In this document: positions 1 to 64,000 of the stretch, piece by piece
Numbering within the stretch: position 1 is the first letter of the stretch
How the letters are laid out: each line of letters begins with the position of its first letter
Source: Streptomyces pluripotens
GTDB lineage: Bacteria > Actinomycetota > Actinomycetes > Streptomycetales > Streptomycetaceae
DNA: 64,000 nucleotides
Assembly (NCBI RefSeq): GCF_000802245.2
Contig: NZ_CP021080.1
Span: 6,386,001 to 6,450,000 of the forward strand
Reading direction: 5' to 3'
Position numbers and translations under genes: made by a program
Notes under the pieces: generated by a model
Databases searched by the model: none
Seen by the model: the letters and a program-made list of their open reading frames with translations, nothing else
Told to the model about the DNA's origin: nothing

Positions 1-478
1 GTGCGTCGGCGGCCTCGGCCACGATCCCGGGTACGTCGCCGACCTGCGCGACCTCATCGACCGGTACGGTCTCTCCGACCGCCTGCACCTGACCGGCCCG
101 CGTTCCGGAGCTGACCTCGACGCCGCCTACGCCGCCGCCGACCTGATGGTCCTCACCTCCTACGCCGAGACCTACGGCATGGCGGTCACCGAGGCCCTCG
201 CCCGCGGCATCCCGGTCCTCGCCACCGATGTCGGCGGCCTACCCGAGGCAGTCGGCCGGGCCCCCGACGGCGGAGTTCCGGGCATCCTCGTTCCGCCCGA
301 GGACCCCGCCGCACTCGCCGCCGAACTGCGCGGCTGGTTCGGCGAGCCCGACGTGCGCCGTCGGCTCAAGGCGGCCGCCCGTGGCCGTCGCGCGGCACTC
401 GACGGCTGGGCGGCCACCGCCCGCAGCCTGGCCGGAGTCCTGCAGCGGCTCCCCGAAGCACCGAGGAGAGCGGCATGA
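1..478 (+). CDS. glycosyltransferase family 4, C-terminal part (cut by left edge)
   Basis: This is the C-terminal Rossmann half of a retaining GT-B (GT4) glycosyltransferase; the N-terminal acceptor domain lies outside the window. The open frame runs from base 2 without a stop. Visible features are the RLHLTGPRSGADL stretch, then DLMVLTSYAETYGMAVTEAL, the E-x7-E type donor-sugar motif, and LATDVGGLPEAV after it. The stop overlaps the start of the next gene (ATGA), so it is translationally coupled to the methyltransferase. Context with a methyltransferase, a flippase-like protein, a creatininase and a GTP cyclohydrolase paralogue suggests it glycosylates a small specialised metabolite rather than a cell-wall polymer. 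The sugar and acceptor cannot be told from the sequence. Confidence 0.9.
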   Translation, partial: CVGGLGHDPGYVADLRDLIDRYGLSDRLHLTGPRSGADLDAAYAAADLMVLTSYAETYGMAVTEALARGIPVLATDVGGLPEAVGRAPDGGVPGILVPPEDPAALAAELRGWFGEPDVRRRLKAAARGRRAALDGWAATARSLAGVLQRLPEAPRRAA

Positions 479-1623
479 GGGGCGCACGAAGCGCGGCGAA
501 CGGTTCGGTCCCGGCCCAGCCGGAGCCGACAGGGCCCGGAAGGATCGGAGTGACGGATGGAGGGACCGGGCCCGTCCGGTGGGCCAGCCGCCCGGAAAAA
601 CCGGCCGGGACACCCGGCGCCACCGACGGAAGAGCCACCCCCGCCGCCGGAGCCGAACCCTCCGCATCTGCCGCCGGCACCACGTCCGCCGCCGAAAGCC
701 CTGGTGCCGTCACCGTCATCCCCGGTGCCGGCCCCGTCACCCGCCCGGGCGAGCGGGCCACCGTACGGCTGCGCGACGGCGGCCCGAAGGAGCCTCCGCG
801 GTACGCGCCCGAATGGCTTGAGCTGCGGGAGCGTGCCGACGCGGCCGCGCGGGCACAGGACCTGCTGGACCCGCTGCGGATCCGGTGGGCCGCCGGGCCG
901 CGCCGGGCGGGCGGACTGGTCGTGCACGACCTCGGTTGTGGCACTGGATCAATGGGCCGCTGGCTGGCGCCCCGCCTGGACGGTGCCCAGCACTGGGTCC
1001 TGCACGACCGCGACCCCTACCTGCTGCACTTCGCCGCCGTGGCCTGCCCACGCACGGCCGCCGACGGCAGCCCCGTCACGGTCGAGACGCGCCGCGGCGA
1101 CGTGGCCCGGCTCACCCCGGACGCGCTGTCCGGGGCCTCGTTGGTGACCGCGTCCGCACTGCTCGATGTCCTCACCCGTGAAGAGGTCGAAGCCCTCGCT
1201 GGCGCCTGCGCGGGCGCCGGTTGCCCGGCCCTGCTCACCCTCTCCGTCGCGGGCCGTGTCGAACTCACGCCGGCCGACCCGCTGGACGCCGCGATGACCG
1301 AGGCGTTCAACGCACATCAGCGTCGCTCGGGACTTCTGGGGCCGGACGCGGTCACCGTGACGTGCGAGGCCTTCGCCCAGCGCGGCGCGACGGTACGGGT
1401 ACAGCCCAGCCTGTGGCGGCTCGGCCCCGAGGAGCCGGAGCTCACCGAGCAGTGGCTGCGCGGCTGGGTGGGCGCGGCCACCGAACAGCGTCCGGAACTA
1501 CGCGAACACGCCGAACGCTACCTGCATGAACGGTTGGCTGCCTGCGCGGCCGGTGAGCTGCGGGCCGTGGTTCACCACAGCGACCTGCTGGCCCTGCCCC
1601 AGCCGATGGACGGCGCGTCATGA
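475..1623 (+). CDS. class I SAM-dependent methyltransferase
   Basis: This is a 382-residue protein with a Rossmann SAM-binding core. Motif I reads VVHDLGCGTGSMGRW (about residues 145-160), followed by an acidic strand end (LHDRDPYLLHFA) and a later DALSGASLVTASALLDVL segment. The first ~100 residues are rich in Ala, Pro and Gly and carry no domain. The ATG at 475 overlaps the preceding stop, but an in-frame GTG at 550 behind AGGATCGGA could be the real start. The protein probably methylates the product of the neighbouring glycosyltransferase pathway; the substrate is unknown. The 3' end overlaps the next gene by ATGA, so three genes form one coupled operon. Confidence 0.85.
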   Translation: MRGARSAANGSVPAQPEPTGPGRIGVTDGGTGPVRWASRPEKPAGTPGATDGRATPAAGAEPSASAAGTTSAAESPGAVTVIPGAGPVTRPGERATVRLRDGGPKEPPRYAPEWLELRERADAAARAQDLLDPLRIRWAAGPRRAGGLVVHDLGCGTGSMGRWLAPRLDGAQHWVLHDRDPYLLHFAAVACPRTAADGSPVTVETRRGDVARLTPDALSGASLVTASALLDVLTREEVEALAGACAGAGCPALLTLSVAGRVELTPADPLDAAMTEAFNAHQRRSGLLGPDAVTVTCEAFAQRGATVRVQPSLWRLGPEEPELTEQWLRGWVGAATEQRPELREHAERYLHERLAACAAGELRAVVHHSDLLALPQPMDGAS

Positions 1624-3032
1624 GCGCGGGTGCGGCGGCCGGGCCGGGAGCCTGCGCGTACCCGCGTGCGACGCCACCGGACGTGACACCCGCCCGCCTG
1701 CAGTCCGCTGACACCGCACGTGCGCGCGGGCAGTCCGCGCACACGGCATGTGCGCGCGGACAGTTCCCCAGGGCGATACACGCACCAGTCCAGGTCGCCG
1801 ACATGGCCCACGTACGTGCGCGGCACGCCGGCGGCGGGCGCGTCCCTGACGCCACGACGGCGCTCGCAGAACCTGATTCGCCCGAGGGCACGCCAGCGTC
1901 CGCACCCGGGCCGAACCGCCCGGTTCCATGCCGCCGCTTCGGAGCCCGGGCCCTGCGCACCCACCTCGGCACCCTCGCCGGTGCGGTCATTCTCGTGGCC
2001 CTCCTGTGGCGGCTCGGCACCGGAGTCCTGCTCGACGGGCTCCAGCGGATCGACACTCCGACCGTGTTGGCTGCGCTGGGCATCGGCGGGGTCACCACCG
2101 TGTTGAGTGCATGGCGCTGGCAGTTGGTGGCCCGGGGGCTGCACATCCGACTGCCCCTGGGGACGGCCATCGCCGACTATTACCGTGCGCTGTTCCTGAA
2201 CGCAGCCCTGCCCGGCGGAGTCCTGGGCGACGTGCACCGGGCGGTACGGCACGGACAAGGCGCCGGTGACATCAAACGCGGGGTCAAGACGGTCGTGCTG
2301 GAGCGGGCCGCCGGACAGATCGCGCTGGCCGTGGCCGGCGCGACGGTGCTGCTCACCTTGCCGTCCCCGGTCCGCGCGGACGTCCGCAGCTTCGCCGCAC
2401 CAGCGGCCTACGCCACCGCCGGTGTGCTCGCCGTCGTTCTCGCCGTCCGGATGAACCGGGCACCCGCACGCCGCGGCGGCCGTCTGCGCGCGGTCGTCGG
2501 TGAGGTCCGGCACGGGCTGTTGTCCCGGCAGAACGGGCCGGGCATCGCGTTCTCCTCCGCCGTCATCCTCGCCGGCCACCTGGCGATGTTCGCCGTGGCC
2601 GCCCGGGTCGCCGGCTCCGCCGTGTCGGTCGTGGCGCTGACTCCGCTCGCCGTCCTCGCCCTGGCCGCCATGGGCCTGCCGCTGAACGTAGGCGGTTTCG
2701 GCCCCCGCGAGGGCGTCACCGCCTGGGCGTTCGCCGCCGCGGGCCTGGGCGCGGACACCGGGGTCGCTGTCGCCGTCGTCTACGGGGTGCTCAGCTTCGT
2801 GGCGAGCCTGCCCGGTGCCGCCGTCCTCGCTGCGCGCTGGTACACGGGCGCGCGGGCCGGGGCCACCGCGGCGGCTCCCGGGCCCACCGGGGGAACGGAC
2901 TACCCGCGTCCCTCGGTGGCGGTGAGCAACGCGGCATACGGTCCGAAGGAATCGGCGAGGCTCGCCAGGAGCGCCTTCCCCTTTTCCGCCGACCCCAGGG
3001 AAGGACAGCCTATGACACCCGATTCGGTATAG
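1620..3032 (+). CDS. flippase-like integral membrane protein (LPG synthase TM / UPF0104 family)
   Basis: From about residue 110 the protein has 7-8 hydrophobic helices with the family features ALPGGVLGDVHRAVRH and LNVGGFGPREGVTAWAF, as in lysylphosphatidylglycerol synthase membrane domains and dTDP-sugar/glycolipid flippases. It lacks the C-terminal aminoacyl-transfer domain of MprF, so a transport role is more likely than lipid aminoacylation. The start at 1620 overlaps the methyltransferase stop. The first ~110 residues are low complexity and contain two imperfect 23-bp direct repeats (near 1714 and 1746), so a later ATG at 1803 is an alternative. The last 133 bp lie antisense to the 3' end of the creatininase gene, so the C-terminal tail is probably a read-through extension. 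Confidence 0.8.
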   Translation: MSAGAAAGPGACAYPRATPPDVTPARLQSADTARARGQSAHTACARGQFPRAIHAPVQVADMAHVRARHAGGGRVPDATTALAEPDSPEGTPASAPGPNRPVPCRRFGARALRTHLGTLAGAVILVALLWRLGTGVLLDGLQRIDTPTVLAALGIGGVTTVLSAWRWQLVARGLHIRLPLGTAIADYYRALFLNAALPGGVLGDVHRAVRHGQGAGDIKRGVKTVVLERAAGQIALAVAGATVLLTLPSPVRADVRSFAAPAAYATAGVLAVVLAVRMNRAPARRGGRLRAVVGEVRHGLLSRQNGPGIAFSSAVILAGHLAMFAVAARVAGSAVSVVALTPLAVLALAAMGLPLNVGGFGPREGVTAWAFAAAGLGADTGVAVAVVYGVLSFVASLPGAAVLAARWYTGARAGATAAAPGPTGGTDYPRPSVAVSNAAYGPKESARLARSAFPFSADPREGQPMTPDSV

Positions 3033-3664
3033 GCGGACATTCCCGTGGTGAGCAGATGACGGCGATCATCGGCCGTGAAATCGGCGGACTCGTAACCAGG
3101 GCGGACACATTCGGGATGAGCGTGCAGCAGAATGGAGGTCTCGATTTCCCCCGCGTGCATGTCGGTCAGCAGCGAGGTGTGCACCCCCGCCCGCTCGCGT
3201 GCCGCCTCCCAGTCCTCGGCGGCCGGGAACAGCGCCACCTTCTCGCCGCGCGCGGAGGCTTCCTGTACGACGTTGCCCAGCACGTAGTTGCCGCCGTGGC
3301 CGTTGACCACGACGAGCGCGCCGATGCCGGAGCGGCGCAGCGACGCCGCGATGTCTTTGACCACCGCATGCAGAGTCGTGGCCGAGATGCTGACCGTCCC
3401 CGGCCAGGCCGCGTGCTCATGGGAGCAGGAAACCGTCACCGGAGGAAGGAGGTGTACCGGGTACGCTGCGGCGATCTCCCGCGCCAGGGCGCAGGCGACC
3501 AGTGTGTCGGTCGCCAGCGGAAGGAACGGGCCGTGCTGTTCGAAACTCCCGACGGGCAGGACGGCGACCTGTACTGAAACGTCCGCCCCCCGCATCCGTA
3601 CGTCTTCCGTAGTGTCCGTCGGCACCACCCCGAATGCCGCCGTACGCGCGTCCGAACCACTCAT
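2900..3664 (-). CDS. creatininase-family amidohydrolase
   Basis: This 254-residue protein has the family metal site: Glu42 and His44 in GSFEQHG, Asp53 in LATDTL, His123 in NGHGGN, and Glu173 in DMHAGEIET. The family includes creatininase, the mycofactocin peptidase MftE and archaeal FAPy deformylase (ArfB). It starts 38 bp from the divergent GTP cyclohydrolase II paralogue, whose active site predicts a FAPy product. A plausible role is therefore hydrolysis of the formamide or another amide of a FAPy-derived intermediate; this is inference from family and position. An internal ATG at 3595 is an alternative start. The 3' end overlaps the converging membrane-protein gene by 133 bp. Confidence 0.85.
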   Translation of the reverse strand: MSGSDARTAAFGVVPTDTTEDVRMRGADVSVQVAVLPVGSFEQHGPFLPLATDTLVACALAREIAAAYPVHLLPPVTVSCSHEHAAWPGTVSISATTLHAVVKDIAASLRRSGIGALVVVNGHGGNYVLGNVVQEASARGEKVALFPAAEDWEAARERAGVHTSLLTDMHAGEIETSILLHAHPECVRPGYESADFTADDRRHLLTTGMSAYTESGVIGCPSLGSAEKGKALLASLADSFGPYAALLTATEGRG

Positions 3665-3702
3665 CTCTTCACGGCCTTTCGTCTCTGCTTAGGAATCAGA
3701 TC
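3665..3702. promoter_or_regulatory. 38-bp divergent intergenic region
   Basis: Only 38 bp separate the creatininase start from the GTP cyclohydrolase start. An AGGA at 3691-3694 serves the rightward gene. There is little room for two complete promoters, so at least one must overlap coding sequence. Confidence 0.5.
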
Positions 3703-4362
3703 ATGACAGAAAACATCGGTGTCCTCGGCAAGAAGTCCCCGCGGCGTTCGGGTGCGGAGCGCGTCGTGAATGCCCCGCTGCCCACCGTGTACGGAAAATT
3801 CCAGGCGATCGGCTACCTGGACCACGACCGCGGTGATGAACAAGTCGCCCTGGTATACGGTGACATCGGTGCCGAGAACGTGCTGACGAGGCTGCACTCC
3901 GAGTGCCTGACCGGAGACGCCTTCGGCTCCCGCCACTGCGAGTGCGGTGACCAACTGGCGGCCGCACTGCGCGCGGTGGCCACCGAGGGCAGCGGAATCG
4001 TCGTCTACCTGAGGGGCCACGAGGGTCGCGGCATCGGGCTCCTCGCCAAACTGCGCGCGATGGCCCTGCAGGCGGAGGGGTTGGACACCGTGGAAGCGAA
4101 CCTCGCGCTCGGGCTGCCGGTCGACGCCCGCGACTACCGCGTGGCGGCCGACATCCTGCACGACCTCAACGTCCGTTCAGTGCGGCTGATGTCCAACAAC
4201 CCGCGCAAGCGAGAGGCCCTGGTCCGACACGGCATCCAGGTCGCCGAGCAGGTGCCGCTGTTGATCGAGCCCTGCGAGAGCAACATCACCTACCTGCGGA
4301 CCAAGCGGGAGCGGATGGACCACCACCTGCCCCATCTGGACGCCGTGGCCCAGGGCTCCTGA
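3703..4362 (+). CDS. GTP cyclohydrolase II paralogue, Met120 (FAPy-forming) type
   Basis: This 219-residue protein starts at ATG 3703 behind AGGA. The zinc ligands are Cys68, Cys79 and Cys81 (HSECLTGD, HCECGDQ). The GTP-binding segments LRGHEGRGIGL and DTVEANLALGL are intact, and the NNPRK loop is present. The key difference is Met120 in KLRAMALQ; E. coli RibA has Tyr105 (KIRAYALQ) at this place. In the S. coelicolor paralogue SCO6655 the same Met120 was reported to give a product that keeps the formyl group (FAPy) instead of the fully processed riboflavin precursor. I therefore call it a specialised paralogue, not housekeeping ribA. The divergent creatininase-family gene may process the product. 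Confidence 0.93.
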   Translation: MTENIGVLGKKSPRRSGAERVVNAPLPTVYGKFQAIGYLDHDRGDEQVALVYGDIGAENVLTRLHSECLTGDAFGSRHCECGDQLAAALRAVATEGSGIVVYLRGHEGRGIGLLAKLRAMALQAEGLDTVEANLALGLPVDARDYRVAADILHDLNVRSVRLMSNNPRKREALVRHGIQVAEQVPLLIEPCESNITYLRTKRERMDHHLPHLDAVAQGS

Positions 4363-4494
4363 CACCGCCCGGCACCCCCTGTCGGGCCGTCCTCCGGCAC
4401 ACACGGCGCACACCGGGGAAACTGTCGCGGCTGTGCCACGTCCCCCGCGCGTACGCTGCCCAGCGCTCCGCTGCCCGCCGGAGGTGCTCGTTCC

Positions 4495-5821
4495 TCATCG
4501 TCGCGCGGTGACCCCGCCGGTGCCCCGTGCACCGGCGACGTACGTGCCCGGCACGACAGAATCGGACCCAGGTAGAGCGCAGGCCAGGGGTATACCGAGC
4601 GTGGCCACGGCCGCCAGCACGAGCAGCGCCGGCCCGGTGCCCGCGTCCAGCAACGTGGTCGCCGCCGCTACCCCCACGGCCGGGCCCACGTTGAGCGCGG
4701 TCTGCTGCAGCCCACCGGCAACCCCGGCCACACCTGGGTCCGCCCGTCGTACGATCACATGGGTGGCGGCCATCATCACCGTGCCGAACCCAGCCCCCAG
4801 CAGCGCGAAGGCGCACGCAAGGGCCGGAACAGCGGTGGCCCGGGACAGCGGTGGCCCGGGACAGCACGGCACCACCTAGCGCCACAACCGCCGCCGCAGC
4901 TCTCGTAGCGGCCCGCACTCCGAACCGGCGCAGCACCACGGGGCACAGGGCCGCGGACAACACCATCAGCACCGCCAGCGGCAGGCTGCGCAGCGCACTG
5001 CGGAACGGGTCCAGGCCGAGGCGGCGCTGCAGCAGATACGTGGCGACGAACAGGGTGCCGAACAGGGACGCGGACACGGCGACCAGGATGCCGAAGGCCG
5101 CCCCGGCCGCTCGCGAGCCAATCACTTCCGGCGGCGGTAGCGGGCTCGCCGCCCGTCGCTCGCGCCGCACGAGAGCGGCAGCCGCGAGTAGCGCCAGGAC
5201 ACCGCTCACCGGCACGGCGGGCCGGGTGGCCAGCGTGTGCACCAGGCAACCCAGTGACACGGCGAGCAGCACGGCACCCGGCAGGTCCAGGGGCGTCCGC
5301 CGGCCCGCCGGGCGCGGGTCCGCCGGGCGCGGGTCCGGCCGGAACAGGGCCGGCAGCCCGAACGCGAGCGCCGGCAGCACGTTGACGAAGAACACTGCCC
5401 GCCAGCCCAGGTCCGTCACCAGTGCCCCGCCCACCAGCGGTCCCGCAGCCGTGGCCAACCCGATCGCGCCGGTTCGCACTGCGAGGGGCCGCGCGAGCCG
5501 GTCCGCCGGGTACGCGGCCCGCAGCATCCCGAGCGTGGCAGGTTGCAGCAACGCCCCGAACACGCCTTGCAGCGCCCGCAACCCAGTCACCCAGCCCACT
5601 TCGGGCGCGAAGCCGATGCCTGCCGAGGCTGCACCGAACCCCAGCATGCCGAGCGCGAACGTTCGCTGCTGTCCGTACCGGTCGCTGAGTCTCCCCCCGA
5701 ACACCAGCAGGCCCGCCACCACGACCAGATACGCCGTACTGGTCCACTGCACCTGGCCGAACGTAGTGTGTCCGCGAGGTGCGGTATGCGGATAGTGGAT
5801 ACGGCATACGAGCGACTGCAT
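4495..5821 (-). pseudogene. MFS drug/metabolite exporter, frameshifted and 5'-truncated
   Basis: Most of a DHA2-like MFS exporter can be read: QWTSTAYLVVVAGLLVFGGR, SDRYGQQRTFALG, then LQPATLGMLRAAYPADRL. The frame breaks near 4850. The C-terminal part (LLGAGFGTVMMAATHVIVRR, ending at 4495) is in another frame. A 16-bp tandem duplication at the break accounts for it: removing one copy brings the two frames together at LSRATAVP. The first membrane helix is also absent, because homology begins abruptly near 5770 next to a heptamer repeat. It may once have exported the product of the adjacent cluster. About 130 bp without a gene separate its end from the converging cyclohydrolase gene. Confidence 0.85.
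4829..4865. repeat. 16-bp tandem duplication that breaks the MFS gene
   Basis: AGCGGTGGCCCGGGAC occurs at 4831-4846 and again at 4847-4862, with period-16 identity over 4829-4865. Sixteen is not a multiple of three, so the duplication shifts the frame, and removing one copy restores it. Confidence 0.95.
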
Positions 5822-5855
5822 ACCGGCTACCGGCTACCGGCTACCGGCTACCGGC
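5821..5855. repeat. heptanucleotide tandem repeat (TACCGGC x5)
   Basis: Five exact copies of TACCGGC lie at the truncated 5' end of the MFS remnant, followed by decayed copies up to about 5870. I see no gene from 5822 to 6032. The segment separates the MFS remnant from the downstream end of the glycan cluster. Confidence 0.9.
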
Positions 5856-6032
5856 AATCGGCTGCCGGATGCGGGCCCTCCTGTTCGCGGTCCCGGCGGC
5901 GCCAGCCCCTGTGCAGTGTCAGGCCTTGAGACCATCTGCCCCCGGGTCCGGCCTGGGAACATCCGGTCTTGGGAACGTCCGGTCTGGGAAGCGACCTCTG
6001 AGGGTGCCAAGATTCCGGGGCTATGGACGGGG

Positions 6033-7196
6033 TCAGCCGGGACGGGCCGGTTGGTCCACCCGGGGGTCCGGCGAAGCTGCAGTCGCGGTCGCTCCGTCCT
6101 CGACCCATGTCTGCAGCAGGTCCACGAACTCGGTTGCTTGGGTCTGCCAGTTGAGCTCCGACAGGGCGGCTGCACGGCCCTGTCGGGCGGTGCTCAGACG
6201 CAGCGCGGCGTCACCGGCGAGGCGACGGACCGCATCCGCCGCCGCCCGTGGATCCTCATAGGGGACCACGAGACCACATCGGTGCTGTTCGACCAGCTGT
6301 GCGGCCAGCGGGGTCGGGGTGGTGACGACGGGAACGCCGTGGGCCATGTACTCGACGACCTTCGTGGGTCTGGAATGGCGGTAGTTGGGCTGGTCATGGA
6401 GGAGGGACAGACCTGCCAGCGCACCAGGGAGCAGGGCGAGCGCCCGGTCGTTGGGCAGGAAACCGTGCCAGTGCAGCACTCCGTCCCGGCCTGCTGCCGC
6501 GAGTGCGTCCCGGATATCGGGGTCCGCCGCGCCGATCGCCTCGACCCGGACCTCCGGGGCCAGCAGCCGTGCCGTGGCGATGAGGTCCAGGGCGCCGCGT
6601 GCGCGAGACAGGTGGCCGAGGTAGACGATCCGTCCGGTGCCGGGTGGCGGGGGCGGGCCGACCGGCGGGGTGGCGAGGTTGGGGATGACGGGGTGGGGCC
6701 GGCGGAATCGGGTCTGGTAGGCGTCCTCGGCGAGGAGCAGTCGCAGGTGGCGTTCGGCCAGTCGTTCCAACGCCCGCACTGCGGCCCGTAGTAGTGGGCG
6801 CAGTGCACCGGGCACCCAGTTCTTCATGGCCAGTGCTGCCGCCGTGTCCTCGTGGACGTCCCACACGGTGACGGGGGCTGGACCGGACCGCCGCCAGCGG
6901 CGCAGTGTGCCGCGCAGGGCCAGCAGTAGCTCGGGATCGTGCAGCAGCACCACGTCGGCCGCCGGTCCGCGTTGGGCCAGCAGGTTCCGGGCCGCACGCA
7001 GTGCGGTACGGCGGTCCCGGCCGGCCGCGCGGGGCAGGTCGACTCCCTCGACGTAGGGCCGTGGAGTCGTCTCGAGGGCGGCGAACGGAGCTGCGTACAC
7101 CACGTGGTGGCCACGCTCGCGCAGAGCGGCTATCTCCCGGTGCAGTATGCGTGCGTCCTCGGGGTGGTGGACGACGGTGACGACCAGTATCCGCAT
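6033..7196 (-). CDS. glycosyltransferase family 4
   Basis: This 387-residue GT-B enzyme is complete. The N-terminal domain starts MRILVVTVVHHPEDARI with a WDVHED segment. The C-terminal nucleotide-sugar domain has GRIVYLGHLSRARGALDL, a WHGFLPNDRAL stretch, and the donor-site motif RPTKVVEYMAHGVPVVTT. It is the last gene of the left-going arm of the glycan cluster, 66 bp after the dehydrogenase. It probably adds one sugar to a lipid-linked or polymeric acceptor on the cytoplasmic side; donor and acceptor are unknown. Confidence 0.9.
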   Translation of the reverse strand: MRILVVTVVHHPEDARILHREIAALRERGHHVVYAAPFAALETTPRPYVEGVDLPRAAGRDRRTALRAARNLLAQRGPAADVVLLHDPELLLALRGTLRRWRRSGPAPVTVWDVHEDTAAALAMKNWVPGALRPLLRAAVRALERLAERHLRLLLAEDAYQTRFRRPHPVIPNLATPPVGPPPPPGTGRIVYLGHLSRARGALDLIATARLLAPEVRVEAIGAADPDIRDALAAAGRDGVLHWHGFLPNDRALALLPGALAGLSLLHDQPNYRHSRPTKVVEYMAHGVPVVTTPTPLAAQLVEQHRCGLVVPYEDPRAAADAVRRLAGDAALRLSTARQGRAAALSELNWQTQATEFVDLLQTWVEDGATATAASPDPRVDQPARPG

Positions 7197-7262
7197 GGAA
7201 GTGCCTTTCGGGTCGGCTCGATTCCGCGGGCGGGCCAGGCGATCGGCATCGGGGCCGGAGGT

Positions 7263-8597
7263 CTAGAGAACCTCAACGCCGGGTTGGAAGATCCGGCCGC
7301 GGGTGTCGAACAGCAGCCGCGCGGTATCGGCGATGGCCCGCAAGTCGTAGGCGGAGTGGTCCTGGAGCAGGATCGTCAGGTCCTGTTCGCGCAGTGCGGC
7401 CGTCAGATCGCCGGCGCGGGGGACGGCGACCCCGTCGACGGACCACAGCGGGACGTGCGGATCGTGGAAGGCGACCTCGGCTTTCCGTTCCTTCAGCAGC
7501 CGTGCCACGGGCACTGCCGGGGTCTCCCGCCGGTCGGCGACGTCCGGCTTGTAGGTGATGCCGAGCAGCAAGACCCGTGAACCGTGCAGCGGGCGTCCCG
7601 CGGAATTGAGCAGGTCCTGGGCCCGACGGACCACGTACTCCGGCATGCGTCGGTTGATCTCCTGGGCCAGCTCAATGAACCGGAACTCGTGCCCCAGGGA
7701 CGAACGTACCTTGTAGGAGAGGTAGTTGGGGTCAATGGGTATGCAGTGGCCGCCCACTCCGGGGCTGGGGCGGAAGGCCTGGAAGCCGAAGGGCTTGGTT
7801 CCCGCGCAGCGGATCGCGTCCCACACGTCGACGTGCAGTTCGCGGCTGATGATGGCCAGTTCGTTGACCAGGGCGATGTTGACGTGCCGGTAGGTGTTCT
7901 CCAGGAGTTTGGCCATCTCGGCCTCGCGGGTGCCCCTGGCCTGTACGACCGTGTCCACGATCTTGCCGTAGAAGGCCACCGCACGCACCGCGCAGGACGG
8001 GGTGCATCCGCCGACCACCTTCGGCGTCTCACGCAGCCCGTGCTGGGTGTTGCCGGGGTCGATCCGCTCGGGAGAGAAGGCGAGCGCGAAGTCCTCGCCG
8101 GCGCGCAGCCCGGTCTCCTCCAATAGGGGGCGTACGACCTCCTCGGTGGTGCCCGGATAGGTCGTCGACTCCAGCACTACCAACTGGCCGCGCTGCAGGT
8201 GGCCGGCCACCGCGCGGGCAGCCGAGACGACCGCGCCCAGGTCCGGTCCCCCGTCCTCACCGAGCGGTGTCGGCACACAGATCACCACGGTCTGAGCCCG
8301 GGCCAGACAGGCACCATCGGTGGAAGCGGTGAAACCGGCGTCCCGCATCCTGCGCACGTCGCGGTCGGACACGTCATCGATGTGCGAACGGCCGGAGTTC
8401 AGCCGTGTGACGACCCGTGGGTCGCGATCCAGGCCCACGACACGCAGGCCCACCGAGGCCGCCTCCCGGGCCAGGGGCAGTCCGACGTAACCGAGTCCGA
8501 TCACTGCGAGCTCGACGGCGTCGGGCCGTCCTTCCTGCCGCTCGTCCCCGAGCGGTTCACTGCTGTCCCCGAGGTGTTGGTTCCGTTCGACCTGCAT
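7263..8597 (-). CDS. UDP-N-acetylhexosamine 6-dehydrogenase (WecC/WbpA type)
   Basis: This 444-residue nucleotide-sugar dehydrogenase oxidises C6 of a UDP-HexNAc in two NAD+-dependent steps. The NAD site is AVIGLGYVGLPLARE (about residues 31-45). The central part has ESTTYPGTTEEVV and FSPERIDPGNT. The catalytic cysteine sits in GVGGHCIPIDPNYL, and the C-terminal domain has LLGITYKPDVADRRETP. Together with the epimerase at 10335 it could turn UDP-ManNAc into UDP-ManNAcA; UDP-GlcNAc as substrate cannot be excluded. It lies between two glycosyltransferases of the same strand. Confidence 0.92.
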   Translation of the reverse strand: MQVERNQHLGDSSEPLGDERQEGRPDAVELAVIGLGYVGLPLAREAASVGLRVVGLDRDPRVVTRLNSGRSHIDDVSDRDVRRMRDAGFTASTDGACLARAQTVVICVPTPLGEDGGPDLGAVVSAARAVAGHLQRGQLVVLESTTYPGTTEEVVRPLLEETGLRAGEDFALAFSPERIDPGNTQHGLRETPKVVGGCTPSCAVRAVAFYGKIVDTVVQARGTREAEMAKLLENTYRHVNIALVNELAIISRELHVDVWDAIRCAGTKPFGFQAFRPSPGVGGHCIPIDPNYLSYKVRSSLGHEFRFIELAQEINRRMPEYVVRRAQDLLNSAGRPLHGSRVLLLGITYKPDVADRRETPAVPVARLLKERKAEVAFHDPHVPLWSVDGVAVPRAGDLTAALREQDLTILLQDHSAYDLRAIADTARLLFDTRGRIFQPGVEVL

Positions 8598-8648
8598 AAG
8601 GAATCACCCGGCCTTCACGGCTGGACTGGTGGTGGAGGGTGCAGGACT

Positions 8649-10100
8649 TCAGACGCATCCGAGAGAGCGATACGCCTCGCGGGTCGTCGTGGCGACCCGG
8701 GCCCAGGTGCGTTCCCGCGTGACCATCGCGCGAGCGGCCGCTCCCCATTCGAGTCGTCGCTTATGACTGTAAAGCACCGTTTCGAGGGCATCTGCCCAAG
8801 CCCGGGGTGATTCAGGGGGAATTAGCTGCCCGTTAACCTCTGGTTTGACCAATTCCCTGATGGCGGTGAGATCACTTGCCAGTACGGGGATACCGCTCGC
8901 CATCGCTTCGACCGGTTTGAGAGGGGTCACCAGATGACACACCTGCTCGTCGGTGCGCGGCACCGCGAACACGTCCAACACAGCATGGAAATAAGGCACT
9001 TGGGTGTGCGGCACTCGTCCGGTGAACATGGCCGTGCCATCGTCCAGGCCCAGCCGTGCGGCCATCCGCCGCAGGGGCACGCGCTCAGGGCCGTCGCCCA
9101 CGATCAGCAACCGCAGCCGAATTCCGCGCCGCCTGAGCTCAGCACCCGAACGGAGCAGTGTGCCAATCCCCTCGTGCGGGGTGAGACTGCTGACGGTGCC
9201 GACCACGAACTCGTCCGGGGCGATACCGAGGCGAGCACGCAGCCCCGCCCCGTCCGGCTGCGGAGCCAGGAAGGTGTCGTCCACGGCGTTCGGGACGATC
9301 AGCACCCGCTCGGCGGGGACACCGCGCGCCACGATCTCGGTCTTCATCGCGGCACCGAGGGTCAGGACCAGGTCGGCTTCCCGCATGCAGTGCGTCTCCA
9401 GCTCGCGTCGCATGCGGTAGACGGGATCCTGTCGACTGCGTGTCGGATCCTGCGTCAACCAGGTCTCCTCCAGAAAGCCCCGTACTTCGTATACCGCCGG
9501 CAGCCCGAAGGTTTCCCGCAGGGCGAGGGCTACCCGTCCGTTGCCGTGGTCGCTGGCCGCGTGCAGCACCGCGGGCCGGAGCCGTGCCACGAGTCGCGCG
9601 GCGAGTTCGGCGTTGCGGGCCAGTGCCGGACCCTGCCCGTAGGGCAGCCACACGGGCAGCAGCCGGTGCTGCGGCACACCGCATACGGTCTGCAGTGGGC
9701 TGGCGTCCACCACCCCCTGCGTCACCGGAAACCCGATCCGGGTCACGACGTGCGGGTCGAGCCCCGCGGCCCGCTGCGCCTCGGCGAGCTTCTGAGTACG
9801 CACGGTGTACCCGGCGTGGACGAACGGCAGCGAGTTGGTCACCACGTGCAGCACCCGTCCGGGCACGGGGCACACCGGCCGACCCGTGGGGGCGCTCACC
9901 CGGACGGCGGACGGAGCCGCGCCCGGCCCCGTCGTACGGGCCCGGGAGGACAGCCAGCGTTCCACCGGCCGTGTCCGGCGTCGCACGGGTTCCGGCAGCA
10001 GCCGTACACCGAGGAGCGCGGCCCTGGCGGGATCGTGGCGCAACTCGCCCCAGGCGACGGATGCGGCCAGACTGACAGCGCGGGGGACACGGCGGGACAT
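8649..10100 (-). CDS. glycosyltransferase family 4
   Basis: About 483 residues with an N-terminal basic extension of ~80 residues before the GT-B fold begins (GRVLHVVTNSLPFVHAGYTV). Further features are YEVRGFLEETW, VPNAVDDTFLAP, the donor-domain block VVGTVSSLTPHEGIGTL, and the E-x7-E type motif in TPLKPVEAMASGIPVLASD. I start at ATG 10100 (MSRRVPR); an ATG ten codons upstream is possible. No clear Shine-Dalgarno is visible. It is the first gene of the left-going arm, divergent from the epimerase. The sugar specificity is not readable. Confidence 0.9.
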   Translation of the reverse strand: MSRRVPRAVSLAASVAWGELRHDPARAALLGVRLLPEPVRRRTRPVERWLSSRARTTGPGAAPSAVRVSAPTGRPVCPVPGRVLHVVTNSLPFVHAGYTVRTQKLAEAQRAAGLDPHVVTRIGFPVTQGVVDASPLQTVCGVPQHRLLPVWLPYGQGPALARNAELAARLVARLRPAVLHAASDHGNGRVALALRETFGLPAVYEVRGFLEETWLTQDPTRSRQDPVYRMRRELETHCMREADLVLTLGAAMKTEIVARGVPAERVLIVPNAVDDTFLAPQPDGAGLRARLGIAPDEFVVGTVSSLTPHEGIGTLLRSGAELRRRGIRLRLLIVGDGPERVPLRRMAARLGLDDGTAMFTGRVPHTQVPYFHAVLDVFAVPRTDEQVCHLVTPLKPVEAMASGIPVLASDLTAIRELVKPEVNGQLIPPESPRAWADALETVLYSHKRRLEWGAAARAMVTRERTWARVATTTREAYRSLGCV

Positions 10101-10334
10101 GTCGCCACGGTAGGCCGAAGACCGCAGCACCGCCGCCCGCGCCGCCGCGGGAGCACACCCGTGCCGTGCACGCGCCTACGGCCCGGCTCACCCACCCCCC
10201 GCAGAGTCCCTTGACCACCCCTGATCCCGTGAGCCTCCGGTTGCCCTGGTCGTCCCTGACGGCCCCTGGCCGCCCCGGATTCCTCTGGTCCCCCTCCTGA
10301 TCTCCCCGCGGACCGCCGACGAAAGGCGAGGACA
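10101..10334. promoter_or_regulatory. divergent promoter region of the glycan cluster
   Basis: About 234 bp separate the two divergent arms and should hold both promoters. A TTGACC at 10211-10216 could be a -35 element for the rightward arm, but no convincing -10 is visible. GGCGAGG before 10335 is the ribosome site for the epimerase gene. I see no repeated operator. Confidence 0.5.
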
Positions 10335-11423
10335 ATGAACGGCCGAGTACTCCATGTGGTCGGCACCCGGCCCAACTTCGTGAAGGCGGCACCAGTCGTC
10401 GCCGCGCTCGGGATGGCCGGGTGCGACCAGGTCCTGGTCCACACCGGGCAGCACTACGACACCCGGATGTCGGACGTGTTCTTCCGCCAGCTGGGACTTC
10501 CCCGACCGGACACCGATCTGGGCGTCGGTTCCGGCAGCCACGCTCGGCAGACCGCCGATCTGCTGGTGGCACTCGACGCCGAGCTGGCCGTCCGCGCACC
10601 AGCCCTGGTCGTGGTGTACGGCGACGTCAACTCGACGCTCGCCGCCGCCTTGGCCGCCGCCAAGCGGGATATCCCGGTCGCCCATGTGGAAGCGGGCCTG
10701 CGCAGCTTCGACATGACGATGCCCGAGGAGGTCAACCGCCGCCTGGTCGACCAGCTGGCCGAGCTGCTGTTCGCCACCAGCCCCGAGGCCATCGGCCATC
10801 TCGCCCGCGAAGGCGCCGACCCGGCCCGGACGTACCTCGTCGGCAACCCGATGATCGACACCCTGCTCACCCACCTGGACCTCTTCGACCCGGCCGCCGC
10901 GCGGACCACGTACGAACTGCCCGAACGCTACGGCGTGGTCACCCTGCACCGTCCCGCCAACGTCGATGATCCCCAGGCCGCCCGCGCCGCCGCGAGGACG
11001 CTCACCGAGGCAGCCCGCGCGCTCGACCTCGTCGTCCCCCTGCATCCCCGCGGCCGCGAGACGCTGCACGCGGCCGGCCTGGCTGCCGCGCCCGGTGTGC
11101 ACCTCATCGAACCCCTCGGATACATCGAGTTCATGAGCCTCGTGCGCGGCGCGGCGGCCGTGATCACCGACTCGGGCGGGGTGCAGGAGGAGACCACAGT
11201 GCTCGGCGTACCCTGCCTGACGCTGCGCACCACCACCGAACGCCCGGTCACTGTCACTCACGGCACCAACCGGCTCGTCACGCACACCGAACTCGTGCCC
11301 GCCCTGTGCAAAACACTCGACGCGGGGCCGTCCGCACCCGCCGAAGGGCCGCCCCTGTGGGACGGCAGGGCCGGCGTCCGGATCGCCCGCGTCGTCACCC
11401 GCTGGTTGGAGCACCATGACTGA
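10335..11423 (+). CDS. wecB: UDP-N-acetylglucosamine 2-epimerase (non-hydrolysing)
   Basis: The 362-residue protein has all family signatures in order: VVGTRPNFVKAAPV at the N-terminus, HTGQHYD, VVYGDVNSTLA, AHVEAGLRSFD followed by PEEVNRR, TLHRPANVDD, and TDSGGVQEE near the end. It interconverts UDP-GlcNAc and UDP-ManNAc in the cytoplasm. With the dehydrogenase of the opposite arm it would supply UDP-ManNAcA for a surface polymer. The gene starts at ATG with a GGCGAGG site and overlaps the next gene by 8 nt. Length matches the family. Confidence 0.95.
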   Translation: MNGRVLHVVGTRPNFVKAAPVVAALGMAGCDQVLVHTGQHYDTRMSDVFFRQLGLPRPDTDLGVGSGSHARQTADLLVALDAELAVRAPALVVVYGDVNSTLAAALAAAKRDIPVAHVEAGLRSFDMTMPEEVNRRLVDQLAELLFATSPEAIGHLAREGADPARTYLVGNPMIDTLLTHLDLFDPAAARTTYELPERYGVVTLHRPANVDDPQAARAAARTLTEAARALDLVVPLHPRGRETLHAAGLAAAPGVHLIEPLGYIEFMSLVRGAAAVITDSGGVQEETTVLGVPCLTLRTTTERPVTVTHGTNRLVTHTELVPALCKTLDAGPSAPAEGPPLWDGRAGVRIARVVTRWLEHHD

Positions 11424-12045
11424 CGCGACCCTCGGCTACGGGGACACCCGCGACCGCGAGCAGCACGAGCTCGCCCCCGATGGCCACCCCGGCCTCGACC
11501 GGGCCGGCAACGAGCTGTACCACGCGCTGCGGCTGGGCACGCTGCTCTCACTCGTCGGAGACCTCAGCAGCCCGGCAGCTCCCCTGTTCGTGCTCGACGC
11601 GGGTTGTGGCGAGGGCTCCTTCGCGCGGGCCTTGGCCCGCTGTGGACATCAGGTGGATGCCTTCGATGCCAGCGAGGAGGCCGTCGAACGGGCTCGCGCC
11701 GCCGGCGGAGGTCCGCACTACGCCCGGGCCCGGCTGGACGCATGGCGCAGCCCGTGGCCGTACGACGTCGTCCTGTGCATCGACGTCCTCTTCCATCTCC
11801 TCGACGACCCCGAGTGGTCGGCGGCGCTGCGCAACCTGGCCTCCCTGGTCCGACTCACCGGACAGCTGATCCTCACCGACGAGGACCGGACCGGGCCCCG
11901 CAAGCGCGACGACCACACGCTGCACCGGCCGACGGCCGCCTACCGCGCTGAACTTGAACCCCTCGGCCTGCGGCACACCGAGTTCCGGCCATACGGTTTC
12001 AGGGAGTCCGAGGTCGGCTTCCACGTCTTCACGAGGACCCGATGA
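11416..12045 (+). CDS. class I SAM-dependent methyltransferase
   Basis: A 209-residue methyltransferase. Motif I is FVLDAGCGEGSFARAL (about residues 56-71), followed by VDAFDASEEAVERA and the motif IV-like VVLCIDVLFHLLDD. The start overlaps wecB by 8 nt, and the stop overlaps the next gene (ATGA), so it belongs to a coupled four-gene arm. It likely methylates a sugar or a terminal residue of the glycan; chain-end methylation is a known way to stop polymer growth, but here that is only a guess. Confidence 0.88.
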   Translation: MTDATLGYGDTRDREQHELAPDGHPGLDRAGNELYHALRLGTLLSLVGDLSSPAAPLFVLDAGCGEGSFARALARCGHQVDAFDASEEAVERARAAGGGPHYARARLDAWRSPWPYDVVLCIDVLFHLLDDPEWSAALRNLASLVRLTGQLILTDEDRTGPRKRDDHTLHRPTAAYRAELEPLGLRHTEFRPYGFRESEVGFHVFTRTR

Positions 12046-13862
12046 TGCGCCTGACCGATCTGCTCCACCCGCACCTGGACGGCGTCACCACGGTCATCGA
12101 CGCGGCCCCTCACAGCCTGCGTCTCGCGCCCTACCTGCACCTCCCGGACGGTGTCGTCCTGCTCGACGACGATGGCGAACGACACATGGGGGAAGGCGAA
12201 ATGGTACTCGTCCCGTACGGCCCGGACCCTGCTCTGTACGGCACCGAAGCCGACTGCCTCGCCGTACTGGAACGCCTCCGGCCCGGAGGGCGAGGCTTGC
12301 TCCTCTTCGGTCACCCCGGGCCGGAGCCGCCCTATCACCGGCTCCTGGACAGTCTGGTGGCTCACCGCTGCCAGGTGCTGCGCGCTGCCCCGCTCGACTA
12401 CGCACACCTACACGCCGGTGCGGTTTTCGTGTGCCTCGGTACGGACGAACTCCTGCCGACGCACGACTGGTTCGGTCGCCCGGTGCCGCCGGACGGCTTC
12501 GCTGCCACGTTGCGCCTGGCCGGCGAGTACGTTCTCGCCGACCTCGTCTCCCGCTCGCTGCGGGCCCGCCACCTCGATCTTCAGCGCCGGGCGCAGGAGG
12601 CGGAACACCTGCGGGACGCCGCCCGTGAGGAGAGGCTCACCGACCGCCTGGCCGCCGCCGTCCAGGAGAAGGAACAACTGGCCGCCGCGCTGCGTGCGGC
12701 ACGCGAGCGGGCCGGGGCGCTGGAGGCGCGGGTGGCCATGCTGGAGGGCTCGACCTCACTGAAGGTGGGCAAGGCGCTGGTTTCGGCGGCGCGCCGCCCG
12801 CGGCGTGCCGCGGTGACTCTGCCCAGGGAACTGTTCGGACTGTGGCGCGGGCGCACCGCGCACAAGCCGGTGCCGGCATCCCGCCCCGCCGGGGACGGCT
12901 CCACGGCCGTGGCCGCCGACGGGCGCCTCCACCTCGTTCACCGTGCCTTCTCCTGTGTGCCCCGCGACCGTCTGGTGATCGCCGGTGTGTTGACCGACCG
13001 CACCGCCGGGGACTTCGCGGCGGACGCCATCGTGAACCGGATGCTTCCGCACGACGCCGTCCTCCTGCTGCAACGCACCGACCCCGACGCGGTCGTGGTG
13101 CAGCTGAGCGCCTGCACGGGTGACGGACCCTGGTCGCTCCTGGGCACCGGCCTGGCTCCCGACCTGGACCGGAAGCTGGCCGAACTCCTCTCCCAGGCAC
13201 GGGCTCTGGGCCGTCCGGCTGTCCTGTGGCGGGACGCCCCGGGGGCTGCAGCGCCGGGCCTCGCCCGGCTGACCTGGGACGCCGTGCTCGACGCCGGCAC
13301 CGGCGTGTGTCTCTCCCGGCTCGACCCGGCCGAACACGGCAGGGAACGGCTGCGTGAGGTGTTCCAGCGGGACAGCACCCGGGTGCGGCTGGCGGAACTG
13401 GCCCGATTGGTGGGCGCCCCGGACCCGCTCGACCAGCGCCGGGTCGCCGTACTGGCTGAGCCGCGTGACCGGCACGACGTGGCCCGGCTGGTCGCACAGG
13501 TACTCGGCCAGCGGCACCGTCCGGCCGAAGTGGTCGTCGCGGACCCAGCGGGTCTGGAGGAACTCACCGGTGCGGGCGTTGCCGTCCGTACCGGGCTGCC
13601 CACCGCGCCCTGGACGGCGTACTGGACCGATCCGGCCGGAGAACGCCCGGACACCTTGCTGCTGGACCTGATGTGCGCTCAGGAACACTCAGGGGCGGAC
13701 GCTTTGGGGCGTGCCGGAGCGGCAGCCGACTACACCTTCGTACCGGAACTGCGGTGGCCACTCCTCGTGCGCTCGTCCCTTCACACCGCGGGTACACCGC
13801 CGGAGACCTGGTGCGGCCAGGGATACCGTCTCTTCGCCGTATGCGGGAAGGAGCCGTCATGA
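12042..13862 (+). CDS. unrecognised 606-residue protein with central coiled coil
   Basis: I do not recognise this protein as a whole. Residues 1-160 resemble the second half of a methyltransferase fold (LERLRPGGRGLLLFGH) but have no glycine-rich SAM motif. Residues about 165-236 are charged and heptad-like (coiled coil), ending in LEGSTSLKVGKAL and an Arg-rich stretch, a junction seen in large glycan-assembly proteins that end a coiled coil with an S-x-S-x-R/K motif. The C-terminal ~350 residues are alpha/beta without motifs I can name. It is coupled by ATGA on both sides to a methyltransferase and a tandem glycosyltransferase, so a scaffold or chain-length role in the glycan cluster is plausible. 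Confidence 0.8.
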   Translation: MMRLTDLLHPHLDGVTTVIDAAPHSLRLAPYLHLPDGVVLLDDDGERHMGEGEMVLVPYGPDPALYGTEADCLAVLERLRPGGRGLLLFGHPGPEPPYHRLLDSLVAHRCQVLRAAPLDYAHLHAGAVFVCLGTDELLPTHDWFGRPVPPDGFAATLRLAGEYVLADLVSRSLRARHLDLQRRAQEAEHLRDAAREERLTDRLAAAVQEKEQLAAALRAARERAGALEARVAMLEGSTSLKVGKALVSAARRPRRAAVTLPRELFGLWRGRTAHKPVPASRPAGDGSTAVAADGRLHLVHRAFSCVPRDRLVIAGVLTDRTAGDFAADAIVNRMLPHDAVLLLQRTDPDAVVVQLSACTGDGPWSLLGTGLAPDLDRKLAELLSQARALGRPAVLWRDAPGAAAPGLARLTWDAVLDAGTGVCLSRLDPAEHGRERLREVFQRDSTRVRLAELARLVGAPDPLDQRRVAVLAEPRDRHDVARLVAQVLGQRHRPAEVVVADPAGLEELTGAGVAVRTGLPTAPWTAYWTDPAGERPDTLLLDLMCAQEHSGADALGRAGAAADYTFVPELRWPLLVRSSLHTAGTPPETWCGQGYRLFAVCGKEPS

Positions 13863-16045
13863 GCCGGGTGGTACGGGCCCTGGTCTACGGCGATGTGGAC
13901 CTCAACCTCATCGACGGCTCCGCCGTCTGGGCCCAGTCGACCGTGCAGGCGCTGTCGTTGGCGGGATGCGAGACCCGGCTGGTGCTCAAGGCCCCCGTGC
14001 GCACGGGACGGCTCACCGACCCGCTGGCCGGGCTGCCCGGGGTGACGGTGGTGCGGCCGGCCGAGGAACGGCTTGTCGACGGGCAGCGGGGCCGACCGCT
14101 GTCACCGGTGCAGGCCTCCCGGCTGCTCGCCCGGCTGGACCGCGAGGAGGCCTGTGACCTGCTGGTGCTACGCGGGCGCAGGCTCGTCGGTCAGGTCGTC
14201 GCCGACGGTCACTTCGGCGGGCGGATCTGGGCCTACCTCACCGACATCCCGCAGTCCGCCGCCACGATGACCGAGCAGGCCCGCGCGGAACTCGCCTCGA
14301 TCGCCGTGGCGTCCCGGCGGCTCCTCTGCCAGACCGAGGAATTGCGCTGCCTGCTGGAAACCTGGGTGCCCGAGGCCTGCGGCCGGAGTGTGCTCTGCCC
14401 GCCGGCCGTGCCGGAACCCAGCTTTGAGGTCCCGTGCCGCGACCAGCCGCACGATCCGCTGCGGCTCGTCTATACCGGGAAGTTCGCACCGCTGTGGAAC
14501 ACCCTTCCCATGACCCAACTGCCCTCCTTGCTGGCCCGCCGGGGTGTGCATGTCGAACTGCACACCGTCGGCGACAAGATTCACGACGATCCCGCACAGC
14601 CCGGTTTCCGGGACGCGATGTTCCGGTCTCTGCACGGGGGGACCCCCGGCGTCCGGCACCACGGCGGGCAGCCTCGCGAGGAGGCGATGCGCATTGCCGC
14701 GGCCTGTGACCTCGGCCTCGGCTGGCGGGACCCGCTGCTCGACTCCAGCCTGGAACTGTCCACCAAAGTACTGGAGTTCGGCTCGCTCGGTCTGCCCGTC
14801 GTGCTGAACCGCACCCCCGCGCACGAGGCGCTGCTGGGAGTCGGCTACCCGCTCTACGTCGACGGCCGGGCCGGACCCGAGGACGCCGCCGCGGCCATTG
14901 CCCGTGCCGCCCGCGACCCCGGGGCCCGACGGCTCGCGGTCGACCGCTGCCGGGACGCCGCCGGACGGTACACCCTTGAGGCCGCCGCCGCCCGCTGGCG
15001 CACCCACCTCGATCAGGCCTTCCCACCCGCGCCTGCCGCCGTGACCGGGCGCACCCGCCCGCTGAGGGTTGGTGTGGCGGGCCATGACCTGAAGTTCTTC
15101 ACCCGGATCCTCGATCACTTGCGTGCCCTGCCCGGACTCGACGTGCGCGTCGACGCCTGGCCCGCGCTTGCCGGGCACGACCCGGCTGCCAGCCGTGAAC
15201 TGGCCGATTGGGCCGACGTGGTGATCGTCGAATGGTGTGGGCCGGCCGCCGTCTGGTACAGCCGCCACAAGCGGCGCGGCAGCCGGCTCGTGATCCGGCT
15301 CCACCGGTTCGAACTGGACGCCGTCTGGCCGCGACAGGTGGACATCGGTGCCGTCGACCAGGTGGTGTGCGTCAGCCCGTACTACGCCCGCCGCACCCTG
15401 GAACACACCGGTTGGCCGGCCGCCAAGGTCACGGTGGTACCCAACTGGGTGGATGCCGACCAACTCGATCGGCCGAAGACGCCCGGAGCCCAGTTCCGTC
15501 TCGGCATGATCGGGATCGCGCCCAGCCGCAAGCGCCTCGACCTCGGTCTGGACGTCCTCCAGACGCTGCGCGCCCGGGACCGGCGCTGGCACCTGTCGGT
15601 CAAGTCCCAACCGCCGTGGCAGTACTGGTGGATCTGGAACAAGGCCGAGGAGCGGGCGCACTACGACGCGATCCTGCGCCGAGTTCAGACCTCCCCGCTG
15701 CTACGAGGAGCGGTCGTCTTCGACGAGTTCGGCGCGGACGTGGCGGGTTGGCTGCGCCGGGTGGGGCACGTGCTGTCCACCAGCGACGACGAGAGCTTCC
15801 ACCTTGCTCCGGCCGAGGGGATGGCCTCCGGTGCCGTACCGGCGCTGCTGCCGTGGCCCGGGGCGGACGAGATCTACGACCGGCGCTGGATCCATGACGG
15901 GCCGGCGGCGATGGCGGAGGCGATCGCCGCGCTGGGCGATCCGGCGACCTGGCGGGCAGCCGCTGGTCTGGCCCGGGCCCAGGTGCGGGAGTCCTATGCG
16001 CTGGACCGTGTGACGGCGGCTTGGACGGACCTCGTGACCGGCTGA
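13859..16045 (+). CDS. tandem (two-domain) GT-B glycosyltransferase
   Basis: A 728-residue protein made of two GT-B units. Residues 1 to about 395 form the first unit (VYGDVDLNLIDGSAVWAQST at the start, LRLVYTGKFAPLW and STKVLEFGSLGLPVVLNR in the donor domain). From about residue 405 a second unit begins (LRVGVAGHDLKFFTRILDHL), with VTVVPNWVDADQLD, FRLGMIGIAPSRKRLDLGLD and ESFHLAPAEGMASGAVPAL. ATG 13859 overlaps the preceding stop, so I prefer it over upstream in-frame starts. Two active sites in one chain could add alternating sugars of a repeat unit. It is the last gene of the right-going arm. Confidence 0.9.
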   Translation: MSRVVRALVYGDVDLNLIDGSAVWAQSTVQALSLAGCETRLVLKAPVRTGRLTDPLAGLPGVTVVRPAEERLVDGQRGRPLSPVQASRLLARLDREEACDLLVLRGRRLVGQVVADGHFGGRIWAYLTDIPQSAATMTEQARAELASIAVASRRLLCQTEELRCLLETWVPEACGRSVLCPPAVPEPSFEVPCRDQPHDPLRLVYTGKFAPLWNTLPMTQLPSLLARRGVHVELHTVGDKIHDDPAQPGFRDAMFRSLHGGTPGVRHHGGQPREEAMRIAAACDLGLGWRDPLLDSSLELSTKVLEFGSLGLPVVLNRTPAHEALLGVGYPLYVDGRAGPEDAAAAIARAARDPGARRLAVDRCRDAAGRYTLEAAAARWRTHLDQAFPPAPAAVTGRTRPLRVGVAGHDLKFFTRILDHLRALPGLDVRVDAWPALAGHDPAASRELADWADVVIVEWCGPAAVWYSRHKRRGSRLVIRLHRFELDAVWPRQVDIGAVDQVVCVSPYYARRTLEHTGWPAAKVTVVPNWVDADQLDRPKTPGAQFRLGMIGIAPSRKRLDLGLDVLQTLRARDRRWHLSVKSQPPWQYWWIWNKAEERAHYDAILRRVQTSPLLRGAVVFDEFGADVAGWLRRVGHVLSTSDDESFHLAPAEGMASGAVPALLPWPGADEIYDRRWIHDGPAAMAEAIAALGDPATWRAAAGLARAQVRESYALDRVTAAWTDLVTG

Positions 16046-16065
16046 GCCCGGCCCCGTGGAGCCGG

Positions 16066-16083
16066 GCACGGGTGCGCCCGTGC
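16066..16083 (+). terminator. hairpin after the glycan cluster
   Basis: GCACGGG and CCCGTGC pair across a 4-nt loop just downstream of the tandem glycosyltransferase and before the converging TetR gene. No U-tract is present, as is common in this GC range. Confidence 0.5.
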
Positions 16084-16131
16084 TCGGGTGGGCGACTGCG
16101 GGCGTTCGACCGGGGACGGGCGACCAACGGA

Positions 16132-16824
16132 TCAGCCGGCCTCGCCGTACCCCGGTGCACCGGTCTCGGCGCGGTCCGCCGTCAGATAGGCGATCACCAT
16201 GTCCCCGAGCATGGCGCGCAAGCGTTCCCGCCGCACCGGGTCCACCAGGTCCCGGCCGAACAGCGTGCCGAAGGTGTGCCGGTTGGCGACCCGGAAGAAG
16301 CAGAACGAGCTGATCACCGCGTGCAGGTCGACGGCGTCCACATCGGCCTTGAAGAGACCGGACTCCCGCCCAGCGGCCAGGATGCGGCGGATCACCTCCA
16401 GCGCCGGGGAAGCGATCCTGCCGAGCTTCTCGGAGCCCGCGATGTGGACGGCGCCGTGCATGTTCTCGATGCTGACCAGGCGGATGAAGTCCGGGTGCGC
16501 CTCGTGGTGGTCGAAGGTTACCTCGGCCAGCCGCCTGATCGCCGCCACCGGCTCCAGATGTTCGACGTCCAGCTGCTGCTCGGCCTGCCGGATCACCTCG
16601 TAGGCACGTTCCAGCGCGGCCGTGAACAGCTGCTCCTTGCCGCCGAAGTAGTAGTAGATCATCCGCTTGGTGGTGCGGGTGCGGGCCGCGATCTCGTCGA
16701 CCCGGGCGCCGTCGTAGCCGGCCCGCGCGAACTCCTGCGTGGCCACATCGAGGATCTCGGCCTTGGTGCGGGCCGCGTCGCGCACCCTTCCCTCAGGGCG
16801 TGCCGGCTCATCGACGCTGGTCAT
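16132..16824 (-). CDS. TetR/AcrR family transcriptional regulator
   Basis: A 230-residue regulator starting at ATG 16824 behind AAGGAA. The N-terminal helix-turn-helix reads AARTKAEILDVATQEFARAG, YDGARVDEIAARTRTTKRMI, then YYYFGGKEQLF. The remaining ~150 residues are the ligand-binding domain (FDHHEAHPDFIRLVSIENMH). It lies downstream of the pentose-phosphate operon on the same strand, separated by a large perfect palindrome that may be its operator or a terminator. The ligand is unknown. The 3' end faces the glycan cluster. Confidence 0.9.
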   Translation of the reverse strand: MTSVDEPARPEGRVRDAARTKAEILDVATQEFARAGYDGARVDEIAARTRTTKRMIYYYFGGKEQLFTAALERAYEVIRQAEQQLDVEHLEPVAAIRRLAEVTFDHHEAHPDFIRLVSIENMHGAVHIAGSEKLGRIASPALEVIRRILAAGRESGLFKADVDAVDLHAVISSFCFFRVANRHTFGTLFGRDLVDPVRRERLRAMLGDMVIAYLTADRAETGAPGYGEAG

Positions 16825-16912
16825 CGGATTCCTTCGGGCCTTGGAACACCTGGGGCGCGCGTTTGCGTGCCGGTGATTGTAGAAGCAGGGGCTGTCCTTC
16901 CTCGCTCCACCT

Positions 16913-16958
16913 CGCTCCGAGGGGGCCACCGGACCGGTCCGGTGGCCCCCTCGGAGCG
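16913..16958. promoter_or_regulatory. 46-bp perfect palindrome between gnd and the TetR gene
   Basis: Two 23-bp arms meet without a spacer at 16935/16936 (core CCGGACCGGTCCGG, outer CGCTCCGAGGGGGCC and its complement). It is 72 bp past the gnd stop and 89 bp before the TetR start. It could be a TetR operator, a factor-independent terminator for the zwf-gnd operon, or both. Confidence 0.8.
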
Positions 16959-17029
16959 GACCGGTGCGCCACATCGACGGGGTCCGTCCCCCTCAACGCG
17001 GCGCACCGGCGGTGGGCTGCCCGGGCCGG

Positions 17030-17917
17030 TCAGTCCGTCTTCTCGACGGCGTGGCCGCCGAACTGGTTGCGCAGCGCGGCGATCATCTTCATCTGCGGCG
17101 AGTCCTCCTGCCGGGAGGCGAACCGGGCGAACAGGGACGCGGTGATCGCGGGCAGCGGCACCGCGTTGTCGATCGCGGCCTCCACGGTCCAGCGTCCCTC
17201 ACCGGAGTCCTCGGCGTAACCGCGCAGGCCTTCCAGGTGCTGGTCCTCGTCCAGGGCGTTGACCGCCAGGTCCAGCAGCCAGGAACGGATGACGGTGCCC
17301 TCCTGCCAGGAACGGAACACCTCCCGGACGTTCTCCACCGAGTCGACCTTCTCCAGCAGCTCCCAGCCCTCGGCGTAGGCCTGCATCATCGCGTACTCGA
17401 TGCCGTTGTGGACCATCTTCGAGAAGTGCCCGGCACCGACCCGGCCCGCGTGGACGAAGCCGTACGGGCCTTCCGGCTTGAGCGCGTCGAACACCGGCCG
17501 CAGCCGTTCCACCCGCTCCTTGTCGCCACCGACCATGAGGGCGTAACCGTGCTCTAGGCCCCACACGCCACCGGAGACACCGGCATCGACGAAGCCGATA
17601 CCCCTGACCCCGAGTTCGGCGGCGTGCTTCTCGTCGTCCGTCCAGCGGGAGTTTCCGCCGTCGATCACCGTGTCGCCGGGGGACAGCAGGTCCCGCAGCT
17701 CATCGATGACGGTCTGGGTGGCGGTGCCTGCGGGCACCATCACCCACACGTGGCGGGGTGCGTCCAACTGCCCGACCAGTTCGGCAAGGCTCTTGACGTC
17801 GCTGAGTTCGGGGGTGCGGTCGTAGCCGACGACGGTGTGGCCTGCGCGGCGGATCCGCTCGCGCATGTTGCTGCCCATCTTGCCGAGACCCACGATGCCC
17901 AACTGCATGGCTGTCAT
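17030..17917 (-). CDS. gnd: 6-phosphogluconate dehydrogenase (decarboxylating), short type
   Basis: A 295-residue enzyme oxidising 6-phosphogluconate to ribulose 5-phosphate and CO2. The cofactor site is GIVGLGKMGSNM at the N-terminus. The signature VSGGVWGLEHGY and the active-site segment GHFSKMVHNGIEY (catalytic Lys) are present. At about 295 residues it is the short single-repeat type, often NAD-preferring, not the ~470-residue enzyme. The start at ATG 17917 lies 8 nt past the pgi stop; an ATG three codons in is possible. It is the last gene of the operon. Confidence 0.95.
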   Translation of the reverse strand: MTAMQLGIVGLGKMGSNMRERIRRAGHTVVGYDRTPELSDVKSLAELVGQLDAPRHVWVMVPAGTATQTVIDELRDLLSPGDTVIDGGNSRWTDDEKHAAELGVRGIGFVDAGVSGGVWGLEHGYALMVGGDKERVERLRPVFDALKPEGPYGFVHAGRVGAGHFSKMVHNGIEYAMMQAYAEGWELLEKVDSVENVREVFRSWQEGTVIRSWLLDLAVNALDEDQHLEGLRGYAEDSGEGRWTVEAAIDNAVPLPAITASLFARFASRQEDSPQMKMIAALRNQFGGHAVEKTD

Positions 17918-17925
17918 GACCGGAT

Positions 17926-19575
17926 TCACTTTCTGAGAGAACGGTAGGCAGCGACCAGGGCCGTGGTGGACGGGTCGAGGCCGGGTACGGCGGTGCCCTC
18001 GGTCAGGGCGGGTGCCACACGCTTGGCGAGGACCTTGCCGAGTTCCACGCCCCATTGGTCGAAGGAGTCGATGTTCCAGATGGCGCCCTGCACGAACACC
18101 TTGTGCTCGTAGAGCGCGATCAGCTGGCCGAGGACCGAGGGGGTCAGCTCGGTGGCGAGGACTGTGGTGGTGGGGTGATTGCCGCGGAAGGTGCGGTGCG
18201 CCACCTGCCCGTCGGGCACGCCCTCGGCGCGGACCTCGTCGGCGGTCTTGCCGAAGGCGAGGGCCTGGGTCTGGGCGAAGAAGTTGGCCATCAGCAGGTC
18301 GTGCTGGGCCCTGACCTCCCCGCTCAGTTCGGCGACCGGCTCGGCGAAGCCGATGAAGTCCGCCGGGATCAGCTTGGTGCCCTGGTGGATCAACTGGTAG
18401 TAGGCGTGCTGCCCGTTGGTTCCCGGGGTGCCCCAGACGACCGGACCCGTCTGCCACTCGACCCGGTGACCGTCCCGGTCGACCGACTTGCCGTTGGACT
18501 CCATGTCCAGTTGCTGCAGGTACGCGGTGAACCTGGACAGATAGTGGCTGTACGGCAGGACAGCGTGCGACTGGGCGTCGAAGAAGTTGCCGTACCAGAT
18601 GCCGAGCAAGCCCATCAGCAGCGGGGCGTTGGCCTCGGCGGGGGCGGTGCGGAAGTGGTCGTCGATCAGGCGGAAGCCGTCGAGCATCTCCCGGAACCGG
18701 TCCGGGCCGATGGCGATCATCAGGGAGAGGCCGATCGCGGAGTCGTACGAGTACCGACCGCCCACCCAGTCCCAGAACTCGAACATGTTGGCCGTGTCGA
18801 TGCCGAAACCGGCCACCTTCTCGGCGTTGGTGGACAGCGCGACGAAGTGCTTGGCCACCGCGGACGCGTCACCGAGCGCGTCCAACAGCCACGTCCGCGC
18901 GGAGGTCGCGTTGGTGATCGTCTCGATCGTGGTGAACGTCTTGGAGGCGATGATGAACAGAGTCTCGGCCGGGTCCAGGTCGCGGGTGGCCTCGTGCAGG
19001 TCGGCACCGTCCACGTTCGACACGAAACGGACGGTCAAGGTGCGGTCGGTGAAGCTGCGCAGTGCCTCGTACGCCATCGCGGGCCCCAGGTCCGAGCCGC
19101 CGATGCCGATGTTGATCACGTTCTTGATGCGCTTGCCGGTGTGACCGGTCCAGGCGCCGGAACGGACCTGTTCGGCGAAGCCGGCCATCTTGTCCAGCAC
19201 GGCGTGCACCTTCGGGACGACGTTCTCTCCGTCGACCTCGATCACCGCGTCGCGGGGAGCGCGCAGCGCGGTGTGCAGCACGGCCCGGTTCTCGGTGATG
19301 TTGATCTTCTCGCCGCGGAACATCGCGTCCCGCAGCGCGAACACCCCCGTGGCGGTGGCGAGTTCCCGGAGCATGACCAGGGTCTCGTCGGTGATCAGGT
19401 GCTTGCTGTAGTCGATGTGCAGGTCGCCGGCTTTGACGACGTATCGTTCGGCGCGGCCGGGATCCGTCGCGAACAGCTCGCGCAGGTTCGGCTGTCCCCC
19501 CGCGCGGTGGTCGGCCAGTGCCGTCCACTCGGGCCGCCGGGTGGGCTTCGGTGTGATGGACGGGGCGTCGGGCAT
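17926..19575 (-). CDS. pgi: glucose-6-phosphate isomerase
   Basis: A 549-residue phosphoglucose isomerase of normal length. It interconverts glucose 6-phosphate and fructose 6-phosphate. Signatures are [55 protein letters not shown] and [11 protein letters not shown]. In this operon it would recycle fructose 6-phosphate into the oxidative pathway started by zwf. It starts 1 nt after the opcA stop region and ends 8 nt before gnd. Confidence 0.97.
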
Positions 19576-19576
19576 G

Positions 19577-20503
19577 TCAGGCGTTCTCCTTGCCGGCCTC
19601 GCCCTTGAGGGCGATGGCGTACATCTCGTCGGCGTCGAGGCGGCGTAGCTCCTCGGCGATGAGTTCAGAGGTGGGGCGAACCTTCAGGGCGAGGGTGCGC
19701 GACGGCTGCCCCGGCAGGGTCAGGGTCGCGAGCGGGCCCTCGGGGCGGTCGATGACGATCTCGCCGGAGCCGGTGCCGAGGCGCACGGCGGTGACGACCG
19801 GTCCGGCGGTGACCACGCGGTCCACGGGCACCCCCAGGCGGGCCTCCAGCCAGCGGGCCAGTAGTTCGGCGCTGGGGTTCTCCGCTTCGGCCTCGACGGC
19901 CGCCGACGTCACCCGCACGCGGGCCTGGTCCAGGGCGGCGGCCAGCATCGAACGCCACGGCGTGAGCCGGGTCCAGGCCAGGTCGGTGTCGCCGGGCGCG
20001 TAGTTCAGCATCCGCGTCTGCAGGACCTCCAACGGCCGGTCGACGGCGTACAGGTCGGTGATCCGGCGCTGGGCCAGGGCGCCGAGCGGGTCCTGTGACG
20101 GCGTGTCCGGCGCGTCCACCGGCCACCACACGACCACCGGGGCGTCCGGCAGCAGCAGCGGAAGCACGACCGAGCCTGCGTGGTCGGACACCTCGCCGTA
20201 GGTGCGCAGCACGACCGTCTCACCGGTGCCGGCCTCGGAGCCGACCCGGACTTCGGCGTCCAGCCTTGAGTGCGTGCGGTCGCGCAGGGTGCGAGCGTGC
20301 CGCTTGATCACTACCAGGGTGCGCGAGGGATGCTCGTGCGAGGCCTGTTCGGCCGCTCGGATGGAGTCGTAGGCGTTCTCCTCGTCCGTGACGATGACCA
20401 TCGTCAGGACCATGCCGACGGCGGGGGTGCCGATGGCACGGCGGCCCCGCACCAGCGCCTTGTTGATCTTGCTTGCCGTGGTGTCGGTCAGGTCGATCTT
20501 CAT
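19577..20503 (-). CDS. opcA: glucose-6-phosphate dehydrogenase assembly/activator protein OpcA
   Basis: A 308-residue OpcA protein, which in actinobacteria and cyanobacteria assembles or activates the zwf product. It begins [20 protein letters not shown] and contains [16 protein letters not shown] and a conserved [18 protein letters not shown] segment. The start at ATG 20503 overlaps the zwf stop (ATGA), so the two partners are translationally coupled. No catalytic residues are expected. Confidence 0.95.
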
Positions 20504-22083
20504 GGCCTGCGCCAGCTCCGTCCGTCGTGTGCGAGCATCTCGTCGGCTTCCCTCGGTCCCCAGCTGCCCGACGCGTACTGTGCCGGTCTGTCGTGCGCCG
20601 TCCAGTACTCCTCGATCGGGTCGAGGATCTTCCAGGACTCTTCCACTTCCTGGTGACGGGGGAACAGATTGGCGTCGCCGAGCAGTACGTCCAGGATGAG
20701 CCGCTCGTACGCCTCCGGGCTCGACTCGGTGAACGACTCGCCGTAGGCGAAGTCCATGGAGACGTCCCGGATCTCCATCGAGGTGCCCGGCACCTTGGAG
20801 CCGAACCGTACGGTCATGCCCTCGTCCGGTTGGACGCGGATGACGATCGCGTTCTGCCCCAGCTCCTCGGTGGCGGTGTGGTCGAAGGGGGAGTGCGGGG
20901 CCCGCTGGAAGACAACCGCGATCTCGGTCACGCGGCGCCCGAGCCGTTTGCCGGCGCGCAGGTAGAAGGGGACGCCCGCCCAGCGGCGGTTGTCGATCCC
21001 CAGCTTGATCGCCGCGTACGTGTCGGTCTTCGACCGGGGGTCGATGCCCTCCTCCTGGAGGTAGCCGACGACCTTCTCGCCGCCCTGCCAGCCGTCCGCG
21101 TACTGGGCCCGCACGGTGTACCGGCCGAGGTCCTTCGGTAGCCGCACCGATGTGAGCACCTTCAGCTTCTCGGTGAGCAGCGCCTCCGCGTCGAACGCGA
21201 TCGGTTCCTCCATGGCGGTCAGGGCCATCAGTTGCAGCAGGTGGTTCTGGATGACGTCCCGGGCGGCGCCGATGCCGTCGTAGTAGCCGGCCCGGCCGCC
21301 GATACCGATGTCCTCGGCCATGGTGATCTGCACGTGATCGACGTAGGACCGGTTCCACACCGGCTCGTACATCTGGTTGGCGAAGCGGAGCGCCAGGATG
21401 TTCTGAACGGTCTCCTTGCCCAGGTAGTGGTCGATGCGGAAGACCTGGTCCGGCTCGAAAACGTCGTGCACGATGGTGTTCAGCTCACGGGCACTGGCCA
21501 GGTCGTGGCCGAACGGCTTCTCGATGACCGCGCGCCGCCATGCACCTTGGGGCGGGTTCGCCAGTCCGTGCTTCTTCAACTGCTGGACGACCTTGGGGAA
21601 GAACCTCGGCGGCACCGAGAGGTAGAAGGCGAAGTTGCCGCCGGTGCCTCGGGAGGAGTCCAGGTCCTCCACGGCGTCCTTGAGCTGCTTGAAGGCGTCG
21701 TCGTCGCCGAAGTCGCCGGGAACGAACCGCATGCCCTCGGAGAGCTGCTGCCACACCTCCTCACGGAAGGGGGTGCGGGAGTGCTCACGCACCGCGTCGT
21801 GTACGACCTGCGCGAAGTCCTGGTCCTCCCAGTCCCGTCGGGCGAATCCGACCAGGGAGAAGCCCGGCGGCAGCAGCCCGCGGTTGGCCAGGTCGTACAC
21901 GGCCGGCATCAGCTTCTTGCGGGACAGGTCACCGGTCACGCCGAAGATGACCAGACCGGACGGGCCCGCGATCCGGGGGAGGCGGCGGTCTCGGGCGTCC
22001 CGCAGCGGGTTCACCCAGTCGGGGGCCGAGGCTGCCGGGACGCGCACCTCTTGGGGTGCCTGGGCGGAGGCATCGTCGGTCAT
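20500..22083 (-). CDS. zwf: glucose-6-phosphate 1-dehydrogenase
   Basis: A 527-residue G6PDH. The NADP site is VIFGVTGDLSRKKLMPAVYD (about residues 46-65), the substrate/active-site signature is RIDHYLGKETVQN, and the C-terminal part has VLLGDANLFPRHQEVEESW. It makes NADPH and 6-phosphogluconolactone, and is the entry enzyme of the oxidative pentose phosphate pathway. ATG 22083 overlaps the stop of the tal remnant (ATGA), so it may still depend on translation of that remnant. It is followed directly by opcA. Confidence 0.97.
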   Translation of the reverse strand: MTDDASAQAPQEVRVPAASAPDWVNPLRDARDRRLPRIAGPSGLVIFGVTGDLSRKKLMPAVYDLANRGLLPPGFSLVGFARRDWEDQDFAQVVHDAVREHSRTPFREEVWQQLSEGMRFVPGDFGDDDAFKQLKDAVEDLDSSRGTGGNFAFYLSVPPRFFPKVVQQLKKHGLANPPQGAWRRAVIEKPFGHDLASARELNTIVHDVFEPDQVFRIDHYLGKETVQNILALRFANQMYEPVWNRSYVDHVQITMAEDIGIGGRAGYYDGIGAARDVIQNHLLQLMALTAMEEPIAFDAEALLTEKLKVLTSVRLPKDLGRYTVRAQYADGWQGGEKVVGYLQEEGIDPRSKTDTYAAIKLGIDNRRWAGVPFYLRAGKRLGRRVTEIAVVFQRAPHSPFDHTATEELGQNAIVIRVQPDEGMTVRFGSKVPGTSMEIRDVSMDFAYGESFTESSPEAYERLILDVLLGDANLFPRHQEVEESWKILDPIEEYWTAHDRPAQYASGSWGPREADEMLAHDGRSWRRP

Positions 22084-22352
22084 CGGGGGTCGACTCCCTT
22101 GTTGTCCAGCGACTCGGCGACGGCGCCCAGCAGGTCCTGCCAGGCTGCCTCGAACGTGGTGCTGCCCCGTTCCTCCACCTGCCGGGCGTCGTCGGAGGAG
22201 ATCCCGAGCTGCTCGACGGCGGCCAGGCGGGCCCGGGCCCGTGCGTAGCCGCCGGGCGAAAGTCCGTCCAGCCGGACGGAGGCCCCCTCGTCCGACAGCC
22301 GCTTGAGGGCTCCGGCGGTCGTGCATGTTTCGGTCACGGTCACGTTAGTCAT
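22080..22352 (-). pseudogene. tal: transaldolase remnant with large internal in-frame deletion
   Basis: A 90-residue frame starts at ATG 22352. It has the transaldolase N-terminus (ALKRLSDEGASVRLDGLS) joined directly to the extreme C-terminus (YARARARLAAVEQLGI, then AAWQDLLGA). About 290 residues, including the barrel and the Schiff-base lysine, are missing, so it cannot be an active transaldolase. The frame stays open and its stop overlaps the zwf start, so it may be kept as a translated leader for zwf. The gene is placed as expected for a tkt-tal-zwf operon. Confidence 0.88.
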
Positions 22353-22548
22353 CTCTCTCGTCGCGTTCGTCGTCGGACTTCTCGTGGACTTCTCGTCGCT
22401 GTTCGTGCCGTGCTCGCCGCCACGGCGGGTCGGTTTCGGGGCGGGCGCTAGGTAGCGGCTCGCGGGCACCCGTGTGCCGATTCCCGCGCTCCGTGGCCGC
22501 TCCTGCGCGGCCATGGCCGCTGCTTCCCGGAGTCCCCCGCCGTGGTGA

Positions 22549-22993
22549 TCACCTCCGGGACGTTCGTCGAGACTCGCGCAACTCGTAGCCGCCCCCGGCC
22601 GAGTCCTCGTTCGGCGTGTGGACCGGCACGCCCTGGTGGATGAGCGCGAGCCCGCGTGAGGCGGGGTTCGTGGCGTGCCTTTTCAGGATCTCGGCCCAGG
22701 TGACGGCGGTCTCGTTGACGTCCGCTGGGCGGACGACGTTCAGCCCGGGGATCCCGTGTGAACGCGGTCGCGGTGTCGCGCACACCGATCTCGGCCGACC
22801 CAATCCAGGTCAGCTGGGGCATGGAGCATCACCTTCTGAAAGATTGCATACGCCACGGGAGCCAGGCCGATCGCGGTACCCGGGCGGCTGTGCCGGCCTT
22901 CTCCACGGCATCAGCCGCCAGCAGATGGGCGGTGTCCACGGCACGCCGATCGAGGCCGGTCCACTCCAAGCCGACGGAGGTCTGAGTCGCCAT
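22549..22993 (-). pseudogene. tkt: transketolase remnants (N-terminus and pyrimidine-domain piece)
   Basis: Reading left from ATG 22993, transketolase N-terminal sequence appears (RRAVDTAHLLAADAVEKAG), then continues in another frame (PGTAIGLAPVAYAIFQKVM, HAPADLDWVGRD). It then jumps to the later domain (IPGLNVVRPADVNETAVTW, LALIHQGVPVHTPNED) and ends at a stop at 22549. At least one frameshift, a deletion of several hundred codons and loss of the C-terminal domain make it nonfunctional. It sits at the head of the operon, so its promoter may still drive tal', zwf, opcA, pgi and gnd. Confidence 0.85.
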
Positions 22994-23046
22994 CTTCAGG
23001 AAATCCTTGTTTGATGCATGGATGCTGGCCGCACATGTTCAAGACT

Positions 23047-23061
23047 AAAAGTCTGACTTTT
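23047..23061. promoter_or_regulatory. AT-rich palindrome upstream of the pentose-phosphate operon
   Basis: AAAAGTC-T-GACTTTT is a perfect dyad 54 bp upstream of the tkt' start. An overlapping smaller dyad is AGACT-AAA-AGTCT (23042-23054). It stands out as AT-rich in this GC context and is a candidate operator or promoter element. Confidence 0.6.
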
Positions 23062-23170
23062 TTGAGGGTAGGTCGGGGTGCGTCAACCTGTGGAGCGTCA
23101 TGAGTCTGGGACGGTGAACGCACGACAGGGGTGGTGGCGCGAAAAGGGCATGGCCGACAAAGAGCCCCGA

Positions 23171-23242
23171 GCCGCGGGTGGTGGCACCGCGGATGGTGGC
23201 ACCGCGGGTGGTGGCACCGCGGGTGGTGGCACGGCTGGTGGC
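23171..23242. repeat. 15-bp tandem repeat (about 4.8 copies)
   Basis: Four copies of ACCGCGGGTGGTGGC (two of them with one change) are followed by a partial copy. The repeat is in frame with a Gly-rich reading frame, but I do not accept a gene here. The stretch from 22994 to 23335 otherwise holds only the operon promoter region. Confidence 0.85.
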
Positions 23243-23335
23243 AGGGACGAAGACGGGGTCGGGGGAGGGCACGCAGGCCCCCGCACCGGTCCGTGAAGTT
23301 TCCGATGTTCGCTAGGCCTACCGTCAGCATCACTC

Positions 23336-23656
23336 GACGACTGGGACGCCACCGCCGGCGCCAACCGCGCCTACCAGTTCTCCGGTGAGCTCACACTGGC
23401 CATCGTCCCGGTCGACGGCGAGACGCTGCTGGGCGCGGTCACCGCTCTGCGCCTCCGTCTCGTTGACGAACCCACGGAGGAGCCGGTCCTCGGACGGCTG
23501 GGCGGCGAGCCTTACTGGCTCCAAAGCGACGAGACTCCCGACTGCCCATCGTGCGTCACCCGCATGACGTTCACCTCTTCAACTGCCGGCCCTGCAGCGA
23601 GGCCGCGTTCCTCTGGCAGCGCCGAGGCCATCCCAAGGATCACGCTGCGTGCGTAG
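23336..23656 (+). pseudogene. remnant of a DUF1963-like (YwqG-type) protein
   Basis: The frame gives AYQFSGELTLAIVPVDGETL, TALRLRLVDEPTEEPVLG and GGEPYWLQSDETPDCPSC, which resembles the Cys-containing DUF1963-like proteins of streptomycetes. It then loses homology, and the expected C-terminal piece (HLFNCRPCSEAAFLWQ) continues in a different frame from about 23560. There is no credible start codon. It looks like a gene with both a 5' truncation and an internal deletion/frameshift. Confidence 0.6.
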
Positions 23657-23707
23657 CTCAGAGAAGTCTGCATCCGCTGTCCCGCCCTGCGACCCGATCC
23701 CCAGCGG

Positions 23708-24222
23708 ATGCCCCGATTGGAGGAGATCCACGCGCACCTGCTTGATCGGCTCCTGAAGGTCAAGGGACAGGGGCGGCTCGGCGAGGTCGCCGCGGTCGAG
23801 GCCGGCCTCGCCGCCGCCGAGCAGAAACTCACCGTCATGCGCGACCTCGCGGCCAGGCACGCCACCGTCCACGTCGGCATGCCCGACTTCCGTAGGAGAG
23901 CCGGACGTCTCATCAGCGGCGTCGTCATCGTTCCTGCCGCCTTCTTCTTCGTGGCCCTCGGCCCGTAATCGGCGCAGGTGGTCTTCGCTCACGGAGCAGC
24001 CGATCCGGCGTCCACCGTGCCGCTGGGCCAGATGCTCCAGGCTCTCGGGCTCGGCCTGATCTCCTTCTCTGCGCAGTACATGCTGCTGCGCGGCTTCGCT
24101 GCCTTCGAGGACACCCGGTCCCCGTTCTGGATGGCCGTGTGGATCAGCACGGCGAACACCGCCTTGGCCAGCGCCTGCCACCCGCTGATGCCACCCGCGT
24201 TGCGGCCACGGCCGAGCGGACA
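23708..24222 (+). pseudogene. chimeric remnant: recombinase-like tail joined to MurJ (MviN) fragment
   Basis: Residues 1 to about 60 (MPRLEEIHAHLLDRL onward, VGMPDF at the end) resemble the helical C-terminus of streptomycete integrase/recombinase proteins; this match is from memory and weak. The frame then runs without a break into membrane sequence of the lipid II flippase family (GRLISGVVIVPAAFFFVALG, MLQALGLGLISFSAQYMLLR, FEDTRSPFWMAVW). A TAA at 23966-23968 interrupts it. The MurJ piece lacks both ends. The join suggests a past recombination event. Confidence 0.6.
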
Positions 24223-24413
24223 CACGGGCCGCGCACGCGGCGGTCCTGAGCAGCCCGTGCGAGCGGAGGTGGGACGGGCCGGAAGCGCGTGCGTCCGGAC
24301 GCGTCACGCCGGTTGGGGGATGACCGTGCTCGGGCCGTCGGGAGGGGGCCGCTACGGGGTCGACCCACCGGTGAGAGCTCCCTGGCGACGCTGCCGTGTC
24401 CGAGCCCTTCGTA

Positions 24414-25814
24414 TCAGTGCCCGAAGCCGAACCAGTTCACGTTCACGAAGTCGGCCGGCTGGCCGCTGGTGAAGGTGAGGTACACGTCGTGGGTGCCGGT
24501 CACCGCGCTGATGTTGGCCGGGATCGTCTGCCAGGACTGCCAGCCGCCCGTGCCGGCGACGGCGAAACTGCCGACGGGGGCGTTGCTCCGGCTGTCCAGG
24601 CGTACCTCGACCAGGCCGCTGATGCCGCTCGCGGCACCGCTCGCGACCCGCGCGTAGAGCTGTTTCGCCGCCATCGAGCCGAAGTGAACGCCCTGGTAGA
24701 GGGCCCAGTCGCCGTTGGCGATGTACCCGACGTCCTGACCGCCACCGGTGTCCGTGGTGCTCTCGGTGCTGATGCCGGATTGGCTGTCGTAGGACTCCGC
24801 CTGTATGACCCCGTAGGCGTCCCGGTTGCCGGAGGGCGGGGGAGTGGTGTTGCTTCCGCCGCCCGAGGACCGCAGGACCTGCACGTAGTCGACGACCATG
24901 GGGCGGCCCGACGCAGTCCCGCTGTCCGGGCCGCCGCCGAACGCGGCGGGGAAACCGCCGCCCATGGCCACGTCGAGGATGAGGAAGAAGCCGTGATCGG
25001 TGGCGTCGGCCCACGTCGTTGCGTCGACCTGGTTCGCCTTCACTGTATGGAAGTTGACGCCATCGAGAGAGAAGCGGATCTCCTCGGGGCTGGTGGAGCG
25101 GTCCCACTCCATCGCGTAGGTGTGGAAGCCGGACTGGCAGGTGACACCGGCGCAGGAGGTGGAGTCGCCGATGCCGGAGGTCTCGTTGCACGGGCCGCCC
25201 GGGCTGGTGCCGCAGTGCATGGTCGCCCAGTCGGTGTTCAGTCCCTGGACGTTCTCCATGATGTCCAGTTCGCCGATGTCCGGCCAGTTCCAGTAGTTAC
25301 CGCGGAATGGCGTTCCCAGCATCCAGAATGCGGGCCAGTAGCCCTTGGCGGCGGTGCCGGTGACGTTGGGCATCTGGATCCGTGCCTGCACCCGCAGCTT
25401 GCCGCCGGCCGGCGGTTGGAAGTCGGTGCGCGTCGTCTCGATCCGGCCGGACGTCCAGTTGCCGGCGGCATCGCGGAGCGGGGTGATGCGCAGGTTGCCG
25501 TTGCCGTCCAGTGCCACGTTACTGGTGCTCGATGTCATCGTCTCGACCTCGCCCGTGCCCCAGGCGGCGGCTCCGCCCGGGTACGAAGTCCCGGTGTCGT
25601 ACAGCCAGTTTGTCGTGTCGACGGCAGAGCCTGCCGGGCCGTTGAAGTCGTCCGCGAAGACCTGCGTCCAGCCCGGAGGGGGCGAGGGCGCGGATGCGTC
25701 CGCAGGCGTGGTGGCGGTCGTAGCGACTGCCGCGGCTAGACCGATCGTGGTGATGACGGCGACGATGGCGCGCCGGAAGGGCCGGGGCCTGGGCGTACCG
25801 GAGGATGCGCTCAT
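24414..25814 (-). CDS. secreted GH16 beta-glucanase with C-terminal CBM6
   Basis: A 466-residue secreted enzyme. A basic N-terminus and a hydrophobic segment (AIVAVITTIGLAAAVATTA) form a signal peptide. The GH16 domain spans about residues 45-315, with the catalytic signature GELDIMENV near residue 180 (nucleophile and acid/base Glu) and WPAFWML before it. A Gly/Ser/Pro linker follows, then a C-terminal carbohydrate-binding module of the CBM6 type (YGVIQAESYDSQSG, GDWALYQGVHFG). The likely substrate is beta-1,3-glucan (laminarin or fungal wall). Two LacI-type boxes lie 42-78 bp upstream, so it is probably sugar-induced. Confidence 0.93.
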   Translation of the reverse strand: MSASSGTPRPRPFRRAIVAVITTIGLAAAVATTATTPADASAPSPPPGWTQVFADDFNGPAGSAVDTTNWLYDTGTSYPGGAAAWGTGEVETMTSSTSNVALDGNGNLRITPLRDAAGNWTSGRIETTRTDFQPPAGGKLRVQARIQMPNVTGTAAKGYWPAFWMLGTPFRGNYWNWPDIGELDIMENVQGLNTDWATMHCGTSPGGPCNETSGIGDSTSCAGVTCQSGFHTYAMEWDRSTSPEEIRFSLDGVNFHTVKANQVDATTWADATDHGFFLILDVAMGGGFPAAFGGGPDSGTASGRPMVVDYVQVLRSSGGGSNTTPPPSGNRDAYGVIQAESYDSQSGISTESTTDTGGGQDVGYIANGDWALYQGVHFGSMAAKQLYARVASGAASGISGLVEVRLDSRSNAPVGSFAVAGTGGWQSWQTIPANISAVTGTHDVYLTFTSGQPADFVNVNWFGFGH

Positions 25815-25855
25815 GGGGAGCCTCTCGGATGCGGAGGTGTGCGTGCGGGAATTAG

Positions 25856-25892
25856 TGAGAGCGCTCCCATGGAGCGTCTGAGAGCGCTCTCA
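25856..25892. promoter_or_regulatory. two CebR-like operator boxes
   Basis: TGAGAGCGCTCCCA (25856-25869) and TGAGAGCGCTCTCA (25879-25892, perfect palindrome) lie upstream of the GH16 gene, centres 23 bp apart. They match the TGGGAGCGCTCCCA element bound by CebR-type LacI repressors in streptomycetes. Confidence 0.8.
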
Positions 25893-26342
25893 CAATGCTG
25901 CCAATGTGCTCTCCGCCCCAGCAGTCGTCAAGACTTGAAGCGAGTAAAGTGCTTGTTCCGCATGGGAGTTCACGGGGTGAAGTCGTGGCGCAGGTGGCGT
26001 TCCGCGGTGGGGTTCGGATCATCGGAGTCGCAAGACAAGCCGGACGTTCTGCGCCCCACGCCGGCGGCGGAGCGTCCGTACGGGCCCGACCGACTTGCGG
26101 CCGTCGGCGGAGGCGGGCACGTGGCCGGCACCCCCACCGGGTGCCGGTTTGGGCCTCGACTCTGGATTGGGCTTCGGGAACAGGCTCGTCACCGTGAGAC
26201 CTGATCGGGACCGACGGCGGGTTGGTCTCCCACACTGACCATCCGCGGCACTTGGCTCGCTGGGCATGCGGCGGTGTGAGCTTTGGTGATCCCGCGCGGT
26301 GAAAGTGATCCGCGAGGTGAGCGACGGTGGCGAGTAGTGTTC
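25893..26342. other. 450-bp region without a convincing gene
   Basis: This lies between the divergent GH16 and GH4 genes. All open frames here lack family sequence and a ribosome site. A near-duplicate GTGATCC-GCG-GGTGA pair occurs at about 26284 and 26300, shortly before the hexamer repeat. I see nothing else in it. Confidence 0.6.
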
Positions 26343-26492
26343 GCCGAAGCCGAAGCCGAAGCCGAAGCCGAAGCCGAAGCCGAAGCCGAAGCCGAAGCCG
26401 AAGCCGAAGCCGAAGCCGAAGCCGAAGCCGAAGCCGAAGCCGAAGCCGAAGCCGAAGCCGAAGCCGAAGCCGAAGCCGAAGCCGAAGCCGAA
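26343..26492. repeat. hexanucleotide microsatellite, 25 exact copies of GCCGAA
   Basis: Exactly 150 bp of perfect GCCGAA repeat ends 35 bp before the GH4 start codon. Depending on frame it would encode Ala-Glu, Arg-Ser or (antisense) Ala-Ser dipeptides; the Arg-Ser frame is open into the GH4 gene. Because the unit is 6 bp, copy-number changes would not shift a frame but would change promoter-to-gene spacing. Confidence 0.97.
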
Positions 26493-26527
26493 GCGGTCGT
26501 GACGGGAGCGGCGGGAAGGATGCAGTC

Positions 26528-27865
26528 GTGAAACTGTCGATTCTGGGCGGCGGCGGATTCAGGGTGCCGCTGGTATACGGCGCACTGCTGACCGACCACG
26601 ACGAGGGGCGGATCACCGAGGTGGTGCTGCATGATGTGGACGACCGTCGACTGTATGCAGTAACCCGTGTACTGGCTGAACAGGCCGCGGGTATCCCGTA
26701 TGCACCCGCGGTGAGTGCCACCACCAACCTTGATGAGGCTCTGGGCGGAGCCGATTTCGTTTTCTCTGCGATCCGAGTCGGCGGCCTGGAGGGCCGGGCA
26801 AACGACGAGCGGGTGGCCCTCGCCGAAGGCGTGCTCGGGCAGGAGACGGTCGGCGCGGGAGGCATCGCCTACGGTCTGCGCACCGTCCCCGTCGCCGCCG
26901 ACATCGCCCGGCGCGTGGCCCGCCTCGCCCCGGACGCCTGGGTCATCAACTTCACCAATCCTGCCGGCCTGGTCACCGAGGCGATGTCTCGCCATCTCGG
27001 TGACCGCGTCATCGGCATCTGCGACTCACCGGTCGGCCTCGGCCGTCGTATCACCCGTGTCCTCGGGACCGACCCGAAGCACGCCTTCGTCGACTACGTC
27101 GGCCTGAACCACCTCGGATGGGTGCGTGCCCTGCGGGTCGCCGGCCGTGACGAACTGCCCCGCCTGCTCGGTGATCCGGTGCTGCTCGGCTCCTTCGAGG
27201 AGGGCAGGCTCTTCGGAGCCGACTGGCTGCAGTCGCTCGGCGCGATCCCCAACGAGTACCTGCACTACTACTACTTCAACCGGGAGACCGTGCGCGCCTA
27301 CCAGGAGGTGGAGAGGACCCGGGGTGCCTTCTTGCGCGACCAGCAGGCCCGGTTCTACACGGAGGCGTGTGCCCCCGGCGTCTCCGCGCTGCGAGCCTGG
27401 GACCGCACCCGCGCCGAGCGTGAGGCGACGTACATGGCAGAGAACCGGGAGAGCTCCGGCGCGGGCGAACGTGAGCCCGTTGATCTGTCCGGCGGGTACG
27501 AGAAAGTCGCCCTCGCCCTGATGCGGGCCATCGCCCGCGATGAACGCGTCACCTTGATCCTCAACGTGCGCAACCGCTACACCCTGCCCGTCCTCGATGC
27601 CGACGCGGTCATCGAGGTGCCCTGTCTGGTCGACGCGAGCGGCGCCCATCCCTTGGCCGTCGACCCGCTGCCCGGTCATGCCACCGGCCTGGTCTGCGCG
27701 GTCAAGGCCGTCGAACGCGAGGTGCTCGCCGCCGCGGAGTCCGGTTCCCGTGCGACGGCGGTGAAGGCGTTCGCGCTGCATCCACTGGTCGACTCGGTCT
27801 CCGTGGCCCGCAGGCTGGTCGAGGGCTACGCCGAAGTTCATCCCGGCCTGTCATATCTTGAATGA
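26528..27865 (+). CDS. GH4 family 6-phospho-glycosidase
   Basis: A 445-residue NAD+- and metal-dependent glycosidase of family GH4. It starts at GTG 26528 behind GAAGGA. The NAD site is VKLSILGGGGFRVP at the N-terminus. NFTNPAGLVTEA follows, and the metal ligands are Cys165 in GICDSP and His195 in GLNHLGW. An in-frame upstream extension through the hexamer repeat exists but has no ribosome site. The family usually acts on 6-phospho-beta-glucosides or related phosphosugars after uptake; the actual substrate is unknown. Divergence from a CebR-boxed glucanase suggests a link to beta-glucan use. Confidence 0.9.
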   Translation: MKLSILGGGGFRVPLVYGALLTDHDEGRITEVVLHDVDDRRLYAVTRVLAEQAAGIPYAPAVSATTNLDEALGGADFVFSAIRVGGLEGRANDERVALAEGVLGQETVGAGGIAYGLRTVPVAADIARRVARLAPDAWVINFTNPAGLVTEAMSRHLGDRVIGICDSPVGLGRRITRVLGTDPKHAFVDYVGLNHLGWVRALRVAGRDELPRLLGDPVLLGSFEEGRLFGADWLQSLGAIPNEYLHYYYFNRETVRAYQEVERTRGAFLRDQQARFYTEACAPGVSALRAWDRTRAEREATYMAENRESSGAGEREPVDLSGGYEKVALALMRAIARDERVTLILNVRNRYTLPVLDADAVIEVPCLVDASGAHPLAVDPLPGHATGLVCAVKAVEREVLAAAESGSRATAVKAFALHPLVDSVSVARRLVEGYAEVHPGLSYLE

Positions 27866-27874
27866 GCGCCTGTG

Positions 27875-27890
27875 CCCAGGCTTTCCTGGG
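27875..27890 (+). terminator. hairpin just after the GH4 gene
   Basis: CCCAGG and CCTGGG pair across the loop CTTT, 9 bp after the GH4 stop. The stem is short and no U-tract follows. Confidence 0.45.
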
Positions 27891-27977
27891 TGACCTCCAC
27901 GCGTGGCGAACCCAACCGGAAAGACACAGTCGGAAGCCGCCCCCCGCTCCAGCGGCAGGCTGAAACAGGTCTTGTGC

Positions 27978-28026
27978 CCGGTCGTCTCCAGCTCTGCTAC
28001 GAAGGAGAGGAGTTGGAGACGACCGG
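27978..28026. repeat. 13-bp inverted repeat in a 640-bp gene-free stretch
   Basis: CCGGTCGTCTCCA (27978-27990) and its exact complement TGGAGACGACCGG (28014-28026) flank 23 bp. The stretch from 27866 to 28508 has no gene I can support; open frames there do not resemble a family. It could be a terminator or a relic of a mobile element end. Confidence 0.7.
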
Positions 28027-28508
28027 ACTTCGCTACCAGGGAGGTACGGCGCGCCCACCGACCTGACCGCCTCGTAGGCGGTCGCCCTGTCCTCGACCAC
28101 GGCCACTGCAGCCACTGCCTGCCGCGCGGTCGTGGGGATTTCGCCGCAGCTGGTCCACGAAGAACACGTTCTCCGCGTAGGGGGGAGCCGGACGCGTATG
28201 CGAGAGGGCATGCAGGCCGCCCTTCGGAGCGTGCGGGCAGGTGGAAGCGGCTCGTCCCGGGCAGGAGGGAGGCAGGGACACCGGACGGCCTCTGTGTACG
28301 AGATATGCGAGGCGGCCCTGGTGTCGGGAGACCATGGGGCTTGCGGGAGCCGTGGGTGCAACACGCGTGTGGCGGATCGGTGTGGACCGGTCGATGGGCC
28401 CGCGGGGACAGCCGCTGGCCGAGGCAGCGCGGCCGGGGCGTCTCTTGTCCCCTGCCCGGAAGTGTGTTCTGGTGGTGCCGGCGGGCTGATCATCGGGAGG
28501 GGCACGGG

Positions 28509-29414
28509 GTGGAGTCGACGGCGGGGCCGGGGCAGCTGCTGGCCATCAGCGACCTGCACATCAGCTATCCGGAGAACCGTGCCTTGGTGGAACAGATGCG
28601 CCCTAGTAGCGGCGACGACTGGCTGATCGTGGCCGGTGACATCGCGGAGACCGTCGCAGACATCCGCTGGGCCCTGACCGTCTTCGCGGGCCGGTTCCGC
28701 AAAGTGCTGTGGGCGCCAGGCAACCACGAGTTGTGGACTCACCCGCGTGACTCCGTCAAACTGCGCGGCGTCGCCCGCTACGAACATCTGGTCGAGCTGT
28801 GCCGGGAACTGGGGGTGGTGACGCCAGAGGACCCCTACCCGGTGTGGCAGGGACCCGGCGGTCCGGTTGCCGTCGCCCCGCTGTTCCTTCTGTACGACTA
28901 CTCGTTCTTGCCGGCTGGCTGTGCCACGAAGGCGGAGGGCTTGGCCTACGCCGAGAGCACGGGCATCGTCTGCAGTGACGAGTATCTGTTGCACCCGGAC
29001 CCGTACCCGACCCGGGAGGACTGGTGCCGGGCGCGGGTCGCCGAGACGGAGCGCAGACTTGCCGCGCTGCCCGAGGACCTGCCGACCGTGCTGGCGGGCC
29101 ACTACCCGCTGGATCGGCATCCCACCCAAGTCCTGTGGCACCCCGAGTTCGCGATGTGGTGCGGTACGGAGCTGACCGCGGACTGGCACCGCCGGTTCCG
29201 CGTCGCCACCATGGTCTACGGCCATCTACACATCCCCCGCACCACCTGGCACGACGGAGTCCGCTTCGAAGAGGTCTCCGTGGGCTATCCCCGCGAGTGG
29301 CGCAAACGTCCCGGATCCCCGGGAAGATTGCGTCGCGTCCTGCCGATGGAGGTTGAAACCGGTGATCGAGGAGTTGCTCCCGGAGCCGGTCGTGGCCGTG
29401 GAAGCGCACGGTGA
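28509..29414 (+). CDS. metallophosphoesterase
   Basis: A 301-residue calcineurin-like phosphoesterase, started at GTG 28509 behind GGGAGGGG. The five metal-binding blocks are visible: AISDLHISY, VAGDIAE, APGNHELW, LAGHYPL and VYGHLHIP. It overlaps the phosphopantetheinyl transferase gene by 53 nt in another frame, so the pair is co-transcribed and probably coupled. In streptomycetes this pairing is recurrent, which suggests a role connected with carrier-protein or CoA metabolism, but the substrate is not known. Confidence 0.92.
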   Translation: MESTAGPGQLLAISDLHISYPENRALVEQMRPSSGDDWLIVAGDIAETVADIRWALTVFAGRFRKVLWAPGNHELWTHPRDSVKLRGVARYEHLVELCRELGVVTPEDPYPVWQGPGGPVAVAPLFLLYDYSFLPAGCATKAEGLAYAESTGIVCSDEYLLHPDPYPTREDWCRARVAETERRLAALPEDLPTVLAGHYPLDRHPTQVLWHPEFAMWCGTELTADWHRRFRVATMVYGHLHIPRTTWHDGVRFEEVSVGYPREWRKRPGSPGRLRRVLPMEVETGDRGVAPGAGRGRGSAR

Positions 29415-30042
29415 CGACCCGCTGTGGGACGCCCCGCTCTACCCGGAGGAAGAGGCGCTCGTCGCACGGGCCGTGGCCAAGCGCCGCCGCGAGTTCGCGG
29501 GCGTGCGCGGGTGCGCACGACGCGCCATGGAGAAGCTCGGTGTGCCACCGCAGCCCGTGGTCAGCGGCGAGCGGGGCGCACCCTGCTGGCCAGCCGGCCT
29601 GGTCGGCAGCATGACCCATTGCGACGGCTACTGCGCCGCCGCTCTGGTCCGTGCCGTGGACCTGGCCTCTCTGGGCATCGACGCCGAACCGCACGGGCCG
29701 CTTCCCGAGGGTGTCGGCGCCAGCGTCTTCTTGCCCGCCGAGGCCGAGCGGCTCGCCCGGCTCACCGGCTGGCGGGCCGACGTGCACTGGGACCGGATCC
29801 TGTTCAGCGCCAAGGAGTCCGTCTACAAGGCGTGGTACCCCCTCACCCGAAAGTGGCTGGACTTCTCCGAGGCCGACATCACCTTGCACACGGAGGTGAG
29901 CGGTGGGCTGGGAGGCGTCCTCCACGCCGAACTTCTGGTCCCCGGCCCCCTGGTCGGCGCCCACCAGCTGCAGGCCTTCAACGGCCGGTGGACGGTACGC
30001 GACGGAGTGGTGGCCACGACCGTCGCAGTACCGTGGCCCTGA
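29362..30042 (+). CDS. 4'-phosphopantetheinyl transferase (Sfp/EntD type)
   Basis: A 226-residue PPTase that moves phosphopantetheine from CoA to a serine of acyl or peptidyl carrier proteins. Motifs are VGSMTHCDGYCAAAL (82-96), GIDAEPH (105-111) with the Mg-binding acid residues, and FSAKESVYKAWYPLT (148-162). GTG 29362 has an ideal site (GGAGGT, 8-nt spacing); a TTG nine bases upstream is less likely. It overlaps the metallophosphoesterase gene. As no carrier-protein gene is in the window, it presumably serves clusters elsewhere. Confidence 0.93.
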   Translation: MIEELLPEPVVAVEAHGDDPLWDAPLYPEEEALVARAVAKRRREFAGVRGCARRAMEKLGVPPQPVVSGERGAPCWPAGLVGSMTHCDGYCAAALVRAVDLASLGIDAEPHGPLPEGVGASVFLPAEAERLARLTGWRADVHWDRILFSAKESVYKAWYPLTRKWLDFSEADITLHTEVSGGLGGVLHAELLVPGPLVGAHQLQAFNGRWTVRDGVVATTVAVPWP

Positions 30043-30194
30043 CGGGACTGGCGTCCGGCCCCAGGGCCCGCGGTGTTCCTCCGCGGCCCGGGGCGTCCGG
30101 AAGGCGTCGGTAGAACCGTCGTCGTCACTGCGGCTGGTGCCTGTCTGGTTCCCAGCACCCGCCCCGCATCGCCGTAGTCATCGCACGGCGTGCG

Positions 30195-30449
30195 TCACGG
30201 CAGCGGCGGTCTTCCGGCGGCCGGTGCGGGCGGGCACCACCCCCTGAGCAGCCGGAAGAAGACTTCCTCGTTGCCCGCGAGGCCCGTGCATGCGAGGGCC
30301 TGTTCTGCCTCAGCGAGTACGGCGGGCGGGACGACGGCTGGCCGGTCGTCGTCCGGTGAGTCGTCGAAGGCGGCGCGCACCGTATGGAGCAGCCGCAGAT
30401 AGGCCTGTACGGCGGTGCGCTCACGGTCGGTCAGTACGGTGGTGGGCAT
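30195..30449 (-). CDS. small hypothetical protein
   Basis: An 84-residue acidic helical protein (MPTTVLTDRERTAVQAYLRL at the start). ATG 30449 has a GGGGAGAG site at good spacing. I do not recognise the family. It converges with the PPTase gene. About 255 bp without a gene lie upstream (30450-30705), containing a GC-rich dyad near 30490. Confidence 0.55.
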   Translation of the reverse strand: MPTTVLTDRERTAVQAYLRLLHTVRAAFDDSPDDDRPAVVPPAVLAEAEQALACTGLAGNEEVFFRLLRGWCPPAPAAGRPPLP

Positions 30450-30705
30450 CGGTCGGCTCTCCCCGAGCGGGCGTCACGATCACGCGCCTTGCGGCGCCGT
30501 GCGCCGCGCTGTACGGCGCACGTACCCAGCTTGCCGCTCGCCACTGACAACGTCGCCCGGCTTCGCCCCGTTTCGCCCGCTCGGCGGAGGCGAACCGCTC
30601 GGACTCCCGACGGCGTCCGGCCTGCCGTGCGGTGCCGCTTCCCCTCCGCGCCGAACGGGCCCGGACGGGCTCGCATCGCGGCGCACCCGCTGCGGTGCCT
30701 CCGAG

Positions 30706-31263
30706 TCAGCCCTGCGGCCCCGGATAGCCCAAGGACGCCTCGATGCGCCCGGCCACGTCGTCGCGCTGCACCGGTCCGCGTAGCGCCGAACCCGCGAGCC
30801 ACGTACGGCACTTGCTGGCCAGCAGCAGGCCGAAGGCCTCGGCCTCCCGTTCCTCGGCGAGGTCGAACCGGCTACGGGCCGCGACCCGGTGCACCGTTGC
30901 CTGCAGCGCGGCCTGGTCGGTGTAGTCCTGCAACAGTCGTGTGGCGACTTTGACTCCGTCCGCGTGATGACCGGAGTGGTCGGCCTGCATGTGCCACAAC
31001 TCGTGGCCCAGGATCACTAACTGGTGGTCCGGTGCAGTGCGTTCCTCCACGACGACGACATCGCGATCGGTCAGGTCCAGCCACAATCCACTCGCCGTGC
31101 CCGGTGGGAAGACAGCTGTCCGGAAATTCACCGGGCGGCCGCGGCGCCGGCTCATCGCCTCGCACAGCGTCCGGTACAGCTCCTGCGGTGGTACGGGAAC
31201 CGGTAGGGTCAGTCCGCCCACCAGTTCGCTGCACAGCCGGCGCATGTCCCTGCCGATGCCCAC
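30706..31263 (-). CDS. ImmA/IrrE-type metallopeptidase-like protein
   Basis: A 185-residue protein started at GTG 31263 behind a strong GGGGGAGGA site. It carries the zinc-peptidase motif HELWH (His87, Glu88, His91) in VILGHELWHMQADH and a later acidic EEREAEAF stretch typical of the third-ligand region. It is 14 bp downstream of an XRE regulator. Such pairs, often labelled toxin/antitoxin, act in other systems by cleaving the partner repressor. Here its target is not shown. Confidence 0.8.
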   Translation of the reverse strand: MGIGRDMRRLCSELVGGLTLPVPVPPQELYRTLCEAMSRRRGRPVNFRTAVFPPGTASGLWLDLTDRDVVVVEERTAPDHQLVILGHELWHMQADHSGHHADGVKVATRLLQDYTDQAALQATVHRVAARSRFDLAEEREAEAFGLLLASKCRTWLAGSALRGPVQRDDVAGRIEASLGYPGPQG

Positions 31264-31277
31264 AGTCCTCCCCCGGC

Positions 31278-31964
31278 TCACAACTCGGGCCGCTTGACGC
31301 TCTCCAGGAGCATGTCGAGCCACTCCGCGACCTTGTCCCGGTGCTGGTCGGTGGGCAGCTGTGCAGCCCGCCAGGCGATTCCGCGCACCCCATGGTCCTG
31401 CAGCAGGCGCTCCAGTGGATCCTCGACGGCTCTGGCCCCGGCCCTGGTCCCGGCCGCGGTCCCGGCCGCGGCTCGCTCGCGGTCGGCGAGTTTCTGCAGC
31501 AGCTCCTGCTCGGCACGCTGCAACGTGCCCGCCAGCGCCTCCGGGTCCTCCGCGGTGAGGAAGCCGGCGTGCACCCGGAAGAACCGCTGCAGCGCGTCGC
31601 AGTGCTCCATGGTGGGCCGCCGGTCCCCGTTGATGAGGGCGCCGGCCTGTTGCCGGGACATACCCGCCCCGTCGGCGATCTCCTGCTGGGTGTATTTGCG
31701 GCCATTGGACTTCAGCCGGGTGCGACGCAAGAGGTCCAGGCGCTGCAGAAAGCGTGCCTGGACGTCCGGTTCCCCCGCCGACCGCCCGCTGAGGAGGGCT
31801 TTGACCACCGGCTCGGGAACCCCGCAGGCGATGGAGAGCCGCGCGACGTCGAAGACCTCGGCGTGCGGGACGCCGAGGCGATCGGCGAGCGTGCTGACGC
31901 GGGCGACGACGGCCGGCAGCTGGGCGGTCGCCGTGGCGCCCGGATCCTCGTAGCCATCCGTCAC
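31278..31964 (-). CDS. XRE-family transcriptional regulator
   Basis: A 228-residue regulator started at GTG 31964 behind TAGGAG. The helix-turn-helix is YTQQEIADGAGMSRQQAGAL followed by INGDRRPTMEHCDALQRFF. An N-terminal helical region precedes it, and an Ala/Arg/Glu-rich helical region follows. It is the first gene of a pair with the ImmA-like peptidase and is divergent from an MmyB-like protein. Two dyads at 32075-32133 are candidate operators. Confidence 0.85.
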   Translation of the reverse strand: MTDGYEDPGATATAQLPAVVARVSTLADRLGVPHAEVFDVARLSIACGVPEPVVKALLSGRSAGEPDVQARFLQRLDLLRRTRLKSNGRKYTQQEIADGAGMSRQQAGALINGDRRPTMEHCDALQRFFRVHAGFLTAEDPEALAGTLQRAEQELLQKLADRERAAAGTAAGTRAGARAVEDPLERLLQDHGVRGIAWRAAQLPTDQHRDKVAEWLDMLLESVKRPEL

Positions 31965-32074
31965 CGACAGAACTCCTACGTCTCTTGAGGGCCTCAGACG
32001 CGTGCCTGCTTGCCGCAAGCGGTCGCCGTGAACTTCCCGGAGAGTAGCCGGTGCCTCGAACTCACATCCAGGTG

Positions 32075-32133
32075 TCGCCACAACTGTGGCGAATTTCAGC
32101 CGTCAACCGTCGTGAAATGCCACGATAGTTGAC
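32075..32133. promoter_or_regulatory. two dyads between the XRE and MmyB-like genes
   Basis: The first is TCGCCACA-AC-TGTGGCGA (32075-32092, perfect arms). The second is GTCAAC-CG-TCGTG and CACGA-TA-GTTGAC across 6 bp (32102-32133). They lie 72-241 bp from the two divergent starts and are likely regulator binding sites. Confidence 0.7.
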
Positions 32134-32204
32134 ACCGCTCGGGGTGGGGCAGCAGGATCGCATCGCCGCGTGAAGGCCGCAGAGGCAAGAGGGGTGACCT
32201 CCCG

Positions 32205-32879
32205 ATGGCATATCAGGCAGGAGGGCAAGGGCCGGCGCCGCGGCCCGTCCCCGAGACCCGCGAGACACAGGAGTACCTCCAGGACTACGCCGCTCTGCTG
32301 GAGTCCCTTCCCTTCCCGTCCCTGGTCGTGGACCACCGTTGGGACGTGGTTTTGGCCAACGGCTCCTTCGAGACACTCTTCCGTGGGGTGCGCCCCCACC
32401 CGACGGCCATGCCCGGGAACAACTTCTTGCGGTTCGTCCTGTTCCATCCCGACGCGGCTGACATCCTCGGCGAGCATGAACCGGGCTGGTGCCTGCCGAT
32501 GCTGGCTCACCTCAGGATGGCGCTCGACATGTACGCTCACGACCATGAACTGCAGTCCGTCCGCCGGGATATAGCCCAGGATCCGATCATGGAGGCTGCT
32601 TACCGGCAGGGACTGCCGCACTGGCTCCGGGCCGTGGGCGAGGGCGCGAGTCGACTCGACGGGGCCGTCCGGTTGCTCCTCCACCCCGATCCGCGCCGGG
32701 GCACCACCGAGTGCCGCCTCGTCGAGGAGACACCGCAGACCCTGCGGGGCCTCGGCTACCGGCGCCTGACCATGGTCCTGCGCGATGCCCGCCGGGCGGC
32801 TGCGCCGGCGCGTCGCGCGCGTCGCCGGCCGCGCGGCACCGGCGCGCACCTCGCGGTCGTCCCGGTCGCCGAAGGCTGA
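32205..32879 (+). CDS. MmyB-like ligand-binding-domain protein without HTH
   Basis: A 224-residue protein that matches the C-terminal half of MmyB-like XRE regulators: LLESLPFPSLVVDHRWDVVL, ANGSFETLF, and NFLRFVLFHPDAAD. The usual N-terminal helix-turn-helix is missing; the first 28 residues are a short linker. It is divergent from the XRE/ImmA pair. It may sense a small molecule (the MmyB domain resembles a PAS fold) and act through the partner, but this is inference. The C-terminus is Arg/Ala-rich. Confidence 0.75.
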   Translation: MAYQAGGQGPAPRPVPETRETQEYLQDYAALLESLPFPSLVVDHRWDVVLANGSFETLFRGVRPHPTAMPGNNFLRFVLFHPDAADILGEHEPGWCLPMLAHLRMALDMYAHDHELQSVRRDIAQDPIMEAAYRQGLPHWLRAVGEGASRLDGAVRLLLHPDPRRGTTECRLVEETPQTLRGLGYRRLTMVLRDARRAAAPARRARRRPRGTGAHLAVVPVAEG

Positions 32880-33157
32880 CCCGGTACCGCCGGTGTTCAG
32901 GTCACCGACGGTACCGGGCAGGCCGTGCCGGCGCCGCCGCGCGCCCAGGACGGGGCAGGCTGCCCCGGGGCCGGGGGAGCACCCGCGGACTGTCCGCACC
33001 AGCGGCGCACCGTGGTGCCCGTGCCTGACCTACGGCACCGGAGCGGACCCTCCCGACAGCGGTCCGCAGGCACGGGAGCCCATCCGGCCCGGTCCGGAAT
33101 GACCCGGCCGTGCCCGCCCCCCCCTGGGCCGGAGCACGGGGCTGCCCATCCGGAGGG

Positions 33158-34393
33158 TCAACAGGCGGGCACGTCCGCCAGCCAGGCCGGACCTTTGAGG
33201 TAGATGTTGGTGATCCACGAGCCGTCGGTCAGCTTGGACCAGGCGTCGTTGGTGTAGCCGTCGGCGGTGACTTGCTGCGCATGCTTCTGGCAGACCACGT
33301 TGACCGTCGTCGGCTGCGCAAAGTAGTCCACGACGGCCGCGTTGACGTAGGGCTGGCTGTGCGTACGCACCCCGGTGCCCCAGGTCTGGTGCGCCTTGCT
33401 GCCCCCGCTGGGCGGCGCCGGGCTGCTGCCGCCGCAGTCCGGGACGCCGGGCAGCCAGGCCGGACCTTTGAGGTAGATGTTGGTGATCCACGAGCCGTCG
33501 GTCAGCTTGGACCAGGCGTCGTTGGTGTAGCCGTCGGCGGTCACCGTCTCAGCGTGCTGCTGGCACTGCACCGACACCTGCGTGGGACCGGGGAAGGTGT
33601 CCACGACCGACCCCCGCACACTCGGCGAGGAGTGCGTGCGCACACCGGTGCCCCAGGTCTCGAAGACGGTACCGCCGTTCGCGGGCGGGGGAGTCGGCGC
33701 CCCCGACGGGTTGATGCGGACGGCGCCCGCGTAGTCCCCGCCGGTGCGCACGGGAGTGACCCGGATGTGGGTGCCGGACTCGTACGCCTCGACCATCTGT
33801 CCGGCGCCCAGGTACATGGCGACGTGATGGACGTGGCCGTTGCCCCAGAACATCAGGTCGCCGGGGAGCAGAGGGCCCGTGCCCTGGCCGGCCGAGAAGC
33901 GGGCAGCGGCGTGTGAGGTGTGGAACTGGTCGTTGGCGGTGCCGTTGAGTAGATCCTTGCCCGTGGCCCGGTAGTAGGCGTAGCGCATCAGACCCGAGCA
34001 GTCGAAGCCGAGGCGCTCGTCGTCATGCAGGCTGTCCGGATCGGACCCGTCGTAGTACCCGTAGGTGGCGCCGGGCGTGGCGCCGTGTCCGCCACCCCAC
34101 GTGTACCAGACGCCGACCTGGGAACAGGCCGCCCGCACGGCGGCCTCGGCGGTGGCCGAGGCACCGGAGGCGAGGACACCGCAATTCGCCCCCGCCGAAG
34201 CGACCTCGGAGGAGTGGGCGGTGGAGTCCGCCACCGTGGGCACGGAGGCGTCCGCCCGCGCAGGTGCGAGCGTGGCCGGGGCCGCGGCGGCCCCGGTGGT
34301 GCCAGCGAGACAGGCGGTGAGGGCCGCCGCGAGGGGGGTAGCGAGGGACCGGGCGAGGAGCCCGCCGGAGGTTCTGGTCTTCAAGGAGCCCAT
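33158..34393 (-). CDS. secreted NlpC/P60 cell-wall hydrolase with two SH3-like repeats
   Basis: A 411-residue secreted protein. The signal peptide covers about residues 1-38. The NlpC/P60 domain (about 85-235) has the catalytic Cys in LGFDCSGLMRYAY and His in GHVHHVAMYLGAG. Two ~91-residue C-terminal repeats follow, each with ETWGTGVRTHS or QTWGTGVRTHS and an identical WSKLTDGSWITNIYLKGPAW end. The enzyme likely cuts peptide bonds in peptidoglycan stems. It lies 132 bp downstream of an ECF sigma factor on the same strand. The 277 bp after its end (32880-33157) hold no gene. Confidence 0.93.
   Translation of the reverse strand: MGSLKTRTSGGLLARSLATPLAAALTACLAGTTGAAAAPATLAPARADASVPTVADSTAHSSEVASAGANCGVLASGASATAEAAVRAACSQVGVWYTWGGGHGATPGATYGYYDGSDPDSLHDDERLGFDCSGLMRYAYYRATGKDLLNGTANDQFHTSHAAARFSAGQGTGPLLPGDLMFWGNGHVHHVAMYLGAGQMVEAYESGTHIRVTPVRTGGDYAGAVRINPSGAPTPPPANGGTVFETWGTGVRTHSSPSVRGSVVDTFPGPTQVSVQCQQHAETVTADGYTNDAWSKLTDGSWITNIYLKGPAWLPGVPDCGGSSPAPPSGGSKAHQTWGTGVRTHSQPYVNAAVVDYFAQPTTVNVVCQKHAQQVTADGYTNDAWSKLTDGSWITNIYLKGPAWLADVPAC
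33179..33541. repeat. two identical 90-bp copies within the NlpC/P60 gene
   Basis: Bases 33179-33268 and 33452-33541 are identical over 90 bp, offset 273 bp (91 codons), within the two SH3-like repeats. The rest of the repeats has diverged, so the identity suggests recent gene conversion or duplication. Confidence 0.95.
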
Positions 34394-34525
34394 CCTTCGT
34401 TCGTCGACTGTCCGTCACCGGGTCGACGGGTGACGGCAGACAGGGGGAAGCACGCCGCGGCAACGCGCGCCGCCGTGGCGCGAGCCGGTGCCGTGCCCCG
34501 CCCCGCAGGGGCGCGGTACCGGGGT

Positions 34526-35062
34526 CTAGACGGCGGTGAGCGCGGCCCGCATCTTGGCCAGCGCCCGCATCCGGTTGCGCTGCACGGTGCCGCGATGGGC
34601 ACCTAGGCGCTCGCCGGCCGAGTCGTGGCTGAGGCCCTCCAGGTCCACCAGGATCACTGCCGCCGCTTCCTTCGGGGAGAGCGTGCCGAGCAATGCCAGA
34701 ACGGCGGCGTTCGCCTCGTAACGGCCCAGCCCACCGTCCCAGCCGATCTCCGGCAGACGGTCCGTGGCGTGTTCCCGCCGTGCGGGGTGCTGCCAGGTGT
34801 CGCGGAGCAGGTTGAGCGCCACGGCGCAGGTGTAGGCGTACGGGTGCCGCTGGTGGGCGAGAGAGCGGGCACGTGCCCGGCCGGACAGACGCAGATACGT
34901 CTCCTGCAACAGGTCGTCGGCATCGTGCGGGTTGCCGGTGAGCGCCAACAGCCGTTTGCGTAGTCGCGGCATTCCGGCGGTGAAGAGAGCGTCGAACTCC
35001 CCAGGCCCGAGGGAACCGTCCTCGTGCGGTGCTGGCGTGCGGTCGTCGCTGTTGGTGTCCAT
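34526..35062 (-). CDS. ECF-type RNA polymerase sigma factor
   Basis: A 178-residue sigma factor started at ATG 35062 behind GGGGGAC. Region 2 has LALTGNPHDADDLLQETYLR, and region 4 has LSPKEAAAVILVDLEGLSHD followed by GERLGAHRGTVQRNRMRALA. No anti-sigma gene is adjacent. The downstream NlpC/P60 hydrolase on the same strand could be its target. The 335 bp upstream (35063-35397) is G/T-rich, without a gene. Confidence 0.88.
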   Translation of the reverse strand: MDTNSDDRTPAPHEDGSLGPGEFDALFTAGMPRLRKRLLALTGNPHDADDLLQETYLRLSGRARARSLAHQRHPYAYTCAVALNLLRDTWQHPARREHATDRLPEIGWDGGLGRYEANAAVLALLGTLSPKEAAAVILVDLEGLSHDSAGERLGAHRGTVQRNRMRALAKMRAALTAV

Positions 35063-35397
35063 GTGTGTCCCCCGTTCGCTGGTCGCGGTGTGACTGCGGG
35101 GCCCCCGGTGCCTGGGCGAGGCGCTCCCGCTGGCCGGGCCGCAAGCGTCCGTGGACCCCAGGTCGCACGGTCGTCGAGGCCCGTGGTCGTGTGGTGGGTG
35201 GGTTGGGCCGGTGGTCGTCGGGTCGGTGGTCATGTGGTGGGTCAGGCGGCCTGGCGACCGTGGGCCAGTAGCCGCGTGGTCCGTCAGTCCGGTGGCCGCG
35301 CGCGCTGGTCCGGCCCGCGGTTTTCGGGCGGCTGCTGTGCCGGGGCAATTTTCGTGCGGAGTGCGGGCGGCGGTGCCGCCCACGCTCGGAACGTCTC

Positions 35398-35763
35398 TCA
35401 CCCGGCCCGGTGCGGGTGCGCCGCCGAGTCGTACCGTGCGGCACCGGGACCCGGCGTCGCAGTGCTCAGTACCGGTCGACGGATGACCAGCAGCGCCGCC
35501 CTGTGACGCTCGAAGCACCGCTGGTGCAAGCCAGCCGGCCGGTATCCCTCCACCACCAGGAACCGGTTGCCGGCCAACGCCGGGCGCTGCGCCCGCAACA
35601 GGCGCCGCAGAGTACCGGACCTGAAGGCGGCGTGGGCCCCAGTGCCGCCGGCCTGCCGCGGCTCGGTCCGCGGCCCGGGCGTCCGACGCAGGTCGCTCAG
35701 CCGTTCACCGCGCTCGGCGACCTGGGCGACCCGCGAACCGGAGAGTGGGATGGTGTCCGTCAC
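35398..35763 (-). pseudogene. truncated D-Ala-D-Ala dipeptidase (VanX-like, M15D)
   Basis: From GTG 35763 the frame reads TDTIPLSGSRVAQVAERGER and LRRLLRAQRPALAGNRFLVV, then EGYRPAGLHQRCFERHRAAL, clear N-terminal VanX-family sequence. It then drifts into unrelated residues and stops, without the zinc-binding S-x-H-x-x-G-x-A-x-D motif or the C-terminal half. It cannot be active. The 333 bp between it and the AfsR-like gene (35764-36096) shows no gene. Confidence 0.7.
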
Positions 35764-36096
35764 GGAACAGAGCCTGCCGCGAGCCCCTGCAAATGCACTG
35801 CACGTTCTCTGCAGGCATCTGCGGGCAGTGGAGCAGGCGATCTGCAGGGTCTGCCCGGCCCGGGCCACCCGGTGCCGCCGGGCCGTCCCCGCTCCGCGGC
35901 GAGGTGACCCCGGGGCTGCCCCTTGCCTGCCCGGGGACGCCGATCCCCCGGGCCACCGTCTCGCTGGTGTCCCGGGAACCACGGGCTCTCGCTCCGCTGT
36001 CCGCAGGGTTCGTGCCCGTGGTGCGGCCCAAGCCCGTGGGCCAGCCTGTGCCGGCGGACTGGCCCACGGGACGGATCGCGCCCTGTGGGCGGTGAC

Positions 36097-39000
36097 TCAA
36101 CCAGGGCCGGCAGTACGCTCCCAGGCCTCCCGGCAGCCCAGCGACCGGAACACCCCGTGCGCTTCGTCGCGAGCCGCTCGGGCTGCCGACTCCTCGCCGT
36201 GCGCCGCCCACAGCGCAGCCAGATCCCACTGCGTCCGCGCCCGCCACAGCGGAAGCCGCAACTCCTCCCAGATCGCGAACGCCCGCTCCAGAGGCTCGCG
36301 GGCGCCGTCGGTGTCGCCGGTCGCCAGGTGCGCCTCGCCCAGTGTGCGCAGCACCAGCGCTTCCCCGAACCTGTCCCGCCGGTCGCGGGCCACCGCCAGG
36401 CAGTGCCCGAGCCGTTCCACCGCCCGTCCCGTACGGCCGGTGCGCAGCTCGACCTTGGCCAGCGACTGCTCGGTGTACATCATGCCGAAGGTGTCGTGCA
36501 GCTCGGTGAAGATCCGCAGCGCTTGTCTCAACAGCCTCTCGGCGGCGGTGTGCTCGCCCTCCGCGCGATGGCACAGGGCGAGCGAACGCAGGGTCAGGCC
36601 CGTGCCCTGCCGGTCGGCGTTCGTACGGTACAGCTCCAGGGCCTCGGTGAGTGCCTGCCGTGCCTCGGTGTCCTCGCCCCGCTCGCGGTGCACGTACCCG
36701 ATGCCGTACAGCACCCGTGCCCGGGCGTCCGGGCCGTCCAGGCGACGGTACCTCTTCAGCGCGCCGTGCAGCAGCTTCAACGCCTCGCCATAACGTGCCT
36801 GTTCCCGCCGAACCGTGCCCATCCCGGCCAGGGCAAGGGCCGCGCCGTGCGGCACGTCACCCCGCACCTCGAACAGCCGTAGGGCGTCGGCGAAGTAGCC
36901 GTACGAGGCCTCGAAGTCGTCCTGTTCGTACCGCAGCTGACCAAGTCCGGACAGCAGCCAGGCCTCGCCCTCCGTATCGCCGCCGCGGCGCACGGCCTCC
37001 ATGGCCGCCGTGTGGGACCGGGACCAAGCCTCGAACTGGTTGTAGAGAGCGACCGATCCGGCCATCAGCGCGCCGGCCAGGTCCCGGGCCGCGCGGGGGA
37101 GTTCGTGGTCGGCGCAGTACACGGCGGCGGTGAGCAACCCGGCCTGCTCGGCGGCGAACCAGGCCGCGGGCCGCCGCAACAGTGACGCCTCGGTCGCCCC
37201 GTCCAGGGCGCGCACGGCGGCCGGTTCGGGGAAGTGACGGGCTGCGCCGCCGGGCCCGCGCGCCGCAGCTTTTCGCGCCAGGTCCAGCCAGCACTCCACC
37301 AGCCGCAGTACGGCTGCTGCCCGCTCTTCCTCGCCATCCTCCAGGAGGCAGCGCTCCCGGGCGTGCTCGCGGGCCAGATCGTGAATGCGGTAGCGGGTCC
37401 GGCCGGTCTCGTCGACCCCTACGACATCGATGAAGTGGCAGTCCACCAGCCGCTCCACGGCCTCCTCAGCCTCCTCGGTTCCGATGTCCAGCAGCGGTGC
37501 GGCGATCCAGGACGCGAAGTCGGGCAGGCCCAGCAGCGCCAGCCGGCGCAGTGCCCGCCGCTCGGGGAGATCCAGGTCGGTGTACCCGAGCTCCAGAGTG
37601 GTACGCAACTCCAGGTCACCCGCGCTGAGTTCACTCAACCGACGTCGTTCGTCACGGAGCCGGCAGGCGAGCCGGCCCGGAGCCCAGTGCGGCCGGGCTG
37701 CCAGCCGTGCCCCGGCGATGCGCACCGCGAGCGGCAGCCGCCCGCACAGCGTGACGATCTCCACGGCCCGTTCGGGCTCCGCGTCCGTGCGTTCCGCACC
37801 GGCCACCCGCCGCAATAGTTCCAGCGCGTCCTGCTCCCCGGGTACGGCCAGGTCCAGATGGGCCGCCCCCTCCAGTGCCACCAGCCGGCGGTGGCTCGTG
37901 ATCAGTACGGCCGAGCCGGGGCCGGTCGGCAGCAGAGGCCGCACGTGGGCCTCGCCGGCCGCATTGTCGAGGATGAGCAGCATCCGCCGGTGCCCGACAT
38001 GGGTGCGATAGAGGCCGATCAGCTCCTCCGGGCTGTCGGGCAGACCGCCTGGGTCGGCGCCCATGACCCGCAGCAGTCGCGTGAGCGCGTCGGCCGGCTG
38101 CAACGGGGTGGTGTCCGCGGCCCGCAGGTCTATGAACAGCCTGCCGTCCGGGAAGAGTGCGGCGGTGCGATGGCCGACGTGGACGGCGAGCGCGGTCTTG
38201 CCCGTGCCCGGACGGCCGGAGATCACGCCGATCGGTGGGGCCGTCCGCCCGGTGCTCCCGGCCCCCTCCAGCAACCGGGTCGCCCAGGTGATCTCTGCCC
38301 CGCGACCCACGAAGTCGGCGATGTCCGGTGGCAGGTGGGAGGGAGCGGGTGTGGAGGCGGTGAAGGACGAGGCGACTGCGGCGGGCGCGGCGCTGGGGCG
38401 GGTGGGGGCGGGCCTGGCTTCGGCCCTGCGGTCGCCGGCCGTGGGCGGAGGCACGGGGGAGGACGGCCCGGGCGGGGATGGCGCGGAGTGCCACCGCCGG
38501 ACGGTGGCCGTGCCGAGCACACGGGTGTCGCTGGTGAGCACCGCCTGATGCAGCGCGCGCAGTCCGGGACTGGGGTCAACCCCGAGTTCCTCGCGCAGAC
38601 GCCTGCGGCCCTCCTGATAGGTGCGCAACGCGTCGGGGGCCCGGCCGGTACGGAACAGCGCGGTCATGAGCTGGCCGCGTGGCCGTTCACGCAGCGGATG
38701 GGCCGCGACGTGTGCGAGCAACGCAGCGATCGTTTCGTCCTCGCGCCCCAGCTCCAGCCGCAACCCGAACGACTCCTCTTGGGCCACCAGCCGGAGCTCC
38801 GCCAGTCGGGCGGACTCGATCCGCGCGAACGTCTGGTCGAGGCCTTCCAGGGCTTCCCGCCCCCGCCACAGCCCCAGTGCCTCGTCGAGTCCGTCCACCG
38901 CCTCCTGGGGGCGTCCTGCCCCGGCCGCGGCACGGCCTGCCGCGAGGACCTCCTCGAACCGGCGAGCGTCCACCTGGGCCGAGCCGAGGTCCGCGAGGTA

Positions 39001-39267
39001 ACCAGGGGGACGCGTCCGGATGACCCCCACCGCACCGATCCGGGCCAGCGCCCGCCGCACGGCGGAGACGTGGGAGGCGACCAGCGCGCCAGCCGTTGCC
39101 GGCGCCTGCTCGTCCCATACGTAGTCCACGAGCCGCTCTGTGGACAGCACCTCCCCGAGGTGCACGACCAGGGCGGCGAGGACGGCGAGGGGCTTCGATC
39201 CGCCGAGCGGTGCCCGCCGCCCGCTCTCGCACGCCTCGACCGGACCGAGCAGACGTACCTCGAACAT
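36097..39267 (-). CDS. AfsR/SARP-family transcriptional regulator with NB-ARC and TPR domains
   Basis: A 1056-residue regulator from ATG 39267 (MFEVRLLGPVEACESGRRAP). It has an OmpR-type winged-helix DNA-binding domain (about 1-95), a BTAD helical domain (about 100-245), an NB-ARC NTPase with P-loop ISGRPGTGKTALAVHV near residue 350 and LLILDN for Walker B, then TPR repeats (about 750-1050: EAWLLSGLGQLRYEQDDFEA, ARVLYGIGYVHRERGE). Such proteins activate antibiotic clusters or respond to phosphorylation, as AfsR does. No biosynthetic cluster is adjacent, so its targets are elsewhere or it is pleiotropic. Confidence 0.92.
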   Translation of the reverse strand: MFEVRLLGPVEACESGRRAPLGGSKPLAVLAALVVHLGEVLSTERLVDYVWDEQAPATAGALVASHVSAVRRALARIGAVGVIRTRPPGYLADLGSAQVDARRFEEVLAAGRAAAGAGRPQEAVDGLDEALGLWRGREALEGLDQTFARIESARLAELRLVAQEESFGLRLELGREDETIAALLAHVAAHPLRERPRGQLMTALFRTGRAPDALRTYQEGRRRLREELGVDPSPGLRALHQAVLTSDTRVLGTATVRRWHSAPSPPGPSSPVPPPTAGDRRAEARPAPTRPSAAPAAVASSFTASTPAPSHLPPDIADFVGRGAEITWATRLLEGAGSTGRTAPPIGVISGRPGTGKTALAVHVGHRTAALFPDGRLFIDLRAADTTPLQPADALTRLLRVMGADPGGLPDSPEELIGLYRTHVGHRRMLLILDNAAGEAHVRPLLPTGPGSAVLITSHRRLVALEGAAHLDLAVPGEQDALELLRRVAGAERTDAEPERAVEIVTLCGRLPLAVRIAGARLAARPHWAPGRLACRLRDERRRLSELSAGDLELRTTLELGYTDLDLPERRALRRLALLGLPDFASWIAAPLLDIGTEEAEEAVERLVDCHFIDVVGVDETGRTRYRIHDLAREHARERCLLEDGEEERAAAVLRLVECWLDLARKAAARGPGGAARHFPEPAAVRALDGATEASLLRRPAAWFAAEQAGLLTAAVYCADHELPRAARDLAGALMAGSVALYNQFEAWSRSHTAAMEAVRRGGDTEGEAWLLSGLGQLRYEQDDFEASYGYFADALRLFEVRGDVPHGAALALAGMGTVRREQARYGEALKLLHGALKRYRRLDGPDARARVLYGIGYVHRERGEDTEARQALTEALELYRTNADRQGTGLTLRSLALCHRAEGEHTAAERLLRQALRIFTELHDTFGMMYTEQSLAKVELRTGRTGRAVERLGHCLAVARDRRDRFGEALVLRTLGEAHLATGDTDGAREPLERAFAIWEELRLPLWRARTQWDLAALWAAHGEESAARAARDEAHGVFRSLGCREAWERTAGPG

Positions 39268-40012
39268 CGAACCCCGATCGCCGCGCCCGTCCGCCCTCGC
39301 GGACAGCTGACAACGATATCTGTGTCCCGGTTCCGGACATGCCGACAGCCGGGCCGCCCTGACGGAAACCCGACCCTTGCGGCTCGGGGTCCGCAACCGC
39401 TTCCGGGCGCGCATTGACCGCTGCCCGGGCGTCGGTCACCCGGTATCCCGCCTCCCTCGGCGGTTGTCCGAATCCGGCCGGTCGGCGCAGAGCCACCCGT
39501 ACGGAAGACGGCCCCGCGGCGGCGTTCGTATGACCACGGGCGGCCATCGGCCGGGACATCCGTCCTACACCCGGCCGCCGGGGAATCCGGCCGCCGGATG
39601 TCATACGGATGGGCTTGCGGATCCGTCAACGGTACGCAGCCACCGAGCCGTTGTGGGATCGGTAACCGGCCTTGGCGGCCAAGGTCTTGCCCGGGAGGCG
39701 GGGTTCGGGGCCGCGCGCGGCCCGTTGCCAACGTTCTGCAGTCAGCCAGTCAGCCAGTCAGCCAGTCAGCCAGTCAGTCAGTCAGTCAGTCAGCCAGTCA
39801 GTCAGTTCCTCTATCGCCCCTGTCGCCCTCGGGTCACCTCGGTTGGACCCCCGGTCCTTCCCCACCAACCCCGCTCAGCGGTTGCCGCTTGGGACCCAGC
39901 CTATTCCCCCGTCCATGGCCCGCCCCTGCCCCCACCGATGCCCCGGCCCCTGCCCTCACCGATGCCCCGGCCGACAGGTCGGGGACCGGGACCAGCACTC
40001 AGGAGTCTTCCA
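39268..40012. other. 745-bp gene-free region with repeats
   Basis: This separates the AfsR-like gene from a divergent lipoprotein gene and should contain both promoters. It holds a CAGT/CAGC repeat (39739-39807) and two copies of a 22-bp C-rich unit ending CACCGATGCCCCGGCC near 39930-39975. No open frame resembles a protein family. Confidence 0.6.
39739..39807. repeat. CAGT/CAGC tetranucleotide repeat
   Basis: About 17 tandem tetranucleotides alternate between CAGT and CAGC (several as CAGCCAGT units). The run is unusually long and less GC-rich than its surroundings. It lies about 205 bp upstream of the lipoprotein start. Confidence 0.9.
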
Positions 40013-40957
40013 ATGAATCGCACCGCCGTCCTCCGCGGTACGGCCGCGCGCACGGCCGTCGTCGTCGCGGCGACGGCCCTCGTCCTGACCAGTTGTGCCC
40101 GGGATGACGGATCTGGTACGCCGGCCGTACCCACCGCGCGGTCCCACGCACGTGCCCTCACCCCCACAGAGGACCTGCGGATCACCGACGCCGAACAACG
40201 TCTGATCCGGCGGTGCATGGCACGGCACGGCTTTCGCTACTGGGAGGACCGGACGCTCACCGCGCGGGAGAGCCGACCCCTTGGTTACGTCCAGGACGAT
40301 CTCGCCTGGGCCCGCGTCCACGGCTACGGCAGCCGCATTCGGGCGAAGGAGGACCGAGCGCGCCTGCACAACCCCAACATCGCCTACCGCGCCGCCCTCC
40401 CGGCCACCCGTAAGGCGGCCTACGACACCGCGATGGACGGCGGGCACGACGCCGAACCGCTGCGCACCAGGACGCCTGGCGGGGGTACGGTCGCCAAACG
40501 GTCCGGCGGTTGCACCGGCGCGGCCGAGGAGACGCTCTACGGCGACCCTGCGACCTGGTTCCGGCTGGACACGACCGCGAGCAACCTGCGCCCACTGTAC
40601 GTCGGCAGACTGCTGAAGGACCGGCGGTTCACCGCGGCCGTGGACGCCTGGTCACGGTGCATGGCACGGGCCGGCCACCCCTATCCGGACCCGCAGGCCG
40701 CCCGTCAGGCGACCCGTGACCACCCGGCCGAGCAGACCCAGGCCGAGGAAGCGAGGTCCTACGCCGCAGAGACACGCATCGCGGTCGCCGACGCCACCTG
40801 CGCCCGCAGCGTCCTCCTCGGTCCCATCGGCCGGGAGCGCGAGGCGTACTACCTGAACAGGCTCCCCCGGGCGTACGTCGCCACTCTCGACGCCTACCGG
40901 CAGCTCAGACTGACGGCCCTGCGCCGGGCCGAACACATCACTCCCGCCCGTGCCTGA
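40013..40957 (+). CDS. lipoprotein of unknown function
   Basis: A 314-residue protein from ATG 40013 behind CAGGAG. The signal peptide (RTAVVVAATALVLTSC) ends in a lipobox with Cys28, so it is anchored to the outer membrane leaflet side of the cell membrane. The mature part is helical and basic, with paired Cys residues (RRCMARHGFRYWED, SRCMARAGHPYPDP, ATCARSVLLG). These C-M-x-x-x-G-(F/Y)-x-Y-P-like segments occur in a family of streptomycete lipoproteins of unknown role. It is divergent from the AfsR-like gene and 110 bp before a secreted protein gene. Confidence 0.85.
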   Translation: MNRTAVLRGTAARTAVVVAATALVLTSCARDDGSGTPAVPTARSHARALTPTEDLRITDAEQRLIRRCMARHGFRYWEDRTLTARESRPLGYVQDDLAWARVHGYGSRIRAKEDRARLHNPNIAYRAALPATRKAAYDTAMDGGHDAEPLRTRTPGGGTVAKRSGGCTGAAEETLYGDPATWFRLDTTASNLRPLYVGRLLKDRRFTAAVDAWSRCMARAGHPYPDPQAARQATRDHPAEQTQAEEARSYAAETRIAVADATCARSVLLGPIGREREAYYLNRLPRAYVATLDAYRQLRLTALRRAEHITPARA

Positions 40958-41067
40958 CGTCCCCCGACGGGCCCCGGCTGCTTGCCGCCCCACCGACTCC
41001 GCGCCGTCGCGTGCGGACACCACAACCGCCCTCAATCACCTCGGAAAGAGGAAGACAAGGAGCCATC

Positions 41068-41529
41068 ATGCGCAAACTGGTCGTCTCTGTGGCCACCCTG
41101 GGCCTGGCAGCTCTCGGCATCGCCGTCCCGGCATCCGCCCACGCTGTCACCGGCTGCAACGCCAAGTGGCCGGGCTACGACGGCAACGTACGGGCCTGGC
41201 GGGACATCGACTGCCAGGGGGAACTCCTCGGCGTCACGCCCGGCAACGACTCCAACTGGAACGACGGCTACGGCCCCTTCCAGGGCTCCGACGCCAACGC
41301 CGCATCATCCGTGATGAACAGCGGCTACATCGGCGGCAAGGACGTCGTGGCCTTCTACTACCTCCCCAACTACGATGACTCGGCCTACGGCTGCCTCAAG
41401 CCGGGCGAGTTGTACGTGGACGACCTGACCCGCAACCATTTCACCAACGGCGCGAACATGAACGACAACATCATGTCCCATGCCTGGGTCACGGCCAGTG
41501 CCTGTGCCCCCGGCTCCTTCATCAGTTGA
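41068..41529 (+). CDS. small secreted protein (peptidase-inhibitor I36 / crystallin-like)
   Basis: A 153-residue protein from ATG 41068 behind AAGGAG. A signal peptide (KLVVSVATLGLAALGIAVPA, cleavage near SAHA) is followed by ~125 residues with four Cys and the pattern RAWRDIDCQGELLGVTPGND and GSDANAASSVMNSGY, which resembles the beta/gamma-crystallin-like I36 inhibitor family of streptomycetes. It is probably exported to the medium or the cell surface. Target proteases are unknown. It lies between a lipoprotein and a phospholipase gene, all on +. Confidence 0.8.
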   Translation: MRKLVVSVATLGLAALGIAVPASAHAVTGCNAKWPGYDGNVRAWRDIDCQGELLGVTPGNDSNWNDGYGPFQGSDANAASSVMNSGYIGGKDVVAFYYLPNYDDSAYGCLKPGELYVDDLTRNHFTNGANMNDNIMSHAWVTASACAPGSFIS

Positions 41530-41743
41530 GAGTCCTCTCGCGGTAGACGAAAGTCCCTCGCCGGCCAGATGTGCCCACGGCCGTGGCCGGCGGGGGCCGT
41601 TCGCGGCACCGCACGGACCGCCGAGTTTCACACGGGTGCCACCAGAGGCTTCCCCGGCGTTTTCTGCTCCTGGAACACTCGCTCCGAGCAGATTCCGTCA
41701 CCTGACGGCGTCGCAGTACGTCAGGACGAGAGGATCCTCATCC

Positions 41744-43792
41744 ATGCCCGAAGTCAACCGGCGGCGTTTCCTTCAGATCGCCGGCGCCACCACGGCGTTC
41801 ACGGCGTTGTCCGGCAGCATCCAGCGTGCGGCGGCCCTGCCCGCCCACCACCGCACCGGGTCGGTCCGGGACGTCGAACACATCGTCGTCCTCATGCAGG
41901 AGAACCGCTCCTTCGACCACTACTTCGGCTCACTCCGAGGAGTCCGGGGCTTCGGCGACCCGCGTTCCGTGACGCAGAACGGTAGGTCGGTCTGGAAGCA
42001 GTCCGACGGGCTGAAGGACGTCCTTCCCTTCCACCCGGACGCCGACGACTTGGGCCTGGCCTTCATCCAGGACCTGCCGCACGGCTGGAACGACGGACAC
42101 CTCGCGTTCAACCGCGGCAGGTACGACAAGTGGGTGCCCGCCAAATCTGCGACGACGATGGCGTACCTGAACCGCCACGACATCCCGTTCCACTATGCGC
42201 TCGCGGACGCATTCACCATCTGTGACGCCTACCACTGCTCACTCATAGGCTCCACCGATCCCAACCGCTACTACATGTGGACCGGTCACACCGGCAACGA
42301 CGGCACGGGCGGGGGTCCGGTCCTCGGCAACGACGAGGCGGGCTACGGCTGGACGACCTATCCGGAGCGCTTGGAGCAGGCCGGCATCTCCTGGAAGATC
42401 TACCAGGACGTCGGCAACGGCCTAGACGCGGACGGCAGCTGGGGTTGGATCGCAGACGCCTACCGCGGCAACTACGGAGACAACTCCCTGCTCTACTTCG
42501 ACCAGTACCGCAACGCCGAGCCCGGCGACCCGCTGTTCGACAAGGCCCGCACCGGAACCGATGTCCGCACGGGCGAGGGCTTCTTCGACCAACTCAGGGC
42601 GGACGTTAGCGCCGGCAACCTGCCACAGGTGTCCTGGATCGTCGCCCCCGAGGCCTTCACCGAGCATCCCAACTGGCCCGCCAACTACGGAGCCTGGTAC
42701 ATCTCCCAGGTCCTGGACGCGCTCACCGCCCACCCCGACGTGTGGGCGAAGACCGCGCTGTTCATCACCTACGACGAGAACGACGGCTTCTTCGACCACG
42801 TCGTCCCGCCCTTTCCGCCGGCCTCCGCCGCCCAGGGCAGGTCGACGGTGGATCCCTCGCTCGACCTGTTCGAGGGCGACCGCAGCCACGTCCCCGGCCC
42901 CTACGGGCTCGGCCAGCGCGTACCGATGCTGGTCGTCTCCCCGTGGAGCACGGGCGGTTACGTTTGTTCCGAGACCTTCGACCACACCTCGATCATCAGG
43001 TTCATCGAGCGCCGCTTCGGCGTGCACGAGCCGAACATCTCGCCCTGGCGGCGCGCCATCTGCGGCGACCTGACCAGTGCGTTCGACTTCTCCCGGCGGA
43101 CCGCCGAGACGGTTGTGCTGCCGTCCACGGCCGGCTACCGGCCGCCGGACCGCAACCGCCACCCCGACTACGTGCCCAGCCCGCCCGCCAACCCCTCCCT
43201 GCCCCGGCAGGAATGCGGCAGCCGTCCCACCCGTCCTCTCAAGTACGCGCCATCGGTTGATGGTTCGGCCGAAACGACGACAGGGACGTACACGCTCACC
43301 TTCGCCTCGGGAGCGCGGGCGGGCGCAGCTTTCCTCGTCACCTCCAACACCCGCACCGATGGTCCCTGGAGCTACACCACAGAAGCCGGCCAGTCGGTCT
43401 CCGACACCTGGAACTCGGCCTACTCCGAGAGTTCCTACGACCTGGCGGTGTACGGCCCGAACGGATTTCTCCGGGTCTTCAAGGGGCGGAACCGGGACGC
43501 CGGACCGGAAGTCACCGCCCGGCACTCTGGCGACCGACTGAAGCTCACCTTCACGAACAACGGTTCCGGCACGGTGCGGCTGAAGGTCACGAACGGTTAC
43601 GGTGGTCGACCTTTCGTGGTGAGTGTGCGGTCGGGTGCCACCGTGAAGCGCACCGTCCACCTCGCGGCGAGCAAGCACTGGTACGATCTCAAGATCACCA
43701 GTGAGGGAGACCCGGCGTTCCTGCGCGGCCTCGCCGGTCACGTCGAGAACGGACTGCCCGGTATCAGCGACCCGGCGATCGCCACGGAGTGA
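41744..43792 (+). CDS. Tat-exported phosphocholine-specific phospholipase C
   Basis: A 682-residue enzyme. The N-terminus has a twin-arginine signal (NRRRFLQIAGATTAFTALSG). The phosphoesterase domain (about 38-440) starts DVEHIVVLMQENRSFDHYFG and contains FHYALADAFTICDAYHCSL, FITYDENDGFFDHVVPP and VPMLVVSPWSTGGYV. Two C-terminal beta domains (DUF756 type) follow, from about residue 495. It hydrolyses phospholipids such as phosphatidylcholine outside the cell. The start is ATG 41744 with a GAGAGGA site. Its gene is preceded by 214 bp without a gene. Confidence 0.95.
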   Translation: MPEVNRRRFLQIAGATTAFTALSGSIQRAAALPAHHRTGSVRDVEHIVVLMQENRSFDHYFGSLRGVRGFGDPRSVTQNGRSVWKQSDGLKDVLPFHPDADDLGLAFIQDLPHGWNDGHLAFNRGRYDKWVPAKSATTMAYLNRHDIPFHYALADAFTICDAYHCSLIGSTDPNRYYMWTGHTGNDGTGGGPVLGNDEAGYGWTTYPERLEQAGISWKIYQDVGNGLDADGSWGWIADAYRGNYGDNSLLYFDQYRNAEPGDPLFDKARTGTDVRTGEGFFDQLRADVSAGNLPQVSWIVAPEAFTEHPNWPANYGAWYISQVLDALTAHPDVWAKTALFITYDENDGFFDHVVPPFPPASAAQGRSTVDPSLDLFEGDRSHVPGPYGLGQRVPMLVVSPWSTGGYVCSETFDHTSIIRFIERRFGVHEPNISPWRRAICGDLTSAFDFSRRTAETVVLPSTAGYRPPDRNRHPDYVPSPPANPSLPRQECGSRPTRPLKYAPSVDGSAETTTGTYTLTFASGARAGAAFLVTSNTRTDGPWSYTTEAGQSVSDTWNSAYSESSYDLAVYGPNGFLRVFKGRNRDAGPEVTARHSGDRLKLTFTNNGSGTVRLKVTNGYGGRPFVVSVRSGATVKRTVHLAASKHWYDLKITSEGDPAFLRGLAGHVENGLPGISDPAIATE

Positions 43793-43858
43793 GTACACGG
43801 TGAGTGCCGCCCCGGGCGAACTGGTCAGGTACTGGTCAGGTCAAGGTAGTGTGCCCCG

Positions 43859-44686
43859 GTGACCACGCAATCGAACACACCTGCAGGCTGGTACCCGGAT
43901 CCGCACGGGGCGGCTCAGACGCTCCGCTACTGGGACGGCGCGCAGTGGACCGAGCACACCAACCCAGCCCAGCAGCCCACCGGCCAGGTGCCGCAGCAGC
44001 AGGCCGCTCCCCAGCAGTCCGCCGATGCCAAGGTTCAGCGGCAGGTGCAGCAGCAGGCCGGTGTCGCGGCCGGCGGTACCGGCGGTGGGACTCTGTTCAC
44101 CGAACCCGTCCTGGTCGTGAACCAGAAGGCCAAGCTGATCGAGGTGACCAACGAGTACAAGGTCATGGATCAGAACGGCCGCGAGATCGGTTCGGTCACC
44201 GAGGTCGGGCAGAGCGCGCTGAAGAAGATCCTGCGCTTCGTCTCCAGCTGGGACCAGTTCCTGACCCACAAACTGGAGATCCGCGACGCCCACGGTCAGC
44301 CGCAACTTTTGCTCACCCGGCCCGCGAAGATCTTCAAGTCCCGGGTGATCGTGACCCGCCCGGACGGATCGCTGGTCGGTGAGATCGTCCAGCAGAACAT
44401 GATCGGGAAGATCAACTTTGCCATGAACGCGAACGGCCAACAGGTCGGCGCCATCAAGGCGGAGAACTGGCGCGCCTGGAACTTCGCGATCGTCGACCAT
44501 GCGGACAACGAGGTCGCCCGGATCACCAAGACCTGGGAGGGCCTCGCCAAGACCCTGTTCACGACCGCGGACAACTACGTCCTGCAGGTGCACTACCAGC
44601 TGCCCGAGCCTCTGCTGAGCCTCGTGGTCGCGACGGCCCTGACGGTCGACACCGCTCTCAAGCAGGACTCGAGAGGCCTGGGCTGA
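43859..44686 (+). CDS. scramblase/LURP-one-like protein with DUF2510 N-terminus
   Basis: A 275-residue protein from GTG 43859 behind AAGGTAG. The first 35 residues are a DUF2510 module (AGWYPDPHGAAQTLRYWDGA followed by QWTEH). A Gln-rich linker follows, then a LURP-one/phospholipid-scramblase-like barrel (LFTEPVLVVNQKAKLIEV, YKVMDQNGREIGSVTEVGQS, MIGKINFAMNANGQQVGAIK) and a hydrophobic C-terminal helix (LSLVVATALTVDTAL). A function at the membrane is likely, but biochemical activity of bacterial members is poorly known. It follows the phospholipase by 66 bp. Confidence 0.88.
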   Translation: MTTQSNTPAGWYPDPHGAAQTLRYWDGAQWTEHTNPAQQPTGQVPQQQAAPQQSADAKVQRQVQQQAGVAAGGTGGGTLFTEPVLVVNQKAKLIEVTNEYKVMDQNGREIGSVTEVGQSALKKILRFVSSWDQFLTHKLEIRDAHGQPQLLLTRPAKIFKSRVIVTRPDGSLVGEIVQQNMIGKINFAMNANGQQVGAIKAENWRAWNFAIVDHADNEVARITKTWEGLAKTLFTTADNYVLQVHYQLPEPLLSLVVATALTVDTALKQDSRGLG

Positions 44687-44781
44687 GCCGTCGCGCGTAC
44701 GCCGTGCAGCGCATCGCCTCCTGAACGGGGCGTGCGGCCATGGAGGAGTTGCATGCGGCACACCGCATGCAGTGTGGTCCT

Positions 44782-44836
44782 TACGGCATACGGCATACGG
44801 CATACGGCATACGGCATACGGCATACGGCATACGGC
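44782..44836. repeat. heptanucleotide tandem repeat (TACGGCA x7)
   Basis: Seven exact copies of TACGGCA plus 6 bp of an eighth lie between two convergent genes. The unit resembles the TACCGGC heptamer at 5821-5855, and a TACGGCATACG piece is also found near 5799. The 258-bp gap (44687-44944) holds nothing else. Confidence 0.95.
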
Positions 44837-44944
44837 GGTCGGCGTGCCCAGTCGGGTAGTTGACCGCCGTCGTGTATGCGACCCCGTGTGCTGATGCGTA
44901 CGTGATTTCCGGTCGCTCGACCACGCTCGGTCTGCGTCGACTGG

Positions 44945-46021
44945 CTATAGCGGACTGAGGTGTCCCGGCCCCGGCTGTTGCGGAACGTACACCGGTTCGA
45001 CGGTGACCGTGCCTGGTTTCAGGGCCAGTACCACCGCAACCGGGTGTTCGACGTGCCCTCCCGATTCGTCGTGGGCATCGTGCTCGTCAGGTACATCAGG
45101 TACATCAGGTACATCAGGTACGTCGTGCACAGTGGGCGTAGGGCAGTGGTCGTCGGTGTCCTGCGGTCCGTGCGTGTTGGTCCGGATGGCGTGTCCGGGT
45201 CCGGGGGTGGCGCGTGTGAGCAGGACCACGCCCCGCGAAGCCAGTCCCGCCCCGGCCAGAGCCAGGAGCGCACCGGTACCGCCACCTCGCAGGCCTTGCC
45301 CGAGCAGGGTGATTCCGATCACCGCGGCGGCCACCGGGTTGGTGAGGGTGACCACGGCCAGTGGGGCCCCGAGGCCGCCGCGGTAGGCCGTCTGTGACAA
45401 CAGCAGCCCGCCGGCGGCGAACGCGGCGACGAGTGTGGCGACCACGATCACCTCAGTGTTCAGGGCCGGGTCGGAGCGGTCCGTGGCGGCCACGGTCACC
45501 GTCTGGGTGAGCGCGGAGGCGACACCGGAGGCGAAACCCGATGCAGTCGCGTGCCTCAGGCCCGGCCGCGCGCCGGGTCGGGACAGCGTGCCGATTGCCG
45601 CAGCGGTCGTACCGGCAACCGCCAGTGCCTCGGGGAGTGACAACACCCGGGAGGGGGCCGGCCCCGCGGCCGTGACCAGTACGGCGGAGAGGCCCAGCAG
45701 CGTCAGCGCCGTACCACGCCACTCCGTGCTGCTCACGCGCCGTCCGGCTGCCCGCGCTCCCAGTGGTACGGCCGCGACCAGGGTGAGCGCGCCCAGTGGC
45801 TGGACGACGGTCAGCGGTCCGTACTTGAGGGCGACGACGTGCAACAGAGCGGCTGCCGCGTTCAGGCCGACCGCCGCCCACCAGGCGCCGGTGTTCAACA
45901 GTCGCAGGGGGCCGGTGCCCGAGGCGCGGGAGGCGAGACGCTCCTGGGTGACTGCGGCCAGCGCGTAGGCGACGGCCGAGACCAGGGAGAGGCTCAGGGC
46001 GACCAGCACTGCGGCGCTCAT
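44945..46021 (-). CDS. DMT/EamA-type transporter with Asp/His-rich tail
   Basis: A 358-residue protein with about nine or ten membrane helices (MSAAVLVALSLSLVSAVAYA at the start, LKYGPLTVVQPLGALTLV, LAVVTLTNPVAAAVIGITLL). The body fits multidrug/metabolite transporters of the DMT fold. After the last helix a ~70-residue cytoplasmic or external tail is rich in Asp, His and Pro, including three exact 9-bp repeats (45091-45117) encoding Asp-Val-Pro units. ATG 46021 overlaps the PAP2 gene stop, so both are coupled. The substrate is unknown. Confidence 0.88.
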   Translation of the reverse strand: MSAAVLVALSLSLVSAVAYALAAVTQERLASRASGTGPLRLLNTGAWWAAVGLNAAAALLHVVALKYGPLTVVQPLGALTLVAAVPLGARAAGRRVSSTEWRGTALTLLGLSAVLVTAAGPAPSRVLSLPEALAVAGTTAAAIGTLSRPGARPGLRHATASGFASGVASALTQTVTVAATDRSDPALNTEVIVVATLVAAFAAGGLLLSQTAYRGGLGAPLAVVTLTNPVAAAVIGITLLGQGLRGGGTGALLALAGAGLASRGVVLLTRATPGPGHAIRTNTHGPQDTDDHCPTPTVHDVPDVPDVPDVPDEHDAHDESGGHVEHPVAVVLALKPGTVTVEPVYVPQQPGPGHLSPL

Positions 46022-46863
46022 CGGCCCGCTCCTGCCAGGGCAGGCCGTTCCGGCGTGGGCTGCTCCGTGCCGCATGCCTCCGTGCGGTGAATCGTGGTGC
46101 CGTGAGTCTTCGTGTCGGACTGGTCCTCGGCGGCGGTCCGCGTCGGCGGGTGGATGACCGCGAGGGCTGTGGCGAGCATGGCCGCCGCGACCATGGCGTC
46201 GGCCCAGTAGTGGTTCGCCGTACCGACGATCACCAGCAGGGTGATCAGTGGGTGCAACAGCCACAGCGGGCGCCATCTGGACCGAGTGGCTGTGATCAGG
46301 CCTATCGCCACCATCAGTGCCCAGCCGAAGTGCAGTGACGGCATTGCTGCGAATTGGTTGGACAGGTGGTCGCTGGACGGTGGGCCGTACACGGAGGGGC
46401 CGTAGACCCTGGCAGTGTCGACGAGGCCCGTCCCGGGCAGCATCCGGGGCGGGGCCAGCGGGAAGACGAAGGGCAGTACCAGTGCGGCTGCAGTGACCAC
46501 CGCCAGGATCCGGCGGGCCCACACGTAATGTGCGGGCCGTCTGAGGTACAGCCAGATCAGGAAGGCCAGCGTGGCCGGGAAGTGGACGGCCGCGTAGTAG
46601 GTGTTCGCCAGGTGGACGAGTGTGTTCCCGTGCAGCAGTGCGGACTGCACGGAGGTCTCGTGCGGTAGGTGCGCCGTTCGTTCGACGTCCCATATGCGGT
46701 GGGCGTTGTGGAAGGCGTCCCCGGTGTGGCCGGTGGCCAGTTGCCGTCCGAGCTTGTAGACGAGGAAGAGCCCTGCGACGAGCAGGAACTCGCGCAGGAG
46801 CGGTGGGCGCGCTGTGGCCGCCGGTTCCGTTTCTGCCTCTGCAGGCTCGGTTCGGGCGTTCAT
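46018..46863 (-). CDS. PAP2-superfamily membrane phosphatase/transferase (AUR1-like)
   Basis: A 281-residue membrane protein with about six helices and the PAP2 catalytic blocks: AAMPSLHFGWALMVAIGL (motif 2, His) and TANHYWADAMVAAAM (motif 3, His and Asp). HFPATLAFLIWLYLRRP precedes them. Related proteins act as lipid phosphatases or inositol-phosphotransferases on membrane lipids. It is the first gene of a pair with the DMT transporter and is divergent from a TetR gene, with a large inverted repeat midway. Confidence 0.9.
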   Translation of the reverse strand: MNARTEPAEAETEPAATARPPLLREFLLVAGLFLVYKLGRQLATGHTGDAFHNAHRIWDVERTAHLPHETSVQSALLHGNTLVHLANTYYAAVHFPATLAFLIWLYLRRPAHYVWARRILAVVTAAALVLPFVFPLAPPRMLPGTGLVDTARVYGPSVYGPPSSDHLSNQFAAMPSLHFGWALMVAIGLITATRSRWRPLWLLHPLITLLVIVGTANHYWADAMVAAAMLATALAVIHPPTRTAAEDQSDTKTHGTTIHRTEACGTEQPTPERPALAGAGR

Positions 46864-46987
46864 CCCCCGGCCCCTTCGCTGACGGTGGTGCGTGTGGTCG
46901 TGTGTCTGGCGGTGCGCGTGTGTGGTGGCGGTCGTGTCACTGCGGGCGAGCCCAAGGCCGAGGACCGGAACTCATCGATACGCTTCC

Positions 46988-47043
46988 GTACCGATACGCC
47001 AGTGTACCGATACGCTTGAGTACCGGTACACTGGCGTATCGGT
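46988..47043. promoter_or_regulatory. large inverted repeat, probable TetR operator
   Basis: ACCGATACGCCAGTGTACCG (46990-47009) and its exact complement (47024-47043) flank 14 bp. GTACCGATACGC also occurs as a direct repeat at 46988 and 47004. The element is 124-127 bp from both divergent starts. Confidence 0.85.
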
Positions 47044-47166
47044 TGATGTGCGACACACTGGGGACAGGGTCGCCGCCGGGCCGGGTCATACTTCAGGTCG
47101 TCATGGGGAGAGCGACTGGCCGCACGCCAGGGAAACCGGCCGCACACGAGTGAAGGAAGGCTGCAC

Positions 47167-47781
47167 ATGACGTCGCAGGCCGCGGATGGACCGGAGACGG
47201 TCGCCGCTTCGCGCCGCTCCAAGATCACGCCTGAGCGTGAGCGGGAGTTCTTCGACGCCGTGCTGGAACAGATCCGCGAGTGCGGCTACGACTCGGTCAC
47301 GATGGAGGGCGTCGCTGCCAGCACCCGGTGCAGCAAGTCGACGCTGTACCGGCAGTGGAAGACCAAACCCCAGTTCGTGGCGGCCGCGCTGCGCGCCAAC
47401 CGGCGGGTTCGTTTCGCCGGCATCGACACCGGATCGCTCGCCGAGGACCTGCGCCAGGCGGCGCGTGCCGCGGGTGACTGGTCCGGTAAGGACACCAGGC
47501 TGCTGCAGGCGCTGGGGCACGCGGTGACCGCTGACCAGGACCTGGCCCGGGCCCTGCGCGAGGCCCTGGTGTATCCGGAGATCGCCGCGTTGCAGGAGAT
47601 GCTCGACCGGGGGGTGGCAAGGGGCGAGGTTCCTGCTGGTCACCTTGCGCTGGAGTACGTGCCCGCCATGATGTTCGGTGTTCTGCGCGTCCGGCCCGTG
47701 CTCACCGGCCAGTACGCGGACGGTGACTACCTCGTCCGGTTCGTGGAGGCCGTCGTGCTTCCCGCGCTCGGACTCACCTGA
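47167..47781 (+). CDS. TetR/AcrR family transcriptional regulator
   Basis: A 204-residue regulator from ATG 47167 behind GAAGGAAGG. The helix-turn-helix is FFDAVLEQIRECGYDSVTME followed by GVAASTRCSKSTLYRQWKTK. The C-terminal half has the TetR_C-type LALEYVPAMMFGVLRVRPVL segment. It probably represses the divergent PAP2/DMT operon and its own gene through the inverted repeat at 46990-47043. The 3' end is followed by a strong hairpin. Confidence 0.92.
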   Translation: MTSQAADGPETVAASRRSKITPEREREFFDAVLEQIRECGYDSVTMEGVAASTRCSKSTLYRQWKTKPQFVAAALRANRRVRFAGIDTGSLAEDLRQAARAAGDWSGKDTRLLQALGHAVTADQDLARALREALVYPEIAALQEMLDRGVARGEVPAGHLALEYVPAMMFGVLRVRPVLTGQYADGDYLVRFVEAVVLPALGLT

Positions 47782-47785
47782 GACC

Positions 47786-47822
47786 CAGGCCGCCGTTCAC
47801 GGGATGACTGAACGGCGACCTG
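47786..47822. terminator. bidirectional terminator hairpin
   Basis: CAGGCCGCCGTTCA pairs with TGAACGGCGACCTG (one mismatch) across a 9-nt loop between two convergent genes. The long stem makes it a good terminator for both strands. Confidence 0.7.
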
Positions 47823-47934
47823 CCCGCGCCGCACCGTGGGGACGGGGGCGGCGCGCACCTCCCGGCCGGGTGGGGCTCCTCTTGAGCGGAGGGGCGCCCC
47901 GCCCGGCCGGCCTTGTGGCTCCCCGACCGTCCGG

Positions 47935-48975
47935 TCAGATGCTCTGGCCGTTCCCGCCGCCGGAGGACAGCCTGATCCCCTTGAGGGTCTGGTCGATGAC
48001 CGACACGTTCTGTCCGACGTCCACACCGAAGCGCACCACCACGATCCGTTTGGCGTCGTTGGGTGAGGGGAACGCGACCGACTCGACGTAGCCGTCGGAG
48101 CCCTTGCTGGTAACGGCCTTCCAGCGCACCAGGTAGCCCTTCTGCCCCGCCACGGTCACCGCCTCGGACGCGAGCAGCTCGTGCGAGGTGATGCTGCCGT
48201 AGGTGGTGCCGCCGTACGACTGCTTGGCGTTGGCCGCGATGTCCGCCTTGGCGGCCTTCTCGGCCGTGTCGGCGTCGATCCCCAGCACCCGTGCGGGAGC
48301 CGTGTAGAAACCGCCTGCGGTGCACGTCTGGGCCGAGTTGCCCGGGCACTTGTAGGAGTCGTCGGAGGTCACCTCCGCGCCGACGCTGATCGGCTGACCC
48401 GTCCACCCCTTGGGCACCGGCAGACTGAGGCCGTTGACGGTGTCCTGTACCCTGCCACCGCCCTCGACCCTGGGCGCCTCGGACGGGTTCGGCGAGGGGC
48501 GGGCACTGCCGCCTGGGCCCCCGGAGCCGCCGCCGGGCCCACCGAACGGCCCGCGCCGACCGCCGTCCTGCCTGCTTCCCGGCCCCTGCTGTGCTCCGGC
48601 GCGATCGCCGTCGGCCCCATGGTGGTGGGCGAGGGCGTACACGCCGAATCCGATGCTGGCCAGTACGGTGGCCGCCACCACCACAGCTATCCCGGTGCGC
48701 AGGCGGCTGCGGGACCCGGCCGGTGGCTGGTCGGGATACGCGGGATACCCCGGGTGGGCGCCGTACCCTACGGGATCCGACGGTACGGGGCCGGTCGGCC
48801 GGGCCGGCTGCGGGCCGCCGGGCGGCGGCTGCATCGGGGGACCCCATGCGGCGGCCGTCCCTGCGGGGCGGGTCTGGTCGGTCCAGGCCGTGCCGTCCCA
48901 CCAGCGCTCGGTGGGCGGACCGTCATTCGTCTGCCCGGGGTCGGGATACCACCCGGGAGGAGTCACCTGCGTCAT
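47935..48975 (-). CDS. DUF2510 single-pass membrane protein with extracellular domain
   Basis: A 346-residue protein from ATG 48975. The N-terminus is a DUF2510 module (PPGWYPDPGQTNDGPPTERW), followed by a Pro-rich cytoplasmic linker, one membrane helix (TGIAVVVAATVLASIGFGVY), a Gly/Arg/Pro-rich linker and a ~190-residue external domain (VNGLSLPVPKGWTGQPISVG, HELLASEAVTVAGQKGYLVR, KRIVVVRFGVDVG). The last part resembles PsbP/LpqN-like domains. Two Cys (KCPGNSAQTC) may pair. The role is unknown. The 373 bp upstream to 49349 shows no gene. Confidence 0.85.
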   Translation of the reverse strand: MTQVTPPGWYPDPGQTNDGPPTERWWDGTAWTDQTRPAGTAAAWGPPMQPPPGGPQPARPTGPVPSDPVGYGAHPGYPAYPDQPPAGSRSRLRTGIAVVVAATVLASIGFGVYALAHHHGADGDRAGAQQGPGSRQDGGRRGPFGGPGGGSGGPGGSARPSPNPSEAPRVEGGGRVQDTVNGLSLPVPKGWTGQPISVGAEVTSDDSYKCPGNSAQTCTAGGFYTAPARVLGIDADTAEKAAKADIAANAKQSYGGTTYGSITSHELLASEAVTVAGQKGYLVRWKAVTSKGSDGYVESVAFPSPNDAKRIVVVRFGVDVGQNVSVIDQTLKGIRLSSGGGNGQSI

Positions 48976-49349
48976 GGTCCCACCGTATGAGGCGACCGTG
49001 AAAGCTGAATGAGAGGACCTACCACACATCGGGCGGACGGGAACATTTCTCAACCGGTCTTCTCCGTCACGCCACTCCTCCGTCGTCAGGTGTCTCGTCG
49101 GATCGCTCCCGCCCCCGCACCCACGGGTGGGCCGGACTTCTTGAGGGGTCCTCGCGAACGGTCCGGGGCGGAGCGCCGTTGACGCTGCGTCCGTTGCCCA
49201 ACAGCTGGTGGGGCGGCCGGTGCGTCGCCCCGCCTATAGCGTCTTTCACCCGGCGGGGCAACAGGTGCTCCGACCGGCCACCACACAGGGCACCGGACGG
49301 CTAGGCTCGTGCTCTGTACGTCATTCGGGCGACCTGGGGAGGCAACGGG

Positions 49350-52031
49350 ATGACGGAGAGACGGCCGCCGTCGGCCGGCTCGGCTCCCCTGTGGGAGCGG
49401 GACGCGGAGATCGCCACCGTCGCACAGACACTTGACGTGCTCTGTGCCGACCAGTCGTCCGCGGGCAGCGTGCTCGTCTTCCGCGGTGAGGCAGGGCTCG
49501 GCAAGACTGCTCTGCTGAGCGAGACCCGCCGCATCGCCGAACGCCGGGGCTGCACGGTCTGGTCCGCCCGCGGCGCGGAGACCCTGAGATCCGTCCCGTT
49601 CAACGTGGTGCGGCAGTTACTGCATCCCGTACTGTTGTCGATCCTGCCCGAGGAGGCCCGCGAGTACCTCGGCGACTGGTACGACATCGCGGGCCCCGCC
49701 CTCGGCATAGCCGACCCCCAGGAGGACAGGCCCGATCCGCAGTACGTCTGTGACGGACTCGTTGCGGCGGTGCGCCGGCTCTCCCGTCGGGAATGGCCCC
49801 TCGTCCTGCTCGTCGACGACGCGCACTGGGCCGACCAGGAATCCCTGCGTTGGCTCGCCGCGTTCGTCGAACGCCTGGAAGACCTGTCCGTCCTCGTCGT
49901 GGTCGGTCGCAGGCCGGGCGAGGTCAGTGGCAAGAGCGCCCGCCACCTGGAGGCGGTGGCCGCCGCCGCGGTCCACCCCGTCCGCAACCTGAGCGAGCTC
50001 ACTCCGGACGCCACCGCAGAGTTCACCCGTGCCGCGCTCGGTCGGCAAGCCGACGACGCGTTCTGCCGCGAGGTCTGGGCCGTCACCGCCGGCAACCCCT
50101 ACGAGACCGTCGAACTCCTCGCCAAGGTACGGGACAGTGAACTCCAACCGGTCGAGGCCCGGGCCGGAGAACTCCGCGCCCTCAACCGGGCCGCGCGTGG
50201 CGGCGGACTGGTCGACCGGCTCAAGGGCCTCGGCCTGGAGGCCACCCAGTTCGCCTGGGCGGCTGCCATTCTCGGTACCGGCATCACCGTCGACATGGTC
50301 GCCCGCCTGGCCACCATGGACGCCGACATCGCCCGCCACTGCGCTGATCTCCTGTGCAACGCCCGTATCCTCACCGAGACAGAGCGGCCGAATGGAACCG
50401 AACGCGAGCCGGGCGAGCTGGAGTTCGTCCACCCGTTGATCGCCTCCGACGTCTACAACTCCATTCCGGCGGGTGTGTGCACCGCCATGCACGGCGTCGC
50501 CGCCCAGATCATCACCGAGCTGAACCGCGGAGCCGCCGAGGCAGCACGGCACCTGCTGAAGGTGCATCCGGACGACGACGAAGAACTCGTGGAGCAGCTA
50601 CGCGAGGCCGCCCGCGAGCACCTTGCCGTCGGTGCGCCCGACGCCGCTCGCCGCTGCCTGGAACGCGCTCTTGAGGAGCCACCCCGCCCCGAGGTCCACG
50701 CGCACGTCCTGTACGAGCTGGGGTGCGCCACGCTGTTGACCGCACCTGCTGTCACCATCGAACAACTGCAGAGCGCACTGAGCATGCCGGGGCTGGACGG
50801 GAACGACCGCGTCGACGCCGTCGTCCGGCTTTCCCAGGCCCTGCTGCACAACGACCAACTGGAGGAGGCCGTCCGCACGGTCGAGGCCGAGGCCGCCCGG
50901 CACGCCGCGGGCTCCCAGCGGATGCGGCTGCAGGCCTTCCAGTTCATGTGGGAGGGAATCCACAGCGAGACCGTCTCCCCGGCCCGCTCCCGGCGGCTCG
51001 CCGAACTCGCGGGCACCTGCACGGGCCGCGACAACGCCGAACGCGCCCTGCTGATCCTGCGCGGTTTCGACGCGATGGCGCACGGAGAGAGCGCATCGGA
51101 GGTACTCGAACTGTGCGACCGGGCCCTCGTCAACGGCCGCCTCGCGCCGGGCCTTGGCTGGACCGACCGGGAATGGGGCATCGAACTGCTGATGATGCTC
51201 GGCAGTGCCTACGCCTACGCCGACCAACTCGACCGCGCCGAAAGCCTCTTCTCCCAGGCCCTGCGCGTCTACACCAGTGCCGGCTGGCGCGGCGGCCACC
51301 TCTCCCTGGCCAATGCCTTCCTCGGTCTCGCCTACCGCAGACAGGGCCGGCTGAAGGACGCTGAAACCACGTTGCGCGACGCCCTGGCCCTCGCCGAACG
51401 CGTAGGCCGTGGTCTGCCGCTGTACTGGTCGGCCACGTGTGGGCTGGTCGACACCCTGCTGGCCCGCGGCCGAGTCGACGAGGCCTGGTCGATCGCCGGA
51501 AAGTACGGTTTCGCGCCGCCCTACCCGTCCACGATCGTGTTGCCCGACATCCGTTCCGTGCGCGGTCGGTTGCTGCTCGCAGTCGGTCGCACCGAGGAGG
51601 GCATCAACGAACTCGAAGCCGCCGAGAAGACGGCGACCTCGCGCGGCGGGCACAATCCCGTCCTGGCTCCCTGGTCCATTGACCTCGCCAAGGCCCTCGC
51701 CGTGTCGGACCCGGCCCGTGCCGCCCGGCTCGCGGCCGATGCCCGCCGGCAGGCCGAGCGGTTCGGTACGGACACGGCCATCGGCGAAGCCTTGCGCTGC
51801 GCCGCTGCACTGGAGACGGGCCGGCCGGCGGTCCAGCTCCTGGCCAGGGCCGTCACCTACCTGGAGGCGTCACCCTGTCAGTACGAGCATGCGGCGGCCC
51901 GGGTGGAGTACGGTATCGCCGCCGACTCGGTCGCAGAACTCAACCGGGGCCTGGACCTTGCGCGGGCCTGCGGGGCGGACGGGCTGGTGGCGCAGGCACG
52001 TCAGACGCTGGGGACGGGGCGGGCGCGGTAG
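49350..52031 (+). CDS. LAL-type AAA ATPase lacking the LuxR helix-turn-helix
   Basis: An 893-residue protein with the LAL layout: Walker A in FRGEAGLGKTALLSETR (about residue 46), Walker B in WPLVLLVDDAHWADQESL, and a long helical repeat region (LGLAYRRQGRLKDAETTLRD, ARAARLAADARRQAERFGTD). Typical LAL regulators end with a ~60-residue LuxR HTH after the last helices. Here the chain ends at GLVAQARQTLGTGRAR and a stop, and no HTH sequence is found in any frame downstream. It may act as a signalling ATPase rather than a DNA-binding activator, or be a truncated regulator. The start at ATG 49350 is preceded by GGGAGG. Confidence 0.88.
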   Translation: MTERRPPSAGSAPLWERDAEIATVAQTLDVLCADQSSAGSVLVFRGEAGLGKTALLSETRRIAERRGCTVWSARGAETLRSVPFNVVRQLLHPVLLSILPEEAREYLGDWYDIAGPALGIADPQEDRPDPQYVCDGLVAAVRRLSRREWPLVLLVDDAHWADQESLRWLAAFVERLEDLSVLVVVGRRPGEVSGKSARHLEAVAAAAVHPVRNLSELTPDATAEFTRAALGRQADDAFCREVWAVTAGNPYETVELLAKVRDSELQPVEARAGELRALNRAARGGGLVDRLKGLGLEATQFAWAAAILGTGITVDMVARLATMDADIARHCADLLCNARILTETERPNGTEREPGELEFVHPLIASDVYNSIPAGVCTAMHGVAAQIITELNRGAAEAARHLLKVHPDDDEELVEQLREAAREHLAVGAPDAARRCLERALEEPPRPEVHAHVLYELGCATLLTAPAVTIEQLQSALSMPGLDGNDRVDAVVRLSQALLHNDQLEEAVRTVEAEAARHAAGSQRMRLQAFQFMWEGIHSETVSPARSRRLAELAGTCTGRDNAERALLILRGFDAMAHGESASEVLELCDRALVNGRLAPGLGWTDREWGIELLMMLGSAYAYADQLDRAESLFSQALRVYTSAGWRGGHLSLANAFLGLAYRRQGRLKDAETTLRDALALAERVGRGLPLYWSATCGLVDTLLARGRVDEAWSIAGKYGFAPPYPSTIVLPDIRSVRGRLLLAVGRTEEGINELEAAEKTATSRGGHNPVLAPWSIDLAKALAVSDPARAARLAADARRQAERFGTDTAIGEALRCAAALETGRPAVQLLARAVTYLEASPCQYEHAAARVEYGIAADSVAELNRGLDLARACGADGLVAQARQTLGTGRAR

Positions 52032-52197
52032 TCGGGGCGCGTGCCGCGGCAAGCCCGAGTCGCCGGTCTTCCCGCCCGCCCCGCTGGACTCCCGGCCGGT
52101 GGTCATGTGCTGCGGCAGGCCCCGGCAACGTCGGCGAGCCGCTGGGCGCGGGCCGGACGATGGGCCGTCTGGTGCCGGCGGGCGCGGGTACGCCCCG

Positions 52198-53190
52198 TCA
52201 GGAAGCGGCCGGCGCGAACACCACCCACACCTGGCCGTCGGCGAAGTTCAGTGGGCCGCCGTCCGCCGCCCGGAACGTCGTGCCGTCCGTCGCGGCTGGT
52301 CGTGACCAGGTGGCGGCGAAGGACCGGCCGTCGCGCAGCACCTCCGCCTTCCCCGAGCCGACGGTCTCGGTGTACGGCGTGTGGTTGCCGAGCATGTCGT
52401 GGTAGGTGGACATGTGCATCTTCACGTACTGCACGACGACGGTCGTCGGTGCCAGCCGGGTGCCGTCCGTCGTCACCGACGGGGTGCCGTCCATGGCGAC
52501 CAGCCAGCCGTTTCGATCGGCGGACCAGGTGAAGGTGAATCGGGCGGCGGGATAGCGGACGGTACGGGAGGTCGTGGGGGTGCCGCCGGCGGGCGCTGGA
52601 CCGTAGCGGAACCCCGTCGTCAGCGCCTTCTCTCCGGGGGCGGCGGGCAGCAGCCGGGAGGGGTGCAGATAGAGGTTGTGTGGCGCGGCCCTGTCGGTGT
52701 CCCGGTAGAAGGCGTTTGGGGCCTTGTCAGGTGACTCGGCCCGCAGCGGTGCCCGGTCGATCAGGGGCAGCAGCTTGTGCTGGGCACCGGAGAAGGCGAG
52801 GGCGGGCCGGCTGAACTGACGGAGCAGGTCCAGGTCGGACTCGCGGGCGCTGCGTACCGGTCCCACGGTCTGCGGGAGCCGGGTCGCGTACACCGCCAGC
52901 AGGCGGCTCAGCCCGCCTTCCACCTGCTCGGCGTAGATCACGTCGGCCGCGTCGAGACCGGTCTGGGGGCGTGCTGCGGGCACGTTGTCGATCTTCACGG
53001 CGAGCGGTGAGCCGGGCGCTACGACAGTATGGCCGGGCGTCGGCGACACCGACGGAGCCTGGGATGCGCCCGGCGTCCGGGGGTGGTGCGGGGCGCGGTG
53101 GTCGTCGTGGCCCCTGCTGGTGCAGCCCGCGGTGAGGGAGGCCGTCAGTGTGGCCGCCAGCGCTGCCGCCGACAGTGCGGCGCGTCGCAT
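52198..53190 (-). CDS. DUF3048 lipoprotein (YerB-like)
   Basis: About 330 residues. I start at ATG 53190 because it gives a standard lipoprotein signal (RRAALSAAALAATLTASL, lipobox TAGC) and has a GGAG site; in-frame GTG 53223 and ATG 53208 lie upstream. The mature protein has DUF3048 features: LAVKIDNVPAARPQTGLDAA, DVIYAEQVEGGLSRLLAVY, VGPVRSARESDLDLLRQF and the C-terminal GQVWVVFAPA. It is anchored at the outer face of the membrane; the function of the family is not established. It converges with the LAL-like gene. Confidence 0.88.
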   Translation of the reverse strand: MRRAALSAAALAATLTASLTAGCTSRGHDDHRAPHHPRTPGASQAPSVSPTPGHTVVAPGSPLAVKIDNVPAARPQTGLDAADVIYAEQVEGGLSRLLAVYATRLPQTVGPVRSARESDLDLLRQFSRPALAFSGAQHKLLPLIDRAPLRAESPDKAPNAFYRDTDRAAPHNLYLHPSRLLPAAPGEKALTTGFRYGPAPAGGTPTTSRTVRYPAARFTFTWSADRNGWLVAMDGTPSVTTDGTRLAPTTVVVQYVKMHMSTYHDMLGNHTPYTETVGSGKAEVLRDGRSFAATWSRPAATDGTTFRAADGGPLNFADGQVWVVFAPAAS

Positions 53191-53489
53191 GCGCACTCCG
53201 TGTCTCATATCCACTGTTGCCACCCGTCCATGTTGTCCGATTGTGCGCCCATAAGGTCACGGATGGCCATACCCGATCATTTTCGATCACGCGGGTTGGG
53301 TGGGCCGATCGGGCCAATCGCATGACCCGCACGGTGCCACTGTGGATCGCGGGCCGGCACCACATCGTGCTCCGGCCGCGGGTGTCACTTTGTCCGCCTT
53401 CCAGACTTTGAGGCCGCCGTCGAATCCGGCCACTGCTGGCGACCGCATCGTTACCTTCGGCTACCGCATGTCGCCGGTGGCCCCGACCG

Positions 53490-54566
53490 TCACCGGTGGT
53501 CCGGCGTGCCGAGGATCTCCCCCAGGTCGTAGCGCACGGGCTCCTCCAGCTGGGAGTAGGTGCAGCTGCGCGGTGCACGGTCCGGGCGCCAGCGGCGGAA
53601 GCGGGCCGTGTGCCGGAAACGCCGACCGTTCTCCATGTGGTCGTAGGCGACCTCGGCCACCCGTTCCGGTCTGAGTGGCACCCAGGACAGGTCCTTCTTT
53701 CCCGACCAGCGGCTCGGCGCGCCCGGCAGCCGAGCTGTCTCGTGCGCGGGCCCGTCTGCCCACGCCGCCCACGGATGCCCGGTCACGTCGTCCATCCGCA
53801 GCGGCTCCAGCTCCTCGACCAGCTCGGCCCGCCGCTTCATGGGGAAGGCGGCCGATACGCCCACGTGTTGGAGCCTGCCCTGATCGTCGTACAGCCCGAG
53901 CAACAGCGAGCCCAGCACCCGACCGCTCTTGTGGAAGCGGTAGCCGGCCACTACGACGTCCGCCGTCCGCTCGTGCTTGATCTTGAACATGGCGCGCTTG
54001 TCCTGCAGGTAGCGCAGCGTGAGCGGTTTGGCGACAACTCCGTCGAGACCGGCGCCCTCGAACTGTTCGAACCACTGTCGGGCCACGTCGATGTCGGTCG
54101 TCGCGGGCGCCCTGTGTACCGGCGGAGCCGCGTCGGCGAGAGCGCGCTCCAGCAGTGCCCGGCGGTCGGTCAACGGAGCATCGAGCAGGGAGCGGTCATC
54201 CAGCGCCAGCAGGTCGAAGGCGACGAAGGAGGCCGGGGTCTTCCCAGCCAGCATCCGTACCCGGGATTCGGCCGGGTGGATCCGTTCGGTCAACGCGTCG
54301 AAGTCCAGCCGTCCGTTGCGCGCGATCACGATTTCCCCGTCGAGCACGCACCGCTCGGGCACCTGCTTCCTCAGCTCCGCGACCAGCTCGGGGAAGTACC
54401 TGGTCAGCGGTTTGCTGGTGCGGCTGCCCAACTCGACCTCGGACCGGTCCCGGAACACGATCGCGCGGAAGCCGTCCCACTTCGCCTCGTACTGCATTCC
54501 CGGCGGGATCTTCGCCACCGACTTGGCGAGCATCGGTTTCACAGGCGGCATCACCGGCAGGTCCAT
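53490..54566 (-). CDS. ATP-dependent DNA ligase (LigC-like)
   Basis: A 358-residue ligase. The adenylation lysine is Lys29 in YEAKWDGFRAI (motif I). Motif III is VLDGEIV, motif IV GAGLDGVVAK and motif V MFKIKHERTADVVVAGYR. The C-terminal OB domain has a W-x-P-L-R-P-E motif. It belongs to the bacterial LigC/LigD-ligase group that seals ends in Ku-dependent repair. It is divergent from an NHEJ polymerase-domain gene 74 bp away. Ku is not in the window. Confidence 0.92.
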   Translation of the reverse strand: MDLPVMPPVKPMLAKSVAKIPPGMQYEAKWDGFRAIVFRDRSEVELGSRTSKPLTRYFPELVAELRKQVPERCVLDGEIVIARNGRLDFDALTERIHPAESRVRMLAGKTPASFVAFDLLALDDRSLLDAPLTDRRALLERALADAAPPVHRAPATTDIDVARQWFEQFEGAGLDGVVAKPLTLRYLQDKRAMFKIKHERTADVVVAGYRFHKSGRVLGSLLLGLYDDQGRLQHVGVSAAFPMKRRAELVEELEPLRMDDVTGHPWAAWADGPAHETARLPGAPSRWSGKKDLSWVPLRPERVAEVAYDHMENGRRFRHTARFRRWRPDRAPRSCTYSQLEEPVRYDLGEILGTPDHR

Positions 54567-54640
54567 GGCATCGATTCTGCTCGCACACGTCCGCTGCTGC
54601 CCGGTGTGCGCGCAGCGCTGGGTGCCCCTACGGTGGCCGC

Positions 54641-55660
54641 ATGGCTGATGCGGTGGAGCTGGAGGTGGCCGGCCGGAGCGTGCGGTTGTCCAGCCCGGAC
54701 AAGGTCTTCTTCCCGGAGCGGGGTTACACCAAGCTGGACCTCGCCCGGTACTACGCCGTCGTCGGCCCCGGCATCCTCCGTGCCCTGCGCAACCGCCCCA
54801 CTACCCTGGAGCGCTACCCGGACGGTGTGGGCGGAGAGTGGTTCTACCAGAAGCGGGCACCCAAGAGCATGCCCGGCTGGATCCCGACCGCCCGCATCAC
54901 CTTCCCCAGTGGACGCAGCGCCGACGAAATGTGCCCCACCGAGGAGGCGGCGGTGGTGTGGGCCGCCCAGTACGGCACCCTCACCTTCCATCCCTGGCCG
55001 GTACGCGCCGCGGACCTCGACCACCCCGATGAACTCCGCATCGACCTCGACCCGCAGCCAGGCACCGACTATGACGACGCCGTCCGTGCCGCCAGTGAAC
55101 TCCGCGCCGTGCTGGATGAGTTCGGTGGCCTGCGTGGCTGGCCCAAGACCTCCGGTGGCCGGGGTCTGCACATTTTCGTCCCCATCGAACCGCGCTGGAC
55201 CTTCACCCAGGTGCGTCGTGCGGCGATCGCGGTCGGCAGGGAGATGGAACGGCGGATGCCGGATCGGGTGACCATCAAGTGGTGGAAGGAGGAACGGGGG
55301 GAGCGCATCTTCCTCGACTACAACCAGACCGCCCGGGACCGCACCATCGCTTCCGCCTACTCCGTACGCCCCCACTCGCACGCCCCCGTATCGGCACCCT
55401 TGCGCTGGGAGGAGGTCACCGTCGCCCGCCCTCGTGATTTCGACCTGGCCACCATGCCGGCCCGCTTCGCCGAACGCGGCGACGTGCACGCTGACATGGA
55501 CGACCACGCCTACTCCCTGGACGCGCTGCTGGAGCTGGCCCGCCGGGACGAGCACGACCACGGCCTCGGCGACCTGCCGTACCCGCCGGAACACCCGAAG
55601 ATGCCCGGCGAACCGAAACGTGTCCAGCCCAGCAGGGCCCGGGGTGAGCAGGCGCCCTGA
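54641..55660 (+). CDS. NHEJ polymerase domain protein (LigD PolDom-like primase/polymerase)
   Basis: A 339-residue protein from ATG 54641 matching the polymerase domain of LigD. It has LSSPDKVFFPERGYTKLDLA, the catalytic Asp pair in RIDLDPQPGTDYDD (Asp135, Asp137), TSGGRGLHIFVPI with the conserved His, and the DYNQTARDRTIASAYSVRP segment typical of PolDom. It would fill or extend broken ends. It is divergent from the separate ligase gene, so the LigD activities are split here over two genes. Confidence 0.92.
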   Translation: MADAVELEVAGRSVRLSSPDKVFFPERGYTKLDLARYYAVVGPGILRALRNRPTTLERYPDGVGGEWFYQKRAPKSMPGWIPTARITFPSGRSADEMCPTEEAAVVWAAQYGTLTFHPWPVRAADLDHPDELRIDLDPQPGTDYDDAVRAASELRAVLDEFGGLRGWPKTSGGRGLHIFVPIEPRWTFTQVRRAAIAVGREMERRMPDRVTIKWWKEERGERIFLDYNQTARDRTIASAYSVRPHSHAPVSAPLRWEEVTVARPRDFDLATMPARFAERGDVHADMDDHAYSLDALLELARRDEHDHGLGDLPYPPEHPKMPGEPKRVQPSRARGEQAP

Positions 55661-55729
55661 CATGGGTGGAGCCGAGCACGCGTCGCTGACGCCGGTGCGG
55701 ACGGGACCGGCGGTTCGCCGGGGGATCAT

Positions 55730-56674
55730 GTGGGGGTGACCCGTGTGCTGACCCGAAGCGACCTTCACGCCGTGCTGGAGCCGCAGGCCTGTCTCGCCGC
55801 CCTGCGTGACGGATTCCGAACGGCCGACCTCGTGCCCGTCCCCGGCCAACGGGTGCGGACCGACCTGCCGTTCCCCGGCACGGCCACCGCACTCCTGCCC
55901 GGGCTGTTGCCCAGCGCGGAAGCGTACACAGTGAAGGCGAACACCAAGTTTCCCGCCGCCCGGCCTGCCCTGCGCGGGGTGATCTGCCTGCACAGCGGTG
56001 TGGACGGGGAGCTTCTCGCCCTACTGGACTCGGCGACCGTCACGGCCTGGCGGACGGGCCTGGCCGCGGCTCTCGGGACCGCACTGTTGGCCCCGCCGGC
56101 GTACGAGGTCCTCGGGGTGATCGGAGCTGGTGCCCAGGCGGAGCTGGCGGTGCGCGGCCTGTACGGTGACGGCCGACCACGGGAACTCGTCGTGCACGAC
56201 ACGGACTCCGGGCGGGCCGCTGAGTTCGCCGCCCGGCATGGGGGGAAGGTGCTGGCCTCCGCCCGGGCGGTGGCCAGGGCGGCCGATGTCGTTCTGCTCG
56301 CGACCTGGTCCCGCACCCCGCTGCTGGCCCTGGCAGACACATGCGCCGGCCAGCACTTCACGAGCCTCGGCACCGATGAGCCCGGCAAACGGGAACTCGG
56401 CCCCGAGCTGTTGGATGCGGCGCTTCTCGTCGTCGACGACCGGGAGTTGGCGGCCCGAACCGGCGTACTGTCGGCACCAGGGCTCATCCGAACGACCGCG
56501 GACGCCACCCTGACGGAGGTGCTGCGCGGCACGCACCCCGGGCGGTCCTCGGCCGGGCAGCGTTCCGTGTACGCCCCCGTCGGACTCCCTTGGCAGGACC
56601 TCGCCCTCAGCCTGTTCGCCTGGCAAGAGGCGGAACGCCAGGGCGTGGGGGCGGTGATCGATCTGTTGGGTTGA
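55730..56674 (+). CDS. ornithine cyclodeaminase / mu-crystallin family protein
   Basis: A 314-residue NAD(P)-dependent protein. The N-terminus has VLTRSDLHAVLEPQACLAAL. KANTKFPAARPALRGVICLH and LDSATVTAWRTGLAAALGT follow, then the Rossmann site GVIGAGAQAELAVRGLYGDG and FTSLGTDEPGKRELGPELLD. The family includes ornithine cyclodeaminase, alanine dehydrogenase and ketimine reductases; the substrate cannot be chosen from sequence alone. GTG 55730 is taken as start; GTG 55736 is also possible. Confidence 0.88.
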   Translation: MGVTRVLTRSDLHAVLEPQACLAALRDGFRTADLVPVPGQRVRTDLPFPGTATALLPGLLPSAEAYTVKANTKFPAARPALRGVICLHSGVDGELLALLDSATVTAWRTGLAAALGTALLAPPAYEVLGVIGAGAQAELAVRGLYGDGRPRELVVHDTDSGRAAEFAARHGGKVLASARAVARAADVVLLATWSRTPLLALADTCAGQHFTSLGTDEPGKRELGPELLDAALLVVDDRELAARTGVLSAPGLIRTTADATLTEVLRGTHPGRSSAGQRSVYAPVGLPWQDLALSLFAWQEAERQGVGAVIDLLG

Positions 56675-56859
56675 GCTCCTCGCAGGCCGGGGCGTTGGCG
56701 GAAGCAGCCAGGTCGGGAGGGGGGACGGGGGCGGAAAGCCAGACGGTCAAGTCCGATGTCCGTTCGGGCTCGACCAGTACGAGGGCCGGTCCTTCGAAGG
56801 CGTCGCCGTCCGGGTCGCCTCCCTATCCTGACCCGTAGCAGCCGATGAGGAGTCCCGAA

Positions 56860-57957
56860 GTGACCGAGGCAGTGTCCCGTCCCACGCTGGAGGCGGTGGC
56901 CGCGCGGGCCGGCGTGTCCCGGGCCACCGTGTCACGGGTGGTCAATGGCGCGGGCGGAGTGCGCGAGCCCCTGGCCGAGCGGGTCAGGCAGGCCGTGGCC
57001 GAACTGGGATACGTCCCCAACCAGGCAGCCCGCAGCCTCGTCACCAAGCGGCACCAAGCCGTCGCGGTGGTCATCGCCGAACCGGAGACCCGGGTCTTCG
57101 CCGACCCCTTCTTCGCCCTCCAGTTGCGCGGTATCAGCAAGGAACTGACGGCACAGGACAACCAGCTCGTCCTGCTGCTCATCGAGGGCCGTGACGACCA
57201 CGCGCGCGTGGCCCGCTACCTCGCCGGAGGCCACGTCGACGGGGCGCTCGTCTTCTCGCTGCATCTCGACGACCCGCTGCCCGGGCTCATCCAGGGCGCC
57301 AGTGTGCCCACGGTGTTCGGCGGGCGGCCCGGCTGGGGCGCCGGCACGGGGCGCACTCGAGCACAGGGCCCGGGAGTGGTGTACGTCGACTGCGACAACC
57401 GGGGCGGGGCCCGTGCGGCCGTACGCCATCTCGTGGGTCTCGGTCGCGGACGCGTCGCGCACATCACCGGTGCCCTGGACCAGACCTCGGCGGTGGACAG
57501 GCTCGACGGCTACCGGGACGTCATGGGTGAGGTCCCGGGCGGATACGATTCCCGGCTACTCGCGGAGAGCGACTTCACTCCGGCCGGCGGCGAACGCGCC
57601 ATGCGCGAACTCCTCGACCGCTGCCCGGACCTGGACGCCGTGTTCGCCGCCAATGACCTCACTGCGCTCGGTGCCTTGCGGGTGCTGCGAGAGCGGGGCC
57701 GACGTGTTCCCGTGGACGTGGCCCTGATCGGCTTCGACGACATGCTGTCCGTCGCCGAGCAGACCGACCCGCCGCTGACGACGGTCCGTCAGGACATCGA
57801 GGAGATGGGCCGGCTGATGGCCCGCCTTTTGTTGCAGGTCCTGTCCGGCGGTCGGGCGCAGGACACCCCAGAGGCGCCGGCTGGGTCGACCGCTCCGGCC
57901 GCCCCGGACGCGGGTCTGATCCTTCCGACGAAGCTGGTACGCCGCGCATCCGCCTGA
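56860..57957 (+). CDS. LacI-family transcriptional regulator
   Basis: About 365 residues. The helix-turn-helix is TLEAVAARAGVSRATVSRVV, and the hinge follows (LGYVPNQAARSLVTKR). The periplasmic-binding-protein-like sensor has FADPFFALQLRGISKELTAQ, VDGALVFSL, LDAVFAANDLTALGALRVL and VALIGFDDMLSVAEQTDPPL. GTG 56860 has a GAGGAG site at 7-nt spacing; that site lies inside the ATG 56845 frame, so I prefer GTG. No sugar genes are adjacent, so its operon is not obvious. Confidence 0.92.
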   Translation: MTEAVSRPTLEAVAARAGVSRATVSRVVNGAGGVREPLAERVRQAVAELGYVPNQAARSLVTKRHQAVAVVIAEPETRVFADPFFALQLRGISKELTAQDNQLVLLLIEGRDDHARVARYLAGGHVDGALVFSLHLDDPLPGLIQGASVPTVFGGRPGWGAGTGRTRAQGPGVVYVDCDNRGGARAAVRHLVGLGRGRVAHITGALDQTSAVDRLDGYRDVMGEVPGGYDSRLLAESDFTPAGGERAMRELLDRCPDLDAVFAANDLTALGALRVLRERGRRVPVDVALIGFDDMLSVAEQTDPPLTTVRQDIEEMGRLMARLLLQVLSGGRAQDTPEAPAGSTAPAAPDAGLILPTKLVRRASA

Positions 57958-58035
57958 TGTCCGGAGCCGCCGGTGGCCGGGTCCGCCGTGGACTCGGAGA
58001 CGGACGACGACGGGGTCACGTGCCTGCGGGCCCGG

Positions 58036-58827
58036 TCAGCTCTGCGGTCGGGCGCTTTCGATGACCGCGAAACGCACCCCGTGCGGGTCGTCGAGCCGGG
58101 CCATGCGGCCGACGCCCTCCACGGTCGTCGGGGGCATGCGTACCGTCCCACCGAGCCGCTGGGCCTTCTCGACCACACCGTCGGTGTCCTCGATCTGGAA
58201 GTACGAAAGCCAGTGCGGGCCGCCTTCTGCCTCGCCAGGAGCATCGGCCAACGGTACGATCCCGCCGAACATCGCGTCCTCTCCTCTGCCTGCCGGGTTG
58301 ACGCAGGTGTACGTCCCGCCGGGGAAGGGCGCGGCCGAGGTTTCCAGGCCGAGCACCTGGTGGTAGAACGCGGCGGCCGCCGCGATGTCCGGCGTGTACA
58401 GCTCGACCCAGTACAGCGCGCCGGGCTCGTTCGCCACGTCCACGCCCTTGGTCCGCCCTGGCTGCCAGATGCCGAACGGCGCACCCGCTTGGTCGGTGAG
58501 GACCGCCACGTGTCCCTGGCCCATCACATCCACAGGCTGGACCCGCACGCTGCCGTGGGCCCCTTCGGCCGCCTTGGCGGTGGCCTGTGCGTCCTCGCTC
58601 TGGAAGTACACCGTCCAGGCCGGCTGCCCCTGCTCGGGGCCGCTCTGCATGCCGCCGGCGACGGTTCTGCCGTCCAACTGGAAGAAGCCGTAGCCACCGG
58701 CGTCGGGCCCCGCCGACTGGAACCGCCAGCCGAAGAGGGCGCCGTAGAAGGAGACGGCTCCGTCGATGTCGGGGGTGCTGAGGTCGATCCAGTTGGGGGC
58801 ACCGTTGACGAAATGGGTGGTGAGCAT
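58036..58827 (-). CDS. two-domain VOC (glyoxalase-like) protein
   Basis: A 263-residue protein from ATG 58827 behind GAGGAGGGC. Two VOC domains are visible: residues about 8-125 (NWIDLSTPDIDGAVSFYGAL, GWRFQSAGPDAGGYGFFQLD) and about 138-258 (YWVELYTPDIAAAAAFYHQV, HWLSYFQIEDTDGVVEKAQR). The family covers glyoxalases, dioxygenases and drug-binding resistance proteins. In such two-domain streptomycete proteins the metal ligands are variable, so no specific reaction is proposed. Confidence 0.9.
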   Translation of the reverse strand: MLTTHFVNGAPNWIDLSTPDIDGAVSFYGALFGWRFQSAGPDAGGYGFFQLDGRTVAGGMQSGPEQGQPAWTVYFQSEDAQATAKAAEGAHGSVRVQPVDVMGQGHVAVLTDQAGAPFGIWQPGRTKGVDVANEPGALYWVELYTPDIAAAAAFYHQVLGLETSAAPFPGGTYTCVNPAGRGEDAMFGGIVPLADAPGEAEGGPHWLSYFQIEDTDGVVEKAQRLGGTVRMPPTTVEGVGRMARLDDPHGVRFAVIESARPQS

Positions 58828-58930
58828 CTTCGCCCTCCTCGAGGGGAGTGCCGTCCTGTGCACTGCCGAGTCTGGCACCGCCCGCGGGCCACCGCCGCCC
58901 GAGTAGCTGGACGGCCCTGCTCCGCACCCC

Positions 58931-58998
58931 GGGCCCCAGGCCCTGCCGGGCCCCAGGCCCTGCCGGGCCCCAGGCCCTGCCGGGCCCCAGGCCCTGCC
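58931..58998. repeat. 17-bp tandem repeat, four exact copies
   Basis: GGGCCCCAGGCCCTGCC occurs four times without change upstream of the VOC gene. Each unit contains GGGCCC and CAGGCCCTG dyads. It lies in a 390-bp gene-free stretch (58828-59217). Confidence 0.95.
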
Positions 58999-59217
58999 GG
59001 GCTCCGCGCGCCGCCGTGCGACGCCGGGGCCGAGGAAGGATCATCTCAGTGGCCGGCCGGACGAAAGGCTCACTGCACTGGAACCGCCTGCCGCAGGAAG
59101 AACCGTCGGGCCGGCCCAGGACCGGACGGCAGCTCTGAGCGTGGCCCGGGACCCTGGCAGCGGCATTGAGCCGGCGTTGAACCGGCGTTGATCGAACGTT
59201 TTTCATCGCCCGGCACG

Positions 59218-59472
59218 ATGCTGACCATGCACTTCGAAACGATCAACCCGGCCGACGCAACCCGGCCGGCCCAGGCGCTGTGCGCGCAGACGGGGCCGGA
59301 CTTCTTCTTCCCCGAGCCAGGGAGCTCGGTGCGTGAGGCGAAGCGTATCTGTGCCCTGTGCGAGTTGCGTCGGGCCTGCCTGGACTACGCGCTGACCAAC
59401 GACGAGCGCTTCGGCGTGTGGGGCGGGCTGTCCGAGAAGGAGCGCCTTGCTCTCAGGCGCGTCTCTGGCTGA
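59218..59472 (+). CDS. WhiB-like (Wbl) iron-sulfur regulator
   Basis: An 84-residue Wbl protein. The four cluster cysteines are Cys22, Cys45, Cys48 and Cys54 (C-x22-C-x2-C-x5-C), followed by the G-(V/I)-W-G-G turn (RFGVWGGLSEKERLALRR). I start at ATG 59218; ATG 59227 is also possible, and neither has a strong ribosome site. Wbl proteins bind a 4Fe-4S cluster and act with the principal sigma factor in development or redox control. Its 3' end is only 22 bp from the converging desaturase gene. Confidence 0.9.
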   Translation: MLTMHFETINPADATRPAQALCAQTGPDFFFPEPGSSVREAKRICALCELRRACLDYALTNDERFGVWGGLSEKERLALRRVSG

Positions 59473-59494
59473 CAGCCCGGCGCCACCGTTGCGG

Positions 59495-60469
59495 TCATCC
59501 GGAGGCGCGCGCCGCCATGCGGGCCTTGCGGGCAGCCAGCTTCTCGTCGAACTTCGATGCCTCTGTGTCCAGTCCGCCCAGGAACAGGCCCAGTTCCTCC
59601 TGGGCCTTGCGGCCTTCGGTGCCCAGTCCGTCGATCTCCATGATCTTCAGGAAGCGCAGCACCGGCTGCAGCACGTCGTCGAGGTGGATGCGCAGGTTGT
59701 AGACCTCGCCGATCGCCATCTGTGCGGCGGCCCGCTCGAAGCCGGGGATACCGTGGCCGGGCATGCGGAAGTTCACCACGACGTCCCGGACCGCCTGCAT
59801 GGTGAGGTCGGGGGCGAGCTCGAAGGCGGCCTTGAGCAGGTTGCGGTAGAAGACCATGTGGAGGTTCTCGTCGGTGGCGATGCGGGCCAGCATGCGATCG
59901 CACACCGGGTCGCCGGACTGGTGGCCGGTGTTGCGGTGGGAGATGCGGGTGGCCAACTCCTGGAAGGCGACGTAGGCGATCGAGTGCAGCATCGAGTGCC
60001 GGTTGTCCGACTCGAAGCCCGAGCTCATATGGGCCATACGGAAACGTTCCAGCTTGTCCGGGTCCACAGCGCGCGAGGTCAGTAGGTAGTCACGCATCAC
60101 GATGCCGTGGCGGCCCTCCTCGGCCGTCCAGCGGTGCACCCAGGTGCCCCAGGCTCCGTCGCGGCCGAAGAGCGTGGCGATCTCATGGTGGTAGCTCGGC
60201 AGGTTGTCCTCGGTCAACAGGTTGACCACGAGGGCGATGCGGCCGACCTCCGTCACCTTGGACTGGTCCTTTTCCCACGCCTCCCCGTCCTCGAACAGGC
60301 CCGGGAAGTTGCGTCCGTCGCTGAAGGGTACGTACTCGTGCGGCATCCAGTCCTTGGCGACCTTCAGATGCCGGTTCAGCTCCTTCTCGACCGCCTCTTC
60401 CAGCGCGCACAGCAGCCGCGCATCGGTCCAGACGGACGGGCTGCCGAGGTGAGAGGAGGTGATCGTCAC
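59495..60469 (-). CDS. acyl-[acyl-carrier-protein] desaturase
   Basis: A 324-residue soluble di-iron desaturase started at GTG 60469 behind GGAG. The two E-x-x-H type iron motifs are in WTAEEGRHGIVMRDYLL and ATDENLHMVFYRN. WMPHEYVPFSDGRNFPGLFE lies near the N-terminus. It introduces a double bond into acyl-ACP and so tunes membrane fluidity. Three evenly spaced TACG-N4-CGTA sites lie 77-118 bp upstream, so a repressor or sensor probably controls it. Confidence 0.93.
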   Translation of the reverse strand: MTITSSHLGSPSVWTDARLLCALEEAVEKELNRHLKVAKDWMPHEYVPFSDGRNFPGLFEDGEAWEKDQSKVTEVGRIALVVNLLTEDNLPSYHHEIATLFGRDGAWGTWVHRWTAEEGRHGIVMRDYLLTSRAVDPDKLERFRMAHMSSGFESDNRHSMLHSIAYVAFQELATRISHRNTGHQSGDPVCDRMLARIATDENLHMVFYRNLLKAAFELAPDLTMQAVRDVVVNFRMPGHGIPGFERAAAQMAIGEVYNLRIHLDDVLQPVLRFLKIMEIDGLGTEGRKAQEELGLFLGGLDTEASKFDEKLAARKARMAARASG

Positions 60470-60545
60470 GAGAACTCCAGGGGACGCCGATGGTGCGGGA
60501 GGCAAAGGAAAAAAAGGGAGGGCACCGGCGAGCGGCGCCGGAACC

Positions 60546-60587
60546 TACGTGATCGTAAGCTACGAATCCGTAGGTTACGTAGCCGTA
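60546..60587. promoter_or_regulatory. triple TACG-N4-CGTA array upstream of the desaturase gene
   Basis: TACGTGATCGTA (60546), TACGAATCCGTA (60561) and TACGTAGCCGTA (60576) repeat at an exact 15-bp period. The constant TACG/CGTA arms and variable centres look like three operators of one dimeric regulator. Confidence 0.85.
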
Positions 60588-60703
60588 GGTTAAGGGCGTC
60601 GTAAAGAGTGCTGATCACAGTGGTCCGGCGGGGCCGCAAGGGCGCGTCGGACAGCCCCGGGGCCCGCAGGTCCCCAGGCTGTCCGAGCGATGTGATCACC
60701 CGG

Positions 60704-61480
60704 TCAGGCGTACAGCTCCCGCAGCCGAACCGAGAGACAGGTCACACAGCCCTCCAGCTTCTCGAACTCGCTGATGTCCACCGTGACCACCTCGTGGCCG
60801 AGGTCGGTCAGCAGTTCCGCGGTCTTCGGCGCACTCGCCGCCATCAACAGTTTGCTGCCACCGAGCAGCACCACGTGCGAGCCGGACTCCTCGGGCACCG
60901 AGAGGAAGCCCGGGAAGAGCGAGGGCCGGTCCACCAGCGGGATGTGCCCGATCACCGTGCCGTCCGGCAGTGCGGTGACTGCCGACTTCAGATGCAGCAC
61001 CTTGCTCACCGGTACGGCCACCACGCGCGCGCCCAGGGGTTCGAAGGCCGCCCGCAGCTGCTGCACACCGGCTGCATTGGTCCGTCCGCCCCGGCCGACG
61101 TAGATCGTGTCACCCACTTTCAGGACGTCGCCGCCGTCCAGGGTGCCCGGATCCCAGATCCAGTTCACGGAGCAGCCGAGGCGCGCCACCGCCTCCTCGG
61201 TGCCCGCCGTCTCCTCCCGTCGGGACTCGGCGCCGGGCCGGGTGATCAGGGCCACGTTCTTGTACAGGACGACGGTGTCCTCGACGAACACCGAGTCCGG
61301 GCAGCCGTCGGCCGGTTCGACCTCGATCGTCTCCCAGCCGTGCGCCCGCAGCGTTTCGACGTAGGCCTCCCACTGCTCGACGGCGAGTGTGACATCGGCC
61401 TGCTCCCGCTCGATGTGCGTCACCAGGCCTTCGGCGAGGCGGGGGCTGGGGCGGCGGACGAGGGCCTTCTTGCTGGGCAC
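60704..61480 (-). CDS. dimethylarginine dimethylaminohydrolase (DDAH)
   Basis: A 258-residue guanidino-modifying enzyme started at GTG 61480 behind AAGG. Active-site features are DSVFVEDTVVL, GGDVLKVGDTIYVGRGGRTN, His163 in VLHLKSAVTAL and the catalytic Cys248 in CVTCLSVRL. It hydrolyses methylated arginines to citrulline and amines; related enzymes act on other guanidines. It lies upstream of the desaturase gene on the same strand, but the operator array between them suggests separate control. Confidence 0.92.
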   Translation of the reverse strand: MPSKKALVRRPSPRLAEGLVTHIEREQADVTLAVEQWEAYVETLRAHGWETIEVEPADGCPDSVFVEDTVVLYKNVALITRPGAESRREETAGTEEAVARLGCSVNWIWDPGTLDGGDVLKVGDTIYVGRGGRTNAAGVQQLRAAFEPLGARVVAVPVSKVLHLKSAVTALPDGTVIGHIPLVDRPSLFPGFLSVPEESGSHVVLLGGSKLLMAASAPKTAELLTDLGHEVVTVDISEFEKLEGCVTCLSVRLRELYA

Positions 61481-61752
61481 GAGGGGCCTTTCGGACGGGT
61501 CGGGTCGGGCAGCGGGCCGCCTGGTGCGGCTCCGGCGCCGATGCGGCACCGGTCCGCCATCATGCAGGGATCTCCGCCCGCGGCAAAACCCCCGGCGCCG
61601 GGCTGTGCCCCTCCTGAGACGGTCCCGTAGGGGCTTGTCCCCGGGCCGGGACCTGTCGTGCGGCGGTGTTCTCGAAGGCCGCGCTGCCGTCGGGTCCGTA
61701 CGGTCTCAGCCTGGCCGGGCCGGTGACCGCCTGTGCCGCCGGCTTCGGGTCG

Positions 61753-63390
61753 TCAGAGATCGGACCGGTCAGGGAGTCCGGCGTCGTCCGGGGTGGTTTC
61801 CCTCAGCTCTCCGTCCTGCATCAGCAGCCAGCGGGTGATGCCGATCGATGTGAGGAACGGCAGGTCGTGGCTGGCGACGAGCAGCGCACCCTCGTACGAC
61901 TCCAGGGCCGAGACCAGCTGCCGGACGCTGGCCATGTCGAGGTTGTTGGTCGGCTCGTCGAGCAGCAGTAGTTGGGGTGCCGGTTCGGCGAGCATCAGCG
62001 CGGCCAGGGCCGCCCGGAAGCGCTCACCGCCGGACAGCGTGGCCGCGCTCTGGTCGGCTCGCGCCCCCCGGAACAAGAAGCGGGCCAACCGCGCCCGCAC
62101 CCGGTTGGCGGTGGCACCCAGTGCGAACCGGGCGACGTTCTCGGCGACGGTCAGCTCGTCGTCCAGGATGTCCAGCCGCTGCGGCAGGAAGCGCAGCGGC
62201 ACGTGCGCCCTCACCTCTCCGGCCACCGGCTCCAGTTCCCCTGCGACGGTCCGCAGCAGGGTCGTCTTCCCGGCGCCGTTGCGGCCGACCAGTGCGACCC
62301 GCTCCGGCCCGCGCAGATCGAGGGTGCCCGGCACGCGTGTGCCGTGGGCCATCGTCAGGTGCTCCACGGTGAGCACCTGCCTGCCCGGTGGTACCGCCGT
62401 GTGCGGCAGGTCGACGCGGATCTCGTCGTCGACGCGTACGGCGTCCACTGCCTGCTCCAGGCGCTCCCTGGCTCCGGCGAGCCGTTCCTCGTGCATGGTG
62501 CGGTGCTTGCCCGCGGACTCCTGGGCGGCGCGTTTCCGTGCCCCCATCACGATCTTCGGTTCGCGCTTGGAGTCCCACATTCTCTGCCCGTACCGCTTGC
62601 GGCGGGCCAGTTTGACCCGTGCATCGGCCAGTTCGCGCCGCTGCTTGCGCACATCGGCCTCGGCGACGCGCACCATGCGCTCGGCGGCCTCCTGCTCGAC
62701 GGCGAGGGCCTCTTCGTAGGCCGAGTAGTTGCCGCCGTACCAGGAGACCTCCCCGGAACGCAGCTCCGCGATCTGGTCGACCAGGTCGAGCAGTTCCCGG
62801 TCGTGGCTGACCACGACCAGTACGCCCGGCCACGCCGTGACGGCTTGGTACAGCCGCCGACGCGCGTACAGGTCCAGGTTGTTGGTGGGCTCGTCCAGCA
62901 GTAGGACATCCGGGCGGCGCAGCAGTAGTGCGGCGAGGCGCAGCAGCACCGATTCGCCGCCGGACACCTCGCCGACGGTCCGGTCCAGGTCGATGTGGCC
63001 GAGCCCGAGTTCGCCGAGGGCGACCCGGGCGCGTTCTTCGATGTCCCAGTCGTCGCCGACCGTCTCGAAGTGTTCCTCGGCGGCGTCACCGGCCTCGATG
63101 GCGTGCAGCGCGGCTCGCCGGTCGGTGATGCCGAGGACTTGGTCGACGCGGAGAGCGGTGTCGAGGGTGACGTTCTGCGGCAGGTAGCCAATCTCACCGA
63201 TCGCCTTGACCGTGCCGTCGGCCGGGATGAGCTCGCCGCATAGAAGCTTCAGCAAGGTTGACTTTCCCGACCCGTTGACGCCGATGAGCCCGGTCCTGCC
63301 GGGACCGAAGGCGACGTCGAGGCCGTCGAAGACGGCGGTGCCGTCGGGCCAGGCGAAGGACAGGGAGACACAGGTGAGAGCAGGTGACAT
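61753..63390 (-). CDS. ABC-F family ATPase
   Basis: A 545-residue soluble protein with two ABC domains and no membrane helices. The first domain has TGLIGVNGSGKSTLLKLLCG and VSGGESVLLRLAALLLRRPD with LLLDEPTNNLDL. A long basic linker (RRKRYGQRMWDSKREPKIVM) follows, then the second domain with ALVGRNGAGKTTLLRTV and LSGGERFRAALAAL, again LLLDEPTNNLDM. ABC-F proteins act on the ribosome, either in translation or in antibiotic protection. A leader hairpin lies upstream. Whether it confers resistance cannot be told. Confidence 0.93.
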   Translation of the reverse strand: MSPALTCVSLSFAWPDGTAVFDGLDVAFGPGRTGLIGVNGSGKSTLLKLLCGELIPADGTVKAIGEIGYLPQNVTLDTALRVDQVLGITDRRAALHAIEAGDAAEEHFETVGDDWDIEERARVALGELGLGHIDLDRTVGEVSGGESVLLRLAALLLRRPDVLLLDEPTNNLDLYARRRLYQAVTAWPGVLVVVSHDRELLDLVDQIAELRSGEVSWYGGNYSAYEEALAVEQEAAERMVRVAEADVRKQRRELADARVKLARRKRYGQRMWDSKREPKIVMGARKRAAQESAGKHRTMHEERLAGARERLEQAVDAVRVDDEIRVDLPHTAVPPGRQVLTVEHLTMAHGTRVPGTLDLRGPERVALVGRNGAGKTTLLRTVAGELEPVAGEVRAHVPLRFLPQRLDILDDELTVAENVARFALGATANRVRARLARFLFRGARADQSAATLSGGERFRAALAALMLAEPAPQLLLLDEPTNNLDMASVRQLVSALESYEGALLVASHDLPFLTSIGITRWLLMQDGELRETTPDDAGLPDRSDL

Positions 63391-63465
63391 GAGGGCCTCG
63401 CGAGAATGGGTGCGGTGGGATGAGCGCGTGTTGAGACACCGCGAGGCGGAAACCGAAGGGGCCTG

Positions 63466-63495
63466 GGCACGGAGGAGGCCGGGAAGGCCTGTGCC
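63466..63495 (-). promoter_or_regulatory. leader hairpin upstream of the ABC-F gene
   Basis: In the leader RNA, GGCACAGGCC and GGCCTCCTCCGTGCC-type arms form a nested stem (outer GGCAC/GTGCC, inner AGGCC/GGCCT) about 76-105 nt before the start. Such leaders control many ABC-F resistance genes by attenuation. Confidence 0.45.
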
Positions 63496-63752
63496 GGAGG
63501 ACGGCTCGGACGCCGAGGTCGTACGCCGCGCACACCTCACTGGTGCGACACGGTGCCTCAGGACCTCAGACGAGCAACGTCCTTCTCCTATCGACGGCAA
63601 CAGAACCGATGTGCAAGGTAGTAAGGGGGCGTGTCGGGCGTCAACGCAATTGATGATGGGCCCGGTGCGCTTGTCTCACTCGGGCGCGGTTCTGGCGGCG
63701 GCGCGCTGACGACGCCGTTTGCGCGCAGCGGGCGGGGCCGGTTCGCGGGTGC

Positions 63753-64000
63753 TCAGCAGATGTCCCGCATCAGTTCGGCCAGGTCGTGGTCGAGGTCGAG
63801 CTGGAGGTGTTCGAGGCCGGCGGGCACCAGTTCGTCAGTCGCCGCCAGGAAGCGTCGTACCGTCTGCGAGTGCACGTGCACGACCGCGGTGCCTTCGGGG
63901 GCGTGGAACTCCAGCACGGTGCGGCCATACCCGTATGGCCGCACCCGGACGTCTCCGTGGCCCTCGGGGCCCAGCAGCCCGGCCGCGAGGAGTTCCCGGG
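63753..64000 (-). CDS. SsgA-family sporulation/cell division protein, C-terminal part (cut by right edge)
   Basis: The frame is open to the window edge and encodes about 82 C-terminal residues. RELLAAGLLGPEGHGDVRVR, PYGYGRTVLEFHAPEGTAVV, FLAATDELVPAGLEHLQLDL and the C-terminal DHDLAELMRDIC match the SsgA-like family, actinomycete-specific proteins that position septa and control peptidoglycan synthesis during sporulation. The N-terminus and start are outside the window. The 360 bp between it and the ABC-F gene (63391-63752) holds only the ABC-F leader. Confidence 0.85.
   Translation of the reverse strand, partial: RELLAAGLLGPEGHGDVRVRPYGYGRTVLEFHAPEGTAVVHVHSQTVRRFLAATDELVPAGLEHLQLDLDHDLAELMRDIC

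Follow-up and report, generated by a model that had tools for sequence, protein, structure and literature searches.

A GTP cyclohydrolase II with Met120 and its creatininase-family neighbor: a probable split entry into a non-riboflavin pathway of Streptomyces

The catalytic tyrosine of RibA (Tyr105 in E. coli), the GTP cyclohydrolase II (GCHII), is associated with the formation of APy, and a reductase, ArfC, carries out the third step of the archaeal route to riboflavin and FO. In S. coelicolor the GCHII SCO6655, which we take to carry a methionine at position 120 (Met120), reportedly forms the formylated pyrimidine FAPy, its M120Y variant being said, in the work of Spoonamore et al. of 2006, to regain APy formation. 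To our knowledge, the fate of FAPy in Streptomyces has been open since that characterization.

The start of archaeal riboflavin/FO synthesis by ArfA (GTP cyclohydrolase III) and ArfB (a formamide hydrolase) is described in PMC13028884. In bacteria, BrbF of Sinorhizobium meliloti, a protein annotated as a creatininase, deformylates FAPy for riboflavin synthesis; its authors state that it has no sequence similarity to ArfB and that the FAPy-making enzyme feeding it awaits discovery; their main text mentions neither Streptomyces nor coelicolor (PMC9478397). According to PMC2853524, SCO6655 and SCO2687 (GTP cyclohydrolase II) are among the genes whose expression runs against the predicted flux, most of which are raised in stationary phase, and PMC3610822 tabulates SCO6652, as a hypothetical protein, in connection with MI and MII mycelia. 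Among the matches listed for open-licence articles in PMC, neither the gene cluster considered here, nor its product, nor a link between SCO6655 and a creatininase was found; the 2006 paper on SCO6655 and the 2009 paper on ArfB may name the neighboring gene.

The window analyzed here, i.e., the whole stretch of 64,000 nucleotides from Streptomyces pluripotens, contains at positions 3703-4362 of the plus strand an ORF for a protein of 219 amino acids that matches PF00925 over the whole domain (220.7 bits against a Pfam cut-off of 23.3) and the NCBIfam model TIGR00505 for ribA (230.5 bits against a cut-off of 205.85). PF00925 is the sole Pfam family in this protein and homology to ArfA (GTP cyclohydrolase III) was not found in it. 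Almost all homologs match from the first residue that the 3703 start gives, and this start is accordingly favored over the upstream in-frame ATG at 3634. In the HMMER alignment with 2bz0, E. coli RibA, Met120 of the window protein stands opposite Tyr105, and 4i14 likewise has a tyrosine opposite this residue; the catalytic tyrosine of GCHII is replaced, and the three zinc cysteines of RibA are present as Cys68, Cys79 and Cys81. The motif KLRAMALQ, in which Met120 lies, recurs in 80 of 80 relatives from named Streptomyces, so that the alignment and the relatives both bear out the initial annotation, which had placed a methionine at the catalytic tyrosine of an enzyme with an intact zinc site.

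The neighborhood points to SCO6655. A homolog of 6-pyruvoyltetrahydropterin synthase (PTPS), encoded upstream of the window (L004 14734-15225, plus strand), has in a single-sequence search SCO6650 (3d7j) as its only solved match, with 254.5 bits, and the six genes from this homolog to the GCHII fit the numbering SCO6650 to SCO6655. Having both the methionine at site 120 and this neighborhood, the window GCHII appears, by gene counting from SCO6650, to be the ortholog of S. coelicolor SCO6655. In view of this apparent orthology to a protein that reportedly makes FAPy, the prediction that the window enzyme forms FAPy is not new, and it stands as that of an ortholog of a known case. The initial annotation had drawn the same parallel with an S. 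coelicolor paralog, and the resemblance to the SCO6655 type holds; what it missed is the partner creatininase. It is this partner, together with a clade-wide pairing, that is added here to what is known of SCO6655.

The genes between these two markers form a cluster. The window opens with the end of a family 4-type glycosyltransferase (1-478, plus strand; gene call and Pfam) whose start lies 778 bases before the window, followed on the same strand by a methyltransferase-like protein in the position of SCO6652 (475-1623; PF13649 with 28.7 bits, cut-off 27) and by an LPG_synthase_TM/flippase-like membrane protein (1620-3032; PF03706, 105 bits). Upstream of the window, gene calls and Pfam identify, besides the PTPS homolog, an ADH-like protein (L004 13604-14596, plus strand) and a CDP-alcohol phosphatidyltransferase (L004 12735-13577, minus strand). 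Among 80 loci of named Streptomyces the LPG_synthase_TM protein adjoins the GCHII and the creatininase in 79 and the methyltransferase-like protein is present in 76, while the CDP-alcohol phosphatidyltransferase, ADH-like protein, PTPS homolog and glycosyltransferase are present in 73, the seven loci without them having less than 3 kb of DNA ahead of the GCHII. The PTPS homolog itself occurs in 57 of 394 genomes of the class sample and, in samples that overlap with this one and with each other, in 18 of 101 genomes of the family, 31 of 120 of family f17 and 57 of 200 of the order of G290.

The cluster protein is related to PTPS by its match to PF01242 (82 bits); close to it stands a protein of solved structure (SCO6650, 3d7j). 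Aligned to 1b66, it has Ala for Cys, Asn-Tyr for the Asp-His pair and HGA for HGH, and aligned to 1b66 and 3i2b it lacks the Cys, the Asp-His pair and the zinc His of PTPS. The family has conserved motifs, yet the catalytic residues of PTPS are replaced, and PTPS chemistry is therefore not expected of it.

Several features around the cluster may be recorded in their own right. The MFS transporter gene that follows the GCHII (4286-5821, minus strand) seems to have a frameshift near 4870: its MFS match stops at residue 320, and another frame (4495-4875) gives a weak one. Farther on, the region 6033-16045 encodes glycosyltransferases, a UDP-sugar dehydrogenase and a protein that by eye resembles a UDP-GlcNAc epimerase (10335-11423), which suggests a neighboring glycan cluster; in relatives these genes seldom accompany the GCHII (UGD does so in 8 of the 80 named loci). 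ARAGORN calls a tRNA-Cys at 13190-13279 (minus strand), which lies within a long ORF (12042-13862).

The gene adjoining the GCHII encodes a creatininase-family amidohydrolase, the predicted FAPy formamidase (CREATININASE; 2900-3664, minus strand), that matches PF02633 with 213 bits and is transcribed divergently from the GCHII, the two start codons being 38 bp apart. Its scores bring it closer to MftE than to ArfB and reach the NCBIfam cut-off for neither (134 of 172 bits for TIGR03964 and 37.8 of 180 bits for NF033501, respectively), and its identification as ArfB or MftE was rejected on account of both cut-offs. Glu42, His44, Asp53, His123 and Glu173, which we take to be the metal-site residues, are invariant in 22 of 22 sequences, and an AF2 model (mean pLDDT 75.5) matches creatininases, a result that supports the fold only.

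Could this gene pair simply serve riboflavin synthesis? In the 7.35-Mb host genome there are two further GCHIIs, at 929693 and 3810168, both of them with the tyrosine, so that riboflavin need not depend on the Met120 enzyme; the initial annotation, for which the lack of any other ribA would have meant riboflavin synthesis, had proposed to look for a second one of the tyrosine type. Its conclusion that the gene belongs to a specialized pathway gains from these two copies and from the conserved cluster, and is incomplete insofar as the adjacent creatininase had escaped it. On the other hand, a GCHII, a formamidase and a RibD_C reductase would together yield a riboflavin intermediate, and BrbF of S. 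meliloti, according to PMC9478397, does serve riboflavin, from which one might imagine that the window GCHII provides a reserve of riboflavin precursor and that its neighbors are unrelated to it. We consider this quite improbable: the copy at 929693 has the tyrosine and bifunctional length, and the PTPS-like, glycosyltransferase and membrane protein genes are kept together with the GCHII in 73 of the 80 named loci. Plain riboflavin supply was dropped as the first choice because both the cluster neighbors and the two Tyr-type GCHIIs speak against it.

As to the third copy, it is divergent to an ArfC-like RibD_C gene, and the pair (C1:3810168-3812149) is the same gene pair that is found inside Tyr-type clusters of other genera. 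In the genus sample, by hand count, at least three GCHII matches are listed in 27 of 40 genomes that have a Met-type GCHII (>316 bits), and at least two in 11 of 61 genomes that do not.

The distribution of the creatininase was followed, with profiles built in this analysis, in a wider set of 110 fetched pieces (40 and 70) plus the window, the 80 named Streptomyces loci being counted apart. The pieces were selected by their PTPS homolog, except for 10 Streptomyces pieces selected by GCHII score and the extension piece L284. A creatininase is present in 48 of the 49 loci whose GCHII has Met, His, Leu, Gln or Asn instead of the tyrosine (the window, 10 picks by GCHII similarity and, for the rest, loci found through the PTPS homolog), in none of the 27 loci with a Tyr-type GCHII in the cluster, and in one of the 35 rows without a GCHII, which include L284, not a separate locus but a piece of 6.7 kb fetched to extend that of L271 in the same genome. 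The one apparent exception among the non-Tyr loci, L167, was rejected as such after a genome-wide search, its creatininase (262 bits with the window protein) lying at G478:C1:3221899, some 4 kb outside the piece that had been fetched; L223, the row with a creatininase and no GCHII, is a 6.2-kb contig. In the named Streptomyces loci, Met-type GCHII and creatininase occur together in 80 of 80. The best creatininase score per listed piece ranges from 344 to 401 bits, other actinobacterial creatininases reaching at most 177 with the same profile.

Genome-wide follow-up, which covered the earlier GCHII-less and Tyr-type pieces, found with a cut-off of E 1e-10 no creatininase above 70 bits in 14 genomes whose cluster piece has no GCHII and none above 93 bits in nine genomes with an in-cluster Tyr-type GCHII; all 22 GCHII copies of the 14 former genomes have the tyrosine. 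The two genes lie on opposite strands in all 47 rows measured, and are adjacent in f1 and f46; in f17 some are adjacent and others are separated by as much as 12 kb.

Site 120 is occupied in the 49 non-Tyr GCHIIs by Met (22), His (19), Leu (6), Gln (1) and Asn (1). Such variability within one clade is what would be expected if the enzyme were dead or drifting and Met120 a neutral change, an explanation to which we give hardly any credence: the zinc cysteines Cys68, Cys79 and Cys81 as well as Glu67, Asp72, Arg109, Asp141, Arg143 and Lys169, nine other residues of the active-site region, are kept in 49 of 49 (window included), the methionine itself is kept in 80 of 80 close relatives, and SCO6655 is reportedly active. 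That site 120 alone is relaxed among the residues compared, and that the pair persists both where the genes adjoin and where as much as 12 kb separates them, supports a reaction that may be divided between two enzymes.

How many times the pairing arose is another question. In a tree built from 106 GCHII domains, two changes are required for the group with non-Tyr GCHII and creatininase, which forms a single clade in 50% of the bootstraps, the residue at site 120 as such requiring six changes; 24 of the 27 in-cluster Tyr-type GCHIIs fall in a separate subfamily that they share with the third copy of the present genome. Loss of the tyrosine probably occurred once or twice among the sampled GCHIIs, with no later return. 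With one or two origins on this tree, the counts given above reflect retention within a clade and not repeated origin, so that the notion of 49 and 27 loci as independent pieces of evidence was abandoned and no use is made of the Fisher values that had been calculated.

Presence of a creatininase with every non-Tyr GCHII examined and with none of the in-cluster Tyr-type GCHIIs suggests that FAPy is deformylated by the partner, Met120 dividing the GCHII reaction between two proteins instead of delivering a formylated product to a different chemistry. The latter is in essence the version of the initial annotation, in which formylated FAPy is the precursor of the specialized pathway; on this view the creatininase would cut some other amide or peptide bond, as an MftE-like enzyme might. 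This is unlikely, in our judgment, even if MftE gives the creatininase its best NCBIfam score and even if relatives of the creatininase also occur in two genomes apart from non-Tyr GCHIIs. Indeed, among 396 genomes of the phylum, two from other classes have relatives of the creatininase (288 and 272 bits, the next best score being 111), and four of the four GCHIIs in these two genomes have the tyrosine, a fact that counts against a universal pairing rule. However, clusters that have a Tyr-type GCHII, an expected APy maker, and otherwise the same genes are without the creatininase in all 27 cases, and the creatininase adjoins reductases of the APy type.

One such case is found in G1079, one of the two genomes of other classes, where an ArfC-like RibD_C gene precedes that of the creatininase, with about 430 bp between them (L315:14734-16956); no other cluster genes were found in the 33 kb fetched, and this RibD_C belongs to another subfamily than that of Streptomyces. 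This arrangement fits the pathway proposed below, not the pairing rule. In the second genome the 17-kb contig that holds the creatininase gave no further match to the cluster profiles.

RibD_C proteins are distributed differently in the two kinds of cluster. In the wider set a RibD_C protein accompanies Tyr-type GCHIIs in a strong form in 23 of 27 pieces, in a weak form in three and in one not at all, the corresponding figures for the non-Tyr pieces being one, 11 and 37 of 49; non-Tyr clusters outside Streptomyces seldom have a RibD_C inside the locus. The present genome has a RibD_C of the strong kind near 3811520, beside the third GCHII (277 bits). All 22 tested Streptomyces genomes with a window-type cluster have an extra RibD_C: in 11 a different RibD_C directly follows the creatininase on the same strand and the first kind is absent genome-wide, and in the other 11 the first kind is present and none lies inside the locus. 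In f17 and f46 together, a RibD_C is present in 27 of 27 tested genomes with a non-Tyr cluster and in seven of seven whose cluster piece has no GCHII; among genomes without the cluster it is present in eight of 10 of f17 and five of 14 of Streptomyces. Of these distributions only the swap in Streptomyces is informative, and the swap too follows the clades of the GCHII tree. The nearest solved relatives of the RibD_C proteins are 5xux (110-116 bits), which we take to be an archaeal Rib7/ArfC, and then 6p8c (77-91 bits), named an APy reductase; the bacterial RibD 2b3z trails with about 50 bits.

The substitution in an otherwise intact active site, the cluster, the in-cluster co-distribution of GCHII and creatininase and the RibD_C genes can be read directly in the sequences, and on these grounds we assign a probability of about two in three to a pathway in which the reaction of GCHII is split. 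The Met120 enzyme would open GTP to the formylated pyrimidine FAPy and stop there because the tyrosine linked to the deformylating half-reaction is missing; the divergently transcribed creatininase-family enzyme would then strip the formyl group from FAPy, yielding APy, and a stand-alone ArfC-like RibD_C, whose gene lies near 3811520 in this genome and next to the creatininase in some other Streptomyces, would probably act as reductase on the ribosyl side chain. The ADH-like, PTPS-like, glycosyltransferase, methyltransferase and membrane proteins would receive this product on the way to an end compound other than riboflavin. FAPy would thus most likely be an intermediate that the neighboring partner deformylates, GCHII and creatininase together replacing one classical GCHII. 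We infer each of these reactions, the order of the steps and the product from the genes just mentioned.

A broader proposal, which we put forward tentatively and hold to be somewhat less likely than not, is that many actinobacteria make an undescribed pyrimidine/pteridine-type compound, probably glycosylated and handled by membrane proteins, in whose synthesis the PTPS-like protein would act on a diaminopyrimidine and not on a pterin. Its pathway might have two interchangeable entries, namely a one-enzyme Tyr-type GCHII or a Tyr-less GCHII with a creatininase-family formamidase, the bacterial equivalent of ArfA-B-C.

The split pathway would offer a fate for FAPy in Streptomyces and an instance in which a multistep enzyme that has lost one residue can come with a partner enzyme, and it draws attention to a conserved cluster that includes the solved structure 3d7j of a PTPS homolog. 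Furthermore, it proposes, at the level of sequence, a candidate type for the bacterial enzyme feeding a FAPy formamidase, which the authors of the BrbF study describe as missing (PMC9478397); if the proposal is true, Tyr-less GCHII paralogs become the first candidates for the "BrbG" of BrbF-bearing bacteria.

Compared with the described systems, the window GCHII shares with SCO6655 both the residue at the site (reportedly Met120) and the inferred neighborhood, and nothing known differs between the two. With 6-pyruvoyltetrahydropterin synthase/QueD the cluster protein has the PF01242 match in common and differs from it in that the catalytic positions are replaced. BrbF and the window neighbor share the creatininase-family annotation and would share the deformylation of FAPy; BrbF serves riboflavin (PMC9478397), whereas the window creatininase sits in a non-riboflavin cluster. 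With the archaeal ArfA-ArfB-ArfC route the proposed pathway would share the order GTP → FAPy → APy → reduction by a RibD_C-type enzyme. The enzymes themselves are unlike: ArfA is a GTP cyclohydrolase III whereas the first enzyme in the window is a GCHII, and the window creatininase scores far below the ArfB cut-off, as mentioned above. Finally, the Arf route makes riboflavin/FO, whereas the cluster of the window is not a riboflavin cluster.
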